In this document: piece by piece, positions 1 to 64,000 of the stretch
How the letters are laid out: each line of letters opens with the position of its first letter
Numbering within the stretch: the stretch's first letter is position 1
NCBI RefSeq assembly: GCF_003713065.1
Contig: NZ_CP033433.1
Location: 4,985,501-5,049,500 of the forward strand
Reading direction: 5' to 3'
DNA length: 64,000 nucleotides
Origin: Cohnella candidum
GTDB lineage: Bacteria; Bacillota; Bacilli; Paenibacillales; Paenibacillaceae
Translations under genes and position numbers: made by a program
The notes under the pieces: model-generated
Seen by the model: only the letters and a program-made list of their open reading frames with translations
Databases searched by the model: none
Told to the model about the DNA's origin: nothing

Positions 1-13
1 ATCGTACCCTCGA

Positions 14-2344
14 TTACTTAGGTCCCCACAGCGCGGGAACGTTCGGCGGCTCCCAACCCGTCTGGGAGGTGTGCGCCTGAATGCAATAGTACGTGATGCC
101 GCCGTACGTGACCAAGTCGTTCACGTTGTACCAGGTGTTCGGCGCCCAGGCGGGGATGCCGGATTGGCTCGTCGTGACCGTAAGCGCGTTGCTGGCGGCG
201 GAGACGTTGCCTGCGGCATCCCTCGCCTTGACGGTGAACGTGTAAGACGTGTTCGCGGCCAACCCGGTGATCGTCGCGGAGGTTCCGGTGACGTTCACGT
301 TCGTCGAGCCGTAGGACACGGTGTAACCGGTGACGCCGACGTTATCCGTGGACGCGGTCCAGCTCAGGGAGACGCTCGAGGACGTCTTGGACGGCGACGT
401 CAGGTTCGTCGGCGCGCTGGGCGGCGTCGTGTCCGTCGGCGGCGGGCTCGTCGTCACGGTGAGCGCGTTGCTGGCGGCGGAGACGTTGCCTGCAGCATCC
501 CTCGCCTTGACGGTGAACGTGTAAGATGTGTTCGCGGCCAGCCCGGTGATCGTCGCGGAAGTGCCGGTGACGTTCACGTTCGTCGAGCCGTAGGACACGG
601 TGTAGCCGGTGACGCCGACGTTATCCGTGGACGCGGTCCAACTGAGGGAGACGCTGGAGGACGTCTTGGACGGCGACGTCAAGTTCGTCGGCGCGCTGGG
701 CGGCGTCGTGTCCGTCGAAGCCGGGCTCGTGGTCACGGTGAGCGCGTTGCTGGCGGCGGAGACGTTGCCCGCCGCGTCTTTCGCGCTGACCGTGAACGTG
801 TACGACGTGTTTGCGGCCAGTCCAGAGATCGTCGCGGAGGTGCCGGTGACGTTCACGCTGCTTGAGCCATAGGAAACGGTGTAGCCGGTGACGCCGACGT
901 TATCCGTAGACGCGGTCCAGCTGAGGGATACGCTGGAGGACGTCTTGGACGGCGACGTCAGGTTCGTCGGCGCGCTGGGCGGCGTCGTGTCGCCTGCGCC
1001 CGTCGTTGGCAGGTCTGTCGCGAGCTTATTGAGCAGCGTCTTGTTGCGGTCGCCGCTGAATTCCCAGAACATCGCGCCGGCCAGGTTTTTCGTCTTGATG
1101 TACGACGTTTTCTCGCCGATGGATTGAACGTCGTCGTAGCTGATATACGTTTTGTTAGACGGATTGTAGAGGTACGGCACCCTTGCGGTGGCGTTCCAGT
1201 AGCGGGTGTAGCCGTTTTTGTTCACGTAGTTGTTCTCGATGTCCGAGTAATCCAGCACGCCGGCCTCCCAGGTCCCCGTGGAAGGACCGGTGCAGCTTTG
1301 GTACTGCCCGTTGCCCGTCGTGTTGCATCCCGTCCAGCCGCGCCCGTAAAAAGGCACGCCCATGACGAGTTTGCTCGCGAGAACGCCCGCGTTCAGATGC
1401 CCCGTGACGCCGGCGTCCGTGTTGAACGTGGAAGCGTTCGGAACGCCGGCGGCCGCGGCGGCGGGGTCATAGTACAGCGGCGAGTTATGGGCGCTCACCG
1501 TCTGCCAGCCGCCATTGAAGTCGTACGTCATGATGTTGATCCAGTCGACGATGGCGGCGATATTCGCCAGCTCCGTGTTCTGGGCGTACGTCGGGCTTGC
1601 TCCCGAAGCGATCGTCAGCAAGTAATGCTTGCCGTCCGCCGTTCCCGCCGCATCCAGCTTGGCGCGGATCGCTTGAAGCAGCAGCGTGTAGTTCTGCTTG
1701 TCGGCCGCCCTGTAGCTGTTGCCCGCGAGTCCGCCTCCGACCGGATACTCCCAGTCGAGGTCGACGCCGTCGAATTGGTATTTGCGGAGGAAGTTGACCG
1801 CCGAATTGGCGAAATTGTCCCTCGTATCCGCGCTGGCCGCGACGTCCGAGAACCGGTTGGACCAGCTCCAGCCGCCGACCGAGATAATCGTTTTCAGGTT
1901 CGGGTTGATTTGTTTCAGCTTGATCAGCTGTTTGAAGTTGCCTTTGAGCGGATCGCTCCACACGTCTCCGGGGTTGCTCTTCTGCGCGTCGATCCAAGGA
2001 TCGCCCATGACGATGGACCCGTTGGGCACGTTGATCACGCCGTTTTCGTCTTGGCAGCTCCATGTAGCCGGGTTAGGACCGGTCGGGTCCGGATTGCCGT
2101 GCGAGCCGTTCCAGCAAATGTCGGCGAATGCGTAGTTGATATGAGTTACTTTGGTAGGATCGATGTCATACACTTGATAGTTTCGGCCGTAGGCGCCCCA
2201 GGCGGGATAATAGCCGATGATCTTGTAAGGCGCGGCGGCTTCCGCCTTGGCGGGGGCAAGCAGGCCGGGAATGAGGGACAGCAGGAGTGCGGCAACCATT
2301 ACGAGCAGGTTCGTCTTGCGGAAGCGAACTGCGAGGGTCGTCAT
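14..2344 (-). CDS. Secreted GH18 chitinase with three FnIII domains and a chitin-binding domain
   Basis: The 776-residue protein is an extracellular endo-acting chitinase that cleaves beta-1,4-N-acetylglucosamine chains. A signal peptide covers about residues 1-36 (basic start, long hydrophobic core, AEA cleavage site). The GH18 barrel spans about 40-447 and carries SVGGWS (155-160) and the catalytic DGVDLDWE (192-199, proton donor Glu199). Three fibronectin type III domains of 93 residues each follow (about 450-730), then a CBM5/12-type chitin-binding module (about 731-776, aromatic-rich). The ATG at 2344 follows a GGAGAGGTGG ribosome site at good spacing. The FnIII copies are almost identical in DNA, unlike the usual divergence of such linkers. 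It seems to be a single-gene unit. The assignment is firm; whether it acts on chitin or a related glycan is not shown directly. Confidence 0.95.
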   Translation of the reverse strand: MTTLAVRFRKTNLLVMVAALLLSLIPGLLAPAKAEAAAPYKIIGYYPAWGAYGRNYQVYDIDPTKVTHINYAFADICWNGSHGNPDPTGPNPATWSCQDENGVINVPNGSIVMGDPWIDAQKSNPGDVWSDPLKGNFKQLIKLKQINPNLKTIISVGGWSWSNRFSDVAASADTRDNFANSAVNFLRKYQFDGVDLDWEYPVGGGLAGNSYRAADKQNYTLLLQAIRAKLDAAGTADGKHYLLTIASGASPTYAQNTELANIAAIVDWINIMTYDFNGGWQTVSAHNSPLYYDPAAAAAGVPNASTFNTDAGVTGHLNAGVLASKLVMGVPFYGRGWTGCNTTGNGQYQSCTGPSTGTWEAGVLDYSDIENNYVNKNGYTRYWNATARVPYLYNPSNKTYISYDDVQSIGEKTSYIKTKNLAGAMFWEFSGDRNKTLLNKLATDLPTTGAGDTTPPSAPTNLTSPSKTSSSVSLSWTASTDNVGVTGYTVSYGSSSVNVTGTSATISGLAANTSYTFTVSAKDAAGNVSAASNALTVTTSPASTDTTPPSAPTNLTSPSKTSSSVSLSWTASTDNVGVTGYTVSYGSTNVNVTGTSATITGLAANTSYTFTVKARDAAGNVSAASNALTVTTSPPPTDTTPPSAPTNLTSPSKTSSSVSLSWTASTDNVGVTGYTVSYGSTNVNVTGTSATITGLAANTSYTFTVKARDAAGNVSAASNALTVTTSQSGIPAWAPNTWYNVNDLVTYGGITYYCIQAHTSQTGWEPPNVPALWGPK
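158..994. repeat. Three 279-bp tandem repeats encoding the FnIII domains
   Basis: The same marker sequence recurs at 184, 463 and 742, exactly 279 bp (93 codons) apart, within the chitinase gene. The copies differ at only scattered positions. Near-identity points to recent duplication or ongoing gene conversion, and copy number could vary by recombination. Outer boundaries are approximate. Confidence 0.9.
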
Positions 2345-2571
2345 TCTTCATTCCACCTCTCCTCATGCGTAATGAAATCCGAACGGCAAAAAAACCGTTT
2401 CATGACGAATCGGCATCACCTCCTTTAACGAAAATCGCGAAAGGGAACGACGGCGGATGGACGAATCTTACGGCATTCGGCAGCGGTATGGAATTTTAAG
2501 AGGTTAATAGAGAGGTTCATAGCATCGTTATTCTTATTGTGAAGGAAGATTCGAGGCCCAGAAAGAGGAAA

Positions 2572-2589
2572 ATCCCCTAATAAGGGGAT
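2572..2589 (-). terminator. Terminator of the diguanylate cyclase gene
   Basis: Read on the minus strand this is a 6-bp stem ATCCCC/GGGGAT with a six-base loop, followed by TTTTCC. It lies about 30 bp past the stop codon of the GGDEF gene. The rest of the 275-bp gap up to the chitinase start shows no other clear signal. Confidence 0.6.
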
Positions 2590-2620
2590 AGAATCGTGGC
2601 ATGGATGACGAGGTTGCCGC

Positions 2621-3709
2621 TCACGTGGCGGTGACCAGTTTGTTTTTACCGGAGCGTTTGGCTTGATAGAGGCGGGCATCCGCCCGTTCGAACAACTCTT
2701 CCTTGCCGATCGCAGGTTCGTAAGCGGCCAGTCCGGCACTGAGCGTGACGGCTTGTCCGCCCAAATCCTCATGGCGAATGCCGGCCGCGCGTTCCCGGAT
2801 CGCTTCCATCGTGCCGACCGCCTCTTCGTAACGCGCACCCAAAAGCAGGATCGCGAATTCTTCGCCGCCGTAACGCGACGCGATGGCGTTCTCCGGGACA
2901 AGCTCCCGGATCAAGCCGGAGACCCGCGACAAAATCGCGTCCCCGGCGCGATGACCGTAGGTGTCGTTCACCGATTTGAAGTTATCGATATCTATCAGAG
3001 CCAAATAAAACCCGCTTTCCGGGTGCTGTCTGCCATACTCCCAAGCGAGTTCGAAATGCTCATGGAAGGATGCCTGGTTGTACAATCCGGTCAGCGCATC
3101 GATCTGGGATTGCCGCCGCATGGCCGCGTATTGCGCCATCAGCTCTTGTTTCGCTTTCAAGGTCACGTAGAGCTCTTCCCGCAGTTCCCGTCCCCGGATC
3201 ATGATGACGATGGCGACCCAGGTGCACATGGCGAGGAAGCACGGGGTGGCGACCAGGTCGAAATCGGAAAGGTAGTTTCGGTAAACGGGGTAGCGGAGGC
3301 ACAACAGGATAAAAGCGGCGAATTGAAGGAATGAGGCGAAGAGCGTGAGCCGAATTCGATAAAAAATGACGGAAGCCAAAATCGGCAACAGCAGGAGCGC
3401 GGAAATGATGCGGATATCCGTATTCAGCCGGACCAGCGTCACGGAGATCAGGCTTCCGGCGATGAGCAGCGAATAGATGGACAATCGCGGCACGAGGCGC
3501 CGCACGATCCATGCGGCGAACAAGGCCGCGCTCATGGCGAGCGTCGGCCCGATCAGGATGATCGAATAGAATTCCAAAGCGGAAGCTTCATAGGGAAGGA
3601 ATAGAAACGACATCAGCTGCGCCAGGAAATGGACGCCGATAATGCACCAGTAGGAAAACCAGACTCGTCCGGCCCATTTGCTCTCTTGGCGCGTCAAATG
3701 TTCTGTCAT
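2621..3709 (-). CDS. Membrane-bound GGDEF diguanylate cyclase
   Basis: The 362-residue protein should make cyclic di-GMP from two GTP. The N-terminal half has about six hydrophobic segments, forming a membrane sensor of unknown ligand. The C-terminal GGDEF domain includes the intact active-site motif SRYGGEEFAIL and the upstream DIDNFKSVNDTYGH metal and substrate loop, so it is probably catalytically active. No EAL domain is present. The ATG at 3709 follows an AGGTGAGG ribosome site; a GTG four codons upstream lacks one. It stands alone and no regulatory partner is visible. Confidence 0.93.
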   Translation of the reverse strand: MTEHLTRQESKWAGRVWFSYWCIIGVHFLAQLMSFLFLPYEASALEFYSIILIGPTLAMSAALFAAWIVRRLVPRLSIYSLLIAGSLISVTLVRLNTDIRIISALLLLPILASVIFYRIRLTLFASFLQFAAFILLCLRYPVYRNYLSDFDLVATPCFLAMCTWVAIVIMIRGRELREELYVTLKAKQELMAQYAAMRRQSQIDALTGLYNQASFHEHFELAWEYGRQHPESGFYLALIDIDNFKSVNDTYGHRAGDAILSRVSGLIRELVPENAIASRYGGEEFAILLLGARYEEAVGTMEAIRERAAGIRHEDLGGQAVTLSAGLAAYEPAIGKEELFERADARLYQAKRSGKNKLVTAT

Positions 3710-3898
3710 GGGGGGCCTCACCTGTCTAGCATTCGGATAATGAATTTTACCACATGGACGCCTCCGCTAAAGTTTAGATTTTATTAATAATTTGATTAGC
3801 CCGCGTTAATTTTCTTTTCTCGGCAGTTTAGAAGTGGAGTCTACTATAGGGAATGTGACGCAGAGATGCGTCGATTAAACGCCTTGGAGGTCATCGAT

Positions 3899-4804
3899 AT
3901 GAAGAAAAAGGTTTTGATGCTGGGAGCAGGCTTGACGCTCGGAAGCGCGCTGCTCGTCACTTCCGCTTTCGCGGACATTGGAGGAGCGCGCGGCTATGAA
4001 GCTTACAAGGACGCTTTGAAGCAAACGGCAGCCACCTCCAGCGCAACGCAGCGGATCGCGCTCGCCTTGCAGGATAACGGCAAATCCTTGCTGAACGTCA
4101 CGACGACGGTGAAAGAAGACGGCAAGGACGTCAGCGGCAAAGCCGCGATCCAATCCGGAGGAACTTCGCAAAACTTCGAATTCTACAACCAGGACGGCCA
4201 ATCGGTCCTGAAAGCCGGCAACAGCGATACGTATTTCGTGACGAACGAATCCGGCAAACGCGAAATGAAGCATGCCGACCGGTTCAAGGACAATCCGCAG
4301 CTCAGCAAGGAAATGGAAAACGTCGTAGACGCGCTCGTCGGCAACCTGAAGAACGAAGTCGTACTTAGCGGTTCCGAGGACGGGCAGCATTCGATCGACA
4401 TGAAGCTGACCGGCTCGCGCATCCCTTCCGCCGCCAATGTGATCGGATCGCTGCTGATCAAGGAAATGAGCGGAAAAGACATGCAGAGCAAGATGGCTCA
4501 CCGCCCGATGGGCAGCCAGGCGCTGGGGCTTGACGTCGCGCAAATTACCGCCGAATTCCCGGAATTGACGCAGGACGTGAACATCGACGAAGTGTCGCTG
4601 CATGCGGACATCGATGGCGACCAACACATCAACAGCCAAACGATCGGCTTCAAAATTTCCGGCAAGGACGCTTCCGGCCAATCGCATAACGTGGTCATCC
4701 GCGCGGATATCGACACGTCCGATCTCGGCACCACAACGCCGGATTCCGTCAACCTGACGGGCAAGAAAGTCCAAAAAATCGAATTCGCCGATTTTGAACA
4801 TTAA
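3899..4804 (+). CDS. Secreted protein of unknown function heading an ABC/two-component operon
   Basis: The 301-residue protein has a clear signal peptide (MKKKVLMLGAG... ending near SAFA, residue 23) and then a soluble, charged region with no transmembrane segment or cysteine lipobox. I recognise no family or catalytic motif. The ATG at 3899 is preferred because TTGGAGG lies 8 bases upstream; an in-frame ATG at 3866 has no ribosome site. It is followed at close range by an ABC exporter, a sensor kinase and a response regulator on the same strand. It may therefore be an extracytoplasmic partner or sensor input for that system (inference from position only). Confidence 0.75.
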   Translation: MKKKVLMLGAGLTLGSALLVTSAFADIGGARGYEAYKDALKQTAATSSATQRIALALQDNGKSLLNVTTTVKEDGKDVSGKAAIQSGGTSQNFEFYNQDGQSVLKAGNSDTYFVTNESGKREMKHADRFKDNPQLSKEMENVVDALVGNLKNEVVLSGSEDGQHSIDMKLTGSRIPSAANVIGSLLIKEMSGKDMQSKMAHRPMGSQALGLDVAQITAEFPELTQDVNIDEVSLHADIDGDQHINSQTIGFKISGKDASGQSHNVVIRADIDTSDLGTTTPDSVNLTGKKVQKIEFADFEH

Positions 4805-4817
4805 TCCGAATACGAGG

Positions 4818-4837
4818 GAGCGGCTTCACCGCCGCTC
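4818..4837 (+). terminator. Intercistronic hairpin (possible attenuator)
   Basis: A perfect 7-bp stem GAGCGGC/GCCGCTC with a six-base loop lies between the secreted protein and the ABC ATPase genes. It is followed by TCTTCCC rather than a T run, so it may stabilise the upstream message or attenuate weakly. Confidence 0.45.
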
Positions 4838-4862
4838 TCTTCCCATCGAGGAGGGAACAATC

Positions 4863-5630
4863 ATGTACGGGGATACCGTTCTGGAAATACAAGGCCTCAC
4901 CAAAACCTACAAAAATAACCGGGGCATCGCCGACGTTTCGCTTCGGGTCAACGAAGGGGACGTTTACGGGTTCTTCGGGCCCAACGGCGCCGGCAAAACG
5001 ACCGTCATGAAAATCGCGGCCGGTCTCGCCAAGGCCGACAGGGGCTCCGTCCGGCTGTTCGGTTACGATCCCGGGGAACGGTACGAGGATGCCATGAAGC
5101 AGGTAGGGGTGCTCATCGAGAAGGCCGAAGCGTTCGAATATATGAGCGCGTACCGCAATCTCGAGCAGGCTGCCAGGCTGTATCCGGGGCTGCCGAATTC
5201 GAGGATCGACGAAGCGCTGGAGCTGGTGGGCCTCGCCGCTCACAAGAAGGAGAAGGTCGGCCACTATTCGCTCGGCATGAAGCAGAGGCTCGGTATCGCG
5301 TCCGCCATCCTGTCCAAACCGAAGCTGCTTATTCTTGACGAACCGACCAACGGCCTGGACATCGAAGGGATGGTCGAAATCCGCGAGTTGATCGCGCGGC
5401 TGGCGAAGGAAGAGCAGGTCACGTTCTTCTTGTCCAGCCATCTCATCTCCGAGATGGAGATGATCTGCAACCGCGTCGGCATTCTCCATAACGGCCGATT
5501 GATTCGCGAAGGCGGGATGGGTGAGCTCGTTCACGGCTCCGGGCAGTCTCTCGAAAGTTATTTCGTACAGCAAATCCGCGCGGAAAGGGAGGCCGGCCGC
5601 CATGAGCCTGCTGAAGTCCATTACCATTAA
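4863..5630 (+). CDS. ABC-2 type transporter ATP-binding subunit
   Basis: The 255-residue cytoplasmic ATPase has Walker A GPNGAGKTT, signature YSLGMKQRL and Walker B LLILDEPTNGLD, all intact, as in BcrA/CcmA-type exporter ATPases. The ATG at 4863 follows GAGGAGGGAACAATC. The next gene, a permease, starts inside its last 29 bases, so the two are translationally coupled and form one transporter. The sensor kinase and regulator downstream suggest a stress- or antimicrobial-responsive exporter, but no substrate can be read from the sequence. Confidence 0.93.
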   Translation: MYGDTVLEIQGLTKTYKNNRGIADVSLRVNEGDVYGFFGPNGAGKTTVMKIAAGLAKADRGSVRLFGYDPGERYEDAMKQVGVLIEKAEAFEYMSAYRNLEQAARLYPGLPNSRIDEALELVGLAAHKKEKVGHYSLGMKQRLGIASAILSKPKLLILDEPTNGLDIEGMVEIRELIARLAKEEQVTFFLSSHLISEMEMICNRVGILHNGRLIREGGMGELVHGSGQSLESYFVQQIRAEREAGRHEPAEVHYH

Positions 5631-6354
5631 CGAAATCGTCAAACTGCTGTCGAGGAAAAAAACGGCGTTTTTCCTGCTGCTGCCCGCCGTGCTCCCGTTC
5701 CTGGGACTGTTTGCCGTCATTCGGCTGCAGAGCGGACTGGGCGTCACCGGCGTCTCGGGTGACCATTACGCGATTTCCGTCTTGAACGTGCTCACCGTTT
5801 TCGTGCTTCCCCTCATGATGTTCATGTCGGCTTCCGATATGTTTTCAGGAGAGGTCGGCGATAAAACGATCCGCTCCGTGCTGCTTCGTCCGGTAAGCCG
5901 GCTGAAGGTGTTCACGGGCAAGCTGCTCGCTTTGTTTGCCCTCATCGCGGCCGCGCTGCTGCTCGGCTTGCTGGGCTCCGCCATCGCTTCCTTCTTCCTG
6001 CCGGCATCCGCCGGAGCAGGGGGAGCCGTCGCGGAAGCCGCTCTCGCTTACGCGGTTGCGGCCGTGCCGATGTTCGCGCTGTGCACGGCAGCCGTCTTCA
6101 TCGCGCAGTTTTTCAAAAACGCGAGCGGCACGCTGGCGATTTGCATCCTTCTGTACGCCGCGGCCAAACTGCTCGCTTTCTTCTTCCCGTCTCTGGCCGT
6201 GTTTTCGCCCACCGCTTACACCGATTGGCATGCCTATTGGATCGGAAGCATCGTGTCCATAAGCAAAATCATGACCGTATTCAGCTTTCTGCTCGGTTGC
6301 GGTATATTGTTTTATACGTCCGGTTATTACGTTTTCGATAAAAAAGAAGTTTAG
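5602..6354 (+). CDS. ABC-2 type permease subunit
   Basis: The 250-residue protein has about six hydrophobic segments and the look of an ABC-2 permease (short cytoplasmic start MSLLKSITINEIVKLLSRKK, then a first membrane helix). It pairs with the ATPase it overlaps. The ATG at 5602 has AAAGGGAGG just upstream. An in-frame start at 5521 would lie wholly within the upstream gene and is unlikely. It ends 12 bases before the sensor kinase gene. Confidence 0.88.
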   Translation: MSLLKSITINEIVKLLSRKKTAFFLLLPAVLPFLGLFAVIRLQSGLGVTGVSGDHYAISVLNVLTVFVLPLMMFMSASDMFSGEVGDKTIRSVLLRPVSRLKVFTGKLLALFALIAAALLLGLLGSAIASFFLPASAGAGGAVAEAALAYAVAAVPMFALCTAAVFIAQFFKNASGTLAICILLYAAAKLLAFFFPSLAVFSPTAYTDWHAYWIGSIVSISKIMTVFSFLLGCGILFYTSGYYVFDKKEV

Positions 6355-6366
6355 GAGAATCTCCCG

Positions 6367-7833
6367 ATGTCGATCCGGATTCGGCTTTTGCTCTCTTACC
6401 TGGCCATGTTGATCATCCCGCTCGTCTTGCTGGCCATCTCGTTCGCGGTCATCGTCTCGACGGTGCTCGGGGATCTCGATTCGGTATTCAAGCTGGACAC
6501 CAAGAACAAAAACCCGATCGCGGCCATCATCGGGGAAGAAGCGGACATCGCGGCGGACATCCGTTTGCGGGCCGCGAACGATCCCGATTCCCTGAGGGAC
6601 CGCACGCAGATGCAGGGGTACAGCGACAAGCTTCAGCGGATCAACATGGGGCTGATCGTCCGTTTGGGGGACCAAGTGTATTACTCCTCTCCCAATATCG
6701 ACGGGACGGACGTCGCCGAGCATTTGCCCGCTTACGGGCAGCCTCAAACCGAACACGATTTCCGTTCCGGCTGGATGCTGGATCGGCAATACGACGTCAC
6801 GTTCAAGGACGGCTCGAAGGGCTCCTACTATATATTTCTGAACGTGAACTTCCTGAATTGGTTCGCGGCGAAGTTCGCGAAGATGTTCTTGATCTCGCTG
6901 CTCGTGATTCTCGTCGTGGTGAATGGGATTCTCACCTTTTACGTGTCCCGCAGCATCATCCGGCCGCTTCGTTCGTTGAAACGCGCCGCGGGAGAAATGA
7001 AGGAAGGCAACCTTGCCTACCAGATCCGTCCCGAATCAAGGGATGAGATCGGAGAGCTGGCCGTCGCGTTCGAAGAAATGAGGATCAAGCTCAAGGGCTC
7101 GATCGACGTGCAGCTTCAATACGAGGATAACCGCAAGGATCTGATCTCGAACATTTCCCACGATTTGAAATCTCCGGTAGCCGCCATCCGGGCTTACGTG
7201 GAAGGCATCATGGACGGGGTGACGGACACCCCCGAGAAGCTCGACCGGTACATTCAGACGATCCATAAGAAAACCGTGCAGATGGACCGCCTGATCGACG
7301 AGCTGTTCCTGTTTTCCAAGCTGGACCTGAAGCGGCTGCCGTTCCATTTTGAAGAAGTGAATTTGGATTCCTTCCTGCAGGATTGCACCGAGGAGATGCA
7401 GCTCGACGTGGAGAAACGCGGCGTCAAGCTGGCCTATGAATCTCCGCTGCTCCCGCATCCCGCGAACGTGATCGCGGATCGGGAGAAGCTCAAGCGCGTA
7501 TTCGTCAACGTCATCGAGAACGCCGTGAAGTATATGGATAAGGAAGACGGAAGAGTGTGGATCGACATGCGGGAAGACGGGGACAACTACCGGATCGTGG
7601 TCAAGGATAACGGCCAGGGGATCGCGCCGGAAGCGCTGCCGTATATTTTCGATCGGTTCTACCGCGCGGATCCTGCGCGTAACGTCGATACGGGCGGAAG
7701 CGGCCTGGGGCTCGCCATCGCGCGGCACATCATCGAAGAGCACGGCGGCACGATCCATGCGGCCAGCGAGCCGGGCATCGGCACGGTCATCATGATTTCG
7801 CTTAGACGAACGGACGGGAGGCAGTCGGCATGA
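6367..7833 (+). CDS. Sensor histidine kinase (HAMP, HisKA, HATPase)
   Basis: The 488-residue kinase has a membrane helix at the start, an extracellular loop of about 140 residues, a second helix, then a HAMP domain, a HisKA domain with the phospho-acceptor motif NISHDLKSP, and a HATPase domain with N, G1 (DNGQGIAPE) and G2 (GGSGLGLAIA) boxes. All key residues are present. Its stop overlaps the start of the response regulator (ATGA), so the two are co-translated. Its position after an ABC-2 exporter suggests it controls that operon. Confidence 0.94.
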   Translation: MSIRIRLLLSYLAMLIIPLVLLAISFAVIVSTVLGDLDSVFKLDTKNKNPIAAIIGEEADIAADIRLRAANDPDSLRDRTQMQGYSDKLQRINMGLIVRLGDQVYYSSPNIDGTDVAEHLPAYGQPQTEHDFRSGWMLDRQYDVTFKDGSKGSYYIFLNVNFLNWFAAKFAKMFLISLLVILVVVNGILTFYVSRSIIRPLRSLKRAAGEMKEGNLAYQIRPESRDEIGELAVAFEEMRIKLKGSIDVQLQYEDNRKDLISNISHDLKSPVAAIRAYVEGIMDGVTDTPEKLDRYIQTIHKKTVQMDRLIDELFLFSKLDLKRLPFHFEEVNLDSFLQDCTEEMQLDVEKRGVKLAYESPLLPHPANVIADREKLKRVFVNVIENAVKYMDKEDGRVWIDMREDGDNYRIVVKDNGQGIAPEALPYIFDRFYRADPARNVDTGGSGLGLAIARHIIEEHGGTIHAASEPGIGTVIMISLRRTDGRQSA

Positions 7834-8516
7834 AACGCATCTTGATCATCGAAGACGATACCAGCATGGCGGAGCTCGTTCGCGATTATCTGGCCATTCA
7901 CCAATACGAGCCGCATATCGAGACGAGCGGAGACCGGGGAATGAAGCGGGCGTTGGAGGAGAAATTCGACCTCATCTTGCTCGACTTGATGCTGCCCGTC
8001 GTCGACGGGTTCGAGATTTGCCGCACGCTGCGAAGCCAGCTGGACATCCCGATCCTGATGGTGTCGGCGAAGAAAGAGGATATCGATAAAATCCGGGGGC
8101 TCGGCCTCGGCGCGGACGACTACGTGGTGAAGCCGTTCAGCCCAAGCGAGCTGATGGCGCGCGTGAACGCCCATCTCTCCCGGTACGAGCGCTTGTCGGG
8201 CGCCGGCCAGAAGAGCGAGGAGATCCGGATCCGCGGCTTGCGGATCGATAAGGCGTCCCGCCGCGTATTCGTGAACGACAAGGAGGTCGCTTTCACGACG
8301 AAGGAGTTCGACTTGCTGACCTACCTGGCTTCGAACCCGAACCGGGTCTTCAGCAAGGACCAGCTGTTCGAGCAGCTGTGGGGCATGGACTCGCTCGGCG
8401 ACATCGCCACCGTGACCGTCCACATCCGCAAGATCCGTGAGAAAATCGAGCACGATCCCTCCAACTCGCAATACATCGATACGATCTGGGGAGCGGGTTA
8501 CCGTTTTAAGGTGTGA
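7830..8516 (+). CDS. OmpR/PhoB-family response regulator
   Basis: The 228-residue protein has a receiver domain (acidic pocket near the start in IIEDD, phospho-acceptor Asp in LLDLMLP, conserved Lys in VVKPFSP) and a winged-helix DNA-binding domain ending in the typical YIDTIWGAGYRFKV. It is the partner of the kinase it overlaps by 4 bases and is the last gene of the operon that starts at 3899. Confidence 0.95.
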   Translation: MKRILIIEDDTSMAELVRDYLAIHQYEPHIETSGDRGMKRALEEKFDLILLDLMLPVVDGFEICRTLRSQLDIPILMVSAKKEDIDKIRGLGLGADDYVVKPFSPSELMARVNAHLSRYERLSGAGQKSEEIRIRGLRIDKASRRVFVNDKEVAFTTKEFDLLTYLASNPNRVFSKDQLFEQLWGMDSLGDIATVTVHIRKIREKIEHDPSNSQYIDTIWGAGYRFKV

Positions 8517-8540
8517 CGCAATTCGGGATGGCCCCCCACC

Positions 8541-8615
8541 GTAAGTGGGCAAAATCGAACTACAGTACCGTGGACCGGCGCTTTTGTCTCAGCAAGTGGT
8601 CATAATCGAATTAGA
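8541..8615. repeat. Two-copy 51-bp-period repeat (weak)
   Basis: About 24 bases starting AAGTGG(G/T)CA(A/T)AATCGAA occur at 8543 and again at 8594, exactly 51 bp apart, with 19 of 24 compared bases equal and unrelated DNA between. The period matches the three larger intergenic arrays in this window, but the palindrome is poor here, so membership in the same family is uncertain. Confidence 0.4.
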
Positions 8616-8689
8616 TGGGCAATGTAGAGGGGAAAGCTCTCTGTATTGCTCATTTTTTTGAAAACACTGTTTAACTTGCGGTTGTTTCC

Positions 8690-9406
8690 TCATAGCTTTT
8701 TCGATCGTTTGGACGCCGCCATTGTCTCTAATCCTGCCAACAGGAGATCCGTACCGAACTTGAAGTGAAGATCCGTATCGACGCGAGCCGCAATATTCGG
8801 GGCAGCTTCTACGAGCCATGGATATTGTTGCTGTGGAAGGCCTCCATAGAACTTCAGCAATTTAGCCCCCCACACCTGGCGTTCTTCTTCCGACCCTTGT
8901 ACATAACCATTTCCCGTCACAACCAGCGACACCACTTGAGTTAGCAAATGTTCAAAAGTAAAGAATGCTTCTTGAGGCTCGAAGCCAGCGTTGCGGAGGA
9001 TGCCAAGCGAAGTATCGAAAATCTTGAGCCTGTTCGTTGAAGGCAGAGACCGCCTGGACAGCAAGTTTCCGCCCGAGGGATGGTCGAGCAATACCTGACG
9101 TAAAGCGTAAAGCAATCCCCTCACCTGTTCCCGCCAATCCACCTCTTTTATTGCCGAGGTATCGAAAGAAGCCAGCATATGTTCGGTCATAGCGTCTAAA
9201 AGGTCGTCCTTATTGCGTACATGCCGATAGATGGCCATGGGTGTTACGCCGAAATCGTGGGCTAAGCGCCTAAAACTCACCGCGTCGATTCCTTCCGTAT
9301 CCGCGATATTCAATGCCAGCCCCACGATGGACTCTCGACTAAGGCGAGCAGAGCCTTTCCGTTTATGGTTACCTTCAGGTATTTGATCATTGTTATTGTG
9401 GACCAT
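8690..9406 (-). CDS. TetR-family regulator, divergent from a serine hydrolase
   Basis: The 238-residue protein has an N-terminal TetR helix-turn-helix (ALNIADTEGIDAVSFRRLAHDFGV...AIYRHVRNKDDLLDAM) and a C-terminal domain like that of tetracycline-repressor-type members. The ATG at 9406 has GGAGGCG on the minus strand at correct spacing; the upstream in-frame region lacks one. Two GTATAC-N3-GTATAC sites lie in the divergent promoter region and are its likely operators, so it probably represses both itself and the hydrolase. DNA here is less GC-rich than the flanks. The ligand is unknown. Confidence 0.9.
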   Translation of the reverse strand: MVHNNNDQIPEGNHKRKGSARLSRESIVGLALNIADTEGIDAVSFRRLAHDFGVTPMAIYRHVRNKDDLLDAMTEHMLASFDTSAIKEVDWREQVRGLLYALRQVLLDHPSGGNLLSRRSLPSTNRLKIFDTSLGILRNAGFEPQEAFFTFEHLLTQVVSLVVTGNGYVQGSEEERQVWGAKLLKFYGGLPQQQYPWLVEAAPNIAARVDTDLHFKFGTDLLLAGLETMAASKRSKKL

Positions 9407-9458
9407 AGTTCGACGCCTCCGAATGAAACAGTATAACAAAATTATTATAACAAGAAAG

Positions 9459-9487
9459 TTGACGTGTATACACTGTATACTTATAAT
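9459..9487 (+). promoter_or_regulatory. Sigma-A-type promoter of the serine hydrolase gene
   Basis: TTGACG (9459-9464) and TATAAT (9482-9487) are separated by 17 bases. The first TetR-type operator fills almost the entire spacer. Confidence 0.8.
9466..9480. promoter_or_regulatory. Probable TetR operator 1
   Basis: GTATACACTGTATAC is a palindrome built of two GTATAC halves around three bases. It sits between the -35 and -10 boxes, where a bound repressor would block RNA polymerase. Confidence 0.75.
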
Positions 9488-9492
9488 ACCAT

Positions 9493-9507
9493 GTATACGC
9501 TGTATAC
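9493..9507. promoter_or_regulatory. Probable TetR operator 2
   Basis: GTATACGCTGTATAC is identical to operator 1 except in the centre, and begins 27 bp after it, over the expected transcription start. Confidence 0.75.
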
Positions 9508-9534
9508 TTCCGCGTACGAGGAGTCGATCGCGAA

Positions 9535-10989
9535 ATGAAATTCCGCAAAGTTCACCCATGGGTGATACTTTTTAGAAGTAAAAGAAAACGCAGATTTACG
9601 TTGCTGGCAGCCGTTTTAACGCTATTCGTGAGCGCAGGGTTTGTGCTTTATCAGCCGTTAATGGTTGCCTCTGGCTTTACAAGTCATCAAATCTGTTCCG
9701 AAACGTTTGTCTCGGGCCTTGACCCCGAGCAGGTTTACGACGAGAGGGTGAAGCCGGAAGGGGCAATCGGACTCGTTAGCCATTTGATTCACTTCAACGT
9801 TGATCGTGAAAAACGTGAAGTAACAACGACGATCGCAGGCCTATATAAAACCCAAGCGGTGTACGGTGAAGAGATGGGATGCTTATTGGTCCAAAAGCCC
9901 GAGGACGTCAATCTGGCTGCGGATGCTAAGCTCAATTCCCCCGTTCGCCCACCTGATTCACTAGCTCCTGAGATCGCGGGGCCCGGGGTGGCCGAGACGA
10001 GTAACGAGCTTCTGCGCACGGCGGTTGACCGCGCTTTTACAGAGCCAAAGAATCAGCCGCACATCCGAACCAAAGCAATAGTCGTTGTCAAAGATGGCAA
10101 AATCGTTGCCGAGCGGTATGCGCCTGGCATTGGCGTGAACACGCCTTTATTGGGATTCTCGGCTACAAAATCAATCACCAATGCGCTGATAGGCATTCTG
10201 GTCCGGCAGGGAAAGCTGGACATCGGCCAACCCGCACCCATTGCAGCTTGGCAAAATGAGCAGGACCCTCGTCACAAGATCACGCTAGATGACCTGTTAC
10301 GGCAGACTAGCGGCCTTGCTCTCAAACAAACTAGCTCGGGCTTCGATCCTGCGTCGCGATTGATATATCTGGAGCGCGACATGGCAGGCTTCGCAGAGGA
10401 GGCGAAGTTAACTACAGTGCCCGGAACCCGATGGGCCTACACCGATGGCAACTATATACTTCTCTCGCGTATTATCCGCGACGCCGTCGGCGGTCGGGGC
10501 CCGGATGTAAAAGATTTCGCGCAGCGTGAGCTGTTCGGGCCAATTGGCATGAAGCACGTGACGTTGGAGTTCGATGCGACCGGCACGCCGAACGGTGCAA
10601 ACTCAATGTTAGCCTCTGCGCGTGATTGGGCTCATTTGGGGCTTTTGTACCTGAACGACGGCATGGTTGGCATTGACCGCATCCTGCCGAAAGGGTGGGT
10701 GAAATACTCGTCCTCCCAAACGCTAAACACCGGCTATGGAGCCGGGTTTTGGATAAATCAGGAGACGAGCGGCAAGGCTCCGTATGGTCTCCCCTGGGGG
10801 ATGCACCATGTGCCGCGTGACGCGTTTTTTGCCTTGGGCCATATGGGGCAGTTTGTTGTGATCGTGCCATCCCAGCATCTGGTTGTGGTGCGATTGGGCG
10901 TGTCCCATTACTCGGATGGATTTATTGCTGGCGCCGATCGGTTGGTCGCCGATGTGATTGCAGCGCTTCAACAGGACGGAGTACATTGA
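9535..10989 (+). CDS. Serine hydrolase of the beta-lactamase/penicillin-binding fold
   Basis: The 484-residue protein has one membrane helix near residues 20-45 and then an extracytoplasmic class C beta-lactamase-like domain. The nucleophile motif is SATK (in GFSATKSITNALIG), followed by a tyrosine motif in AYTDGNYIL and a C-terminal GHMGQF-type loop replacing the KTG box. It probably cleaves an ester or amide; the substrate is unknown, and true beta-lactam resistance is only one possibility. The ATG at 9535 follows GAGGAG. Control by the divergent TetR protein is supported by two operators in its promoter. Confidence 0.88.
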   Translation: MKFRKVHPWVILFRSKRKRRFTLLAAVLTLFVSAGFVLYQPLMVASGFTSHQICSETFVSGLDPEQVYDERVKPEGAIGLVSHLIHFNVDREKREVTTTIAGLYKTQAVYGEEMGCLLVQKPEDVNLAADAKLNSPVRPPDSLAPEIAGPGVAETSNELLRTAVDRAFTEPKNQPHIRTKAIVVVKDGKIVAERYAPGIGVNTPLLGFSATKSITNALIGILVRQGKLDIGQPAPIAAWQNEQDPRHKITLDDLLRQTSGLALKQTSSGFDPASRLIYLERDMAGFAEEAKLTTVPGTRWAYTDGNYILLSRIIRDAVGGRGPDVKDFAQRELFGPIGMKHVTLEFDATGTPNGANSMLASARDWAHLGLLYLNDGMVGIDRILPKGWVKYSSSQTLNTGYGAGFWINQETSGKAPYGLPWGMHHVPRDAFFALGHMGQFVVIVPSQHLVVVRLGVSHYSDGFIAGADRLVADVIAALQQDGVH

Positions 10990-11023
10990 GCTGTTCGCGT
11001 CGCTTACGAAAAGGGGTATTTGA

Positions 11024-11644
11024 ATGAATAAGGAAAATTTGGCCCGGAAGTTCGACAAACAAGCGAAAGCGTATGAGAGGAGAAGGAAGCAGCTTACGCA
11101 AAATGAATGGCGGGAACGATTGATTTGCGGCGCGAAGGGAATGGTTCTCGAGGTCGGCGTCGGGGCGGGTGGCAATTTCCCGTATTACCCGAAAGATGTT
11201 ATCGTAACGGCAGTCGATTTCAGCAAGGAGATGCTCAGCAGCGCGAAGGAAGCGGCATCCGAGTTAGGCGTGCGAGCGGAGTTCGTGCTGTCCGATATCG
11301 AATCGTGCGATTTTCCCGAGGGCAGCTTCGATACGATTGTTTCTACGCTGACGCTTTGCGGCTACAAAGACCCGATTGCCATGTTGAACAAATTCAATAA
11401 GTGGACCAAAGCAGATGGGCAAATTCTTCTGATGGAGCACGGGACGAGTTCGAATGGGCTCATTCGTTCTATTCAGAAGGCAGTTGATCCTTTGTTCTTA
11501 AAGGTGGTCGGCTGTCATCAGAATCGCGATATGGAGCACCTCTTTCAGAAATCCGGTATCCATATTATCAAGGCAGAGCGACATTTCATGAATATGGTTC
11601 ATTTGGTATGGGCTAAGCCGAATAAAAACAACGTCACTATATGA
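11024..11644 (+). CDS. Class I SAM-dependent methyltransferase
   Basis: The 206-residue cytoplasmic enzyme has the SAM-binding glycine motif VLEVGVGAGGNFPYYP, an acidic residue after the next strand (AVDFSKEML) and a motif IV region typical of UbiE/Coq5-like methyltransferases. It starts 34 bases after the serine hydrolase with an AAAGGGG-type ribosome site and may be co-transcribed with it. The acceptor substrate cannot be inferred. Confidence 0.88.
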   Translation: MNKENLARKFDKQAKAYERRRKQLTQNEWRERLICGAKGMVLEVGVGAGGNFPYYPKDVIVTAVDFSKEMLSSAKEAASELGVRAEFVLSDIESCDFPEGSFDTIVSTLTLCGYKDPIAMLNKFNKWTKADGQILLMEHGTSSNGLIRSIQKAVDPLFLKVVGCHQNRDMEHLFQKSGIHIIKAERHFMNMVHLVWAKPNKNNVTI

Positions 11645-11682
11645 TGAAAACCGCGCAAATTGTTGCTGTAGAAAATAAAAAG

Positions 11683-11725
11683 AAATGGATAGAGCTCAGA
11701 TCTTTTCTGAAGCCTCTATCCATTT
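11683..11725. terminator. Bidirectional terminator
   Basis: A perfect 12-bp stem AAATGGATAGAG/CTCTATCCATTT lies between two convergent genes, with A-rich and T-rich flanks that suit both directions. Confidence 0.8.
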
Positions 11726-11734
11726 TGCTTTTAT

Positions 11735-12163
11735 TTATTTCGGCTGCTCGCTATATTTCTTGAAGTTGTCCATGAACGCCTGCCATCCCGCTTGCTGCTG
11801 CTCGATCGAATGGGAGGATTCCGCTTCGAAAGTCTCCACGACCCTCGTGCCGTTGTCGACAGGAAGGAATGAGATCGTCACTTTTCTGTCATCGCCGAGC
11901 GTGTAAGCAATCCATTCGTGGGTTCTGACTTCGTCATAGATGCCGCCGAAATCGAATCCGAAGCTGCCGTCCTTGGCTTCCATTCGGGTTGAGAATTTGC
12001 CGCCTGCTCTCAAATCATTCTCGGCGGACGGGGCATGCCAATCATCCGAAGCGAAAGACCATTGCGTGATATGCTGGGGTTCCGTCCAATACTCCCATAC
12101 TTTTTCAACCGGTGCATTTACCGTAGTCTCCACCGTTAACGTGATTTTATCGCCTGCGCTCAT
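11735..12163 (-). CDS. SRPBCC (AHSA1-like) domain protein
   Basis: The 142-residue protein is a single START/AHSA1-type fold: VETTVNAPVEKVWEYWTEPQHITQWSF at the start, a central GG.F..R sheet region, and the C-terminal helix GWQAFMDNFKKY. Such proteins bind hydrophobic ligands; no specific role is known here. The ATG at 12163 has GGGTGGT at suitable spacing; a start five codons upstream is possible but has no ribosome site. It converges with the methyltransferase gene. Confidence 0.88.
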   Translation of the reverse strand: MSAGDKITLTVETTVNAPVEKVWEYWTEPQHITQWSFASDDWHAPSAENDLRAGGKFSTRMEAKDGSFGFDFGGIYDEVRTHEWIAYTLGDDRKVTISFLPVDNGTRVVETFEAESSHSIEQQQAGWQAFMDNFKKYSEQPK

Positions 12164-12252
12164 TATTCTACCACCCAACTAAAATGTTTTAGAAATCGTT
12201 CCTAATTATACCATTTTTCCGTTGGGGCGGGCAATCGATAGACGCGTTGGCA

Positions 12253-12269
12253 AGTGTAATGGGTACACT
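12253..12269. promoter_or_regulatory. Inverted repeat upstream of the SLH gene
   Basis: AGTGTA-ATGGG-TACACT is a perfect 6-bp inverted repeat about 16 bp before the -35 box of the SLH promoter, so it could be an activator or repressor site. No candidate protein is evident. Confidence 0.35.
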
Positions 12270-12284
12270 CCCAGTATATAACGG

Positions 12285-12313
12285 TTGAATTCACCATTGA
12301 TGGATCGGATAAT
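12285..12313 (+). promoter_or_regulatory. Probable promoter of the SLH protein gene
   Basis: TTGAAT (12285-12290) and GATAAT (12308-12313) are spaced 17 bases apart, about 50 bp before the start codon. Confidence 0.5.
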
Positions 12314-12363
12314 TTATACCGTCGTTATAACAACATGATAGACAGCAGGAGGAAGGCAGCTAG

Positions 12364-13671
12364 ATGAAAAAAGCTTTGGCAAGTGCGTTACTGGCAACGG
12401 TCGTTTCGGTGTCGGCGGTTCCGGCGGTTTTCGCGGATACGGCCATCACTGCGAAATCGAGCTCGTTCATCGATATCGACAAATCCTACGCGAAATCGGC
12501 GATTGAAGAATTGCACGGCAAAGGGATCTTGTCCGGCGTCGACAACGAGGGCCGCTTTGACCCGAAAGGCTCCCTCACTCGCGCCCAATTCGTAACGATC
12601 ATCGTGAATGCATTGGGTCTGCCAGCCGACGCGACGACTTCTTCTTTTACGGACGTCAAAGCGGCGTGGGCCGTTAAGTACGTCGAAGCCGCCTATAAGG
12701 CAGGTATCGTGAACGGCGTAGGCAACAACAAGTTCGCTCCGAATGAACCGGTAACGAGGGAAATGGCCGCGGCGATTCTGGTCAATGCGCTCAAAACCGA
12801 AGGGAAGCTCGACGACGCGAACGCTGCGGTCAACTTCAAGGACGGCGGCAAAATCGCGACTTGGTTCCAGGCTTCCATTGGCGTCGCTCAGAAATATCAG
12901 TTGATCGCCGGCTACCCGGACGGTACGTTCGATCCGAAAACGACGGCCAACCGTGAAATGGGCGCCGTTATGGGTTCCAATCTACTTAAAGCCATCGAGG
13001 TTGTCGTCAAAGAAAACACGCCGGCACCCGTAGCCATCAGCGGCGTCCATATCGAATCCAGCAATGAGAACGCCGGACGCGCCAAAGTCGGCGACACGGT
13101 GACGCTAAAGTTCACGACAACGGAACATGTGTCCAAGCTGGGCAACTTTAAAATCAACGGAAGCAACCCGACGACGTTCGTGTCCGAAGGTTCGGGCAGC
13201 GCATGGACGAATACGGCCACCTATGTGCTCGAAGATTCCGATTCGGAAGGCGTCGTAAACTTCCAAATCAACGTGAAGAACGATGCCGGCATTTACTCCG
13301 TCACGACGGAAGCCACGAGCGACGGAAGCACGGTTACGGTTTTTAAAAAGCCTGAAATCAGCAGCGTATCCCTTGCTTCGAACAACGCTGATCCTTCCAA
13401 AGCAACCGTCGGCGATGTCGTTACGTTGACGTTCACGACGAAGCAACAAGTTTCGAAACTCGGCAACTTCAAAATCAACGGCGGCAACCCCGCAAGCTTC
13501 ACGTCCACGGAGCAAGCGGACCACACATGGAAGAACGCGGCGACTTACACGATCGACCCCACCGATCCGAAAGCCGCGATGAACTTCCAGATCAACGTGA
13601 AAAACGCCGTCGGACTGTACTCCGTCACCACGGAAACGACGACCGACGGAAGCTCCGTTACCGTATATTAA
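12364..13671 (+). CDS. S-layer homology (SLH) protein with two Ig-like repeats
   Basis: The 435-residue protein has a signal peptide (about 1-25, VFA-D) followed by three SLH modules (about 30-215), which bind pyruvylated secondary cell-wall polymer and anchor the protein to the surface. The C-terminal half holds two repeats of about 100 residues (about 225-325 and 330-435), each with VGD.VTL.FTT, KLGNFKINGxNP and a V.NFQINVKN..G.YSVTTE block. They resemble bacterial Ig-like surface modules. No enzyme motif is visible, so a structural or adhesive role is likely. It has its own promoter and a strong terminator. Confidence 0.92.
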   Translation: MKKALASALLATVVSVSAVPAVFADTAITAKSSSFIDIDKSYAKSAIEELHGKGILSGVDNEGRFDPKGSLTRAQFVTIIVNALGLPADATTSSFTDVKAAWAVKYVEAAYKAGIVNGVGNNKFAPNEPVTREMAAAILVNALKTEGKLDDANAAVNFKDGGKIATWFQASIGVAQKYQLIAGYPDGTFDPKTTANREMGAVMGSNLLKAIEVVVKENTPAPVAISGVHIESSNENAGRAKVGDTVTLKFTTTEHVSKLGNFKINGSNPTTFVSEGSGSAWTNTATYVLEDSDSEGVVNFQINVKNDAGIYSVTTEATSDGSTVTVFKKPEISSVSLASNNADPSKATVGDVVTLTFTTKQQVSKLGNFKINGGNPASFTSTEQADHTWKNAATYTIDPTDPKAAMNFQINVKNAVGLYSVTTETTTDGSSVTVY

Positions 13672-13691
13672 AAGTAATCGTTCCTCCATTA

Positions 13692-13720
13692 AGCCAAGAC
13701 CTCGGTCTTGGCTTTTTTTC
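13692..13720 (+). terminator. Intrinsic terminator of the SLH gene
   Basis: A 10-bp stem AGCCAAGACC/GGTCTTGGCT with a two-base loop is followed by a long T run. Confidence 0.9.
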
Positions 13721-13843
13721 TTTTTTTTGGGCATTAGACAATCTTATCCCTGCATGATTGGATTAAGCACTTACCGGAATTTGCTAATCTCCCTAAAATG
13801 AAGTAGATGAGAAATTTCTAATTCTATGGGAGGTTCCCCGCAC

Positions 13844-15163
13844 ATGAAGAAAAGTCTTCTCCTGGTAGTGCTCAGCTTGGTTCTTGTGGCCACGATGGCC
13901 GTAACCTCAGCGGGAGCAGCAACAAAAAGCGTTACCATGGTTGTAAGACACACGCAATTGGGAGAGGCGAAACAACAACGTCTCAACATCCTTACCGATG
14001 TATTGAAGAAAGTGCAGAAAGACGTTTCCGGCGTTGAATTTAAATTGGACGGCGTGGACTCGGACGTTAACCGCAAAGAGAAATTGCGGTCCGAAATGGC
14101 TACCGACTCCGCACCGCCCATTTTCGATCTGTTCGGCGGAGCCGACACGCAACTGTACGCCTCCGAAGGAAAGCTGCTCGATCTGACCCCGATTCTGAAA
14201 GAACTCGGCCTCACGAGCAAATTCATTTCTTTGGATGAGTTCAAGGTGAACGGCAAAGTATACGGGCTGCCGATCGGCGGTTACCAAGAAGGTTATTTCT
14301 ACAACCGGGATTATTTCACGGCCAAAGGACTGACGATTCCGAAAACGCTGGATGAGCTGGATCAATTGGCCGCCAAAATCAAGAAAGACGGCAAAACGCC
14401 TTTCGCGCAAGCTTCCAAAGCAGCGTGGGTACCGCTCATGACCGCCAATACCTTGTGGGCCCGTTATGCCGGTCCGACGATCACCTCCGGATTCGCAACC
14501 GGTAAAACGAAATGGAACAGCCCCGAGATGGTAGCTGCGTTCAACAAATACGCGGATTGGGTGAAGAAAGGCTACTTCAAGAAAGGCGAACTCGGTCTGG
14601 ATTATGCCGAACAGCGCAACCAGCTCATTCGCGGCGAAGCGATCATGATGTACGACGGTTCCTGGGCATCCAGCGTATTCGCGGATCCGAAGCAAGCCGG
14701 TAAAATGACGAACAAAGTCGGCTACTTCCCGATGCCTAAAGCCACGAAGGGCAAAGGCGACCAAACTTGGGTCAACGGCGGCTTCTCCAACGGCTACGGA
14801 TTCTCGGCCAAAGTCGCTAAGGATCCGAAACAATTGGCTGTAGTGAAATCCTTCATCAAAAACATGTACAACGACGAAATGCAAATTCGCGGGCTGGAAG
14901 CCGACGGCGTCCTGCCTTCCATGAAAATCGACAGCGCGAAATTGGCGAAAGCGAAAGTCTCCGATCTCGTGAAAGTCATCATCGCGGTAGGCAACAGAGC
15001 AGGCGGCGCGTTCCCGGCATTCGATTCCTTGGTCCAACCTGACGTGAATACGGCGATCAGCGAAGGCATCCAAAAATTGATCGGCGGGAAAACGACGGCG
15101 AAAGCGATGCTGGACAGCGTCCAAAAGGTCCAGGAAACGGCAAACGAAGATTCGGATAATTAA
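13844..15163 (+). CDS. CUT1 sugar ABC importer, solute-binding protein without a lipobox
   Basis: The 439-residue protein is a family 1 extracellular solute-binding protein (MalE/UgpB fold) for a sugar or oligosaccharide. Its start MKKSLLLVVLSLVLVATMAVTSAGA has a classical signal peptide with no cysteine, whereas Gram-positive binding proteins are normally lipoproteins. It would be released or held by other means. The ATG at 13844 follows GGGAGG. The first of two cognate permeases starts 100 bases downstream, after an intercistronic hairpin. The substrate is unknown, and no ATPase gene is present, as is common for CUT1 systems that share MsmK-type ATPases. Confidence 0.9.
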   Translation: MKKSLLLVVLSLVLVATMAVTSAGAATKSVTMVVRHTQLGEAKQQRLNILTDVLKKVQKDVSGVEFKLDGVDSDVNRKEKLRSEMATDSAPPIFDLFGGADTQLYASEGKLLDLTPILKELGLTSKFISLDEFKVNGKVYGLPIGGYQEGYFYNRDYFTAKGLTIPKTLDELDQLAAKIKKDGKTPFAQASKAAWVPLMTANTLWARYAGPTITSGFATGKTKWNSPEMVAAFNKYADWVKKGYFKKGELGLDYAEQRNQLIRGEAIMMYDGSWASSVFADPKQAGKMTNKVGYFPMPKATKGKGDQTWVNGGFSNGYGFSAKVAKDPKQLAVVKSFIKNMYNDEMQIRGLEADGVLPSMKIDSAKLAKAKVSDLVKVIIAVGNRAGGAFPAFDSLVQPDVNTAISEGIQKLIGGKTTAKAMLDSVQKVQETANEDSDN

Positions 15164-15178
15164 ATCGCAGAATGGAGG

Positions 15179-15214
15179 AAAAGTACCACCCGCCTAAGAG
15201 TGGGTGGTGCTTTT
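15179..15214 (+). terminator. Intercistronic hairpin between binding protein and permease genes
   Basis: A 13-bp stem (15179-15191 with 15202-15214, one G-T pair) with a 10-base loop ends in TTTTC. It could end part of transcription or protect the upstream mRNA, giving more binding protein than permease. Confidence 0.7.
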
Positions 15215-15262
15215 CTATAAAGACGACCAAGAGAATCATGTCTGACCGACCCGGAGGTTAAG

Positions 15263-16147
15263 ATGAACAAGGCGTTAAGGAAGCCCTGGACCTATGTATT
15301 GTTCCTGTTGCCCGTCTTATTGCTGTATGTCCTGTTTTTCATATATCCGATGATCGATGCCTTCGAAAAAGGATTCACCAAATGGAACGGCATCGGGGCC
15401 GCGCAGTTCAATGGAATCAAGAACTTCGACAGAGCGCTCACGGACGATAAATTTTGGAATTCCGTTAAAAACAACGGCTATTTCATTTTGTTCTCGGTTT
15501 TCGTGCAAGTACCGATCATTATCTTTTTCTCTCTGTTGATCAGCAACGTAAAGAAGCTTCAGGGCTTGTATAAAACGGTCGTTTTTATCCCATCCGTCAT
15601 GGCGACCGCGGTGATCGGCATTTTGTGGAGCTTCATCTACGAACCGGATATCGGGTTGCTCAATATCATCCTGACGAAACTGGGCATGCAGCCGGTCATG
15701 TGGTTATCGGAACCCAAATGGGCCATGTTCTCTATCTTGATTACGAATGCCTGGCAGTGGACCGGATGGTACGTGGTGATGGTCCTTGCTGCGATATTGT
15801 CGATTCCGAAAGAAATCGACGAAGCCGCCGTGATCGACGGGGCGAACGGTTTTCAACGGGCGACCAAGGTGACGGTACCGCTCATCATGCCGATCATATC
15901 CGTGGTTATCATGCTCTCCATCGCCGGCGCGATGAAAGCGGCCGATATCGTCATCGTCATGACCAAGGGAGGTCCCGGCGGAGCCACGGACGTCATGGCG
16001 ACCTACCTGATTAAATACGGGATCACGAATGTGAAATACGGCTACGGCAACGCGATCGCGGTCTTAATTTTCGTATTCACGCTCATACTTACCGTGTTGT
16101 ACCAATGGCTGATTGCCAGAAGAAGCGAAAGGATCGAATACGAATGA
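15263..16147 (+). CDS. CUT1 sugar ABC permease (MalF/UgpA type)
   Basis: The 294-residue membrane protein has six hydrophobic segments and the cytoplasmic EAA loop (EIDEAAVIDGANGFQRATKVTVPLIMP) that contacts the ATPase. The ATG at 15263 follows CGGAGG. It overlaps the next permease by 4 bases and forms with it the channel of the importer whose binding protein lies upstream. Confidence 0.94.
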   Translation: MNKALRKPWTYVLFLLPVLLLYVLFFIYPMIDAFEKGFTKWNGIGAAQFNGIKNFDRALTDDKFWNSVKNNGYFILFSVFVQVPIIIFFSLLISNVKKLQGLYKTVVFIPSVMATAVIGILWSFIYEPDIGLLNIILTKLGMQPVMWLSEPKWAMFSILITNAWQWTGWYVVMVLAAILSIPKEIDEAAVIDGANGFQRATKVTVPLIMPIISVVIMLSIAGAMKAADIVIVMTKGGPGGATDVMATYLIKYGITNVKYGYGNAIAVLIFVFTLILTVLYQWLIARRSERIEYE

Positions 16148-16983
16148 CGACGACGTTGAGAGCGGCGAAGAAAAGCATCGGCCATATCATCTTGTGGGTC
16201 TATTTGATCATCATCCTGTATCCGTTCCTGTTCGTCCTTTTCTCGTCCGTAAAGTCGGATAATCAGGAGATCGCGAGCAATCCGTTCGGTATCCCTTCGA
16301 CCTTCCATATCGAAAATTATTACGAAGCCTGGGTGAATGCTAAAATCAGCGTTTACTTTTTCAATAGCCTGTATATCGCAACGCTATGCTCGATCGTTTC
16401 CGTCATCCTTGCCTCCATGGCCTCGTTTGCGATCACGCGGATGCGTTACTGGAAAACGAGCAAAGGAATGTACCAATTCATCCTCATCGGCATGCTGATT
16501 CCGGGTAATGCTTTATTGCTGCCCATCTTCATCATGTTGAAAGACGCGGGCATATTGGGGACGCATTTGGCGCTGATCATCCCCTACACCGCCGGGGCTA
16601 TTCCTTTCACCGTTATTATCCTGTCGGCGTTTATGCGCTCGCTTCCGGGCGAGCTGGAAGAAGCCTCCGTTATGGACGGTTTGAGCGCGAAGGGGATTTT
16701 CGTGCGCATCATCTTGCCGATCACCGTACCGGCGTTGGTCACCGTATTTATCGTGAACTTCATCGGAAACTGGAACGAGTTCCTGATGGCGAATTTCTTC
16801 ATCTCCACGGATGAATTGAGAACGCTGCCTGTCGGGATGGTCGGTTTCCGCGATATCTATAATACGAACTATGCGCAAATGTCCGCGGGGATCGTGTACA
16901 GCGTGGTTCCGGTTATGATCATTTACGCGGTCCTGCAAAAACAAATCATCGAAGGCTTAACCGCGGGCAGCGTGAAAGGCTGA
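16144..16983 (+). CDS. CUT1 sugar ABC permease (MalG/UgpE type)
   Basis: The 279-residue protein has six membrane segments, the EAA loop (ELEEASVMDGLSAKGIFVRIILP) and the family C-terminal signature EGLTAGSVKG. The ATG at 16144 overlaps the stop of the upstream permease as ATGA, so the two are coupled. An earlier in-frame start at 16105 would lie inside the previous gene and is not needed. The last gene of the unit, it is followed by a terminator. Confidence 0.94.
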   Translation: MTTTLRAAKKSIGHIILWVYLIIILYPFLFVLFSSVKSDNQEIASNPFGIPSTFHIENYYEAWVNAKISVYFFNSLYIATLCSIVSVILASMASFAITRMRYWKTSKGMYQFILIGMLIPGNALLLPIFIMLKDAGILGTHLALIIPYTAGAIPFTVIILSAFMRSLPGELEEASVMDGLSAKGIFVRIILPITVPALVTVFIVNFIGNWNEFLMANFFISTDELRTLPVGMVGFRDIYNTNYAQMSAGIVYSVVPVMIIYAVLQKQIIEGLTAGSVKG

Positions 16984-16997
16984 TCGAGTAGAGGGTA

Positions 16998-17025
16998 ACG
17001 GTTGCTGCGGCAGCCGTTTTTGTTT
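16998..17025 (+). terminator. Intrinsic terminator of the importer operon
   Basis: An 8-bp stem ACGGTTGC/GCAGCCGT (one G-T pair) with a TGCG loop is followed by TTTTTG. Confidence 0.8.
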
Positions 17026-17091
17026 TAGCAGACTAATGCGGGGTGCCCTTGGGAATATTTGTAACACTACTTCCTAAAGAAGGTCGACTGC

Positions 17092-17597
17092 ATGTTCATT
17101 TTGATAAGGGCCGTCTTGTGGGCGCTCATTTTGCTCAAATGGGGCGACTGGCGAAACTGGAAGCAATATCAGTCCAGCATTTTATTCGTGATTGCCGCGG
17201 ATTTTCTTTATAACTTTCTCTGTTACCCGTATTCGATGTGGGAATATACGCCCGATCGAATTTCAAGACCCACACGGAGAGTTCGCTTTTTTATGCCTTG
17301 ACCATTCACCCTTGCGTCGTGATCCTGTTTTTGGGGAATTACCCGATCGGTAAAATGAAACGGTTCTTCTGGATTTCGTTTTGGATATTGGTATATACCG
17401 TCATTGAATGGATTGAGGTATGGCAAGGGATCCTTATCTATCGCAATGGATGGAATTTATGGTGGTCGATTGCTTTCATGGGCGTAGTCATCCCCTTGGT
17501 ACGGCTTCATTACCGAAGACCTTTATGGGCATACGGAATTTCGATCATTGTCGTCTTCACGTTAGTAGGCTTGTTTCATGTGCCCCTGACCAAGTGA
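17092..17597 (+). pseudogene. CBO0543-like small membrane protein, frameshifted
   Basis: The first part (from 17092, MFILIRAVLWALILLKWGDW...) reads in one frame to about residue 55. The continuation (NFKTHTESSLFYALTIHPCVVILFLGNYP... to 17597) reads in another, with the break around 17245-17265. Joined, the two give one protein of about 168 residues with five hydrophobic segments, resembling the CBO0543 family of unknown function, as does its downstream neighbour. This is either a true frameshift mutation or a sequencing error; the sequence alone cannot tell. Local DNA is less GC-rich than the flanks. Confidence 0.65.
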
Positions 17598-17616
17598 AGC
17601 CTGAATCGGCGAAAGT

Positions 17617-18081
17617 GTGGAATTGAACATGGTATTTCTCATCGTATCGCTCATCGCTTTTCATGTGGCCGCGATCTTCATGCCGAAACGAATCACTTGG
17701 CTGGATATCTGGTGCATCGCCTTGTTTTCGATCGTGGTGGAATCATTTTCGAACATGGCCTTGGACCTGAAACTCAATCTGTATGGATATATCGCGCCCG
17801 GAAACCAATGGTCCGGATTTCTGCCAATCTTTCTGTATCCCCCCGTAAATGCCATCTATTTAAATTATTTTCCGTTCGCGAAAACCAATTCGCGAAAAGC
17901 CGCTTACATATTGGCGTGGACTGCATTTTGCCTTGTTTATGAAGTCGCGGCTTTAGAATCCGGCTTCTTTTACTACTTGAAATGGAAGTTATGGTACTCT
18001 GCTTTGTGCTATCCCGTGCTCCTGCTGCTTGTGCTGGGGAGCTTTAAGTTTACGCGATGGCTTCAGCGGCGTGCCGGTTAA
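17617..18081 (+). CDS. CBO0543-like small membrane protein
   Basis: The 154-residue protein has five hydrophobic segments and features I associate with the CBO0543 family of unknown function (early tryptophan/aspartate segment, central YxxP...W, C-terminal Trp-Tyr pair). It starts at GTG 17617 or ATG 17629; neither has a strong ribosome site, so coupling to the upstream frameshifted relative is possible. Members often occur as tandem copies in spore formers. No function can be given. Confidence 0.7.
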   Translation: MELNMVFLIVSLIAFHVAAIFMPKRITWLDIWCIALFSIVVESFSNMALDLKLNLYGYIAPGNQWSGFLPIFLYPPVNAIYLNYFPFAKTNSRKAAYILAWTAFCLVYEVAALESGFFYYLKWKLWYSALCYPVLLLLVLGSFKFTRWLQRRAG

Positions 18082-18126
18082 TCCGAGACCTGAAAACCGG
18101 GACTATCCAATCGTCGTTTGCCGTGT

Positions 18127-18224
18127 TATAATTCAGCCATAAATTAATAGTTGGTCGGAGAACGGGAGACACCACAACGCTTGGCTGCGGAAATCGCGCG
18201 GTCGAAGGAGTTGTGGTGTTTTCT
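18127..18224 (+). promoter_or_regulatory. Promoter and GlpP-type antitermination leader before the hydrolase gene
   Basis: An extended -10 box TGTTATAAT ends at 18132. About 25 bases on come GGAGA (18157-18161), three bases, and GGAGA (18165-18169). The second box abuts a 10-bp terminator stem (18169-18178 with 18210-18219) followed by TTTCTT. The same layout precedes glpP and glpD, so glycerol-3-phosphate-bound GlpP probably binds the box and prevents termination. Confidence 0.75.
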
Positions 18225-18325
18225 TGTGTCCGCCCGGTGCAGGAGTCCATTCAGAGGGGGTGGCTTACGGCGCGATGACAGCGCTGTCATTCGATAGAAA
18301 CTAAACTGTTGAAGAGGAGCCTACT

Positions 18326-20425
18326 ATGCTTAAAATGATGAAAAAACCGCAAGGATTGCTGGTGCTATCCTTGGTCCTGATGATTCTCGGCAGCTTTTTC
18401 GCCGGCATGTTCAACACTTCGTTTTATTCGGTCAACGTGAAGGAGATTTCATTTAAGGGCGACCACGGCAACCTGACCGGCCTGCTGTACACGCCGGACG
18501 GGGCCGGCCCGAACGATCCGCGGCCGGTCATCATCACGACGCACGGCTACCTGAACTCGAAGGAAATGCAGGACGCTCCCGCCATCGAAATGTCGAGACG
18601 CGGCTATATCGTTCTGGCGCTCGACATGTACGACCACGGCGATTCCCGCTGGACCGGCGACATTCCGGTGAAAGACATGTTCGCGACGTTCTGGATTTAC
18701 TCCCAGTTCGACGCGGCGAAGTACATTTATCAGCAGCCTTACACCAAGAAGGACGACAAGGGCAACGCCTACGTCGCCGTAAGCGGCCACTCGATGGGCG
18801 GCTTCTCCTCCTTGATCTCCATGTACATGGATGAGATGAATTCCTTGAAGGCCGGCTATCGCATGATCTATGCGGGCATTGCCGTAGGCGCGGATTTCTC
18901 CTACGCGGCGGCGGTCGCTCCCCAGGACCAGTTCCAAGCCGCTTTCGGCAGCCGAACGGTCGGGGTCATCGGAGGCAAGTACGACGAGTTCTTCTTCAAC
19001 AAATCGGAGGCGGAGAAAACCGCCGAAGAGAAGGAAGTCAAAGGAACGGTCACGCACAAGGATTTCACGGAAACCGCTTCGGGCAAGTCGTTCCTCGGCG
19101 TGGCGGCGGACCAGCCGGCGGAGGCAGGCAAGTTCTATCAAGTGCAATCCGGAGACGTGACCGTTGAAGGCAAGGCCGTTCGTCCCTCGCAAGCGGGCGA
19201 GCGCATCGTCTTCACGCCGAACCAGACTCACCCTTGGAACCACACGTCTCCCACGGTTACGGCGGATCTGATCGATTTTTACGCGCATGCGTTTAACGGG
19301 GTTACCTCGCCGAATCAAACCCATGCGGACCTCTCGTCCGGCAACCAAATTTGGTGGCTGAAGGAAGCGGGCAACTGCGTGGCGCTGATCGGGTTCTTCC
19401 TGATGTTCGTGCCGCTGATCAGCCTGCTGCTGAAAGCGCCGTTGCTGAACAAAGCCGTGACCGGCGCGATCGCGACCGTCTCGGCGCCTGCGAACGGCAG
19501 GCAGACAGCGGTTTATTGGCTGGCCATCGTATTCAGCGCGCTCATCCCGGCCATCCTGTTCCCGACGTTGATGGATAAACAAGCGGGCGGACTTCATACG
19601 CTCGAAGTGATCTCCCTCATCCTATTGGGATTGAGCGTGGTCGCGGCCGTTGCCGGCTTCGCGATGAAAAAGAGGTCGTTCGGCGTTGGCGGCGCAGTGC
19701 TCGCCGTACTGTCCTTGATCCTGTGGTTGGTGTTCCGCAACGCCGCGCACATCACCCCGCTCGGACCGATTTATAACGAGCCCACGACGAACCAAATCGT
19801 GTACTGGGCTATCGTGTCGGCGTTGATCGCGGCATTCCTGACGGTCGCATTCCATTACTTCTCCAAGAAGGATGCGGGTACGTCTTTCGGCAGCTACGGC
19901 ATCAGCCTGAATCCGGCAACGATCGTCTCGAGCCTGATCACGGCCGTCATCGCCGTCGTCATCGGCTATCTGCTGCTCTTCGCGCTGCAAGCCGTATTCG
20001 GTACCGACTTCCGCATTTGGGTCATGGCGGTGCGCACGTTTAAGATGGAACATTTCATCACCGCTTTGCGCTATATTCCATATTTCTTAGTCTACTATTA
20101 CGTCAGCACCGTGGCGCTGAACGCGAACACCCGCGGACGGAAAGGCGGATACCTGCTGGCCATCCTCTTGAACGTGGGCGGACTCGTCTTGTGGCTGCTC
20201 GCCCAGTACGGCAAAGACTTCGCGACGGGCGTCGCGCTGTACCCGGCGCAGGCCTTGAACGGCATCCTGCTGTTCGCGCTGGTACCGGCCCTGGCGATCG
20301 CGGCGGTCTATTCCCGCAAGGTATTCGAGAAAACGAACAACGTTTGGCTGGCCGCTTTCCTGAACACGTTCCTGTTCACGATGATCTCGGTCGCCAACAC
20401 GGCGCTGTTCTGGAATCTCGTTTAA
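18326..20425 (+). CDS. Alpha/beta hydrolase fused to a polytopic membrane domain
   Basis: The 699-residue protein begins with a membrane anchor (about 8-35). An alpha/beta-hydrolase domain follows (about 45-320) with oxyanion region ITTHGYLNS, nucleophile elbow GHSMGG and a late histidine in NQTHPWNH. The C-terminal half (about 345-699) has roughly nine membrane helices. The hydrolase domain should face outside. The reaction is unknown; esterase or lipase activity is plausible. Its mRNA leader carries the same antitermination box as glpP and glpD, and the glp genes lie directly downstream, which ties it to glycerol or glycerolipid use (inference). The start MLKMMKKPQG is preceded by GAGGAG. 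Confidence 0.85.
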   Translation: MLKMMKKPQGLLVLSLVLMILGSFFAGMFNTSFYSVNVKEISFKGDHGNLTGLLYTPDGAGPNDPRPVIITTHGYLNSKEMQDAPAIEMSRRGYIVLALDMYDHGDSRWTGDIPVKDMFATFWIYSQFDAAKYIYQQPYTKKDDKGNAYVAVSGHSMGGFSSLISMYMDEMNSLKAGYRMIYAGIAVGADFSYAAAVAPQDQFQAAFGSRTVGVIGGKYDEFFFNKSEAEKTAEEKEVKGTVTHKDFTETASGKSFLGVAADQPAEAGKFYQVQSGDVTVEGKAVRPSQAGERIVFTPNQTHPWNHTSPTVTADLIDFYAHAFNGVTSPNQTHADLSSGNQIWWLKEAGNCVALIGFFLMFVPLISLLLKAPLLNKAVTGAIATVSAPANGRQTAVYWLAIVFSALIPAILFPTLMDKQAGGLHTLEVISLILLGLSVVAAVAGFAMKKRSFGVGGAVLAVLSLILWLVFRNAAHITPLGPIYNEPTTNQIVYWAIVSALIAAFLTVAFHYFSKKDAGTSFGSYGISLNPATIVSSLITAVIAVVIGYLLLFALQAVFGTDFRIWVMAVRTFKMEHFITALRYIPYFLVYYYVSTVALNANTRGRKGGYLLAILLNVGGLVLWLLAQYGKDFATGVALYPAQALNGILLFALVPALAIAAVYSRKVFEKTNNVWLAAFLNTFLFTMISVANTALFWNLV

Positions 20426-20428
20426 TGG

Positions 20429-20544
20429 TAGACATCGCTTACATGCCTGCTTTATAATGATCTCAAGTTAATACAAGTGACGGAGAAAAGGAGAACACGC
20501 GAATTTTGTCCTAGTCGGACGAATTCGTGTTTCTCCTTTTTTTG
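20429..20544 (+). promoter_or_regulatory. Promoter and GlpP-type antitermination leader before glpP-glpK
   Basis: TAGACA (20429-20434) and TATAAT (20453-20458) are spaced 18 bases apart. GGAGA-AAA-GGAGA occupies 20482-20494. The second GGAGA is the base of a long stem (20490-20505 with 20521-20536, GGAGAA pairing with TTCTCC) followed by seven Ts. Binding at the 5-prime arm would prevent the terminator forming. Confidence 0.85.
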
Positions 20545-20561
20545 ACGGAGGTGGACCACGC

Positions 20562-21140
20562 GTGAATTTCAATAACCAGATCATCCTGCCGGCGGCCCGG
20601 AAGGTGAAGGATCTGGAGAAGCTGATGAAATTGTCCTACGAATACATCGTGATCCTCGACTCCCATATCAGCCAAATCCGGTCGATCGTCGAGCTGGCGA
20701 AGTCCCACGGCAAAAAGCCGTTGCTGCACGCGGATCTGATCGAGGGGCTGAAGAACGACGAATACGCGGCGGAATACCTGTGCCAGGTCGTACAGCCCGC
20801 GGGCATCGTATCCACCCGGGCCGGTGTAATCGCGAAGACGAAGCAAAACCGGCTGCTCGCCATCCAGCGGTTGTTCCTGCTGGACACGAACGCGCTCGAG
20901 AAAAGCTACGCCATGTTCGAACGGACGAAGCCGGATTTCATCGAGGTGCTGCCGGGCGTCATCCCTCACATCATCACCGAAGTGTCGGAGCGCACGGGAA
21001 TCCCGATTTTCGCAGGCGGGCTGATCCGAACGGTGAACGACGTGGAGCAGGCGGTCCGGGCGGGCGCATCGGCAGTCACGACTTCGAACGCCGAGTTATG
21101 GAAGCATTTCGAAAATACCGGGAAGCAGGAGGGACGCTGA
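20562..21140 (+). CDS. glpP: Glycerol-3-phosphate-responsive antiterminator GlpP
   Basis: The 192-residue RNA-binding regulator has the GlpP TIM-barrel-like sequence: NNQIILPAARKVKDLEKLMKL, then LLHADLIEGLKNDEYAAEYL and the C-terminal GGLIRTVNDVEQAVRAGASAVTTSNAELW. In the known Bacillus family it binds glycerol-3-phosphate and prevents termination in glp leaders. GTG at 20562 follows GGAGGTGG. Its own leader contains the same box, implying autoregulation. It is immediately followed by glpK. Confidence 0.95.
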   Translation: MNFNNQIILPAARKVKDLEKLMKLSYEYIVILDSHISQIRSIVELAKSHGKKPLLHADLIEGLKNDEYAAEYLCQVVQPAGIVSTRAGVIAKTKQNRLLAIQRLFLLDTNALEKSYAMFERTKPDFIEVLPGVIPHIITEVSERTGIPIFAGGLIRTVNDVEQAVRAGASAVTTSNAELWKHFENTGKQEGR

Positions 21141-22637
<1,497 letters not shown>

Positions 22638-22674
22638 TCGGTACTTGTCGCTTTCGCGCGGCGGAATGAAGTGC

Positions 22675-22778
22675 TATAATCAATCCTAACAAGTTCATAT
22701 CTCGGTAGGAGACCAGGAGAACCACGAACCTTCCCGCTGCGCGGCTGCGCGTCCGGGACGTTTCGCGGTTCTTTTTTA
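22675..22778 (+). promoter_or_regulatory. Promoter and GlpP-type antitermination leader before glpD
   Basis: An extended -10 box TGCTATAAT ends at 22680. GGAGA-CCA-GGAGA occupies 22708-22720. The second box overlaps the 5-prime arm of a GC-rich terminator (AGAACC 22718-22723 with GGTTCT 22767-22772) followed by a T run to 22777. Box spacing is the same as in the other two leaders. Confidence 0.85.
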
Positions 22779-22806
22779 CTTTCAAGGAGAGAAGGGGCCA
22801 TCCATC

Positions 22807-24495
22807 ATGACAGGGAAATTCTCGGGCGCGGACCGCCAAAGCAAGCTTGCTCGGATGGAGCAGGAAATCTACGACGTGCTGATCATCGGCGGTGGGATTA
22901 CGGGAGCGGGCATTGCCCTGGACGCCGGGACGAGAGGCATGAAGACGGCGCTCATCGAGATGCAGGATTTTGCGGCGGGAACTTCCAGCCGATCGACGAA
23001 GCTGGTGCACGGCGGGCTCCGATATTTGAAGCAGTTCGAAGTGAAGATGGTCGCGGAAGTCGGGAAAGAGCGGGCGGTCGTGTACGAGAACGGTCCCCAC
23101 GTGACGACGCCGGAATGGATGCTGCTGCCTCTGTATGAAGGGGGCACTTTCGGGAAGTTCTCCACCTCGATCGGACTGCGGGTATATGATTTCCTGGCCG
23201 GGGTGAAACGCGAAGAGAGGCGCCGGATGCTGAGCCGGGAGGCAACGCTCGGAAAGGAGCCGCTGCTGCGGAAGGAAGGCCTGAAAGGCGGCGGCTATTA
23301 CGTGGAATACCGGACCGACGACGCGCGCCTGACGATCGAGGTGCTGAAAAAAGCGGCGGAGGCCGGAGCGCATGCGGTTAATTATGCGAAAGCGGAGCAG
23401 CTCATTTACGACGAGGGCGGCAAGCTGGGCGGAGTGGTGGCTAGGGACGTTATCGGAGGAAAGGAGTACCGCATTCGCGCGCGCAAGGTCGTGAACGCGA
23501 CGGGGCCCTGGGTGGATACGCTGCGCGGGCTCGACCGATCCAAGGAAGGCAAAACGCTCAGGCTCACCAAAGGCGTGCATCTCGTGTTCGACGGCCGGCG
23601 TTTTCCGTTGCGGCAGGCGATTTATTTCGATACGCCCGACGGCCGGATGGTGTTCGCGATTCCCCGCGACGGGAAGACGTACGTCGGCACGACGGATACC
23701 GACTATGCCGGGGACACGGCCCACCCTCGTATGAACGAAGAGGACCGGGATTACTTGCTGGCCGCCGCCAACCATTTGTTTCCCGGGCTGAAGCTGACGG
23801 CCGCCGACGTGGAATCCAGCTGGGCCGGCTTGCGGCCGCTCATTTACGAGGAAGGCAAATCGCCGTCCGAGGTATCGAGGCGCGACGAGATTTTCGTCTC
23901 TCCTTCCGGCATGATTACGATCGCGGGCGGCAAGCTGACGGGCTACCGGAAAATGGCCGAAACGGTGGCGGATCTCCTTGCCGTGGAGCTTCAAGCGGAA
24001 GGCCGCGGACCGTACGCCCCATGCGCGACTCGGACGCTGCCCATTTCCGGAGGCGATGTCGGCGGTTCCGCAGGCTTCCCGGCGTTCGTTCGGAAGATGG
24101 CCGAAGAGGGGGAGCGTGACGGGCTTTTGCCCCTTACTGCGGAGCAGCTCGTCCGGCGTTACGGTTCGAACGTCGCGACGGTTTACGACTTGATCCGTGC
24201 GGAGCGGGAACGCGAGGACGCACATGGATTCCCGGCTGAACTGCGTGCGATGCTGCGATACGCCATAGAGGAGGAAATGGCCGTCAAACCCGTTGACTTC
24301 TTCATCCGTCGGACCGGCGCGATGTTTTTCGATATCGACTGGGTACGGAGATGGAAAGATCAATCCGTCCGGTACATGGCGGAGCGTTTGGGTTGGGGCG
24401 GCGAGCAAACGCAGGAATACGCAGAGGAGTTGGAGCGGGAGTTGGCCGCTGCTTATTCCCCTTCCGAAGAAGCGGTTGGCGTCGGCGCTCATTGA
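22807..24495 (+). CDS. glpD: Aerobic glycerol-3-phosphate dehydrogenase
   Basis: The 562-residue membrane-associated flavoenzyme oxidises glycerol-3-phosphate to dihydroxyacetone phosphate and feeds electrons to quinone. The FAD-binding motif DVLIIGGGITGAGIALDAGTRG, the SSRSTKLVHGGLRYL segment and the C-terminal DAO region are intact. The ATG at 22807 has AAGGAGAGAAGGGG upstream. It is its own transcription unit under GlpP-type antitermination control and ends in a branched terminator. Confidence 0.97.
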   Translation: MTGKFSGADRQSKLARMEQEIYDVLIIGGGITGAGIALDAGTRGMKTALIEMQDFAAGTSSRSTKLVHGGLRYLKQFEVKMVAEVGKERAVVYENGPHVTTPEWMLLPLYEGGTFGKFSTSIGLRVYDFLAGVKREERRRMLSREATLGKEPLLRKEGLKGGGYYVEYRTDDARLTIEVLKKAAEAGAHAVNYAKAEQLIYDEGGKLGGVVARDVIGGKEYRIRARKVVNATGPWVDTLRGLDRSKEGKTLRLTKGVHLVFDGRRFPLRQAIYFDTPDGRMVFAIPRDGKTYVGTTDTDYAGDTAHPRMNEEDRDYLLAAANHLFPGLKLTAADVESSWAGLRPLIYEEGKSPSEVSRRDEIFVSPSGMITIAGGKLTGYRKMAETVADLLAVELQAEGRGPYAPCATRTLPISGGDVGGSAGFPAFVRKMAEEGERDGLLPLTAEQLVRRYGSNVATVYDLIRAEREREDAHGFPAELRAMLRYAIEEEMAVKPVDFFIRRTGAMFFDIDWVRRWKDQSVRYMAERLGWGGEQTQEYAEELERELAAAYSPSEEAVGVGAH

Positions 24496-24507
24496 CACCA
24501 TCCTGTG

Positions 24508-24551
24508 GAACAGCCTTGGATGTCCGGCCTGCCGGATTTTCAAGGCTGTTC
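24508..24551. terminator. Branched terminator between glpD and the VOC gene
   Basis: An outer 11-bp stem GAACAGCCTTG/CAAGGCTGTTC encloses an inner 6-bp hairpin TCCGGC-CT-GCCGGA. It is followed by ATTTTC and lies between convergent genes. Confidence 0.8.
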
Positions 24552-24559
24552 ATTTTCGG

Positions 24560-24910
24560 TTAATTCGTCGACTCAGCGATTTCATGCACGTTACCAAAGG
24601 GATCAACGAATGCCGCATATTTCCCTGGCGTAGGCTCCTCATGCAAGAATTGAATTCCCTTTTCCTGCATTTCCTTAAAACTGCGCTCGATCGATTCGAC
24701 CTCAAACACGAGAACGGTTCTGGCCTCATTGGAGTAATCTCCGATTTCAGTCGTTTTCTCACACTTAAAAGCCGTAAGTTTACTGCCTCCCAAATCAAAA
24801 ACAAGTTTATTTTCTTCTTCCAGAACGGTTTCCATGCCAAGTACTTCTGAATAAAACCATCTCGCTTTTTCCTTGTCTGTAACGAAAATCATCACATGAC
24901 CGAACTTCAC
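24560..24910 (-). CDS. VOC-family (glyoxalase/bleomycin-resistance fold) protein
   Basis: The 116-residue protein is a single vicinal-oxygen-chelate domain (FGHVMIFVTDKEKARWFYSEVLGMET... ending with DPFGNVHEIAE). Metal-site residues appear to be His near the start and Glu at the end. The substrate is unknown. GTG at 24910 is chosen because AAAGGAG lies 8 bases upstream; a GTG three codons earlier directly abuts the ribosome site and could not be used. It converges with glpD and diverges from mhqR. Confidence 0.85.
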   Translation of the reverse strand: MKFGHVMIFVTDKEKARWFYSEVLGMETVLEEENKLVFDLGGSKLTAFKCEKTTEIGDYSNEARTVLVFEVESIERSFKEMQEKGIQFLHEEPTPGKYAAFVDPFGNVHEIAESTN

Positions 24911-24977
24911 TCCAGTCACTCCTTTTATTGGGCTTGCCTATATTTTAACAGAACGCTTCCGTACAGCCGACACCCCC

Positions 24978-25006
24978 TTGCATATGAAAAAGAACCGTGC
25001 TATTAT
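24978..25006 (+). promoter_or_regulatory. Promoter of the MarR-family gene
   Basis: TTGCAT (24978-24983) and TATTAT (25001-25006) are 17 bases apart. The operator begins on the last base of the -10 box. Confidence 0.7.
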
Positions 25007-25025
25007 TATCTTAAATTAAAGATAA
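25006..25025. promoter_or_regulatory. MhqR-type operator 1
   Basis: TTATCTTAAATTAAAGATAA is a near-perfect palindrome at the transcription start of the MarR gene. It is almost identical to the site before the dioxygenase gene. Confidence 0.85.
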
Positions 25026-25047
25026 ATGCGAAGGGAGGGCGAGCGCA

Positions 25048-25503
25048 ATGGAGAGGGACGGCACGATGCAGGATCCGGAGAACAGGGACTTGTCGCTGAA
25101 ATTGTTCGTGGTGCTGTCCAAAGCTTACAAGAGCATCATGGACCTCGCGATCAAGGACATGAAGAAACACGAATTGTCCACGACGGAGTTCATGATCATG
25201 GAGCTGTTGTACCACAAAGGCAGGTTTCCTCTGCAGCAGATCGGCGACAGGGTGTTGATCACGAGCGGAAGCATTACCTACAACATCGACAAGCTGGAGA
25301 AGCGGGAGCTCCTGAAGCGCGTCCCTCATCCGGAAGACCGGCGGGTCACTTTCGCGGAGCTTACGGAGCAAGGCCGGGAGTGGTTCGGCTCTTTATTCCC
25401 ATCCCACGCCGAGGCCATCGAATCGATGATGAGGGGACTTTCGAAGGAAGAGAAGAAGGACGCGATCGAGCTGCTCAAGAAACTCGGTTTGGCGGTCAAG
25501 TAG
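25048..25503 (+). CDS. mhqR: MarR-family repressor, MhqR-like
   Basis: The 151-residue protein has the MarR winged helix (ELSTTEFMIMELLYHKGRFPLQQIGDRVLITSGSITYNIDKLEKRELLKRVPHPEDRRVTFAELTEQG). In Bacillus, MhqR represses quinone- and catechol-detoxifying dioxygenases; the neighbour here is such an enzyme and both genes share a palindromic operator. The ATG at 25048 follows GGGAGGG. The gene symbol rests on context and operator resemblance as well as sequence. Confidence 0.85.
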   Translation: MERDGTMQDPENRDLSLKLFVVLSKAYKSIMDLAIKDMKKHELSTTEFMIMELLYHKGRFPLQQIGDRVLITSGSITYNIDKLEKRELLKRVPHPEDRRVTFAELTEQGREWFGSLFPSHAEAIESMMRGLSKEEKKDAIELLKKLGLAVK

Positions 25504-25527
25504 CCGATGCGGCTATCCGTCCGTCAA

Positions 25528-25547
25528 ATATCTTAAATTAAAGATAT
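25528..25547. promoter_or_regulatory. MhqR-type operator 2
   Basis: ATATCTTAAATTAAAGATAT lies 53 bp before the dioxygenase start and matches operator 1 at 18 of 20 bases, so the MarR protein probably represses both genes. Confidence 0.85.
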
Positions 25548-25599
25548 GTTGCAACCAGGGAACAAAAGGAAATATTAAAATCATGGAGGTTGAAAAACA

Positions 25600-26550
25600 A
25601 TGACTCAAAAAACCGCAGGTATCCACCACATCACTTCTTTCGTCGGCAATCCGCAAGCCAATGTCGATTTTTACGCAGGAGTGCTGGGCCTCCGCATGGT
25701 CAAGAAAACCATTAACTTCGATGCGCCGGATGTTTATCACCTGTACTTCGGCAACGAAGTCGGAAGCCCGGGAACGGCGATGACGTTCTTCCCGTCGGAG
25801 GGAGCGAGAAAAGGGCGCATCGGCGGCGGGCAGGTCGGCTATACGACGTTCGCCGTGCCGGTCGGCACTTTGGAGTTCTGGGAGGAGCGGCTTCGCAAAC
25901 TGAACGTCGACGTCCACCGTACCGTCCGTTTCGGCGAAACCTATTTGCGCTTCAAGGATTCGGACGGCTTGCAGCTGGAAATCGTCGAGCGCGAGGAAGG
26001 GCGACCCAGCCAATGGTCGTTCGGCGGAGTGCCGGCGGAGAAGGCGATCAAAGGCTTCGGCGGAGCGATCTTGAACAGCATTGCGCCCGCGAAAACCGAA
26101 GAGCTTCTCGTCAACGTCATGGGGCTGACGAAGATCGGGCAAGAGGGAGATCTCGTCCGTTATCGTTCCTACGGCGATCTCGGCAATGTCATCGACATGA
26201 ATGCCGCGCCGATGGGCTGGGGAGCAGGCGGAGCGGGCACCGTCCACCATATCGCGTGGAGAGCCAGCGATGACGAGGAACATGCGCGATGGCGCGAGAA
26301 TGTCATCGCCCACGGCTTCCAGGCGACCGGCATCGTCGACCGGCAGTACTTCAACGCCGTTTACTTCCGGGAAGCCGGCGGCATCCTGTTCGAAATCGCC
26401 ACTGACGCGCCGGGGTTCACGAACGACGAGCCGTTCGAAAAGTTGGGAGAGAAACTGCAGCTCCCGTCGTGGTTTGAACCCAAACGGGATCTGATCGAGC
26501 AGAACCTGCTCCCGATCGAAGTCCGCGTATTGGACGGAGATCAAGCGTAA
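25600..26550 (+). CDS. mhqO: Ring-cleaving dioxygenase, MhqO-like
   Basis: The 316-residue protein has two VOC domains (HHITSFVGNPQANVDFYAGVLGLRMVKKTINFD at the start; TVHHIAWRASDDEEHARW in the second). Histidines and the glutamate in GGILFEIATDAPGF are likely iron ligands. Family members open hydroquinone or catechol rings and protect against quinone stress. The ATG at 25600 follows TGGAGG. It is preceded by its own MhqR-type operator and followed by a strong terminator. The precise paralogue (MhqO, MhqA or MhqE) is not certain. Confidence 0.88.
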   Translation: MTQKTAGIHHITSFVGNPQANVDFYAGVLGLRMVKKTINFDAPDVYHLYFGNEVGSPGTAMTFFPSEGARKGRIGGGQVGYTTFAVPVGTLEFWEERLRKLNVDVHRTVRFGETYLRFKDSDGLQLEIVEREEGRPSQWSFGGVPAEKAIKGFGGAILNSIAPAKTEELLVNVMGLTKIGQEGDLVRYRSYGDLGNVIDMNAAPMGWGAGGAGTVHHIAWRASDDEEHARWRENVIAHGFQATGIVDRQYFNAVYFREAGGILFEIATDAPGFTNDEPFEKLGEKLQLPSWFEPKRDLIEQNLLPIEVRVLDGDQA

Positions 26551-26557
26551 AAAGCCT

Positions 26558-26600
26558 AAGAGCCTGACGACCGGATGCACGGATCGTCAGGCTCTTTTCA
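26558..26600. terminator. Bidirectional terminator
   Basis: A 13-bp stem AAGAGCCTGACGA/TCGTCAGGCTCTT lies between the convergent dioxygenase and yesN-type genes, with T residues downstream on the plus strand. Confidence 0.9.
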
Positions 26601-26601
26601 T

Positions 26602-27786
26602 TTAAGGCTCTCCGGTGTCGCCTCCGCCTACGCTCTGGCGGTATTCCGACGGGGTCAGCCCGGTTTTCTTGCGGAAGATCTGCGAGAAGTGGCGCACGTC
26701 CGGATACCCGACGCGTTCGGAAATGTCGCCGATCTTCAGCTCCGAATCGCGAAGCAGGTTCATCGCGCGGTCGAGACGCAGCTGCGTGAGGTAATCCTTG
26801 AAGCCGACGCCGGTTCTCTGTTTGAACAGCTGGCTGAAGTAAACCGGATTCAAGTATACGATCGACGCGACCTTCTCCAGCGTAAGTTCCGTCTGGAAGT
26901 GCGCGGCGATGTATTGAAAGGCCACCTCGATCGCTTTCTCTCCGCCGCTGGCATAGTGTTCGTAGACCTGGGTGGCGGAGCTTTTCCGCATTTGCTGCAC
27001 TTTAGCCGGAACCTCGGAGATGTCGGTCATGCGTTCAGAGTGCAGGATCTGGAACGGTATCTTCAAATAGCGCTTTAAGTGGCTGCGAAGCTGGTCGATG
27101 ATGGCGGTGAGGCTTCCTTCGTCCTTCGGGGTTAAGAGGCCAAGCAAACTTTTCGCGTCAAAACTGGTCACGAACCCTTGACCCGAGGTCTCGATCAGCT
27201 CCGACAGCACGTTTTCCACGATGAAATGCTCCAGCTTCATGTCCGATTCGCTTTCCATCCGCACCATAATCAGATGGAAATACGGATGCTTGCCCGTGAA
27301 CGCCGCCAGATCGATGCCGCCCAAATCAAGGCCGGACGCCCACCGGGCGAAGACGGCTTCCCGCAGGAACCGCAGGTTCCGCTTCAGGAGCTGGGCCTCT
27401 TTGGACCGCTCGTTATCCTTGGCGATTTCGTCCCCGATCTCGCGGATCATGTCGACGAGCATATCCTTGCCGATCGGTTTGAGCAAATAATCCTTTGCGC
27501 CGAGACGGACCGCTTCCTTGGCGTATTTGAACTCGGAATGGGCGGAGATGACGACCCATCTGACATGGGCGTGGCGTTTCCGCGAAATCTCCATCAGCTC
27601 AAGTCCCGTCATGCCGGGCATGAGGACGTCCGTCAGCACGAGGTCCATCGGCACGTTTTGCAGCGTAAGCACCGCTTCTTCCGGGTTCGCCGCCAGCAGC
27701 ACCTTGTGTTCGGGAAAATGGGTTCGGATCGTCCGTTCGATGCCTCTGCGGATGAAGCTTTCGTCGTCCACGACGAGAATGTTCAC
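26602..27786 (-). CDS. YesN-type response regulator (receiver plus AraC domain)
   Basis: The 394-residue regulator has an N-terminal receiver (VVDDESFIRRGIERTI; phospho-acceptor Asp in LVLTDVLMPGMTG; Lys in LLKPIGKD), a middle linker and a C-terminal AraC/XylS pair of helix-turn-helix motifs (EKVASIVYLNPVYFSQLFKQRTG and ISERVGYPDVRHFSQIFRKKTGLTPSEYR). It overlaps its kinase gene by 4 bases and probably activates the upstream sugar importer. Confidence 0.94.
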   Translation of the reverse strand: MNILVVDDESFIRRGIERTIRTHFPEHKVLLAANPEEAVLTLQNVPMDLVLTDVLMPGMTGLELMEISRKRHAHVRWVVISAHSEFKYAKEAVRLGAKDYLLKPIGKDMLVDMIREIGDEIAKDNERSKEAQLLKRNLRFLREAVFARWASGLDLGGIDLAAFTGKHPYFHLIMVRMESESDMKLEHFIVENVLSELIETSGQGFVTSFDAKSLLGLLTPKDEGSLTAIIDQLRSHLKRYLKIPFQILHSERMTDISEVPAKVQQMRKSSATQVYEHYASGGEKAIEVAFQYIAAHFQTELTLEKVASIVYLNPVYFSQLFKQRTGVGFKDYLTQLRLDRAMNLLRDSELKIGDISERVGYPDVRHFSQIFRKKTGLTPSEYRQSVGGGDTGEP

Positions 27787-29600
27787 GCCGATTTCTCCTC
27801 TCGGTGGGGTGCGGGAAACGAAACCGTCACGATGGTATGGCGATTGCGCTCGCTTTCGATACGCAGGCCGTAGGCATCGCCGTACAGGAGGCGGATGCGC
27901 TGATGCACGTTAAGCAAGCCGACGCCGCGACGGCCGCCGTGGTCCTGCGCCGAAGCGGTCGTGGAGGAAGTTTCCTCCAACATCCGTTCGATTCTCCGCA
28001 GCGTTTCTTCTTCCATGCCGACGCCGTTGTCTTCGATGACGATGTCGATTCTGCCGTCCTCTTCCCGGGAATAAATGCGCAGCGAGCCCGTACGGCGGTT
28101 AAGCGGCTCCAGTCCGTATTTGACGGCATTTTCGACGATCGGCTGCAGGATCATTTTCGGAACCACGATGTCCAGCAGCTCTTCCTCGACGTCGATGGTC
28201 GTGTTCACCCGCGTGTCTAGCCGTGTCTCGATGATGGTCAAGTAGTGCTGCAATTGCTCGATTTCCTTGCGCAGCGTCGCGCGGGAAGCCTCCTCCCAGT
28301 CGCTGCTGTACCGGAACATGTGAGACAGCGACAAAATGACGTTGCCGAGCCGGTCGTTCTCGCGTTCGTCCAGCATCCAGTAGATCATGTCCAGCGTGTT
28401 GAACAGAAAATGCGGATTGACCTGCGACTGAAGGGCTTGCAGCTGCGCGTTTTTTTCGCTGATGGAGGCCAATTTGATTCGCTCGATGAGCTCGTCCATC
28501 TGGGTCACCATCCGGTTAAACGAACCGACGAGCACGTTAAGCTCATGGTAAGATTGCACCCGAACGATGCCTTTGAAATTGCCGAGCTCGACCTGTTTCA
28601 TTTGCTGGATCAGCCGTTTGAACGGAGAAGAGAAGGACCGGGAGACGACCGTCGCCAGCAAGGTGGCCGCGATAACGAGGACGATCACGACGGAGAGCAG
28701 GAATTTCTGCGTCTCCTGAAGCTCCAGCTGGATGTCCTGTTTCGGCGTCTCCCCGATGACCGTCCAATCCGCCATGCTGATCGGGGCGGCCGTGACGAGA
28801 TAGTCCTTGCGGTCGGTCACGATTACTTGGCCTTTCTTCAGCGGACCGGGCCATTCCTTCGGAATGGTCATCTCTTCTGAATCGGGATCGGCGGGCCTTG
28901 TATGCATGATTTCGTTGCCCGAGGCGTCGCGGATGATGACGTTGCTGCCCGGTCCCAGACTGGCGTTGGACAGCGCCGAGGTGATGGCGTCGGCGTCCGT
29001 CTCGATCAAGACAATGCCGATCGGCTTGATCGTGTTGAGCTCGAACAGCTCGCGCCCGAAAGCGAACACCTTGCTGCCGGGCTCGTTGATGCCCTCGCTG
29101 ACGAGAGAGTGCGGGAATACGCCGAGCCAGATCATCTCGCCCGTCGACTTTTGGAGCTGGTTGAACCAATCTTTGCCCACGTAGCTGCGCACCGCGCCTC
29201 CGACCGACCGGTCAAAGCTGTACACCTCGCCTTGATTCGTCAGGATGTGGATGCCGACGACATCATTGCGGGAGTAGAAGATGGCGCCCATGATGTCGGT
29301 GATCCGCCGCTCCAGGTTAACGGCCACGTCGGAACTGACCGGATCCTCCGATTGCCGGAGCAGCCGCATCAATTCGTTGTTGCTGGTGAGGGATTTGGTG
29401 ACGCTGTCATAACCTTTCAACATAAGATCGAAAAGGCCGACCGTCTGCGAGATGTTTTTCTCGGCAATGACGGCGACCTTATCGCGGATCTGCTCGGTTG
29501 CTCTTTGGTAATACACGAAGCTGAGAATAAAGAGCAGCCCGAGCAGGCTGAACAGGAATATGAGGAACAATCTTCCGTGGATCGTGTGAATGCTTTTCAT
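27783..29600 (-). CDS. YesM-type sensor histidine kinase
   Basis: The 605-residue membrane kinase has two transmembrane helices flanking a large extracellular sensor (about 35-295), a HAMP domain, the His_kinase domain with QSQVNPHFLFNTLDMIYWML and an ATPase domain ending DHGGRRGVGLLNVHQRIRL. YesM/YesN systems sense sugar oligomers, often with a binding protein. It begins 9 bases after the upstream permease and is co-transcribed with the importer. Confidence 0.95.
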   Translation of the reverse strand: MKSIHTIHGRLFLIFLFSLLGLLFILSFVYYQRATEQIRDKVAVIAEKNISQTVGLFDLMLKGYDSVTKSLTSNNELMRLLRQSEDPVSSDVAVNLERRITDIMGAIFYSRNDVVGIHILTNQGEVYSFDRSVGGAVRSYVGKDWFNQLQKSTGEMIWLGVFPHSLVSEGINEPGSKVFAFGRELFELNTIKPIGIVLIETDADAITSALSNASLGPGSNVIIRDASGNEIMHTRPADPDSEEMTIPKEWPGPLKKGQVIVTDRKDYLVTAAPISMADWTVIGETPKQDIQLELQETQKFLLSVVIVLVIAATLLATVVSRSFSSPFKRLIQQMKQVELGNFKGIVRVQSYHELNVLVGSFNRMVTQMDELIERIKLASISEKNAQLQALQSQVNPHFLFNTLDMIYWMLDERENDRLGNVILSLSHMFRYSSDWEEASRATLRKEIEQLQHYLTIIETRLDTRVNTTIDVEEELLDIVVPKMILQPIVENAVKYGLEPLNRRTGSLRIYSREEDGRIDIVIEDNGVGMEEETLRRIERMLEETSSTTASAQDHGGRRGVGLLNVHQRIRLLYGDAYGLRIESERNRHTIVTVSFPAPHREEKSA

Positions 29601-29609
29601 AGGTTCATC

Positions 29610-30488
29610 TTAACCCTTAACGGCGCCTGCTACCATCCCTTTGGTGATTTTTTCCGCAAGCAGGAAGTAGATGATGACGACCGGCGCCGCTCCGAGCACG
29701 AGGAATGCGCCGATCGCTCCATAGTTGACGGAGTATTGGCTGACGAAGCTGTACACGCCGAACGGCAGCGTCTTTATTTTCTCGGAGGAAATGAACGTCG
29801 CGGCCAGCACGTATTCGTTCCAGATGTTGATGAACGTCAGGATGCAGACGGTCATGACCGGAGGAACGGAAATCGGAAGCACGATGCGGGTGAAAATGCT
29901 CCATACGCCCGCTCCGTCCACGATGGCGGATTCTTCGATTTCGTTCGGGATCGACTGGAAGAAGCCGGACAGGATGAACACGGCGATCGGTGTCTGGAAT
30001 GCGATGTAAGGCAGGATGATCGACCAGCGCGTGTTCAGGATGTCGATGTTCTTGAACATGATCATGAGCGGAAGCAGCGTACTCTGCAGCGGAATCATCA
30101 TGCCGAGCAGGAAGAGTAGCAGCACATACTGGCCGTACTTCCAGCGGAAGCGGGAGATCGCGAACGCCACCATCGCGGCCAACACGATGACGGCGACGAT
30201 GGTAATGGCGGTCACGAAAACGCTGTTGGTCAGATACTTCCAATAGAGTCCGCCGCCGATGGCATCCTTGTAGTTGACCCATTGCCAGCTGGCCGGCAAG
30301 GCGAAGAAGCTGCCCGACAAAATTTCTTCGTTCGTTTTGAACGAATAGATCAAGAGCCACAACAGAGGGTACAGCTGAGTGACGAACAGGATGGCAAGGA
30401 TGATATAAATGATCAACCGGCTGATGGAGAAACGTCGCCGGGATGAAGCCGAAGCTTGCATGGCCGTGAGGGTCGCGGACTGGCTCAT
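29610..30488 (-). CDS. CUT1 sugar ABC permease (MalG type)
   Basis: The 292-residue protein has six membrane segments, the EAA loop (EIEESAIVDGAGVWSIFTRIVLPISVP) and the C-terminal KGMVAGAVKG. The ATG at 30488 has AAGGAGG at good spacing; an in-frame start 11 codons earlier lacks one. It is the second permease of this importer. Confidence 0.93.
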   Translation of the reverse strand: MSQSATLTAMQASASSRRRFSISRLIIYIILAILFVTQLYPLLWLLIYSFKTNEEILSGSFFALPASWQWVNYKDAIGGGLYWKYLTNSVFVTAITIVAVIVLAAMVAFAISRFRWKYGQYVLLLFLLGMMIPLQSTLLPLMIMFKNIDILNTRWSIILPYIAFQTPIAVFILSGFFQSIPNEIEESAIVDGAGVWSIFTRIVLPISVPPVMTVCILTFINIWNEYVLAATFISSEKIKTLPFGVYSFVSQYSVNYGAIGAFLVLGAAPVVIIYFLLAEKITKGMVAGAVKG

Positions 30489-30501
30489 TCGGGGCGCCTC
30501 C

Positions 30502-31395
30502 TTAAGAGTAACGTTTTTCAAGAGAGTTGAAGGATTTGTTGACTACGACGGTCAGCACGAGACTAAGGACGACGAGGAACACGGCGATGGCGCTGCCGTA
30601 ACCGTATTTCTGCGTCAAGAACGATTGATAGTACATGTGGCTGGCCAGCACTTCCGTGGCGTGCGCCGGTCCGCCGCCCGTCATGACGAGGATTCGGTCA
30701 AACGACTGCAGGGAGCCGATGAAAGAAAGCACGACGGAGATTTTGAAAATCGGAACGATCATCGGAATGGTGATATATCGATCGGCCTTGAAGCCATCGG
30801 CGCCATCGATTCTGGCGGCTTCGTAAATATCGGCCGGAATGTTCTGGATTCCCGTGAATTGAATCAGGATATGATAGCCCAGGTACTGCCACAAGCCGAC
30901 GAGGATAATGGAATACATCGCGTATTTCGGCTCCGAGAGCCAAGCGTGCGTCCAATCCTGCAGTCCCATTTTCTCAAGGAGCTGGTTAATCATGCCTCCC
31001 TGGGATGCGGGATTCAAAATCGTCTTCCACAACTGCCCGATAACGACGACCGATAAAATAACCGGCAGAAAATAGCTGGTGACGAGAAAATTGGCTTTAC
31101 GGACGTGGCGGCTGATCAGGATGGCCACGAACAGGGCGACCGGCAATTGGATCACGAGCGACAAAATCGCCATTTGCATCGTCCGGTTAACCGAAGGCCA
31201 GAATACGTTGTCGCTTGTCAGCATGTATTTGAAATTCGCGAAGCCGACCCATTCGGAGGCTCCGATGCCGTTCCAATCGAGCATGCCGGTATAGACGGAT
31301 ACGAGAATCGGCACGAATACGAGGCAGACGTACAGCAGCAAGCAAGGCAACACGAAAGCCGCGATCGTCCAAGGAGATACCTTCAATACCTTCAA
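30502..31395 (-). CDS. CUT1 sugar ABC permease (MalF type)
   Basis: The 297-residue protein has six membrane segments and the EAA loop (DIYEAARIDGADGFKADRYITIPMIVP). TTG at 31395 is the start: AAGGAGG lies 8 bases upstream, and no ATG with a ribosome site is nearby. It lies between the binding protein and the second permease in one unit. Confidence 0.92.
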   Translation of the reverse strand: MKVLKVSPWTIAAFVLPCLLLYVCLVFVPILVSVYTGMLDWNGIGASEWVGFANFKYMLTSDNVFWPSVNRTMQMAILSLVIQLPVALFVAILISRHVRKANFLVTSYFLPVILSVVVIGQLWKTILNPASQGGMINQLLEKMGLQDWTHAWLSEPKYAMYSIILVGLWQYLGYHILIQFTGIQNIPADIYEAARIDGADGFKADRYITIPMIVPIFKISVVLSFIGSLQSFDRILVMTGGGPAHATEVLASHMYYQSFLTQKYGYGSAIAVFLVVLSLVLTVVVNKSFNSLEKRYS

Positions 31396-31478
31396 GGCTT
31401 ACGCCTCCTTTACTTTCCCGCCGATGGCGAAAGGGGACGCAGAGCGTCCCCATCCGCAATCCAATCGACGGCAAACGT

Positions 31479-32858
31479 TTATTTTTTATTGTTTTGGTCG
31501 AATGCGTCTTGGTGTTCTTTCGCGACTTCCTTCGCGTCTTTCTTGGCGACGAACAGGTTTTGGATGCTCGTCAGGTGAGCTTGAGCGGTACCCGGGTTCA
31601 TCGTGTTGTCGAACGCGAGGTCTCCGCCGTTAACTTGCTTGAACATGCCCAGAACTTCCATCGCCATGTCGGAGTATCCGGCGGCTTTGAAGTCGCCCTC
31701 TACGTTTTGGCCGAGACCTACGGCGCCTTTGGTCGTGAACAGCTCTTTCGGGTAGTTCAGCATGAAGTAGTTCAGGAAATCAAGCGTTTCTTGCTTGTGC
31801 TTGCTGTTCTTGGAAACCGCGAAAGCGGAGCCCGGAGCGAGCATGAATTGGTTCGGATCGCCTTTGCCGTTAACCGTCGGGAATTTGAAGACGCCGACGT
31901 TGCCGTTCTTGCTGACATCGGACGTTTCGATCCCGCCCGTTGCCCAGGAGCCCATGAAGTACATGGCGGCTTTGCCCGTCTTAAAGAGGTTTTCGCCTGC
32001 ATTGTAGTCGAAGGAAGGCGCGCCTTCTTGGAACGCTTTCGCTTGAACCAGGTCTTCGAACGCGTTGACGGCGTCGAGGAATGCCGGATCGTCGAATTTC
32101 TTCGTGCCGGCCAGTACGTCTTTCAGGAAGCCCGGGCCGTTGTTCGTGCGGAGCAGGATGTTCATGAAGAAGAACGAGCCGGTCCAGGAGTCCTTCTCGC
32201 CGATCGCGATCGGGGTGATGCCTTTGGCTTTCAGCGTTTTGACGTCAGCTACGAGCTCTTCGAACGTAGCCGGCGGATTCGCGATGCCCGCTTGTTGGAA
32301 CAGGGACTTATTGTAGTAGATAAGAGCGACGTTGTTGCCGTCAGGCAGGGCGTACAGGTTGCCGTTGAAGGTGTAGAAGTCGAGCAGGCCGGCTTGGAAC
32401 GTGTCCTTCAGGCCGTTCTTCTGAACCATGTCGTTCAGCGGTTCGAACAGGTCGGCGTCTACGAACGGCTGCATTTGGGCTGCCGGGTTGACGACCGTGA
32501 TGTCCGGAACTTCTTTGGAAGCCGCTTGCGTTTTCAGCTTCAGCTTCTGTTGGTCGGTGTTCAGGGAGTCGAGCTCGATCGTGATGTTCGGGTGATCCTT
32601 ATGGTATTGATCGGTGAGCTTGCGGATCATTTTGTACTTCGGATCCGTAGGGTCCGGATAGATGTTTTGGAACGTGATCGTGATGTTTTCTTTGGACGGT
32701 TCGGATGCTTGTGCGGAAGCGGAAGCCGAAGGGCTTGCTGCCGGCGAGCTTGCGTCCGAGCTGGATGCGGAGTCGTTGTTGGACTTGCCGCAAGCTGCGA
32801 GGCTCACAGCGAGAACGCCTGCAAGTACGCCCGCGAAGATTTTCTTGCTTGTCTTCAT
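31479..32858 (-). CDS. CUT1 sugar ABC importer, lipoprotein solute-binding protein
   Basis: The 459-residue family 1 binding protein starts with a lipoprotein signal (KIFAGVLAGVLAVSLAAC, lipid-bearing Cys23), a Ser/Ala-rich linker, and the NITITFQNIYPDP... bilobal domain. It is the first gene of a five-gene minus-strand operon (binding protein, two permeases, YesM kinase, YesN regulator). The sugar is not known; no enzyme gene is in the unit. Confidence 0.94.
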   Translation of the reverse strand: MKTSKKIFAGVLAGVLAVSLAACGKSNNDSASSSDASSPAASPSASASAQASEPSKENITITFQNIYPDPTDPKYKMIRKLTDQYHKDHPNITIELDSLNTDQQKLKLKTQAASKEVPDITVVNPAAQMQPFVDADLFEPLNDMVQKNGLKDTFQAGLLDFYTFNGNLYALPDGNNVALIYYNKSLFQQAGIANPPATFEELVADVKTLKAKGITPIAIGEKDSWTGSFFFMNILLRTNNGPGFLKDVLAGTKKFDDPAFLDAVNAFEDLVQAKAFQEGAPSFDYNAGENLFKTGKAAMYFMGSWATGGIETSDVSKNGNVGVFKFPTVNGKGDPNQFMLAPGSAFAVSKNSKHKQETLDFLNYFMLNYPKELFTTKGAVGLGQNVEGDFKAAGYSDMAMEVLGMFKQVNGGDLAFDNTMNPGTAQAHLTSIQNLFVAKKDAKEVAKEHQDAFDQNNKK

Positions 32859-32906
32859 GGTACATCCCCCTAGTTATGATAGTGACTTGATGTCCTCATT
32901 ATGTTC

Positions 32907-32924
32907 GTTTGCGAAAACGCAAAC
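32907..32924. promoter_or_regulatory. Palindrome upstream of the importer operon
   Basis: GTTTGCG-AAAA-CGCAAAC has perfect 7-bp arms, 49 bp before the binding-protein start codon on the minus strand. It may be an operator or an mRNA hairpin. It does not fit the catabolite-control cre pattern. The rest of the 297-bp gap to the Nif3-like gene is AT-rich with no other clear element. Confidence 0.5.
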
Positions 32925-33155
32925 AATGAAGTTCTTTAGGGGAACATGTTTGTTTTTTTAAGGTGCTCTGAAAATGTCGAGATTGGTAGAAATAGTGCTT
33001 ACATATATTTATATCGGTTGTTTCGAGTTTATTTATCAGGGATAAAAGGGCTTTGCGGGACTTGTTTTTTTCAAGAGGGTGGCTGAACATGGGTGGTAGA
33101 TTTGAGGGAAGCGGGTATGAACGGATTAGTATTCAATAGGAGAGGAAGTAGGCGG

Positions 33156-33953
33156 ATGACGACGTTGGTCCGGCATGTGATCGAGTGGATTGAAGGGGCT
33201 GTCGGCTTGGCGGAAAACACGGTAGATGGGTTGAAGTTTGGCCGGCCGGACATGACCGTTACGGGAATTGCCGTGGCGTTTACGGCTTCGCAATCGGTGG
33301 TGGAAGCCGCGTTGCGAGCCGGTGCTAACCTGTTGATCTCGCACGAAGGGGAGTTTTACGCGCATCGCGACCGTGTTGAGACGTTGGAAGGCGATGACCT
33401 GGTAGTATTGGAGAAACGCGGTTTGATCGCGCAGTCGGGACTCGCCTTGTATCGCTGCCACGACGCGTTGCACTACCGGCAACCCGACGAGATTATTCAG
33501 GGGCTCGTTCGCAGGTTGGGATGGGAGGCGTATTTGCGGGAGGATCTGCAGGTTGCGGTGATTCTGGAAATGCCGGAGACGACGGTGGGCGAGTTGGCGG
33601 AGCATTGCAAACGGGCGCTGGGTTTGCCATATTTGCGCGTGGCTGGCGATTTAGCGATGAAATGCACCCGCATCGGGCTGTCGGCCGGCTACCGGGGCGG
33701 CGGCGAGCTGTGCATCCCGATGTTCCGGGAGCATGATCTTGACATGATCATCACCGGCGAAGGACCGGAATGGGAGACGCCGGAATACGTCCGCGACGCG
33801 ATGCGGCAAGGCCGGAAGAAGGCGCTGATCCTGCTCGGTCACGCCGAAAGCGAGCAGCCCGGCATGCAGCTGCTGGCCGAGAGCTTGAAGCGCGCCTTCC
33901 CGGCAACGCCCATACAGTTCATTGCGGAAGAGCCGGTGTTCCGGATCGTATGA
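33156..33953 (+). CDS. Nif3-like dinuclear metal centre protein
   Basis: The 265-residue protein belongs to the NIF3/YbgI/YqfO family, whose hexamers bind two metal ions per subunit. Putative metal-site segments are GANLLISHEGEFY near residue 60 and ILLGHAESEQPGM near 235; the first usually reads HHP in relatives, so the site may be altered. Function is not settled for the family. The ATG at 33156 follows AGGAGAGGAAG; upstream in-frame starts lack a ribosome site. It is divergent from the importer operon. Confidence 0.8.
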   Translation: MTTLVRHVIEWIEGAVGLAENTVDGLKFGRPDMTVTGIAVAFTASQSVVEAALRAGANLLISHEGEFYAHRDRVETLEGDDLVVLEKRGLIAQSGLALYRCHDALHYRQPDEIIQGLVRRLGWEAYLREDLQVAVILEMPETTVGELAEHCKRALGLPYLRVAGDLAMKCTRIGLSAGYRGGGELCIPMFREHDLDMIITGEGPEWETPEYVRDAMRQGRKKALILLGHAESEQPGMQLLAESLKRAFPATPIQFIAEEPVFRIV

Positions 33954-33968
33954 GAAGGGTGGCGGCAC

Positions 33969-34381
33969 TGCAACGTTAAAAAGTAGCGCTATTAAGCCAC
34001 CGAGCGAACAGAGTTTCGCTGCAACGTTATAAACTAACGCTGGATTGCCTGAAGCTTCGCCTAAGCTCGGTGCAACGCTAAAAATTAGCGCTAGAGCGGT
34101 TTAAACTCTCTCCAACCTCGGTGTAACGCTAGATATTAGCGTTAAACAGTCGCCGTAACCGGGAAAAACCGGTTAGAAGGCTTCAAACCTCCTATTGTAG
34201 TCATTGTAACCCGGAAAAACCCGGTTAGAACGCCGCAAACCTCGCCCACGGCCACTGTAACCGGGAAAAACCCGGTTAGAACTCTTCAAACCCGGCTCGC
34301 TGTTGCTGTAACCCGGAAAAACCCGGTTAGAACGCGGCAAACCCGGCCCGCTGCCACTGTAACCGGGAAAAATCCGGTTAC
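33969..34381. repeat. Intergenic array of nine palindromic units, 51-bp period
   Basis: Units start at 33969, 34020, 34071, 34122, 34154, 34205, 34256, 34307 and 34358. Every step is 51 bp except one of 32. Each unit begins TG(T/C)AAC and holds a palindrome around an A-rich loop, then about 29 variable bases. Units 1-4 use CGTTA- or CGCTA-type arms; units 5-9 use TAACC(G/C)GG-type arms. Arms change together (CGTTA/TAACG in unit 2, CGCTA/TAGCG in unit 3, TAACCGGG/CCCGGTTA in unit 7), so pairing appears to be maintained. Units 5-8 also share GAANNCNNCAAACC after the palindrome. No open reading frame runs through it. It fills most of the 578-bp gap between the Nif3-like and GH67 genes. Confidence 0.92.
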
Positions 34382-34531
34382 AGCAAATTTAGTTTTACCA
34401 AGACTCGCTACTCTCCCCAGCGCCAAACATATAAGTTTTTCAAAGTAACGCCTTTCGTTTGTTTGTTTTTTTCGCTTTACCGATCCCGTAGGCTAATAGG
34501 AAGAGCCGCATTACGGGAGGTTGACAGCGCG

Positions 34532-36583
34532 ATGAATCCGGTTTCGACGGACAGCGGCTATGCTTGTTGGCTGCGTTACGAATACATTGAAAACGCTTCC
34601 CTGCGTGAAAGTTACTTATCAAGCTGTTCGTGTTACTCCCTTCTGGGAGATTCCTTCATCCTCATGAACGCCCGGAAGCAACTGGCCGAGGCGTTATCCT
34701 CCATGCTCGGGAGAGTGCCGACGGAGAGCGACACAGGCGGCATTATCGCCGGAACGATCGACAGTTCGACCGAACTACGGCAAATAACCGCTCAATATGA
34801 TTTCGATGAGCTGGGTGAAGAGGGCTACGTCATCCACTCAGAGACGGAGGGGCCGATTTACCTGGCCGCCGCCTCCGACAAGGGTGTTCTTTACGCGGTC
34901 TTTCATTTACTGAGGTTGCTCCAACTGGGAGCCAACGTCCGCAATATCCACATCGGCGAAAAACCGGCAAACGCGCTGCGCATGATCAACCACTGGGACA
35001 ACATGGACGGTTCCGTCGAGCGGGGATATGCGGGGCGGAGCATTTTTTACCGCGATAACGGCTTCATACCGCACACGGATCGCCTCGAAGACTATGCGCG
35101 GCTGCTCGCTTCCGTGGGCATCAACGCGATAACGATTAACAATGTGAACGTTCATCCGCGGGAAACGGAGCTGATCACGGCTGGGCTTCTTCCCGATGTT
35201 GCAAAAGTCGCAGATCTCTTCCGCGGCTACGGCATCCGGCTGTATTTGAGCATCAATTTCGCTGCGCCCATCGAGATCGGAGGACTGGAGACGGCCGATC
35301 CGCTGGACCCCAACGTCGCCGCTTGGTGGCGGGATAAGGCAAAGGAAATCTACGATTACGTGCCGGACTTCGGCGGCTTTCTGGTCAAAGCCGACTCCGA
35401 GTTCCGGCCGGGCCCGTTCACCTACGGCAGAAACCACGCGGACGGCGCCAATATGCTGGCGGACGCGTTAGCACCGTACGGCGGCGAGGTCATTTGGCGC
35501 TGCTTCGTCTACAACTGCCTGCAGGACTGGCGCGATCGCTCGACGGATCGGGCCAAAGCCGCATATGACCATTTTAAGCCGCTCGACGGACAATTCCGGG
35601 ATAACGTGTTGCTGCAGATCAAAAACGGGCCGATGGACTTCCAGGTCCGGGAGCCCGTATCCCCGCTATTCGGCGGGTTGAAGGCAACCAGCACTCTACT
35701 GGAAGTGCAGATCGCGCAGGAATATACCGGCCAGCAGAGGCACCTCTGCTATCTCGTTCCGCAGTGGAAGGAAGTGCTCGATTTCGATACGTTCGCCCGC
35801 GGCGAGGGTTCATCCGTAGCTAAAGCCGCGAGCGGAGCATTGTTCGGCAGAAGCCGCGGCGGCATGGCCGCCGTATCCAATGTGGGGGACGACGCCAACT
35901 GGACCGGTCACCTGCTCGCTCAGGCGAATTTGTACGGGTATGGCAGGCTGGCCTGGAGCCCGGCACTAGGCGCCGATGAAATCGCCAAAGAATGGATCAT
36001 GCAGACTTTCGGCCGCGACCTCACGATAATCAATATCATCCAAAACATGCTCCTCAGCTCTCTGGAAATCTACGAATCTTACACGGCACCGCTCGGCGTC
36101 GGCTGGATGGTCAATCCCCATCACCATTACGGCCCGAACGTCGACGGCTACGAATATTCCAAGTGGGGCACCTACCATTTCGCGGATCACGAGGGAATCG
36201 GCGTCGACCGCACCGCGGGCACCGGTACCGGATATGCCTCACAGTACCATCCGCCCCAATCCGCCAGATACGAATCGCTCGCCGATTGCCCGGATGAGCT
36301 GCTGCTGTTCTTCCACCATGTACCGTACACGCATGTGCTGAAGTCCGGCAAAACCGTCATCCAGCATATTTACGACTCCCATTTCGAGGGAGCGGAACAG
36401 GCTGCCGATCTGCTCGCCCAGTGGAATTCTCTCGAAGGCCGGATCGACGAAGGGTGCTTCCGCCAAGTGCGCGAGCGGCTCATCCACCAGGAGGAGCACG
36501 CCCGGGAATGGCGCGACGTCATCAACACCTACTTCTACCGCAAATCCGGCATTCCCGACGAACGGAGCCGCAAGATTTACTAG
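34532..36583 (+). CDS. GH67 alpha-glucuronidase
   Basis: The 683-residue intracellular enzyme (no signal peptide) removes 4-O-methylglucuronic acid from short xylo-oligosaccharides (aldouronic acids). Family segments include [33 protein letters not shown] and [37 protein letters not shown], which hold the catalytic acids. The ATG at 34532 has GGGAGG 11 bases upstream. The downstream GH52 gene suggests complete intracellular breakdown of glucuronoxylan fragments. Length is normal for the family. Confidence 0.95.
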
Positions 36584-36609
36584 CCTTGAAGGGAGGACGC
36601 GCCACGCTG

Positions 36610-36699
36610 ATGCTGAGCATTCTGCCGATCCTGCTCGTATTCATCCTGCTCAGCAACAGGATCGTGGAAGGCATCGCCGCCGGATCGGTGAAAGGGTAA
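36610..36699 (+). pseudogene. C-terminal remnant of a CUT1 sugar permease
   Basis: The frame ends ILLSNRIVEGIAAGSVKG, the C-terminal signature of MalG-type permeases, but only about 29 residues remain, covering one membrane helix. A GGGAGG at 36590-36595 precedes its ATG. The rest of the gene is missing between the GH67 stop and this tail. It indicates that an importer once sat between the GH67 and GH52 genes and was deleted. Confidence 0.8.
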
Positions 36700-36741
36700 G
36701 CGCACGAAACCATTCGACTTCAACAAACGGAGGAATGATCC

Positions 36742-38859
36742 ATGAGCCGCAACCGCTTTTACAATGCCCACCATGCGCCGATCGGCGCCTTCGCCAGCTT
36801 CACGCTCGGTTTCAAGGGAGCCAAGGGAGGCCTCGGCCTCGAGCTCGGCAAGCCGGCGGACCAGAACGTATACGTCGGATTGGAGTCGGCTTCCCATCCC
36901 GGCGTGTATCAGGCGCTCCCCTTCTTCCAGTCGGATGAGGACGAGAGCAGAAGGTACGACGTGGAGAAGGAAGCGGCCGGCGAAGCGGACGGCGCCCCGC
37001 GGATCGTGCCCTTCGCCGATTCCGACATTCGCCGGGAGCTGCTGCTCGGCACGGATACTTGGGAAGCCGGGGATCTGACGTTCCGGATCTACTCCCAGGC
37101 CCGTTCCGTTCCCGAGCCGTCCTCCGCATCGGAAGCGGAACTGAAGGATACGCTGGTGCCCGCCGTCTTGGCGGAGCTGACGGTCGACAACCGGATTGGA
37201 ACGAGGTCCCGCCGCGCGTACTTCGGGTACCAAGGCAACGATCCGTATTCCAACATGCGTTTTCTGGACGATACGACCGGCGGTGCCTTGAAAGGGATCG
37301 GACAAGGCCGCATGACCGCGATCGCGACCAACGACCCGGAAGTAAGGTCCGCGCTGGGCTTCGGGCTGGACAAAATCCTCGGCGCCAAGCTGGAGGAGAA
37401 CTGGAAGTTCGCGCTCGGCATGAACGGCGCATTGATCGCGGACGTCCCCGCGGGAGAACGTAAAACGTTCCGGTTCGCCGTTTGCTTCTACCGCGGCGGC
37501 GAAGCGACTTCCGGCATCGACACGCGTTATTACTACACGAAGCAGTTTGCGAACATCGACGAGGTCGCGGCTTACGCGTTGTCCCGTTTTGATGAGCTGA
37601 AGGAATCTTGCATGCAGGCGGAGCAGCTGCTGGAAGGCGCGAAGCTGAGCGACGACCAGAAGTTCATGCTCCGGCACGCCATCCGCAGCTACTACGGCAG
37701 CACCCAGCTGCTGGTCCGCGTGAACGGCGATCCGCTCTGGGTCGTCAACGAAGGCGAGTACCGGATGATGAACACGTTCGACCTGACCGTCGACCAGCTG
37801 TTTTACGAGCTGAAAATGAACCCTTGGACGGTCCGAAACGAGCTCGACCTGTTTACGGAAAGATACAGCTACCGGGATACGGTGCGTTTCCCGAACGATC
37901 CGACGGAGTATCCCGGCGGGCTGAGCTTTACGCACGACATGGGCGTCGGCAACGTGTTTTCGAGACCGGAGTACTCGTCCTACGAGATGTTCGGCATCGA
38001 CGATTGCTTCTCGCACATGACGCACGAGCAGCTGGTGAACTGGGTGTTGTGCGCGGCGGTGTATGTCCATCAAACGGGAGACCGGGCGTGGCTCGACCGG
38101 AATTTCGGCATCGTGGAGGAATGCTTCCAAAGCATGCTGAACCGCGACCATCCCGATCCGGCCAAGCGCAACGGCCTCATGGCGCTGGACAGCTCCCGTA
38201 CGATGGGCGGCGCGGAAATCACGACGTACGACAGTCTCGACGTCTCGCTCGGCCAAGCGCGCAATAACATTTACATGGGCGGCAAGTGCTGGGCCGCATA
38301 CGTCGCGCTGGAGCGGCTGTTCGGCGAGCGCGGGAAGGCGGAACTCGCCCGGGAAGCCGGCCAGCAGGCGGAACGGTGCGCGGCGACGATCGCGGCCCAG
38401 CTGACGGACCAAGGATATATTCCGGCGGTCATCGGGGAGGGCAACGATTCCCGCATCATTCCCGCCATCGAGGGACTCGTGTTCCCTTACGCGACGGGAT
38501 GCGAGGAGGCGCTTGACCGGGAGGGGCGGTTCGTCGGATACTTGAAGTCGTTAAGCACCCACTTGGCGACGGTGCTCGTGCCCGGCGTGTGCTTGTTCGC
38601 GGACGGCGGCTGGAAGCTGTCCTCCACGAGCAACAACTCCTGGCTCAGCAAAATCTACTTGTGCCAATTCATCGCCCGCCGCATCATGGGCCTGGAGTGG
38701 ATCGACGCAGGCCGCGCGGCGGATGCGGCGCACGTGGAATGGCTGACCCATCCGGAGTTGTCTTATTGGAGCTGGAGCGACCAGATCCTCGCGGGAGAAA
38801 TCATCGGGAGCAAATATTATCCGCGCGGCGTCACGAGCATTTTGTGGCTGGAGGAGTAA
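36742..38859 (+). CDS. GH52 beta-xylosidase
   Basis: The 705-residue protein has the GH52 start NRFYNAHHAPIGAFASFTLGFKGAKGGLGLELG and the segments VVNEGEYRMMNTFDLTVDQ and ITTYDSLDVSLGQARNN, which carry the candidate catalytic Glu and Asp. It releases xylose from the non-reducing end of xylo-oligosaccharides. No signal peptide is present. The ATG at 36742 has CGGAGG upstream. With GH67 it forms a small xylan-oligomer pathway; the aldo/keto reductase follows after 15 bases. Confidence 0.95.
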   Translation: MSRNRFYNAHHAPIGAFASFTLGFKGAKGGLGLELGKPADQNVYVGLESASHPGVYQALPFFQSDEDESRRYDVEKEAAGEADGAPRIVPFADSDIRRELLLGTDTWEAGDLTFRIYSQARSVPEPSSASEAELKDTLVPAVLAELTVDNRIGTRSRRAYFGYQGNDPYSNMRFLDDTTGGALKGIGQGRMTAIATNDPEVRSALGFGLDKILGAKLEENWKFALGMNGALIADVPAGERKTFRFAVCFYRGGEATSGIDTRYYYTKQFANIDEVAAYALSRFDELKESCMQAEQLLEGAKLSDDQKFMLRHAIRSYYGSTQLLVRVNGDPLWVVNEGEYRMMNTFDLTVDQLFYELKMNPWTVRNELDLFTERYSYRDTVRFPNDPTEYPGGLSFTHDMGVGNVFSRPEYSSYEMFGIDDCFSHMTHEQLVNWVLCAAVYVHQTGDRAWLDRNFGIVEECFQSMLNRDHPDPAKRNGLMALDSSRTMGGAEITTYDSLDVSLGQARNNIYMGGKCWAAYVALERLFGERGKAELAREAGQQAERCAATIAAQLTDQGYIPAVIGEGNDSRIIPAIEGLVFPYATGCEEALDREGRFVGYLKSLSTHLATVLVPGVCLFADGGWKLSSTSNNSWLSKIYLCQFIARRIMGLEWIDAGRAADAAHVEWLTHPELSYWSWSDQILAGEIIGSKYYPRGVTSILWLEE

Positions 38860-38874
38860 AGGAGAGATCGGACA

Positions 38875-39861
38875 ATGGAATACCGGGAACTCGGCAGAAC
38901 CGGTTTGAAAGTGAGCGAAATCAGCTTCGGAACGTGGGCCATCGGCGGCTCATGGGGTCAGACGGACGAGGGGGAATCGCTTCGGGCGCTGGCCAAAGCG
39001 ATCGACGAAGGCGTCAATTTCTTCGATACGGCGGACGTCTACGGGGACGGCAGAAGCGAGCGGCTGCTCGCCAAAGCGACGAAAGGCATGGAGGATAAAA
39101 TCCACGTCGCCACGAAATTTTGCCGTGCCGGCGACATTCACGATCCGCAAACCTACTCCTACGAGAAGGTAAACGCGTGGTGCGAAGCGAGCCTGCGGAG
39201 GCTGGAACGGGAGACGATCGACCTGTACCAGATCCACTGCCCGCCTCTCGCGATCCTGCAGGACGGCTCCGTTTTTGACGTTCTGGATCGGCTGCAGCGG
39301 GAAGGCAAGATCCGCGCTTACGGAGTCAGCGTGGAATCGGTGGAAGAAGGGCTTCTGTGCCTGGAGAGGCCGGGCGTTCAAGCGCTGCAAATCATTTTCA
39401 ACATTTTCCGTCAGAAGCCGATCGAACGGCTGCTTCCGGAAGCGGCGCGCACGAAGACGGGTTTGCTCGTCCGCCTTCCGCTCGCAAGCGGTCTGCTGAC
39501 CGGCAAATTCAAAGCCGGATCCGCATTCGAGGCCGACGACCATCGTAACTTTAACCGGGACGGCCAGCAGTTCAACGTCGGCGAAACGTTCGCTGGCCTT
39601 CCGTTCGAGAAAGGCGTCGAGCTTTCGCAAGAGCTGGCTTGGATCGCACGGGAGCGGGGAGGCAGCATGACGCACGCCGCGTTGCGCTGGATACTCGATT
39701 TCCCCGAGATCACGTGCGCGATTCCGGGCTTCAAAAACGTCCGGCAAGTCGAAGACAATCTGGCTTCTCTTGGCGTCCCGTCGTTTTCGGAAGCGGAGCG
39801 CGCGCGGCTGCGCGAGTTTTACGCCGCGCAGGTACACGAGCATATTCGCGGATCTTATTGA
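38875..39861 (+). CDS. Aldo/keto reductase
   Basis: The 328-residue protein is an NADPH-dependent aldo/keto reductase (AKR): EYRELGRTGLKVSEISFGTWAIGG, catalytic Asp/Tyr in FFDTADVYGDGRSE, Lys in IHVATKFC, His in DLYQIHCPP. It probably acts on a sugar aldehyde or ketone; co-transcription with the xylosidase suggests pentose or uronate metabolism. The ATG at 38875 follows AAAGGAGAG. It ends in a GC-rich terminator. Confidence 0.92.
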   Translation: MEYRELGRTGLKVSEISFGTWAIGGSWGQTDEGESLRALAKAIDEGVNFFDTADVYGDGRSERLLAKATKGMEDKIHVATKFCRAGDIHDPQTYSYEKVNAWCEASLRRLERETIDLYQIHCPPLAILQDGSVFDVLDRLQREGKIRAYGVSVESVEEGLLCLERPGVQALQIIFNIFRQKPIERLLPEAARTKTGLLVRLPLASGLLTGKFKAGSAFEADDHRNFNRDGQQFNVGETFAGLPFEKGVELSQELAWIARERGGSMTHAALRWILDFPEITCAIPGFKNVRQVEDNLASLGVPSFSEAERARLREFYAAQVHEHIRGSY

Positions 39862-39880
39862 TAGCACAGCAACACTACAG

Positions 39881-39915
39881 CCGGCCCCGAAGAGATTCCG
39901 CGGCCGGTTTTTTTA
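39881..39915 (+). terminator. Intrinsic terminator of the xylan cluster
   Basis: CCGGCC (39881-39886) pairs with GGCCGG (39902-39907) and is followed by seven Ts. Confidence 0.8.
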
Positions 39916-39941
39916 TCTTTGTAAGCGCCTCAAAAAAAGGA

Positions 39942-39971
39942 TTGACAGTGGGCGAAGGTGAACAATAAAAT
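39942..39971 (+). promoter_or_regulatory. Promoter of the lacI-type gene
   Basis: TTGACA (39942-39947) and TAAAAT (39966-39971) are 18 bases apart, directly before a LacI-type operator. Confidence 0.75.
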
Positions 39972-39976
39972 AAAGA

Positions 39977-39996
39977 AAACGGTTACGTAAACGTTT
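39977..39996. promoter_or_regulatory. LacI-type operator 1
   Basis: AAACGGTTACGTAAACGTTT is a near-perfect palindrome just downstream of the -10 box. It matches 18 of 20 bases of the second site at 41058. Confidence 0.85.
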
Positions 39997-40014
39997 TTCT
40001 GAGGAGACTACGCC

Positions 40015-41025
40015 ATGAGACCAGGAATCAAACAGGTTGCGGAACTGGCGCAGGTTTCCATCGCGACGGTCTCGCATGTCATCAACAACACGAGATACGT
40101 CTCCAACGAGATCAAACAGAAAGTATACAGCGCGATGGAACAGCTGGACTACCGGCCCAACGCGGTCGCGCAAAGCTTGCGCAGCCAGAAATCGAATACG
40201 ATCGGGCTGATCGTCCCGATCCTTCCTTCCGACACCTCCAATTTCTTCTTCATGACCGTGGCGCAGGGCATCCAAAGCACGCTGAAGAAGCACGGCTACC
40301 AGATGCTGCTGAGCAACAACACGACGGAGGAGCTGGAAGAGGAGAAGGAACAGATCAAGCTGTTCAACTCCAAACTCATCGACGGCCTGATCATCGCCTC
40401 GATCGCCGAAGACGTCGGATATTTGAACGATATCGTCCGTTCACGGTACCCGGTCGTCTTTATCGACCGCAAGCCGGAAGGCTACAACGGCGACCACGTG
40501 GTGGCCGACGGATACGGCGGATCCTTCAACGCCGTCAAGCTGCTGGCGGAGAAAGGGCATCGGCGGATCGGCTTCGTCACCGGAACGCTCGGGATTTCGA
40601 CGAGTAACGAGAGGCTGGAAGGCTACAAGAAAGCTCTTGCCGAGCAAGGGCTTCCTTATGACCCGTCGCTCGTGAAAGTCGCTTCGCCCAGCTTCGAGAG
40701 CGGATACGAATGCGCGGAGCGGCTGCTCGCCGAAGGCGGCATCACCGCGTTGTTTATCGCGAACAACGTGCTCACGATGGGCGTCATGGGCTGCCTGCAG
40801 GAGAAGAAGATCCGCATTCCGGAAGATCTCGCGGTGGTGGGGTTCGACGATTACGATTGGACCAAGATCACGACGCCGCCGCTTACCGTGATCCGGCAGC
40901 CTTCCTTCGAGATCGGCGAGAAGGCCGCGGAGGCGATGATCAAGCGGATCGAAGAGGGCCAAGACAACCCGGAATTCCGGGAATACCGCCTGCCGACGCA
41001 ATTGGTCTTGAGGGGCTCTTGCTGA
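40015..41025 (+). CDS. LacI-family transcriptional regulator
   Basis: The 336-residue repressor has the LacI helix-turn-helix and hinge (IKQVAELAQVSIATVSHVINNTRYVS...YRPNAVAQSLR) followed by a periplasmic-binding-like effector domain. The operator over its own start and a matching site before the next importer gene show autoregulation and control of the importer. The likely inducer is a fructan-derived sugar, judged from the two GH32 genes downstream. Confidence 0.94.
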   Translation: MRPGIKQVAELAQVSIATVSHVINNTRYVSNEIKQKVYSAMEQLDYRPNAVAQSLRSQKSNTIGLIVPILPSDTSNFFFMTVAQGIQSTLKKHGYQMLLSNNTTEELEEEKEQIKLFNSKLIDGLIIASIAEDVGYLNDIVRSRYPVVFIDRKPEGYNGDHVVADGYGGSFNAVKLLAEKGHRRIGFVTGTLGISTSNERLEGYKKALAEQGLPYDPSLVKVASPSFESGYECAERLLAEGGITALFIANNVLTMGVMGCLQEKKIRIPEDLAVVGFDDYDWTKITTPPLTVIRQPSFEIGEKAAEAMIKRIEEGQDNPEFREYRLPTQLVLRGSC

Positions 41026-41057
41026 TGCGGGAGCGACCCTTTTGCCGCCCTTCAGAA

Positions 41058-41077
41058 AAACGTTTACGCAAACGTTT
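41058..41077. promoter_or_regulatory. LacI-type operator 2
   Basis: AAACGTTTACGCAAACGTTT lies 27 bp before the first permease gene and nearly equals operator 1. Confidence 0.85.
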
Positions 41078-41104
41078 AAACCAAAAATCAACCGGGGAGA
41101 GAAC

Positions 41105-42049
41105 ATGCCCATGACAGCCAGGAACCGACGCGGCTCGCCGGCTTTGCACGCCCGGCTCAAAAACATCCGGAACAATTACGAGCTGTATTTCCTGATTTTG
41201 TTTCCGGTCGCCTACTTCGCGATTTTTAAATATTGGCCGATGTACGGCGTCCAAATCGCGTTCAAGGACTTCAGCGCGTCCCAAGGGATTTGGGGCAGCC
41301 CCTGGATCGGATTCGACAACTTCCAACGGTTTTTCGATTCCTACAACTTCACGGAAATCATCCGCAACACCGTGTATCTGAGCCTGCTGAACCTGGCGAT
41401 CGCGTTCCCGGTGCCCATCGCCGTCGCGGTGTTCCTGAACCAGCTTAGGCGGGAGAAGCTGAAACGGTTCATCCAGACGACCATCTATGCGCCGTACTTC
41501 ATCTCCACGGTCGTCCTCGTCGGCATGATGTTCGTGTTCCTGTCACCTTCCAGCGGGCTCGTGAACCAAATCATCCGGCTGTTCGGCGGCCAGCCCGTCC
41601 TGTTCATGGGCGAGTCGGGCTGGTTCCGGCCCTTGTACATTCTCTCCACCGTCTGGCAGGAAACGGGATTCGCGTCGGTCGTGTACCTGGCGGCTCTCAC
41701 CGGCATCGATCCCCATTTGCACGAAGCAGCCGTCGTGGACGGCGCCAGCAAATGGCAGCGGATCCGCAACATCGACCTGCCGGGCATCGCGCCGACGATC
41801 GTCGTCCTGTTCATTCTCGCGGTCGGCAACTTGATGAACGTCGGTTTCGAGAAGGCGTTCCTCATGCAGACGGACCTGAACGTCGACGTCTCCGAAATCA
41901 TACCGACCTACGTATACAAGATCGGCATCCAGCGGGCGGAGTACAGCTTCTCCGCGGCGATCGGCCTGTTCAACGCGGTCATCAATCTCGTGCTGCTCCT
42001 GTTCGTCAACAAGGCGGCCAAAAAAATCAGCGGGAACGGACTGTTCTAG
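41105..42049 (+). CDS. LplB-type sugar ABC permease
   Basis: The 314-residue protein has six membrane segments, an N-terminal LKNIRNNYELYFLILFPVAYFAIFKYWPMYGVQIAFKDF stretch typical of LplB, and the EAA loop (HLHEAAVVDGASKWQRIRNIDLPGI). ATG 41105 follows GGGGAGA; ATG 41111 is also possible. It is the first structural gene of the LacI-controlled importer. Confidence 0.92.
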   Translation: MPMTARNRRGSPALHARLKNIRNNYELYFLILFPVAYFAIFKYWPMYGVQIAFKDFSASQGIWGSPWIGFDNFQRFFDSYNFTEIIRNTVYLSLLNLAIAFPVPIAVAVFLNQLRREKLKRFIQTTIYAPYFISTVVLVGMMFVFLSPSSGLVNQIIRLFGGQPVLFMGESGWFRPLYILSTVWQETGFASVVYLAALTGIDPHLHEAAVVDGASKWQRIRNIDLPGIAPTIVVLFILAVGNLMNVGFEKAFLMQTDLNVDVSEIIPTYVYKIGIQRAEYSFSAAIGLFNAVINLVLLLFVNKAAKKISGNGLF

Positions 42050-42064
42050 AGAGGAGAGCTTCAG

Positions 42065-42949
42065 ATGAGAAACCGCAGAACGGGATCGGACCTCGCGTTC
42101 GACCTCGTCAGTTACGCCACGCTCGGCCTTTTCACGCTGCTGATTTTGTATCCGCTCTATTTCATCGTCATCGCCTCGGTCAGCGACCCGAACGGCATTT
42201 TCAACGGCGAAGTCTGGCTGTGGCCCAAAGATCTCACGTTCGACGGCTACCGGAGGATTTTCAGCGAACCGACGATCTGGACCGGTTACCGGAACTCGGT
42301 ATTCTACGCGATCGTCAGCGCCTTCGTCAGCGCGGCGCTCGTCATCATGGCGGCCTACCCGCTGTCGAGGAAAGATTTTTTCGGCCGGAACGCGTTCATG
42401 ACCTTCTTCGTCCTCACGCTGTTTTTCAACGGCGGCATCATTCCGTCCTACCTGCTCATGAAACAGCTGCATCTGATCGACACGATGTGGGCCGTCGTGC
42501 TTCCCGGAGCGGTGGACGCCTTTCTCATCATCATCGCGAAAACGTTTTTCCAGGAACTTCCGGATGAGCTCCGGGAAGCCGCCGCGATCGATGGCTGTCG
42601 GAACATCCGCTACTTGTGGAGCATCGTGCTGCCCGTCTCCAAGCCCATTCTCGCGGTCCTCGTGCTGTTTGCGGTCGTGCGCCAATGGAACGGATTTTTC
42701 GATGCGCTGATTTATTTGAGCGACGCCCACAAGTTCCCGTTGCAGCTGGTGCTGCGGAACATTCTGATCCAGAACCAGCCTTCCGGCAACCTGGTCAACG
42801 ATATCGATACGCTGCTGGCGAAGCAGCGGGTCACCGAGCTGATCAAGTTCGGCGTCATCATCGTCGCGGCGCTGCCGCTGCTGGTACTGTACCCGTTCCT
42901 TCAACGCTATTTCGTCAAAGGCGTCATGATCGGTTCGATTAAGGGGTAA
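42065..42949 (+). CDS. LplC/YtcP-type sugar ABC permease
   Basis: The 294-residue protein has six membrane segments, the EAA loop (ELREAAAIDGCRNIRYLWSIVLPVSKP) and the C-terminal GVMIGSIKG of the LplC/YtcP branch. The ATG at 42065 follows GAGAGGAGAG. It pairs with the upstream LplB-type permease. Confidence 0.94.
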   Translation: MRNRRTGSDLAFDLVSYATLGLFTLLILYPLYFIVIASVSDPNGIFNGEVWLWPKDLTFDGYRRIFSEPTIWTGYRNSVFYAIVSAFVSAALVIMAAYPLSRKDFFGRNAFMTFFVLTLFFNGGIIPSYLLMKQLHLIDTMWAVVLPGAVDAFLIIIAKTFFQELPDELREAAAIDGCRNIRYLWSIVLPVSKPILAVLVLFAVVRQWNGFFDALIYLSDAHKFPLQLVLRNILIQNQPSGNLVNDIDTLLAKQRVTELIKFGVIIVAALPLLVLYPFLQRYFVKGVMIGSIKG

Positions 42950-43068
42950 GCGTGAGCCTGAGTTCATTCTGCAAGGAGGTGGTGCCGCGGCGACGGCTTG
43001 GTTTTGGCATCGAAGTCTATGCAAAGAAAGGCAATGAGGCTTGTCATTCCAAGGGAGGTTCATCGGAA

Positions 43069-44745
43069 ATGCATAAGAAAGTGTCCACTCTTCTGGCGCT
43101 CGTCGTCGCGACGGCGCTCACGCTAAGCGCCTGCAGCGGCGGCAAAAACGAGGAAAATTCGGCTTCTCCGTCCACCGGCGCTTCTTCGGCCGGCAGCAGC
43201 GCATCGGCGTCCCCGAGCGGCGACGGCGGCGCGGCGTCTTTCCCGCTGAAACAGAAGATCACGCTGAAAGCCGTATCCCCGAGGCCGGCGCTCGCGCCCA
43301 GCGATTTCAACGAACTCGAGATCGCCAAAAAAATAGAAGCCGCGACGAATGTGCATATCGAGTGGGAGACGATCGTCGACACCGATTACCAGGAGAAAAA
43401 GAACCTGCTGATCGCCAGCGGCAGCCTGCCGGATTTCTTCTATGGCGCGGGATTCTCCGACGCCGAACTGATGAAATACGGCAAAGACGGCACCATCATC
43501 CCGCTTAACGACCTCATCGATAAACATATGCCGAACCTGAAGGCGCTTTTCGACAAGCGGCCGGACTTGAAAGCGCTCGTCACCGCCCCGGACGGCAACA
43601 TCTACTCATTGCCGAGCGGCGAAGAGCTCGGCACGGGCCAAGAGACGATCGGCTCCAACCCGGATTTCCTGTACATCAACCAAGACTGGCTGGATAAGCT
43701 GAAGCTTTCCATGCCGACGACGATCGAAGAGTACCACAACGTCCTCAAGGCGTTCAAAACGCAGGACCCCAACGGCAACGGCAAAGCCGACGAAATCCCG
43801 CTGACGTTCATGAACGCGTTCTGGACGGGGGACATCGGCTATCTGTTCGGCGCCTTCGGCATGCCGGACAAAACCTATCAGCCGGGCAACAACGCCTACG
43901 CCGAGCACCTGAACGTGGACAACGGCAAAGTATCGTACGCCGCCGTCCAGCCCCAGTTCAAGCAAGCGCTGGCCTATTTCCATCAATGGTTCGAGGAAGG
44001 CTTGGTCGACAAGGAGTCCCTCACGCAGGACGTCACGCAATATTTCGCCAAAGGCAAAAGCGATCCGGAAACGCTCGGCTCGTTCCTGTGGTGGGACCAT
44101 ACGGACGTCGTCGCCGACCGCGACAAGCATTATCCGATCGTGCCGCCGTTCAAGGACATGGTCGTCAAATTCAACAACGGCGGCTCGGGCGTCGGACGCG
44201 GCGGTTCCGTCATCACGAAGGACGACAAAAATCCGGAGCTGACGGCGCAATGGCTGGACTACCTGTATGAGCCGCACACGGCGGCCGAAGTCCGTTGGGG
44301 TCCGGTCGGCGTCTGGTTCGACCAGGACGCGAGCGGCAAACTCGTGCAGAAATCCGACCTGCAGAATCCGGGCGAATTCCGCCAGAAAGTGCAGCTTGGG
44401 CCGAGCGCGGCCGGCGTCATTACCGGCGAAGATTTCCAAAAGGTCGTCGCTCCGGAAGCGCGCGCCCAGCAGCGGATGGACGACATCAAGAACATTTTCG
44501 TTCCGCAGATGCAGAAGGAGAAGTTCCCGGACATTTTCTTCACCGAAGACGAGCTCAAAAAGATCGAACAGCTTAAGCCGGACATTCAGACGTTCACCGA
44601 CTCCCAGCGCGCGAAATTCCTGTTGAACGGCGTTACGGACGGCGAATGGGATCAGTACGTGGATAAATTGAAGAAAATGGGTCTCGACGATTTGCTGAAG
44701 ATTTACCAAGACGGTTACGACCGTTATATGGCCGCGCAAAAATAA
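43069..44745 (+). CDS. LplA-type lipoprotein solute-binding protein
   Basis: The 558-residue binding protein has a lipoprotein signal (MHKKVSTLLALVVATALTLSAC, lipid-bearing Cys22) and a large LplA-type domain, longer than MalE relatives as usual for LplABC systems. The ATG at 43069 follows AAGGGAGG; the upstream in-frame extension has no ribosome site. Its operon position (after the permeases) and the GH32 genes downstream point to fructo-oligosaccharide uptake (inference). Confidence 0.93.
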   Translation: MHKKVSTLLALVVATALTLSACSGGKNEENSASPSTGASSAGSSASASPSGDGGAASFPLKQKITLKAVSPRPALAPSDFNELEIAKKIEAATNVHIEWETIVDTDYQEKKNLLIASGSLPDFFYGAGFSDAELMKYGKDGTIIPLNDLIDKHMPNLKALFDKRPDLKALVTAPDGNIYSLPSGEELGTGQETIGSNPDFLYINQDWLDKLKLSMPTTIEEYHNVLKAFKTQDPNGNGKADEIPLTFMNAFWTGDIGYLFGAFGMPDKTYQPGNNAYAEHLNVDNGKVSYAAVQPQFKQALAYFHQWFEEGLVDKESLTQDVTQYFAKGKSDPETLGSFLWWDHTDVVADRDKHYPIVPPFKDMVVKFNNGGSGVGRGGSVITKDDKNPELTAQWLDYLYEPHTAAEVRWGPVGVWFDQDASGKLVQKSDLQNPGEFRQKVQLGPSAAGVITGEDFQKVVAPEARAQQRMDDIKNIFVPQMQKEKFPDIFFTEDELKKIEQLKPDIQTFTDSQRAKFLLNGVTDGEWDQYVDKLKKMGLDDLLKIYQDGYDRYMAAQK

Positions 44746-44756
44746 TAGGGTTGGAC

Positions 44757-44789
44757 ACAAGCCGGAACGGCTTTTCCGTTCTGGCTTGT
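44757..44789 (+). terminator. Intercistronic hairpin before the GH32 genes
   Basis: A 14-bp stem (44757-44770 with 44776-44789, one G-T pair) and a CTTTT loop. There is no T run, so mRNA stabilisation or partial attenuation is more likely than full termination. Confidence 0.6.
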
Positions 44790-44824
44790 CACCTATCGGG
44801 AACGCGGTTTTCGGAGGGATTCGC

Positions 44825-47110
44825 TTGTCAGAATTATGGACCGATTGGAACGGGTCCCTGCTCGCGGCGTGGTCATTCGACGAAGGAAGCGGGCATTTCG
44901 TCTGGGACGCGGCGGGCAGCCGCCGCGACGAAATCGAACACGCACAGCGCAAGGGCAGGTTCCAGCCGTCTCAGGACCCGCCTTGGGGGAAGGGCATCTC
45001 CGGATCGGCTTTGTCATTCGACGGGTATTCGACGTATATCCGCCGTTCCGCGGCCGACATCCGTCAGCCTTCCGAGGGTTTAACGATTTCGGCGTGGGTC
45101 GCTCCCAGAACGCACGAGTACGGCATGGAAAAACGATTGGCTGCGATCATCAGCCGGCATGATAGGGAAAAAGCGGAAGGTTACGTCTTCGGCGTGACGC
45201 GGAACGGGGAATGGTCGCTGCAGCTGGGCCTCGGCGGCGAATGGGCCGAACTCAGCACGCGCGAACCCGCGCTGCCCCTGCAGGAATGGTCATACCTGGC
45301 CGCGACGTTCGACGGAACGGCCATGAAGCTGTATTTGAACGGTGAACTTGCGGCTTCGAAAATCGTCGCGGCGGGTTCCGTCATCGCCCCTTCGTCGGAG
45401 GATTTGACGGTGGGCCGCAACAACCGCGGCGCCGTGCTGGTCGAACCGTTCGTAATGAACCACTTCAGCGGCTATATCGACGAGCTCGCGATATTGGACC
45501 GGGCACTCTCTGCGCAAGAGATTACGAGGTATTACGAGAGGTGCCTGGAACCGCACGGGGGTAAGCGTCCGGCCGTAGAACCGGCGGATTTCGGGGTGGG
45601 CCGGGAGAGATTCGCATCGGACTGCCACCGTCCGCAGTATCATCTGAGTGCTCCCTCGCATTGGATGAACGAGCCGCACGCGCCGATCTATTTTAACGGA
45701 CTGTACCATCTGTTTTACCAATACAACCCGCAGGGGCCTTTTTGGCATTACATTCACTGGGGGCATTGGGTGAGCGAGGACCTTGTCCATTGGAGGGACC
45801 TCCCGCCGGCGCTGAGACCGGACGCGATATTGGATCCCGAAGGGGTATGGTCGGGGAGCGCATGCCTGGACGAGGAAGGGTATCCGGCTTTGTTTTTCAC
45901 GGCCGGCAACAATGCCTGGAGGCCGAACCAGGCGGTGGGCTTGGCACGGAGCACGTATCCGCATGACGGGGATAACGATCTCGTGCATTGGATCAAACAC
46001 CCGGAGCCGATCGTCATGCAAAGCGCGGAAGCCAATTGGCTGCCCGAATTCCGCGACCCGTTCGTCTGGCGGGAACGGGGAGAATGGTTCATGCTCGTCG
46101 GCACGGGAATTCCGGACAAGGGCGGCACGGCCGCAGTTTACCATTCTCCGGACATGAAGGAATGGTCGTGCAAAGGCTGCCTGTACTTGAGCGACTACGG
46201 AGAATACCCGGAACTCGGGACCGCTTGGGAGCTTCCGGTGCTGCTTCCGCTGCCGCGGGCGGACGGCCGTGCGTCCGGCAAGCACGTCCTGCTGATCAGC
46301 CCCTGGGGGCCGGGCGCCGAAGTCGAAGTCGTGTACTGGATCGGAAGTTGGGATCCGGATCGCTGCCGTTTCGTGCCGGACCGCGAGGAGCCGGAGATCA
46401 TCGACGTCGGGGATTTCCATTTTACGGGCCCAAGCGGCATGGTCGATCCGAAGACTGGACGGTCTCTGCTGTTCACGATCGCGCAAGGCGAACGGACGCC
46501 GGAGATCGATTACGATTGCGGCTGGTCGCATGGCGCGGGTATGCCCGTGTCGGTGACGCTGAGGGACGACGGCCGCCTCGGCATCGAGCCGATCGGGGAA
46601 ATCGCCCGATTGCGGGGCCGCAAGCTGTTCGAGGCGTCCGGCCTCGGCATGGAGGACATCAATGCCGGCCTGTCCGGCGTTCAAGGCGACATGCTGGAAA
46701 TCGGCGTGTCTTTCGAGCAAGCGGACGCCGTTAGATATGGACTTTCCTTGAGGCGGACGCCGGACGGCGAAGAGGAGACGGTGCTGTATTACGACCGGGA
46801 GGCCGGCGCTCTCATGGTCAACAGGGAGCGCACGACGCTGGACCCGGCCGAACGGACCCGGGGAATTCAGGGAGGCCCGCTGGTTTTGGCGAAGGGCGAA
46901 AAGTTCCGGCTGCGCGTTTTCGTGGACCGGTCGCTGATCGAGGGTTACGCCAACGGGGTGCGAAGCCTCACGACGAGGGCTTACCCTTCCCGATCGGATG
47001 CCTTGGGGCTCCGATTATGGGCGGACGGGGAAGTTCGGGAGGCGTCGATCGAGGTGTGGGAGATGATGCCCGCCTTCGAAACCGGAAAATCCGGAAGTCA
47101 GAAGAAGTAG
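44825..47110 (+). CDS. Intracellular GH32 enzyme with N-terminal LamG-like domain
   Basis: The 761-residue protein has a concanavalin/LamG-type domain (about 8-230: AAWSFDEGSGHFVWDAAG... LTVGRNNRG ... YIDELAILDRALSAQEI) followed by a GH32 propeller (about 265-590) and a C-terminal beta-sandwich. The nucleophile box reads WMNEPH instead of WMNDPN (Glu283 in place of Asp). The RDP motif (FRDPFVW) and the acid/base Glu (AWELPVLLP) remain. It should act on fructan oligomers, but cleavage mode is uncertain. No signal peptide is present. TTG 44825 is preferred because GGAGGG lies 6 bases upstream. Confidence 0.85.
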   Translation: MSELWTDWNGSLLAAWSFDEGSGHFVWDAAGSRRDEIEHAQRKGRFQPSQDPPWGKGISGSALSFDGYSTYIRRSAADIRQPSEGLTISAWVAPRTHEYGMEKRLAAIISRHDREKAEGYVFGVTRNGEWSLQLGLGGEWAELSTREPALPLQEWSYLAATFDGTAMKLYLNGELAASKIVAAGSVIAPSSEDLTVGRNNRGAVLVEPFVMNHFSGYIDELAILDRALSAQEITRYYERCLEPHGGKRPAVEPADFGVGRERFASDCHRPQYHLSAPSHWMNEPHAPIYFNGLYHLFYQYNPQGPFWHYIHWGHWVSEDLVHWRDLPPALRPDAILDPEGVWSGSACLDEEGYPALFFTAGNNAWRPNQAVGLARSTYPHDGDNDLVHWIKHPEPIVMQSAEANWLPEFRDPFVWRERGEWFMLVGTGIPDKGGTAAVYHSPDMKEWSCKGCLYLSDYGEYPELGTAWELPVLLPLPRADGRASGKHVLLISPWGPGAEVEVVYWIGSWDPDRCRFVPDREEPEIIDVGDFHFTGPSGMVDPKTGRSLLFTIAQGERTPEIDYDCGWSHGAGMPVSVTLRDDGRLGIEPIGEIARLRGRKLFEASGLGMEDINAGLSGVQGDMLEIGVSFEQADAVRYGLSLRRTPDGEEETVLYYDREAGALMVNRERTTLDPAERTRGIQGGPLVLAKGEKFRLRVFVDRSLIEGYANGVRSLTTRAYPSRSDALGLRLWADGEVREASIEVWEMMPAFETGKSGSQKK

Positions 47111-47118
47111 GGGAGAAG

Positions 47119-48615
47119 ATGGACTTGCTGAACACTTTAACATATGACGAAACCTACCGGCCTCAATTCCACTATTCTCCGCCGGCCCAATGGATGAACG
47201 ATCCGAACGGAATGGTGTATTACGAAGGGGAGTACCATCTGTTTTACCAGCACCATCCCGGAAGCACGGTCTGGGGACCGATGCATTGGGGGCATGCGGT
47301 CAGCAAGGATCTCGTCCGTTGGGAACAGCATCCCATCGCCTTGCGGCCCGACCGTAACGGAACCGTGTTTTCCGGAAGCGCCGTCGTCGATTGGAAGGAC
47401 AGCAGCGGCTTTTTCGGGGGCGGTACGGGATTGGTCGCGATTTTCACGCAGGACGATTCCGACCCCGAGACGGGCGAGTCTCGCCAGCGGCAGAGCCTGG
47501 CGTACAGCAAGGACAAAGGAAGAACGTGGGCCATGTTCGCCGGCAATCCGGTGTTGACGGACGCCCGCTTTACGGACTTCCGGGATCCGAAAGTGTTCTG
47601 GGATGAGCGGAGAGGGAGATGGGCGATGGCGATCGCGGCGGGCGACCGCATCGCGTTCTATACTTCGCCGGATTTGAAGGAATGGACTTTCCGCAGCGAA
47701 TTCGGGCAGACGGAAGGATCGCACGATGGGGTATGGGAATGCCCCGACCTGTTCGAGCTGCCGGTCGACGGCGACGAGAGGCGCCGCAAGTGGGTGCTGA
47801 TCGTCAGCATCGGCGACAATCCGGACGAACCGGCCGGTTCGAGGACGCAGTACTTCGTCGGATCGTTCGACGGCGACAAGTTCGTGAACGAGAACGACGG
47901 GGATTCGGTTTTATGGCTGGATCATGGACGCGACAATTATGCGGCGGTGACGTGGTCGGACGTGCCGGGCGACGACGGACGCCGGTTATTGATAGGCTGG
48001 ATGAGCAACTGGAAATACGCGAACCAGACGCCGACGGATGCTTGGAGGGGGGCGCTGACGCTTCCCCGCGTGCTGGAGCTTCGTTCTGGCGCAGCGGGAA
48101 CGAGGTTGGTCCAGAAACCCGTGGACGATATCGTGACGCTTCGCGAATCGGTACGCGAGCTGCGGGACGTGACGGTGAAGGAAGGCGAAAATCCGCTTGC
48201 GGGGCTTGAGGCGGAATGTCTGGAAATCACGGCGGAATTGGAGTTGCGCGGCGCGGAGGAACTCGGCTTCCGCGTGCGGAAATCGGGCGCGGAGGAGACG
48301 GTCGTCGGGTACGACGCGAGCACGGGCCGCGTGTTCGTCGACCGGTCGCGTTCCGGGCAAAGCGACTTCCACGAAGGATTCGCCTGCCGGCATGAGGCCG
48401 ACATTACCGTCCGCGACGGGCGTCTGCGCCTGCAGCTGTTCGTCGACCGGTCTTCCGTGGAGGTTTTCGCGGGCGAAGGCGAGCTCGCCATGACGGACCT
48501 CATTTTCCCGAGCGCCGGATCAATGGGATTGGAGTTTTACGCGAAGGGCGGAGAGATCGGAATCGTATCGATGAGCGTATCCGTCATAAAATCCATTTGG
48601 CAGGAAGCGCGATAA
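47119..48615 (+). CDS. Intracellular GH32 fructan/sucrose hydrolase
   Basis: The 498-residue enzyme has intact GH32 motifs: WMNDPNG (nucleophile Asp28), FRDPKVFW and WECPDLFEL (acid/base Glu), then the C-terminal beta-sandwich with RSSVEVFAGEGELAMTDLIFP. It resembles levanase/exo-inulinase and releases fructose. There is no signal peptide, so it works on imported oligomers. The ATG at 47119 follows GGGGAG and lies 8 bases after the LamG-GH32 gene, so the two are co-expressed. Confidence 0.95.
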   Translation: MDLLNTLTYDETYRPQFHYSPPAQWMNDPNGMVYYEGEYHLFYQHHPGSTVWGPMHWGHAVSKDLVRWEQHPIALRPDRNGTVFSGSAVVDWKDSSGFFGGGTGLVAIFTQDDSDPETGESRQRQSLAYSKDKGRTWAMFAGNPVLTDARFTDFRDPKVFWDERRGRWAMAIAAGDRIAFYTSPDLKEWTFRSEFGQTEGSHDGVWECPDLFELPVDGDERRRKWVLIVSIGDNPDEPAGSRTQYFVGSFDGDKFVNENDGDSVLWLDHGRDNYAAVTWSDVPGDDGRRLLIGWMSNWKYANQTPTDAWRGALTLPRVLELRSGAAGTRLVQKPVDDIVTLRESVRELRDVTVKEGENPLAGLEAECLEITAELELRGAEELGFRVRKSGAEETVVGYDASTGRVFVDRSRSGQSDFHEGFACRHEADITVRDGRLRLQLFVDRSSVEVFAGEGELAMTDLIFPSAGSMGLEFYAKGGEIGIVSMSVSVIKSIWQEAR

Positions 48616-48619
48616 GGAG

Positions 48620-48670
48620 AAGGACCGGAGCAGTGCGGCGGTAATGCCGTTTCACTCCGGTCCTTTTTTT
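48620..48670. terminator. Terminator after the GH32 operon
   Basis: An 11-bp stem AAGGACCGGAG/CTCCGGTCCTT (48620-48630 with 48655-48665) is followed by Ts. It lies between convergent genes and may serve both. Confidence 0.85.
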
Positions 48671-49899
48671 CAAGCGGCGCCGAACCCGCCGTCCAGGCTT
48701 CCGACCCACAAGCCGAATTCCTCGTCGCGTCGCCAGTCGAAGCCGGGAGAGGCGGTGACGATTCTCGGCCAGCCTGCATCGATTCGCCGCTGGACCGACT
48801 CCCAGGGGGGAATCCCGCTCGTCGCGTCCGGATGCTCGGTGCTGCAGGCGCCGACGGCGACCGCGGAGGTCAACGCTTGCCGGGGAGATTGGCCCCTTGC
48901 AAGCCCGGCAAGGAAACCCGCGATCGTGCAGTCTCCCGCGCCCGTCGTGCCGGCCACCGCCGTCTCGAAGCATGGAGAGAGCAGCTCGCGCCCGGTCCAT
49001 TCGGCGTCGTCCAAACCCAGTTTGCTCTTCAGGGGGGCCAGCCGCGAAGTGTCGGACGCCGTCCGCAAATAGAAGCCTTGGTCCCCAAGTTTGATCCCGG
49101 CGACTGCGCAACCGTAAGCGATCATTTCTCCCGCCAGTTCACGAACGATCCCCAAGGTTTGCCCCTTCGCCGCGTTGCCGCAGCCATGCGTTCTCTCGAG
49201 ATCCTCATAGCATTCACGGCGAAGCATGAACAGGATTTCCTCGAAGCTGGGGAGAAACAGATCCGTAAACGGGAGAACCCTTTCCAGAATCGTCCTCCAA
49301 TCCACCTTACCGGAGGTGGATTGGGGGTCGGGTTTCGACATGTCCAACGACGTGACTGCCCCGGCGCCCTTCGCTTTGCGGAACAGCGCCTCGAGCTCCC
49401 GTCCCTGCTCGGCATACATCCTCCGCATGACGGGAGGATAGCCGAAATGGAATATCTTGCAGCCGGACAGCGGGGCTAGAGGAACGTCAGCATCCGTAAA
49501 CTGGTCGTTAACGCCCGGACCGTGCAGGAACAGACGATCCATGCCTGGTGGGCTCATGACAATCGTATAGGAGGTCGATCCGGAAGCGCTGAGAATCAGG
49601 TGGTCGGAGGCGCCCGGCGCCTGACGGTCAAGTAGGTCGCGGATCGCGCGGCCGTGATCGTCGTCCGCGATCCGCGCGAACAGCGAAGCGGTGTGCCCGA
49701 GCCGGCGCAAAGCTAGGCCGGTATTGGCCACCGAGCCCCCGGTCGACAAGACGGCCGGACCGACCTCGATCAGTTTGCCGGGCACGAGGGTTGCCGACCA
49801 GGAATCCTCGGCTCCCGGGGAAGCTATGAACGCCGGGATGAAATCCAGATTGATGTTTCCAGCGAGCACGAAATCGCAATTTCGTTCAGAAGAAGGCAT
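48670..49899 (-). CDS. PfkB-family carbohydrate kinase
   Basis: The 409-residue kinase has the PfkB N-terminal GNINLDFIPAF region, the GGSVANTGLALRRLG sugar-binding box and the catalytic TTGAGDCTIAGFLAGL. It is longer than typical ribokinases (about 310). ATG 49899 is chosen because GAGG precedes it; the TTG at 49908 directly abuts GGGAG and has no spacing. The substrate is unknown; the flanking genes suggest fructose or a related sugar. It is transcribed away from the DeoR gene. Confidence 0.87.
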   Translation of the reverse strand: MPSSERNCDFVLAGNINLDFIPAFIASPGAEDSWSATLVPGKLIEVGPAVLSTGGSVANTGLALRRLGHTASLFARIADDDHGRAIRDLLDRQAPGASDHLILSASGSTSYTIVMSPPGMDRLFLHGPGVNDQFTDADVPLAPLSGCKIFHFGYPPVMRRMYAEQGRELEALFRKAKGAGAVTSLDMSKPDPQSTSGKVDWRTILERVLPFTDLFLPSFEEILFMLRRECYEDLERTHGCGNAAKGQTLGIVRELAGEMIAYGCAVAGIKLGDQGFYLRTASDTSRLAPLKSKLGLDDAEWTGRELLSPCFETAVAGTTGAGDCTIAGFLAGLARGQSPRQALTSAVAVGACSTEHPDATSGIPPWESVQRRIDAGWPRIVTASPGFDWRRDEEFGLWVGSLDGGFGAA

Positions 49900-50009
49900 C
49901 GGCCTCAACTCCCGTTATCCAAATCTTGTATTTTCACGGAAAGGCACAGATATTAAGTTAAACGTTTTTCTCGTTGAAGTAAATGTGTTTTTTTCTTGTG
50001 TTCACCACG

Positions 50010-50037
50010 TTGACAGGAAAAAAAGAGAGGCTATAAT
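50010..50037 (+). promoter_or_regulatory. Promoter of the DeoR-fructokinase unit
   Basis: TTGACA (50010-50015) and TATAAT (50032-50037) are 16 bases apart, directly before a set of phased repeats. Confidence 0.85.
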
Positions 50038-50045
50038 GAAGTCAT

Positions 50046-50104
50046 AAACGGTCAAAAACGATCACAAACGATATAAAACATTCAAATATAAATCGCAAAC
50101 GATC
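50046..50104. promoter_or_regulatory. Phased 10-bp direct repeats, probable DeoR operator
   Basis: AAACG(G/A)TC-type octamers start at 50046, 50056, 50066 and 50076 (exactly one helical turn apart) and again at 50097. They begin at the expected transcription start of the DeoR-family gene, as expected for a multimeric repressor that binds tandem direct repeats on one helix face. Confidence 0.8.
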
Positions 50105-50157
50105 ATGCGTACAGCAATCGACGCATCGGTGCGTGCGTGTTGATGGAGCGTGGGAAT

Positions 50158-50937
50158 ATGTACGAGGCGGAACGCAAAAGAAAGATCATGGAAATCCTGA
50201 ACGAGACCCTGCGCGTGGACGTGCAAAGCCTGAACCAATGGCTCGGGGTGTCCGAATCCACGATCCGGCGCGATCTGAAGGAACTCGAGGAAGCGAATTT
50301 GCTGAAGAGGACGCACGGCGGGGCGATCCTTCCCCAGAACGTCAATTTCGAGCCCACCTTCCTGGAGAAAGAAATCAGCCGGGGGGAAGCCAAGAAAGCC
50401 ATCGCCGCCAAAGCCGCTGAGCTCGTCCGCGAGGGCGATGTCATCTTGCTCGATTCCGGCACGACAATGCTTTACTTGGCCAAGGAACTTAAGCGCTTTC
50501 GCAAGCTCACGGTCGTTACGAACGCGATCCCGGTCGCGCAGGAACTCCATGCTTTCGACGGGATCGAGCTGATCGTGATCGGCGGTTCTCTCCGTAAAGG
50601 AATCTGGTCGCTGGTCGGACCGTTCGCGGAACAAATCCTCGGCATGATCCATGTGGATACGGCATTCGTCGGCACGAACGCCATTCACCCCGAAGCGGGC
50701 CTCAGCACGCCGAACGTAGACGAAGCCAGCATTAAACGCAAGATGATCGCGAGCGCCAAGAAGACGGTCTTGCTCGCGGACTCCTCCAAAATCGGGGAAG
50801 TGAATCTCGTCAAATACGCCGCTCTTTCCGAAATCGATACGTTCGTGACGGACGACGAGGCTTCGGAAGACGGACTGAAAGAATTGGCGGCGAAAGGTTT
50901 GAAGATCGAAGCCGTCGTTTGCCGCGGATCCAATTGA
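50158..50937 (+). CDS. DeoR-family transcriptional regulator
   Basis: The 259-residue repressor has the DeoR winged helix (AERKRKIMEILNETLRVDVQSLNQWLGVSESTIRRDLKELEEANLLKRTHGGAIL) and a sugar-phosphate-binding sensor domain (DVILLDSGTTMLYLAKEL..VVTNAIPVAQEL). The ATG at 50158 has ATGGAG upstream. The effector is probably fructose-1-phosphate or a related sugar phosphate. Repeats over its own promoter indicate autoregulation; the next gene is a fructokinase-like kinase. Confidence 0.93.
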   Translation: MYEAERKRKIMEILNETLRVDVQSLNQWLGVSESTIRRDLKELEEANLLKRTHGGAILPQNVNFEPTFLEKEISRGEAKKAIAAKAAELVREGDVILLDSGTTMLYLAKELKRFRKLTVVTNAIPVAQELHAFDGIELIVIGGSLRKGIWSLVGPFAEQILGMIHVDTAFVGTNAIHPEAGLSTPNVDEASIKRKMIASAKKTVLLADSSKIGEVNLVKYAALSEIDTFVTDDEASEDGLKELAAKGLKIEAVVCRGSN

Positions 50938-50975
50938 ACGTTAAGAAAGCCATTTCGACAAATACGAGGTGCCTC

Positions 50976-51944
50976 ATGTACGACGTAGTGGCTCTGGGGG
51001 AGCTTTTGATCGATTTCACACCGCAGAAGATGGCGGAAGGAAAGGATTCTTATTTCCAGAAAAATCCCGGCGGCGCGCCGGCCAACGTCCTGGCAGCCTT
51101 ATCCAAGCAAGGCAGGAAGACGGCCTTTATCGGCAAAGTCGGACGGGACTCGTTCGGCGAATATTTGGCCGGCATCCTTCGGAATAACGGCATTTCGACC
51201 GAAGGAATGGTTTTCTCGGAAACGGAGAACACAACCTTGGCGTTCGTCGAACTGAATGATCGGGGAGACCGTACCTTCACTTTCTATCGGAAACCGGGCG
51301 CGGATATGATGCTGAAGCCGGAGGAAGTCGATCTCGGTCTGATCGGCAGCGCGAAGATGTTCCATTTCGGCTCGATCTCTTTGACCGACGAGCCTTCCCG
51401 CGCGGCGACGCTGCGGGCTTTGGACCATGCCAAAAACCGGGGGCTCGCGATTTCCTACGATCCGAACCTAAGGCTTCCGCTATGGCCGGAGGCTGATACC
51501 GCCAAACGGACGATTTTAAGCGTCTTCCCCTATGCGGACATTCTGAAAATATCGGAGGAAGAACTGGCTTTCCTGATCGGGACGGAAGATCTAGAGGAGG
51601 GGACCCGGCAAATCGCGGAGACATACGGGACGACGCTGATCTTCGTCACCCGAGGCGAGAGGGGCTGTTATTACAGGGCGGGATCGGTAACGGGAAGCGT
51701 GCCGGCTTTCCGCGTGGAAACGGTGGACACGACCGGCGCGGGAGACGCTTTTCTCGGCGGCGTGCTGGGAAGGATTTTGGAAGAGGACATTCCTCTCAAA
51801 CTTCTCGGCCCAGACAAGCTGGAAGCGATCGCCGCATTCGGCAACGCGATGGGGTCGCTCGCGACCACCCGGCGCGGCGGCATTCCTTCCATTCCGGAAA
51901 GGGCCGAAGTCGAAGCGCTGCTGAAAGGCAAGATTCCGATCTGA
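50976..51944 (+). CDS. PfkB-family fructokinase
   Basis: The 322-residue kinase resembles ScrK-type fructokinases: YDVVALGELLIDFTP, NPGGAPANVLAAL sugar-binding box and DTTGAGDAFLGGVLG catalytic box. It should make fructose-6-phosphate. The ATG at 50976 follows ACGAGGTG, 38 bases after the DeoR stop. It precedes an Rbs-type importer. Confidence 0.9.
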   Translation: MYDVVALGELLIDFTPQKMAEGKDSYFQKNPGGAPANVLAALSKQGRKTAFIGKVGRDSFGEYLAGILRNNGISTEGMVFSETENTTLAFVELNDRGDRTFTFYRKPGADMMLKPEEVDLGLIGSAKMFHFGSISLTDEPSRAATLRALDHAKNRGLAISYDPNLRLPLWPEADTAKRTILSVFPYADILKISEEELAFLIGTEDLEEGTRQIAETYGTTLIFVTRGERGCYYRAGSVTGSVPAFRVETVDTTGAGDAFLGGVLGRILEEDIPLKLLGPDKLEAIAAFGNAMGSLATTRRGGIPSIPERAEVEALLKGKIPI

Positions 51945-52284
51945 AGACCGGAATTTTGCAGGGTACGTATGAAAGCGATTACGGTCATTCGGCGAAAGGA
52001 GTGATGCCATCGGGAAAATCCATGCAGGTAATGAGAGGTACAAAGGGAGTTGGTCAGACATTCGGAAAGCGATACAGGCAACAAATAAAGAACGAGTGCG
52101 AACGACGGCTTAATCCACGGCGAATGGTTGCAGCCCGGTCGTTCACACCCGTATTCCAACCTGCCCAAAAATCTTGTCGATTTTAAAAGCAAGCCTATTT
52201 GTATTGTGCAACAAAGGGTTGCGATGTTCAACCCTTACCAGGCATGCGTCACCACCATTATCTAATCGGAGGTCTTTAACCTTT
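51945..52284. other. 340-bp gap before the Rbs-type importer
   Basis: No convincing gene lies here; a 76-codon open frame (51956-52186) has no ribosome site or recognisable protein. One feature stands out, the hairpin at 52214-52236. A promoter for the importer operon is expected, but I cannot place one. Confidence 0.5.
52214..52236. promoter_or_regulatory. Hairpin/palindrome upstream of the binding-protein gene
   Basis: AAGGGTTG (52214-52221) and CAACCCTT (52229-52236) form a perfect 8-bp inverted repeat with a 7-base centre, 48 bp before the start codon. It may be an operator or leader structure. Confidence 0.5.
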
Positions 52285-53289
52285 ATGAAATCCTATAAAC
52301 TCGTCGTTCTCATGATGCTCGCGCTGACGCTGGTCCTATCGGCTTGCGGCGGTAAAAAAGAAGAATCCTCCCCGAGCCCGAGCGCTTCCCAAAGCAGCCA
52401 ACCTGCGGCTTCCGAGTCCGCTAAGCCGAGCGAAGAGCCGGCCAAAAAGCTGAAGATCGGCCTTACCGTCCCGAATCTGTCGAACCCGTTCTTCGTCGCG
52501 ATGTCCAAAGGCGCGCAGGAAGTCGCCGCCAAATACAACGCCGAAGTCACCGTGGTCGCGGCGGACCAGGATCTGGCAAAGCAAACCCAGCAAATCGAGG
52601 ACTTCATCACGCAGAAGGTCGACTTGATCCTGCTCAGCCCGTTCGATTCCAAGGGCATCGCGGGCGCGGTACAGCAAGCGAAAGCGGCCAACATTCCGGT
52701 CGTCGCTCTGGACGGCAGCGCGGAAGGCGGCATCGACTCCGTCGTGATGACCGATAACGTGGAAGCGGGCCGCCTAGTCGGCGAATACCTGGCCAAGCGC
52801 CTGAACGGGAAAGGCAACATCGTCGTCATCGACGGGCCGCCGGTTTCCGCCGTGACGGACCGCATCAAAGGCTTCAACGAAGTGCTGGCCAAATATCCGG
52901 ACATCAAAGTCGTCGCCAACCAGAACGGCGAAGGCAACCGCGAAAAGGCGCTCACCCTGATGGAAAGCATTCTGCAGGCGAACAAGAAAATCGATGCGGT
53001 GTTCTGCATCAACGACGAGGAAGGCGTAGGCGTCAAAATCGCGCAAGAGCAAGCCGGCCGCCAGGACGAGTTCTTCATCGTCGGCGTCGACGGTGCTCCG
53101 AGCGCCGCGGACGCGTTGAAAGAGAAGAAAAGCTACGCGGCGACTTCCGCCCAATTCCCGAACCAAATGGCGATCCAAGGCGTCGAGCTGGCGCTGAAAG
53201 TGATCAAAGGCGAGAAGGTCGAACCGCAATTCTTGATTCCTCCTCAGTTGATCACGCAAGACAACGTGGATACTTACAAAGGCTGGTAA
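52285..53289 (+). CDS. RbsB-type sugar-binding lipoprotein
   Basis: The 334-residue protein has a lipoprotein signal (MKSYKLVVLMMLALTLVLSAC, Cys21), a Ser/Pro linker and a type I periplasmic-binding domain (KIGLTVPNLSNPFFVAMSKGAQE). It is the receptor of a CUT2 importer for a monosaccharide, probably fructose or ribose; the fructokinase upstream favours fructose. The ATG at 52285 follows CGGAGG. Confidence 0.93.
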   Translation: MKSYKLVVLMMLALTLVLSACGGKKEESSPSPSASQSSQPAASESAKPSEEPAKKLKIGLTVPNLSNPFFVAMSKGAQEVAAKYNAEVTVVAADQDLAKQTQQIEDFITQKVDLILLSPFDSKGIAGAVQQAKAANIPVVALDGSAEGGIDSVVMTDNVEAGRLVGEYLAKRLNGKGNIVVIDGPPVSAVTDRIKGFNEVLAKYPDIKVVANQNGEGNREKALTLMESILQANKKIDAVFCINDEEGVGVKIAQEQAGRQDEFFIVGVDGAPSAADALKEKKSYAATSAQFPNQMAIQGVELALKVIKGEKVEPQFLIPPQLITQDNVDTYKGW

Positions 53290-53362
53290 TGGCCTGAATG
53301 GCGAGGTGCGGCGTCCCGGTGCGGGCGCCGCTCTTGTCCGATCACGAGGGGGGGTGCCGGAA

Positions 53363-54931
53363 ATGGAAGTTTTACGAGAAAGAAACGCCAAGAGCCCAGA
53401 GGAGGCCCAGCCCGCACTGCCGAATCCGGTGATGCGGATGGAGGCGGTCTGTAAGTCGTTTTCCGGCGTCAGGGTGCTGAATAACGTGCATATCGAGCTG
53501 CACAGAGGCGAAGTTCATGCCCTCATGGGCGAGAACGGAGCGGGTAAATCGACCCTCATGAAGATCATGGCGGGCGTATACCGGGCGGATTCCGGCACGA
53601 TCGCTTACAAGGGCCGTCCGGTTCAATGGCATAGCCCCATGGAGGCCAGGGACCAAGGGATCAGCGTCATCCACCAGGAAATCAGCTTATCACCGAACCT
53701 GTCCATCGGCGAGAACATTCTGATGGGCACGACATTCCCGAAGAACCGTCTGGGGCTCGTAAAGTGGAGCGAGATCCACGACAAGGCGGCGGCAATTCTG
53801 CGTTCGATCGGATCGGACTTGAATCCGCGTTTAAGCGTATCCGCGTTAAGCATAGCCCAGCAGCAAATGGTCGAGATTGCCCGGGCACTGTCCTTCAATT
53901 CCGAAATCCTGATCATGGACGAGCCGACGGCGTCTTTAACGGATAAAGAAATCGAAAAGCTGTTCGAAATCATCCGGGATTTGAAAAGAAAAGGCGTAGC
54001 CATTGTCTATATATCGCACCGGATGGACGAAATCTTCCGCATTTCAGACCGGTTCAGCGTCTTGCGGGACGGGCAATGGATTGCGAGCGGTCCCATCGCC
54101 GAGACGAATCCCGATCATCTGGTCAAGCTGATGGTCGGCCGGGAAATCAAGGAACTGTTCCAGCGTCAGCCAGGCGAAGCGACGGTCCGCTCGGCCGGTG
54201 CCGTTCCCGTGCTGGAGCTGAGGGACGTCTCCGACAAGAATGCGGTCAAAGGTGTTTCCCTCAAGCTGTATCCGGGGGAGATCGTGGGCGTCGCCGGGCT
54301 CGTGGGAGCCGGACGGACGGAACTGGTCCGCGCAATATTCGGACTTAGCCCGCTCGTGGGGGGCAAGATCTTGATCGACGGGGTGGAGACGCGCATCGCG
54401 TCTCCTGCCGACGCGATGCGGCAAGGGATCGCCCATGTTCCCGAGAGCCGGAAGGAACAAGGGTTGTTTCCGAACCTGTCGGTGAAGGAAAACATCCTGA
54501 TGGCGCAGCTTCGCGTATACAGGCAAGCCGGCCTGCTGAAATACGGCAGGATGAATGAGGACGCCGAAGGCTACATCCGGGACCTCGGCGTGAAGACGGC
54601 GACCAAGGAGCAGAACGTGATGGGGCTCAGCGGAGGCAACCAGCAGAAGGTCGTCATCGCCCGATGGCTGTCGATCGCGCCCAAAGTGCTGCTGCTGGAC
54701 GAACCGACGCGGGGCGTCGATATCGGCGCCAAAACCGAAATCCACAAAATCATCAGCAAGCTTGCCGAGCAAGGGCTGGCGGTGCTCATGATCTCTTCAG
54801 AGCTGCCGGAAATCCTGGGCGTAAGCGACCGGATCCTGGTCATGCACGAGGGAAGGATCCGGGCCGAACTGCCCCGTTCGGAAGCGACGCAGGAGAAGAT
54901 CATGCATTATGCGACCGGGGAGATGAAATAG
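53363..54931 (+). CDS. RbsA-type sugar ABC ATPase (two domains)
   Basis: The 522-residue protein has two ATPase domains. The first is intact (GENGAGKST, LSIAQQQMVEIARAL, LIMDEPTASL). The second has the degenerate Walker A GLVGAGRTEL usual for this family and LSGGNQQKVVIARWL, LLLDEPTRGVDIG. The ATG at 53363 follows a G-rich ribosome site. It energises the importer with the binding protein upstream and the permease immediately downstream. Confidence 0.95.
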   Translation: MEVLRERNAKSPEEAQPALPNPVMRMEAVCKSFSGVRVLNNVHIELHRGEVHALMGENGAGKSTLMKIMAGVYRADSGTIAYKGRPVQWHSPMEARDQGISVIHQEISLSPNLSIGENILMGTTFPKNRLGLVKWSEIHDKAAAILRSIGSDLNPRLSVSALSIAQQQMVEIARALSFNSEILIMDEPTASLTDKEIEKLFEIIRDLKRKGVAIVYISHRMDEIFRISDRFSVLRDGQWIASGPIAETNPDHLVKLMVGREIKELFQRQPGEATVRSAGAVPVLELRDVSDKNAVKGVSLKLYPGEIVGVAGLVGAGRTELVRAIFGLSPLVGGKILIDGVETRIASPADAMRQGIAHVPESRKEQGLFPNLSVKENILMAQLRVYRQAGLLKYGRMNEDAEGYIRDLGVKTATKEQNVMGLSGGNQQKVVIARWLSIAPKVLLLDEPTRGVDIGAKTEIHKIISKLAEQGLAVLMISSELPEILGVSDRILVMHEGRIRAELPRSEATQEKIMHYATGEMK

Positions 54932-55903
54932 ATGGAGACGACCGTTCAAACGGCGGGACGTACGATTTCGAAACAGAAGTTCATGCTTTACTTCAACCAA
55001 TTGGGCATGCTGGTGATCCTGATCCTTCTGTGCGCGGTTATGGCGGTGTTTGCTCCTCATTTCACGGATATCAGCAACGTGATCACGGTGCTGAAGCAAA
55101 TTTCCATTACCGCGATTCTCGCGGCGGGAATGACGATGGTGATTCTGACCGGCGGCATCGACCTTTCGGTCGGTTCCACGATGGCGTTGTCCGGCGTGTT
55201 GTCCGTCATGATGACGAACGCGGGAGTGAACCCCGTCCTCGCGATGCTCGGAGGAGCGGCGATCGGCTATGCGGCTGGCGCCGTAAACGGTTATTTCACG
55301 GCGTATCCCAAGCTTCCATCGTTCATCGTGACGCTCGGAAGCATGACGTATCTCCGCGGACTGGCTTACGTCATCAGCGGAGGTTATCCGATCGTGCTCT
55401 CGAATTCCACGTTCAAATTCGTCGGATCCGGCTATATCGCCGGAATTCCCGCGATGATCTACATCATGGCCATCGTATATATCATCATGTTCTTCGTGCT
55501 GAAGTACACGATGTTCGGCAGGCACGTTTACGCCATCGGTGGGAATGAAGAAGCCGCGCGGCTCACGGGAATCAAGGTCAAGCGCGCCCTGCTGAACGTC
55601 TATTCCATCAGCGGGCTGCTCGCCGGCATCGCCGGAGTCGTCATGGCGGGCCGCCTGTTCTCGGGGCAGCCGATGATCGGCGTCGGCGCCGAGCTGGACG
55701 CGATTGCCGCAGTCGTGCTCGGCGGTACCAGCTTCGTAGGCGGCTTCGGCAAAATACAGGGGACGATCATCGGCGTGCTGATCATCGGCGTTCTCGTGAA
55801 CGGCCTTACGCTGTTAAACGTCGATTTCTACTGGCAGCAAGTCGTCAAAGGCTTCGTCATCGTGGCTGCGGTCTTGCTGGATCGACTGCGGACCAAAGGC
55901 TGA
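54932..55903 (+). CDS. RbsC-type sugar ABC permease
   Basis: The 323-residue protein has eight to ten membrane segments and RbsC landmarks (ITAILAAGMTMVILTGGIDLSVGS, GNEEAARLTGIKV, ELDAIAAVVLGGTSFVGG). It starts on the base after the ATPase stop, so the two are coupled. The chemoreceptor gene follows after 25 bases. Confidence 0.95.
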   Translation: METTVQTAGRTISKQKFMLYFNQLGMLVILILLCAVMAVFAPHFTDISNVITVLKQISITAILAAGMTMVILTGGIDLSVGSTMALSGVLSVMMTNAGVNPVLAMLGGAAIGYAAGAVNGYFTAYPKLPSFIVTLGSMTYLRGLAYVISGGYPIVLSNSTFKFVGSGYIAGIPAMIYIMAIVYIIMFFVLKYTMFGRHVYAIGGNEEAARLTGIKVKRALLNVYSISGLLAGIAGVVMAGRLFSGQPMIGVGAELDAIAAVVLGGTSFVGGFGKIQGTIIGVLIIGVLVNGLTLLNVDFYWQQVVKGFVIVAAVLLDRLRTKG

Positions 55904-55928
55904 CCTCAGGCTGAGGAGGCATTCACCC

Positions 55929-57986
55929 ATGCGTATCCCTGCGATCCGAAGCATACGCACCCGCATCATGCTGATCGTCCTGCCGGTTGTCGTTGCGGCC
56001 ATGGCGGCCTTGTCGGCGATCACTTATCAAAATTCGAAAACGCTCATCAACCGGGAAATCGAGAGCAAGATGCAGCAACAGCTGGACGCCACGATCCAAT
56101 CGATCCAAACCCGATTGACGGCGCATGCGAAAATTCCCGAGACGCTCGCGCGTGCCGTCGAGGCCTCCGCCGACCATATCGAACAGGAAGCCTTGATCGA
56201 CATGATCATGAAGTTCCTGTCGGCCAACGCGGATACGTTCGGCGTGGGCGTCTGGTTCGAGCCGCGCCAGTACAAACAATATCTCGAGTATTTCGGTCCC
56301 TATGCTTACCGCTTTAACGGGCAAGTGCAGTACACGCTCGAATCCAGCACGAAGGAATACGATTACCCGAGCCGGCAATTCTACCGGATCGGCCGCGACA
56401 CGGATCGGGCCGTCGTGTGGTCCGATCCCTATTACGACGAAAGTTCGAAATCCGACGTGCTGACGGCGACCGCCCCTTTTTACCATTACGATAAAAAATT
56501 CCGCGGCGTCGTGACGGCGAACGTCGATCTCGAAAGCCTCCAGCAAGCGGTGGCGTCAATCCGGGTCGGAGAGACCGGCCGGGCATTCCTGCTGGACAAA
56601 CAAGGCGACTATATCGCGGACCGAGACGGCTCGAAACTGCTGAAGGTGAATATCGCGCAGGACGCCAACCGGGGCTTGGCTTCTCTGGGACAAGTTATCT
56701 TGGCTTCTCCGGACGGGCTGGGGGAATATGCCGACGAGGAAGGGAAAGTCCGTGTCTATTATGCCGAAGTTCCGCTTACGGGCTGGAAGCTGGCCTTGCA
56801 AATACCTGAACGGGAATTGTACCGTCCACTTCGCCAGCTTCTGATCCAATCCATTCTTGCGATCGCGCTGACGCTGCTGGCCGTTTCGCTTGTTATCTAT
56901 CTATTCGCGAGATACACGAAACGGCAGATCAGCCAGGTCAGCCGGCTTTCCGCCGCGATGGCGGCGGGCGACTTCACGCAAACCGCCGCGGTCCGATCCC
57001 GGGACGAGATCGGCGAGATGGCGGCCGATTTCAACCGCATGACCCGGGAGCTCGGCGCCGTCATCCGGCAAATGAACGACAGCGCCGAACTGGTCGCAGG
57101 CACTTCCGAACAGCTCACGCTAAGTACGGAGCAGACGACGAAGGCTGCCGAAGGAATCGCGGAAGCGGTGCTGGCCGTGGCGGCGGGGAGCGACGAGCAA
57201 GTGCGAGCGATGTCCGCCGCGAACGGAAAGGCGGCGGATACGTCCAGCCGCTTGGACGACATTTCCTGCCTCATAGAATCGATGGCCGGCGTATCGTCTT
57301 TCGCGCTCCGAACGGCCGCCGAAGGCCACGAGACGCTTCGGGCCGCGGTCGACCACGTCCATGACGTCGACGGCAAGGTCCGTCGGGCCGCGGATATCAT
57401 CGAATCGCTGCACGCAAAATCCCGCGACATCGACGACACGATGGAACTGATCGGTCGGGTCTCGTTCCAGACGCGGATCTTGGCGCTGAACGCGGGCATC
57501 GCGGCCTCTCAAGCCGGCGCGCACGGGAAGGCATTCATGGTCATCGCCGAAGAGATCCGTGGTTTGGCGGAGAATTCGGCCAACTCCGGCTCGCGGATCC
57601 AGGAGACGGTCGGTGAGATCCGCCGTGAAATCCAACTGGCCAAGGAGCTGATGGACGCCAACCTCCAGGCCGTGGACGGCGGTAAGACGAAAATCGAATC
57701 CGCGGCGCAATCGTTCGGGAGAATCGTCCATGCCGTTCAGGAAGTTTCCGAGCAGACCGACGGCGTATCGGACGCGATCGGGGAGATCCGATCGCACATG
57801 TCGGACATGGCGGAGACGGTTCGACAAATGACGGAGATCGCCCGGCAAGCCGCCGATCAAACCGGCAGCGTCTCCGCCTCCACCGAAGAGCAGATGGCTT
57901 CGATGCAGGAAATCGCCGCCGGAGCGGGTACGCTCGCTTCCCTGGCAAACGAATTGAAAAGAACGATCAACCGGTTCGCGGTCTAG
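55929..57986 (+). CDS. Methyl-accepting chemotaxis protein with an unusual signalling tip
   Basis: The 685-residue receptor has an N-terminal helix (about 12-32), an extracellular Cache-type domain (about 35-300), a second helix, HAMP (about 320-375) and an MCP signalling domain. Its hairpin tip (about residues 509-545) reads FQTRILALNAGIAASQAGAHGKAF. The usual E, R and E (as in ALNAAVEAARAGEQG) are A, Q and A here, positions that normally make trimer and CheA contacts. It directly follows the sugar importer, so it may sense the same sugar, perhaps through the binding protein. Confidence 0.9.
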   Translation: MRIPAIRSIRTRIMLIVLPVVVAAMAALSAITYQNSKTLINREIESKMQQQLDATIQSIQTRLTAHAKIPETLARAVEASADHIEQEALIDMIMKFLSANADTFGVGVWFEPRQYKQYLEYFGPYAYRFNGQVQYTLESSTKEYDYPSRQFYRIGRDTDRAVVWSDPYYDESSKSDVLTATAPFYHYDKKFRGVVTANVDLESLQQAVASIRVGETGRAFLLDKQGDYIADRDGSKLLKVNIAQDANRGLASLGQVILASPDGLGEYADEEGKVRVYYAEVPLTGWKLALQIPERELYRPLRQLLIQSILAIALTLLAVSLVIYLFARYTKRQISQVSRLSAAMAAGDFTQTAAVRSRDEIGEMAADFNRMTRELGAVIRQMNDSAELVAGTSEQLTLSTEQTTKAAEGIAEAVLAVAAGSDEQVRAMSAANGKAADTSSRLDDISCLIESMAGVSSFALRTAAEGHETLRAAVDHVHDVDGKVRRAADIIESLHAKSRDIDDTMELIGRVSFQTRILALNAGIAASQAGAHGKAFMVIAEEIRGLAENSANSGSRIQETVGEIRREIQLAKELMDANLQAVDGGKTKIESAAQSFGRIVHAVQEVSEQTDGVSDAIGEIRSHMSDMAETVRQMTEIARQAADQTGSVSASTEEQMASMQEIAAGAGTLASLANELKRTINRFAV

Positions 57987-58020
57987 CGGGTGAGTTTGCT
58001 CCGGCTGCCGAATCGACCTG

Positions 58021-58048
58021 AAGCGCAAACGTGCGGACGTTTGCGCTT
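58021..58048 (+). terminator. Terminator of the importer-chemoreceptor operon
   Basis: A 12-bp stem AAGCGCAAACGT/ACGTTTGCGCTT with a four-base loop is followed by TGCCTTTATTTT. Confidence 0.75.
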
Positions 58049-58209
58049 TGCCTTTATTTTGAAAGGTTTTTCTTTACTCCCCACCGTTGCGGTCTCGAAA
58101 GCGCCATGTTAAACTGTACCGTAAACACGCGTTTACGAACGTTCGCGGTCTGTCGCTCAAGGCTTGTTTTACCCTCAATTCGATCGGGACGGGAGATTCG
58201 GGAAGCAAC

Positions 58210-59574
58210 ATGGACCTCAAAAAACTATCATTATGGCGTCTGGTATGGCCGATCATGATCGAGCTATTCCTTCAATTCATGATCGGAACCGCGGACACGC
58301 TCATGGTCAGCCGCATTTCGGACGACGCGGTCGCGGTCGTGGGACTGTCCAATCAATTTTTTCAGGCAGTCATCATGCTCTTCGCGCTTGTGACCGGCGG
58401 AGCCGGCATCATCATTTCGCAGAAGCTCGGCGGCGGCAAAGAGAAGGACGCCCGGGTCGTCGCGGCCATGTGCTTCTCGAATACAGTCGGCTTCGGCGTG
58501 TTGGTCAGCGTCGTACTGGCCGGAGGCTCCGGTTGGGTCGCCGCGGCCTTGCAAACGCCGGATCAGCTGAAGGATATGGCCTCCGGCTACATCGGCATCG
58601 TGGGCGGCGGCACGTTGTGGATGGCTGCGGTTATGGCGCTGAGTACGGTGATCCGGAGCACGGGCAATACGAAGGGGCCGATGCTGGTCGCGATCGGCAT
58701 GAACCTCGTGCATATCGCCGGCAACTACGGCTTCATTTTCGGAGAGCTTGGGCTCCCTAAACTCGGTTTGACGGGCGTCGCGATCTCGACGGTGAGCAGC
58801 CGGGTGCTGGCTTTGATCGCGCTGTACTTGATTTACCGGCGTTCCTTCTCCGCCCCGATCCGTATCCAGGATTATGTGCGGTTCGACTTCCCCTTGCTGA
58901 AGGAGGTCGCCCGGTTAGGTTTGCCGATGGCGCTCAGCAGTGCATCGTGGACGGTCTCCCAGGTGACGATCTACTCCATGGTCGCGACGATGGGCACCGA
59001 GCAGCTGGCCGCGCGGACGTATCTCAACACGATGGAGTCGTTCTGTTTCACGGCCGGGTGGGCCTTCGCCATGGCGGTACAGATCCAGGTGGCCGCGTTC
59101 TTCGGAGCCGGAGATCACGAGAGGGCGTTCAAGAGCGCCTACAAAGCCCTGTTCTGGGGCGAAGTCGTCGTGATCGCCAATTCGCTGGTCCTGTTCGCGT
59201 TCGGCAAGCAGCTTCTGTCTCTATTCACGGACAACCCGGACATTATCCGCATCGGCGTCGGCATCCTCGTGTGCGATCTCATCCTACAGCCGCTGAAAAT
59301 GGCGAACATGCCGATCAACAACTCGCTGAACGCGGTCGGCGATACCCGGTACGTGATGATCGTGAGCATGATCAGCATGTGGGCGGTGGCGGTCGGGGGC
59401 ACCTATACGTTCGGCATCGCGTTCGGCTGGCTCGTGTACGGCGTCTACGCCGCCATGATTACGGACGAAGCCATTCGGGCGATCTTGGTCAACCGGCGAT
59501 GGTTCAGGCGAAAATATTTACCGAAGGAGCGGTTGGCCCATGACAAGCTCGCAGCCGGCAACATTAGCGGTTAA
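58210..59574 (+). CDS. MATE-family multidrug efflux transporter
   Basis: The 454-residue protein has twelve membrane segments in two MatE repeats (KKLSLWRLVWPIMIELFLQFMIGTADTLMVSRISDDAVAVVGLSNQ at the start). It exports drugs or toxic compounds by Na+ or H+ antiport. ATG 58210 has only a weak CGGGAAG ribosome site; an in-frame upstream extension is less like the family. Confidence 0.9.
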   Translation: MDLKKLSLWRLVWPIMIELFLQFMIGTADTLMVSRISDDAVAVVGLSNQFFQAVIMLFALVTGGAGIIISQKLGGGKEKDARVVAAMCFSNTVGFGVLVSVVLAGGSGWVAAALQTPDQLKDMASGYIGIVGGGTLWMAAVMALSTVIRSTGNTKGPMLVAIGMNLVHIAGNYGFIFGELGLPKLGLTGVAISTVSSRVLALIALYLIYRRSFSAPIRIQDYVRFDFPLLKEVARLGLPMALSSASWTVSQVTIYSMVATMGTEQLAARTYLNTMESFCFTAGWAFAMAVQIQVAAFFGAGDHERAFKSAYKALFWGEVVVIANSLVLFAFGKQLLSLFTDNPDIIRIGVGILVCDLILQPLKMANMPINNSLNAVGDTRYVMIVSMISMWAVAVGGTYTFGIAFGWLVYGVYAAMITDEAIRAILVNRRWFRRKYLPKERLAHDKLAAGNISG

Positions 59575-59724
59575 TCAGATCGGCTCGTCTTCGGAGGTCC
59601 GAACGACGGGCTCCAAGACGATTACGCGAAGGAGCATCTGGCGGGAAGGCCGCCCACGCTCGAGGACGTCATGGACACCTACTGGAATTCTCCCGCCGTT
59701 TTCGCGATGTCCCGTTTTGCTTGA
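59575..59724 (+). pseudogene. Possible C-terminal gene remnant
   Basis: A frame without a start codon, following a TAA, encodes NDGLQDDYAKEHLAGRPP and then TLEDVMDTYWNSPAVFAMSRFA before a stop. The composition looks protein-like. I do not recognise the family. It may be the tail of a decayed gene next to the MATE gene, or chance. Confidence 0.35.
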
Positions 59725-59733
59725 ATAAACACG

Positions 59734-59764
59734 AAGAAAGGCCGCCGTGAGGGCGGCCTTTCTT
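59734..59764. terminator. Bidirectional terminator after the MATE gene
   Basis: A 13-bp stem AAGAAAGGCCGCC/GGCGGCCTTTCTT with a five-base loop lies between convergent genes. Confidence 0.85.
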
Positions 59765-59771
59765 TAAGAGA

Positions 59772-59895
59772 TGACCGGAATTTCCGGTTATCTCAGCTCA
59801 TTTGGGCGCTTTGCGGTGACGTTGACCGGAAATTCCGGTTATCGTTACGCATTTTGGCGTTTACACGGGTTAAATAGCCGGAATTTCCGGTCAAA
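59772..59895. repeat. Intergenic palindromic array, three units, 51-52-bp period
   Basis: Perfect palindromes ACCGGAATTTCCGGT (59774), ACCGGAAATTCCGGT (59825) and CCGGAATTTCCGG (59878) recur at 51 then about 52 bp, with different DNA between. The centre base changes but the arms stay complementary. The period equals that of the array at 34 kb although the sequence differs. Confidence 0.88.
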
Positions 59896-60745
59896 AGTTG
59901 AAATTGTCCGGATCGGCGCCGACGCGCTGGTTCTTGTTCAAGCCGTCGATGGCCGCCATGTCGTCCGGGCTCAGCTCGAAATCGAAGATGGCCGCGTTTT
60001 CGACGATGCGCGGTTCGCGGATCGATTTCGGAATCGTGATGATTCCGCTCTGCAGGTCCCAGCGCAGCACGATTTGAGCAGGCGTTTTCCCGTATTTCTC
60101 GGCGATCGAAGTGATCGTGGTATCCTGAAGCACGAGGCCTTGGCCGAGCGGCGACCACGCTTCGGTTTGGATGCCCTTGCTGCGGTTGAATTCGCGGAGC
60201 TCCACCTGCGAGAGGTATGGATGCAACTCCACTTGGTTGACCGCCGGAACGACCTCCGCATCCGCAAGAATGTCCTTCAGATGGTGGACGTGGAAATTGC
60301 TCACCCCGATGGCGCGGACTTTCCCCGTTTTATATATCTTCTCGAGCGTTTTCCACGTTTCGGCGTATTTACCCTTCACCGGCCAATGCACGAGGTACAG
60401 GTCCAGATAATCCAGACCCAGCTTCTTCAAACTGAGATCGAAAGCATCCAAAGTCGTTTGGGTTCCTTGGTCCGAGTTCCAAACCTTGGAGGTGATGAAC
60501 AGCTCCTCGCGCTTCACCGAGTATTCCTTCATCGACTCGGCGATGGCTTGTCCCACGCCTTCCTCATTGCGGTAGACGGCGGCGGTATCGATGCTGCGGT
60601 ACCCGTTTTTAATAGCGGCTTTGACGGAATCGATCACCTCTTGGCCTTCTTGGACTTTGAATACTCCGAGTCCGAACCACGGCATCTTGACGCCGTTGTT
60701 CAAAGTCACCGTGTCCTGCAAATGCTGCGGCATATCCTGGCTCAT
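59891..60745 (-). CDS. Aldo/keto reductase (AKR5-like)
   Basis: The 284-residue enzyme shows NNGVKMPWFGLGVFKV, catalytic Asp/Tyr in RSIDTAAVYRNEEGVG, Lys in LFITSKVWN, His in DLYLVHWPVKG, and the NADPH segment IPKSIREPRIVEN. It is close to YvgN/YtbE-type methylglyoxal and aldehyde reductases of Bacillus. It is divergent from the TetR gene at 61133, with a palindromic array between. Confidence 0.92.
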   Translation of the reverse strand: MSQDMPQHLQDTVTLNNGVKMPWFGLGVFKVQEGQEVIDSVKAAIKNGYRSIDTAAVYRNEEGVGQAIAESMKEYSVKREELFITSKVWNSDQGTQTTLDAFDLSLKKLGLDYLDLYLVHWPVKGKYAETWKTLEKIYKTGKVRAIGVSNFHVHHLKDILADAEVVPAVNQVELHPYLSQVELREFNRSKGIQTEAWSPLGQGLVLQDTTITSIAEKYGKTPAQIVLRWDLQSGIITIPKSIREPRIVENAAIFDFELSPDDMAAIDGLNKNQRVGADPDNFNF

Positions 60746-60822
60746 GTTCTCGATCTCCTTTGCGACGGTCTGCCCACATTATAGAGGAACGGCGGGGTCA
60801 CAATCAAAACGGCTCGATCACG

Positions 60823-61010
60823 TGAACTGGATAAACGCACGTCCATTCAGCCTGCTAACGGTTCTCCGGTGTTTGAACTGGAAAAGGTGCTGTTTATTCC
60901 GGCTGTCTTGGAGAATTCCTGCCGTTTCGAAGCTTTGAACTGGAGGAATTCCAGTCCGCGGATGCTGGGTGGCTTATCTTGGCTTGCTAGACTGGAGGAA
61001 TTGCAGTCCG
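60823..61010. repeat. Degenerate palindromic array, four units, about 51-bp period
   Basis: GAACTGG recurs at 60824, 60875 (51 bp) and 60937 (62 bp), then ACTGG at 60991 (52 bp after the previous ACTGG). The third and fourth units are clear palindromes (ACTGG...CCAGT and GACTG...CAGTC around GGAATT), while the first two are partly decayed (TGGA...TCCA, GGAA...TTCC). It fills much of the 387-bp gap between divergent genes. Confidence 0.75.
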
Positions 61011-61061
61011 CAAGCCCATCCTGGCCTATAAAAAGTTATTAGGACCGTGGGTTTAAGGTGA

Positions 61062-61090
61062 TTGACACCGCGATGCATCTGGTATACAAT
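61062..61090 (+). promoter_or_regulatory. Promoter of the TetR gene
   Basis: TTGACA (61062-61067) and TACAAT (61085-61090) are spaced 17 bases apart, just before the first operator. Confidence 0.85.
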
Positions 61091-61096
61091 TCCAAA

Positions 61097-61114
61097 TGTA
61101 AGTGATCACTTGCA
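61097..61114. promoter_or_regulatory. Probable TetR operator before tetR
   Basis: TGTAAGTGATCACTTGCA is a near-perfect palindrome over the expected transcription start; it matches the site before the MFS gene. Confidence 0.85.
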
Positions 61115-61132
61115 TTGAAGAAAGGAAGAGCC

Positions 61133-61720
61133 ATGGGAGACGATCTGAAAACAAGCGACAAAATCCTGCTGGCCGCGATCGACCTCATGGCGGAGAAAGG
61201 CTACGACGGCACGACGACCAAGGAAATCGCGGCGGCCGCCGGCGTGAACGAGGTGACGCTGTTCCGCCATTTCGGCACAAAGCAGAAGCTGCTCGAGGCC
61301 GCGTTCCACCGTTACCACTATGCGGAAGAAATGACGAAGCTTTTTGCCGAGTCCCTGAACGGAGATCTGTACGCGGACCTGCTTCTGGTCAGCCGAACCT
61401 ACCACAGGCTGATGAACCGGAACCGCAAGCTGCTTAACATCGCCCGGAAAGGCAGCAGCAGCCTGCCCGAAGCTGTCTATCAGGAAGCCGGGCGCCATCC
61501 GAAGCAGCTTCGGGATTTATTGACGGAATACCTGGTCACCATGTCGGAACAAGGCAAGGCGGCGGTATCGAATCCGCAGATGCAGGCCATGTCGTTCATG
61601 TGGATGAACTACGGCGCATTTTTCAGCGATTTGAACGCCGAGGGTGTCGCGCAGGAAAACTTGCTGGAAGAATTCATTCAAGAAAGCGTGAAGCTGTTCG
61701 CTAGGGCTTTAACCCCCTAG
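61133..61720 (+). CDS. TetR-family regulator of an MFS exporter
   Basis: The 195-residue protein has the TetR helix-turn-helix (KILLAAIDLMAEKGYDGTTTKEIAAAAGVNEVTLFRHFGTKQKLLEAAF) and a ligand-binding C-terminal region. The ATG at 61133 follows AAAGGAAGAG; an upstream TTG at 61115 is less likely. Matching operators before this gene and the MFS gene show it represses both. Its last codons overlap the stem of a terminator. Confidence 0.92.
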   Translation: MGDDLKTSDKILLAAIDLMAEKGYDGTTTKEIAAAAGVNEVTLFRHFGTKQKLLEAAFHRYHYAEEMTKLFAESLNGDLYADLLLVSRTYHRLMNRNRKLLNIARKGSSSLPEAVYQEAGRHPKQLRDLLTEYLVTMSEQGKAAVSNPQMQAMSFMWMNYGAFFSDLNAEGVAQENLLEEFIQESVKLFARALTP

Positions 61721-61728
61721 CTTTTTTT
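61700..61728 (+). terminator. Terminator at the end of the TetR gene
   Basis: GCTAGGG (61700-61706) pairs with CCCTAGC (61715-61721), followed by seven Ts; the stem starts inside the coding region. Confidence 0.8.
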
Positions 61729-61738
61729 ACCCACATTA

Positions 61739-61756
61739 TGCAAGTGTGTACTTGCA
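61739..61756. promoter_or_regulatory. Probable TetR operator before the MFS gene
   Basis: TGCAAGTGTGTACTTGCA has perfect 7-bp arms (TGCAAGT/ACTTGCA) and lies 27 bp before the MFS start codon. Confidence 0.85.
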
Positions 61757-61783
61757 CTCAAACAGTGAAAGGATGGATCGAAT

Positions 61784-63166
61784 ATGCCCCTTGAAGAGAA
61801 GCCGAATGGTATGGCCCTCATGCGTTTAATGATGTTCACCGTCATGATCTCCTCGATGAACGCCATGATGATGAACGTAGTGCTTCCCCAGATCGGCAGG
61901 GAGTTTCATTTGGCCTTGGCTCAAGTAAGCTGGCTGTCATCGGCCTACGCTTTGATTTACGCGTTCGGTACCGTCATGTACGGGAAGCTGGCGGACCGAT
62001 TCCCATTGAAAAGCCTGCTGACGTTCGGCCTGTCGTTGTTCGCGGCAGGTTCGCTTGTCGGGCTCGTTTCGCAAACCTTCGGAACCGCTCTCCTTGGCAG
62101 ATGCCTGCAGTCCGCGGGCGCCGCGGCGCTGCCCGCGATGGCTTTGATCATTCCCGTTCGGTACTTCGCACCGGATAAGCGCGGCTCGGCATTGAGCATG
62201 ACGGCGGTCGGGACCGCGCTCGGAGGCGCCCTGGCTCCGGTCGTTTCCGCGTCGATCGTGAGCATCGCGAACTGGCGCTGGCTGTTCCTGCCTTCGTTGT
62301 GCATGTTGCTGCTGATTCCGCTGTTCCGCAAATACTTGGAGTTCGAGCCCAAGGGGGCTCCTCGCCCGTTCGATTGGTTAGGCGGGGGGTTGCTTGCCGC
62401 ATCCGTCTCGTTTCTCTTGCTCGGAGTGACGAATAGAGACGGGGGATACGCGGCAGCCGGCGCGGCGTCGTTCATCCTGTTTGCCGTAAGGATTCGAACG
62501 GCACGCGAACCTTTCGTCCAACCGGCGATTTTCCGCAACGCCAAATATACCGTCGCTCTGGCGTTGGCTTTTCTCATCGCGGGCGTCGGCACCTCCCTTT
62601 TTATCCTGACGCCGGTTCTCTTCGCCGGGGTTTACGGGCTGAATGCGGGCATGATCGGCTTCGCCATGGTTCCGGCCGCCGCAGCGGCCGCGATTCTGGG
62701 CAGGAGAGGGGGGAAACTCGCGGACCGGAAAGGCAATTTCCGGTTGTATGCCCTGGGTTCTTCCTCTATCATCGCTTGTTTTGCCTTGTTGTCCGTCTTC
62801 GCGGGCGTTCCTCCGCTTTGGATCTCTTTCATCCTTATTTTCGGGAATGTCGGCCAGTCTTTCGTTCAAATCGCGATGTCGAATACCGTATCGGGATCGT
62901 TGCCTAAGGAACAGGTGGGAGTAGGGATGGGACTGTTCTCCATGACCGGCTTTCTCGCGCAGGGTATCGCCGCCGGCGTCTACGGGATCGTCGCCGCGCA
63001 AGGAGCTCGCGCGGCATGGAATCCTTTGCACATGGTCGACGCAGGAGGATTATTCAGCAATATCTATTTCGTGCTGGCCGTCATCCATATCGGGATTTTG
63101 CTTATCTATCGATATACGTTCGTACGAAGGCGGAGTAAACGGAGAGAGGAAGAGGTAAGCAGATGA
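61784..63166 (+). CDS. MFS drug exporter (DHA2-like)
   Basis: The 460-residue protein has about 14 hydrophobic segments and MFS motifs (GTVMYGKLADRFPLKSLL between helices 2 and 3; ALSMTAVGTALGGALAP). It resembles TetA(L)/Bmr3-type proton-driven exporters. The upstream TetR operator implies induction by its substrate. It overlaps the next gene by 4 bases. Confidence 0.92.
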   Translation: MPLEEKPNGMALMRLMMFTVMISSMNAMMMNVVLPQIGREFHLALAQVSWLSSAYALIYAFGTVMYGKLADRFPLKSLLTFGLSLFAAGSLVGLVSQTFGTALLGRCLQSAGAAALPAMALIIPVRYFAPDKRGSALSMTAVGTALGGALAPVVSASIVSIANWRWLFLPSLCMLLLIPLFRKYLEFEPKGAPRPFDWLGGGLLAASVSFLLLGVTNRDGGYAAAGAASFILFAVRIRTAREPFVQPAIFRNAKYTVALALAFLIAGVGTSLFILTPVLFAGVYGLNAGMIGFAMVPAAAAAAILGRRGGKLADRKGNFRLYALGSSSIIACFALLSVFAGVPPLWISFILIFGNVGQSFVQIAMSNTVSGSLPKEQVGVGMGLFSMTGFLAQGIAAGVYGIVAAQGARAAWNPLHMVDAGGLFSNIYFVLAVIHIGILLIYRYTFVRRRSKRREEEVSR

Positions 63167-63492
63167 CCGTTTCAAATCAGGAAAGGATCCGGCAACAATT
63201 GTCGTCATGGCCGGGCGTAACCGTGCAGCCCCATCGTTTCGGAGGCATCGAATTTCTTTACCGCGGCCGGGAAATCGGGCACCTTCATGGCGATTCTCTG
63301 GTCGACCTCACTTTACCGAAGAGGCAACGGGATCAAGCATTGGAGGAGGGGCGGGCAAGGCCGCATCATATTTATCCCGAATCGGGCTGGGTATCCATTT
63401 ATCTCGAGTCGGAGAAGGAATTGGACCAAGCCCTGGCGTTCTTGAGGTTGAATTATGAACGGTTGGCAGCCAAACTTCCGGAGAGCGAATAA
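63163..63492 (+). CDS. Small DUF5519/luciferase-like domain protein
   Basis: The 109-residue protein (VTVQPHRFGGIEFLYRGREIGHLHGDSLVDL... PHHIYPESGWVSIYLES) matches what I know of the small DUF5519, or luciferase-domain, proteins. Conserved histidines in GHLHGD and HHIYPES are notable. Function is unknown. It overlaps the MFS gene (ATGA) and is co-transcribed with it. Confidence 0.75.
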   Translation: MTVSNQERIRQQLSSWPGVTVQPHRFGGIEFLYRGREIGHLHGDSLVDLTLPKRQRDQALEEGRARPHHIYPESGWVSIYLESEKELDQALAFLRLNYERLAAKLPESE

Positions 63493-63672
63493 AACGACGC
63501 GCGCACCCTTGGTCTTTTCTTGACTGAGGGTGTTCAACTTTTGTGCAATGAGAGTTAAATTTTATCGTCAACACGGTAGGGGAAATCAAGTCTTCGAACC
63601 TCCGCCCGGTGTACAATAGGGTCAGAATAGCAAAAGAAGGGCTAAGCCCCGGACAAGAAAGGAAGCGCTCAC

Positions 63673-64000
63673 ATGGATCAGGTTCGGATCGGCATCGTCG
63701 GACTCGGCAATATGGGATCGGGACACGCTCGTTACTTAAGCAAGGGCGAGGTAGAAGGGGCCGTGCTGACGGCGGTTTGCGACGGGGACCGGCAGCTGCT
63801 GGAGCGGGTCGCCGGCGAGTGCGGCGAAGGCGTTGCGGCTTTCGACGACGCATCGGCGTTTCTGTCGTCAGGTTTGATCGACGGCGTCCTCATTTGCACG
63901 CCGCACTACAGTCATCCCCCGCTGGCGATCGAAGCGTTCCGCAACGGTCTGCACGTCCTGATCGAGAAACCCGCGGGCGTCTACACGAAGCAAGTCCGTG
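63673..64000 (+). CDS. Gfo/Idh/MocA-family oxidoreductase (partial)
   Basis: The frame runs past the end of the window; 109 residues are seen. The start MDQVRIGIVGLGNMGSGHARYL is a Rossmann NAD(P)-binding motif, and GVLICTPHYSHPPLAIEAFRNGLHVLIEKPAG carries the family EKP motif. It probably oxidises or reduces a sugar, inositol or related compound. The ATG at 63673 follows AAAGGAAG. Confidence 0.93.
   Translation, partial: MDQVRIGIVGLGNMGSGHARYLSKGEVEGAVLTAVCDGDRQLLERVAGECGEGVAAFDDASAFLSSGLIDGVLICTPHYSHPPLAIEAFRNGLHVLIEKPAGVYTKQVR

Follow-up and report, generated by a model that had tools for sequence, protein, structure and literature searches.

The window analysed here is a stretch of 64,000 nucleotides from the genome of Cohnella candidum (G000 among our genomes; 5.29 Mb in a single contig). 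Nine palindromic units span positions 33971-34380 of the window and occupy an intergenic region that is flanked upstream by a DUF34/NIF3 gene and downstream by a gene of the GH67 glycosidase family (Table 1). The distance from the NIF3 stop codon to the first unit is 17 bp.

Table 1. Features at the array locus, in window coordinates
Feature	Position	Strand	Description
DUF34/NIF3 gene, upstream flank	33093..33953	+	Pfam PF01784, E 1.6e-22; start position provisional
Starts of units 1-9	33971, 34022, 34073, 34124, 34156, 34207, 34258, 34309, 34360		Intervals 51, 51, 51, 32, 51, 51, 51, 51 bp
Block a	33971..34155	+	Units 1-4, type TAACGCTA/TAGCGTTA, interval 51 bp, own lag-51 self-match 37.5 (33971-34144)
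Block a cores	33971-33991, 34022-34042, 34073-34093, 34124-34144	+	CAACGTTAAAAAGTAGCGCTA to TAACGCTAGATATTAGCGTTA
Seam of the two arrays	34145..34156	.	11-bp spacer on unit 4, giving the sole 32-bp interval
Block b	34156..34380	+	Units 5-9, type TAACCGGG/CCCGGTTA, interval 51 bp, own lag-51 self-match 84.7
Block b cores	34156-34175, 34207-34227, 34258-34278, 34309-34329, 34360-34380	+	TAACCGGGAAAAACCCGGTTA type
GH67 glycosidase family gene, downstream flank	34532..36583	+	Pfam PF07488/PF07477/PF03648; ATG at 34532 within ORF 34463-36583

The window array and its two blocks

The original prediction described nine units at an exact 51-bp period. The units and the period stand, and the count needs correction: seven of the eight intervals between successive units are 51 bp long, instead of eight of nine. 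At a lag of 51 the array has a self-match of 105.8, compared to a maximum of 14.7 in 150 dinucleotide-preserving shuffles of the identical 450 bp, for which the best value over all lags from 12 to 130 was taken. This rules out a chance origin of the period. Tandem Repeats Finder, run on the window, reports period 51 for units 5-9. No ORF of at least 80 aa spans the array, which is also not flagged as an open frame, and for the window array we therefore reject the reading as a coding repeat.

The alignment splits into units 1-4, with inner arms of the GCTA/TAGC type, and units 5-9, with inner arms of the CGGG/CCCG type, and the 32-bp interval lies between the two groups. The locus is therefore more aptly described as two adjoining arrays, each with its own palindrome, than as the single nine-unit array of covarying palindromes that had been proposed. 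The core of block b also occurs elsewhere in G000, where its pattern, allowing up to three mismatches, gives 10 matches compared to 2 for the reversed control. Pairs of this core spaced by 51 bp lie at 3.92 and 3.95 Mb on the minus strand, with 1-2 mismatches to the pattern, and at both of these sites there are adjoining rows of other palindromes at roughly equal pitch. At positions 166-991 the window also contains three 279-bp direct repeats, 92% alike, which at a guess probably encode repeated domains on the minus strand.

The period and the placement of arrays in Cohnella

The sampled Cohnella stretches hold 73 distinct arrays (84 array calls, which overlap in places) with many different sequences, all at periods of 50-52 bp and 55 of them at 51. 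The original prediction had proposed a search of this and related genomes for the 51-bp spacing, and we find it at many other sites, not in the window only. A scan of the sampled stretches, including some that were picked for hits, for tandem repeats of any period from 12 to 130 gives 120 repeats: 63 at 51, 18 at 52, 3 at 50, and 36 others, which fall on 27 different periods (none represented more than twice), among them single ones at 42, 45, 57, 61 and 64. A histogram of hairpin-to-hairpin distances, for hairpins of any kind, shows a weak rise at 51-52, the signal being weak because many arrays have imperfect hairpins or none. Open frames are flagged over 26 of the 84 array calls; a 51-bp period keeps the frame, and we take these to be due to chance.

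Among stretches picked blind to hits, arrays occur in 17 of 43 from G023 (24 arrays, 860 kb), in 3 of 25 from G000 (4 arrays, 500 kb) and in 2 of 6 from G009 (2 arrays, 120 kb). The corresponding 120 kb of G015, which belongs to the same genus, contain none (0 of 6 stretches). A query with another G000 array finds matches in 6 of 60 genomes (G000, G003, G010, G013, G018 and G023), all within the genus, and no match in 23 genomes of other genera. Outside the genus, no array is present in a thin sample of 80 kb from two genomes. Among 80 named 8-kb loci around GH67 genes, Paenibacillus montanisoli and Cohnella sp. SGD-V74 each have one array of period 51 or 52, and these are the only two.

The spacing of units is narrowly distributed. 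A length of 50-52 bp is found for 719 of the 729 intervals inside arrays (498 at 51, 186 at 52 and 35 at 50), the remainder being 53 (five), 49 (two) and 56, 59 and 103 bp (one each); in this tally some units are counted twice, and seams between unlike blocks, such as the 32 bp of the window, lie outside it. As the period is about five helical turns, the original prediction placed bound proteins on one face of the DNA. However, intervals near 41 or 62 bp, which would keep the helical face, are absent from the 729, and repeats with periods of 42 and 61 are represented by single cases among the 120. Helical phase alone is therefore rejected, and absolute length seems to be held rather than phase only.

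Placement and strand counts rely on gene calls made with a simple longest-ORF script. Of 62 array-bearing gaps, 42 have tandem, 16 convergent and 4 divergent flanking genes; for 587 gaps that lack arrays and are 120 bp or longer, the respective counts are 347, 97 and 143. Arrays are rare in divergent gaps (4/62 versus 143/587; Fisher p = 0.0007 for convergent versus divergent) and lie away from these promoter regions. In the 42 tandem gaps the median distance is 110 bp from the upstream stop versus 162 bp to the next start (Wilcoxon p = 0.002, calculated without an intergenic background).

Four of 29 other NIF3 loci contain a 51- or 52-bp array, located after NIF3 in L262, L263 and L250 and before it in L260. 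Given about one array per 36 kb in G023, this association is not clearly above chance. The arrays in L262 (2354-2908, G011) and L263 (2334-2662, G020) are unrelated and lie just 3' of the NIF3 orthologue, 67 and 47 bp past its stop, respectively, and the array in L250 (2571-3083, G027), also unrelated in sequence, lies 326 bp past the NIF3 stop. A similar post-NIF3 array is seen in Paenibacillus montanisoli (L159, 7568-7870), where the end of NIF3 was placed by eye, and the array of L263 is also that of L166 (Cohnella sp. SGD-V74). Four Paenibacillus genomes have tandem repeats of another size class, 123-128 bp, directly 3' of the GH67 match (L160 5256-5533, L163 5090-5337, L220 5085-5527 and L226 5089-5403), which comprise two seemingly unrelated sequences.

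Core, spacer and arm pairing

In families that occur at many loci, a unit consists of a core of about 24 bp that is common to the loci and a remainder that mostly is not. The families were drawn by hand from similarity clusters plus look-alikes from other genomes. Identities are pairwise means; half of the arrays served to choose the core, and the values come from the held-out half. Between arrays, core and spacer identities are 0.81 versus 0.42 in family e (16 arrays in all), 0.83 versus 0.45 in family d (15 arrays in all) and 0.79 versus 0.51 in family g (6 arrays in all), in a one-reference alignment that favours the best-matching part of the unit. Family f (7 arrays in all) is an exception, with 0.83 versus 0.76, and its spacer is nearly as conserved as the core. 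Within an array, the spacer changes by just 15-17% in families d, e, f and g. It is mostly local and recurs in register.

Array pairs that exceed 99.5% of the null number 44 of 190 in G000 (about 1 expected), 84 of 528 in G023 (about 3 expected) and 21 of 660 between the two genomes. The sampled arrays form five core-family clusters in G023 and four in G000, and family g includes related cores at both 51 and 52 bp. A fixed orientation to replication is rejected as a general rule, since family e in G000 and family f in G023 mix orientations. Family d cores of G023 with an A-rich loop (those of L065-L067 included) may lean with the direction of replication, as 15 of 22 arrays or single sites do, a count that covers 18 among the matches listed and four further arrays; the origin near coordinate 1 and the terminus near 3.6-3.85 Mb were taken from GC skews.

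The core is often an imperfect palindrome. Compared to 60 shuffles per array call, the hairpin potential of the consensus unit is raised in 36 of the 84 calls (p ≤ 0.05) and not in the other 48, so that the palindrome is common, but it is the period that arrays follow as a rule. In 18 of 23 hairpin arrays, stem positions are less variable than those of the spacer (p = 0.011), and the window array, with its mixed consensus, is one of the five contrary ones. The symmetric protein site that had been suggested for the palindromes still appears to be the best-supported reading at the level of sequence, because the core, often dyad-like, is common to loci whose spacers differ. Between the arrays of L108 and L114 (G023, family i), the core by eye is apparently flipped relative to its spacer, with the half-sites TAGTGAAC/TAGAGAAC swapped and a mid-stem mismatch retained. 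In L093 (7230-7740, G010), the repetition extends to 204-bp blocks made up of four 51-bp units each, and multi-unit duplications therefore occur.

The original prediction further held that the arms differ between units yet stay complementary, and saw in this selection for base pairing. Pairing in the window is indeed above that of shuffles, with 90.5% of stem cells paired versus 69.8% (eight distinct rows of nine units), but 13 of the 15 cells that are changed on both sides separate block a from block b, as judged by eye from the alignment. There are only two compensated changes inside block a (pairs 1-21 and 6-16) and none inside block b, where a C/C mismatch stands uncompensated in units 6 and 8. 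In 32 hairpin arrays, 248 stem changes are one-sided, 14 are two-sided and keep a Watson-Crick pair, and 25 are two-sided without a pair; seven of the 14 compensated cells come from window rows that were out of register in the script. The automatic consensus of the window mixed both blocks, which makes the window rows unreliable in the hairpin, stem-change and conservation counts.

G-T mismatches are tolerated in RNA. On the sense strand, as defined by flanking tandem genes, there are 30 G-T versus 51 C-A mismatches, and hence no G-T excess. The predominance of one-sided over compensated cells across the 32 arrays leads us to reject RNA covariation as a general feature, and these comparisons give no general support for selection for base pairing. 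Inverted loop forms (AAAAT, ATTTT and AATTT) are present inside a single array. Template switching between the arms would produce such loops, and the likeness of the arms may be partly mutational.

Known repeat systems and explanations for the fixed length

The accessible part of a paper by Subirana and Messeguer (PMC8161180) describes 52-nt (51-53) tandem repeats in Bacillus with constant size and variable sequence, which are non-coding, species-specific and particularly abundant in Paenibacillus, with several families per genome. Arrays of one genome have short sequences in common, often together with their reverse in the same repeat. The class is delimited in that text by a length of 51-53 nt, at least four repeats, and identical length (±1) in at least 60% of the repeats. 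Its authors draw a parallel between CRISPR and the constant and variable parts, and suggest that polymerising proteins or small RNAs are involved; the 52-nt repeats of B. coagulans are reported, in the accessible parts of two papers, to be transcribed (PMC8161180, PMC8625621). The window array belongs to this class: 7 of its 8 intervals are 51 bp, and the proportion of intervals at 50-52 bp across arrays is that given above; several families of unrelated sequence are present per genome (four clusters in G000 and five in G023); short sequences are common to the arrays of one genome; and the window array is non-coding.

Whether the family had already been described, a point on which the original prediction was unsure, can thus be answered in that the class is on record for Bacillus and Paenibacillus in what we have of PMC8161180. 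The Cohnella arrays differ from the class as set out there in their main length, which is 51 and not 52. Relative to the accessible part of that paper, the core-versus-spacer identity between and within arrays, the pair-by-pair RNA-folding test and the count of flanking-gene orientations are new. Literature searches found nothing on palindromic intergenic repeats in Paenibacillus, and on later work on the 52-nt class nothing beyond PMC8161180. For intergenic tandem repeats in Cohnella they gave a single paper, which concerns Ginkgo endophytes.

Like CRISPR, the Cohnella arrays have a palindromic repeat and a spacer in a regular row. Unlike CRISPR, their spacers repeat within the array and there are many arrays per genome. 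Cas1 is found in none of the 7 genomes searched, and with spacers that are not unique CRISPR is rejected. REP/BIME elements, which are associated with a RAYT transposase, are dispersed intergenic palindromes located after gene ends. The Cohnella arrays are likewise dispersed intergenic palindromes 3' of genes, but they are tandem at a fixed pitch. Y1_Tnp (PF01797) has no match in G000, G023, G009, G010, G018 or G003, and has a match in 12 of 37 genomes of the genus, including the array-bearing G013. A REP/RAYT system is rejected because neither G000 nor G023 has a Y1 transposase, although G013 has one. Quasipalindrome correction by template switching, according to the accessible parts of PMC8604942 and PMC8794818, brings the two arms of an inverted repeat into agreement and inverts the loop between them. 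The Cohnella arrays, too, have inverted loops; as far as those accounts go, such correction accounts for arm complementarity but not for the 51-bp pitch.

The best explanation of the window is that its two blocks, which abut, both belong to a family of arrays scattered over intergenic sites, with a pitch of 51 bp (50-52) and free sequence. We favour the reading of these arrays as fixed-pitch rows of symmetric DNA sites recognised by a putative protein, to which we assign a probability of roughly 0.4, with a selfish or neutral repeat, its length set by the machinery behind its duplication, as a close second. Each unit would combine a core of about 24 bp that is recognised, and is often imperfectly palindromic, with a largely locus-specific spacer. 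The core would be the binding site of a putative dimeric DNA-binding protein, or perhaps of a few such proteins, as there are several core families per genome, and the protein may assemble along the DNA, a dimer taking up each 51 bp. Arrays would grow and homogenise by tandem duplication of whole 51-bp units, and off-pitch units would be lost because the assembly breaks. The complementarity of the arms and the flipping of the loop (AAAA/TTTT/AATT) could partly reflect template switches from one arm to the other during replication, instead of selection for pairing. Candidate roles of the assembly are nucleoid organisation and insulation at gene ends. Several observations count against the protein reading: more than half of the array calls (48/84) are without a hairpin, the spacer of family f is nearly as conserved as its core, and to serve all the core clusters (five in G023, four in G000), either several proteins or a very relaxed one would be required. 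The arrays also seem dispensable, since G015 has none in 120 kb.

A selfish or neutral minisatellite is a plausible though likewise tentative explanation. Here, a putative replication, repair or recombination step would duplicate about 51 bp beside a hairpin-prone core, and the length would be the footprint of an enzyme, the arrays having no function for the cell. Such a process would give a length that is fixed in absolute bp whatever the sequence, and the higher-order duplication of 204 bp (4 × 51) in L093 fits it, as do the local spacers, which are expected if flanking DNA is co-duplicated with the core. The lack of arrays in 120 kb of G015, the location away from divergent promoter gaps and the loop inversions within arrays are also in its favour. 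It is less easily reconciled with the conservation of the core, but not of the spacer, from locus to locus, because a purely local mutational process would need the core itself to be moved, or with the 48 of 84 array calls that lack a significant hairpin.

Two further explanations carry much less weight. That the arrays act as transcribed RNA, in the form of stem-loop rows serving as small RNAs, protein sponges or 3' end protection, seems improbable from their sequences. The mid-stem pair of family d, counted by hand in 73 units from nine G023 arrays, is a G-T on the T-loop strand in 24 units, which RNA could tolerate, but 37 units have no standard pair there and 12 a Watson-Crick one. The preference of arrays in the 42 tandem gaps for gene 3' ends, the start of the window array so close to the NIF3 stop and the transcription reported for B. 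coagulans would all suit an RNA. Against this, stem changes are mainly one-sided, the ratio of G-T to C-A on the sense strand is the reverse of that expected from RNA selection, and the cores are oriented both ways relative to tandem flanking genes (sense versus antisense, 6 versus 2 in family e, 4 versus 5 in d, 3 versus 3 in f and 3 versus 2 in g). Rfam gives no match for the window array at E ≤ 1, and a known Rfam family is rejected. Least probable is a single ancestral repeat per genome whose sequence drifts and whose length is kept because units of other lengths cannot homogenise, that is, phylogenetic inertia without constraint. Arrays are related beyond chance within and between G000 and G023, and family g has both 51 and 52 among its related cores, as common descent would have it. 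However, the period of 50-52 is kept in the sampled array-bearing genomes while the spacers of families d, e and g have lost most of their similarity, 51-53 is also the rule in Bacillus according to the accessible part of PMC8161180, and single-base drift should have spread the periods further.

A bolder reading is a DNA "ruler", a rather doubtful proposal in which a putative protein system would recognise a few dyad cores and polymerise along the DNA, or duplicate it, in absolute steps of 51 bp. If this is true, arrays of almost any spacer would be built and kept at a 51-bp pitch at many intergenic sites. The novelty is modest, since the class is already known; why its length is constant despite changing sequence is a question posed, in the part accessible to us, by the 2021 paper on the 52-nt repeats (PMC8161180). 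The contrast between a conserved core and a free spacer of fixed length names the part to be recognised apart from the part that is only measured, and this measurement makes the question of the fixed length more testable. If a protein or enzyme does measure 51 bp, its activity would be of a new kind, one that organises or duplicates DNA.
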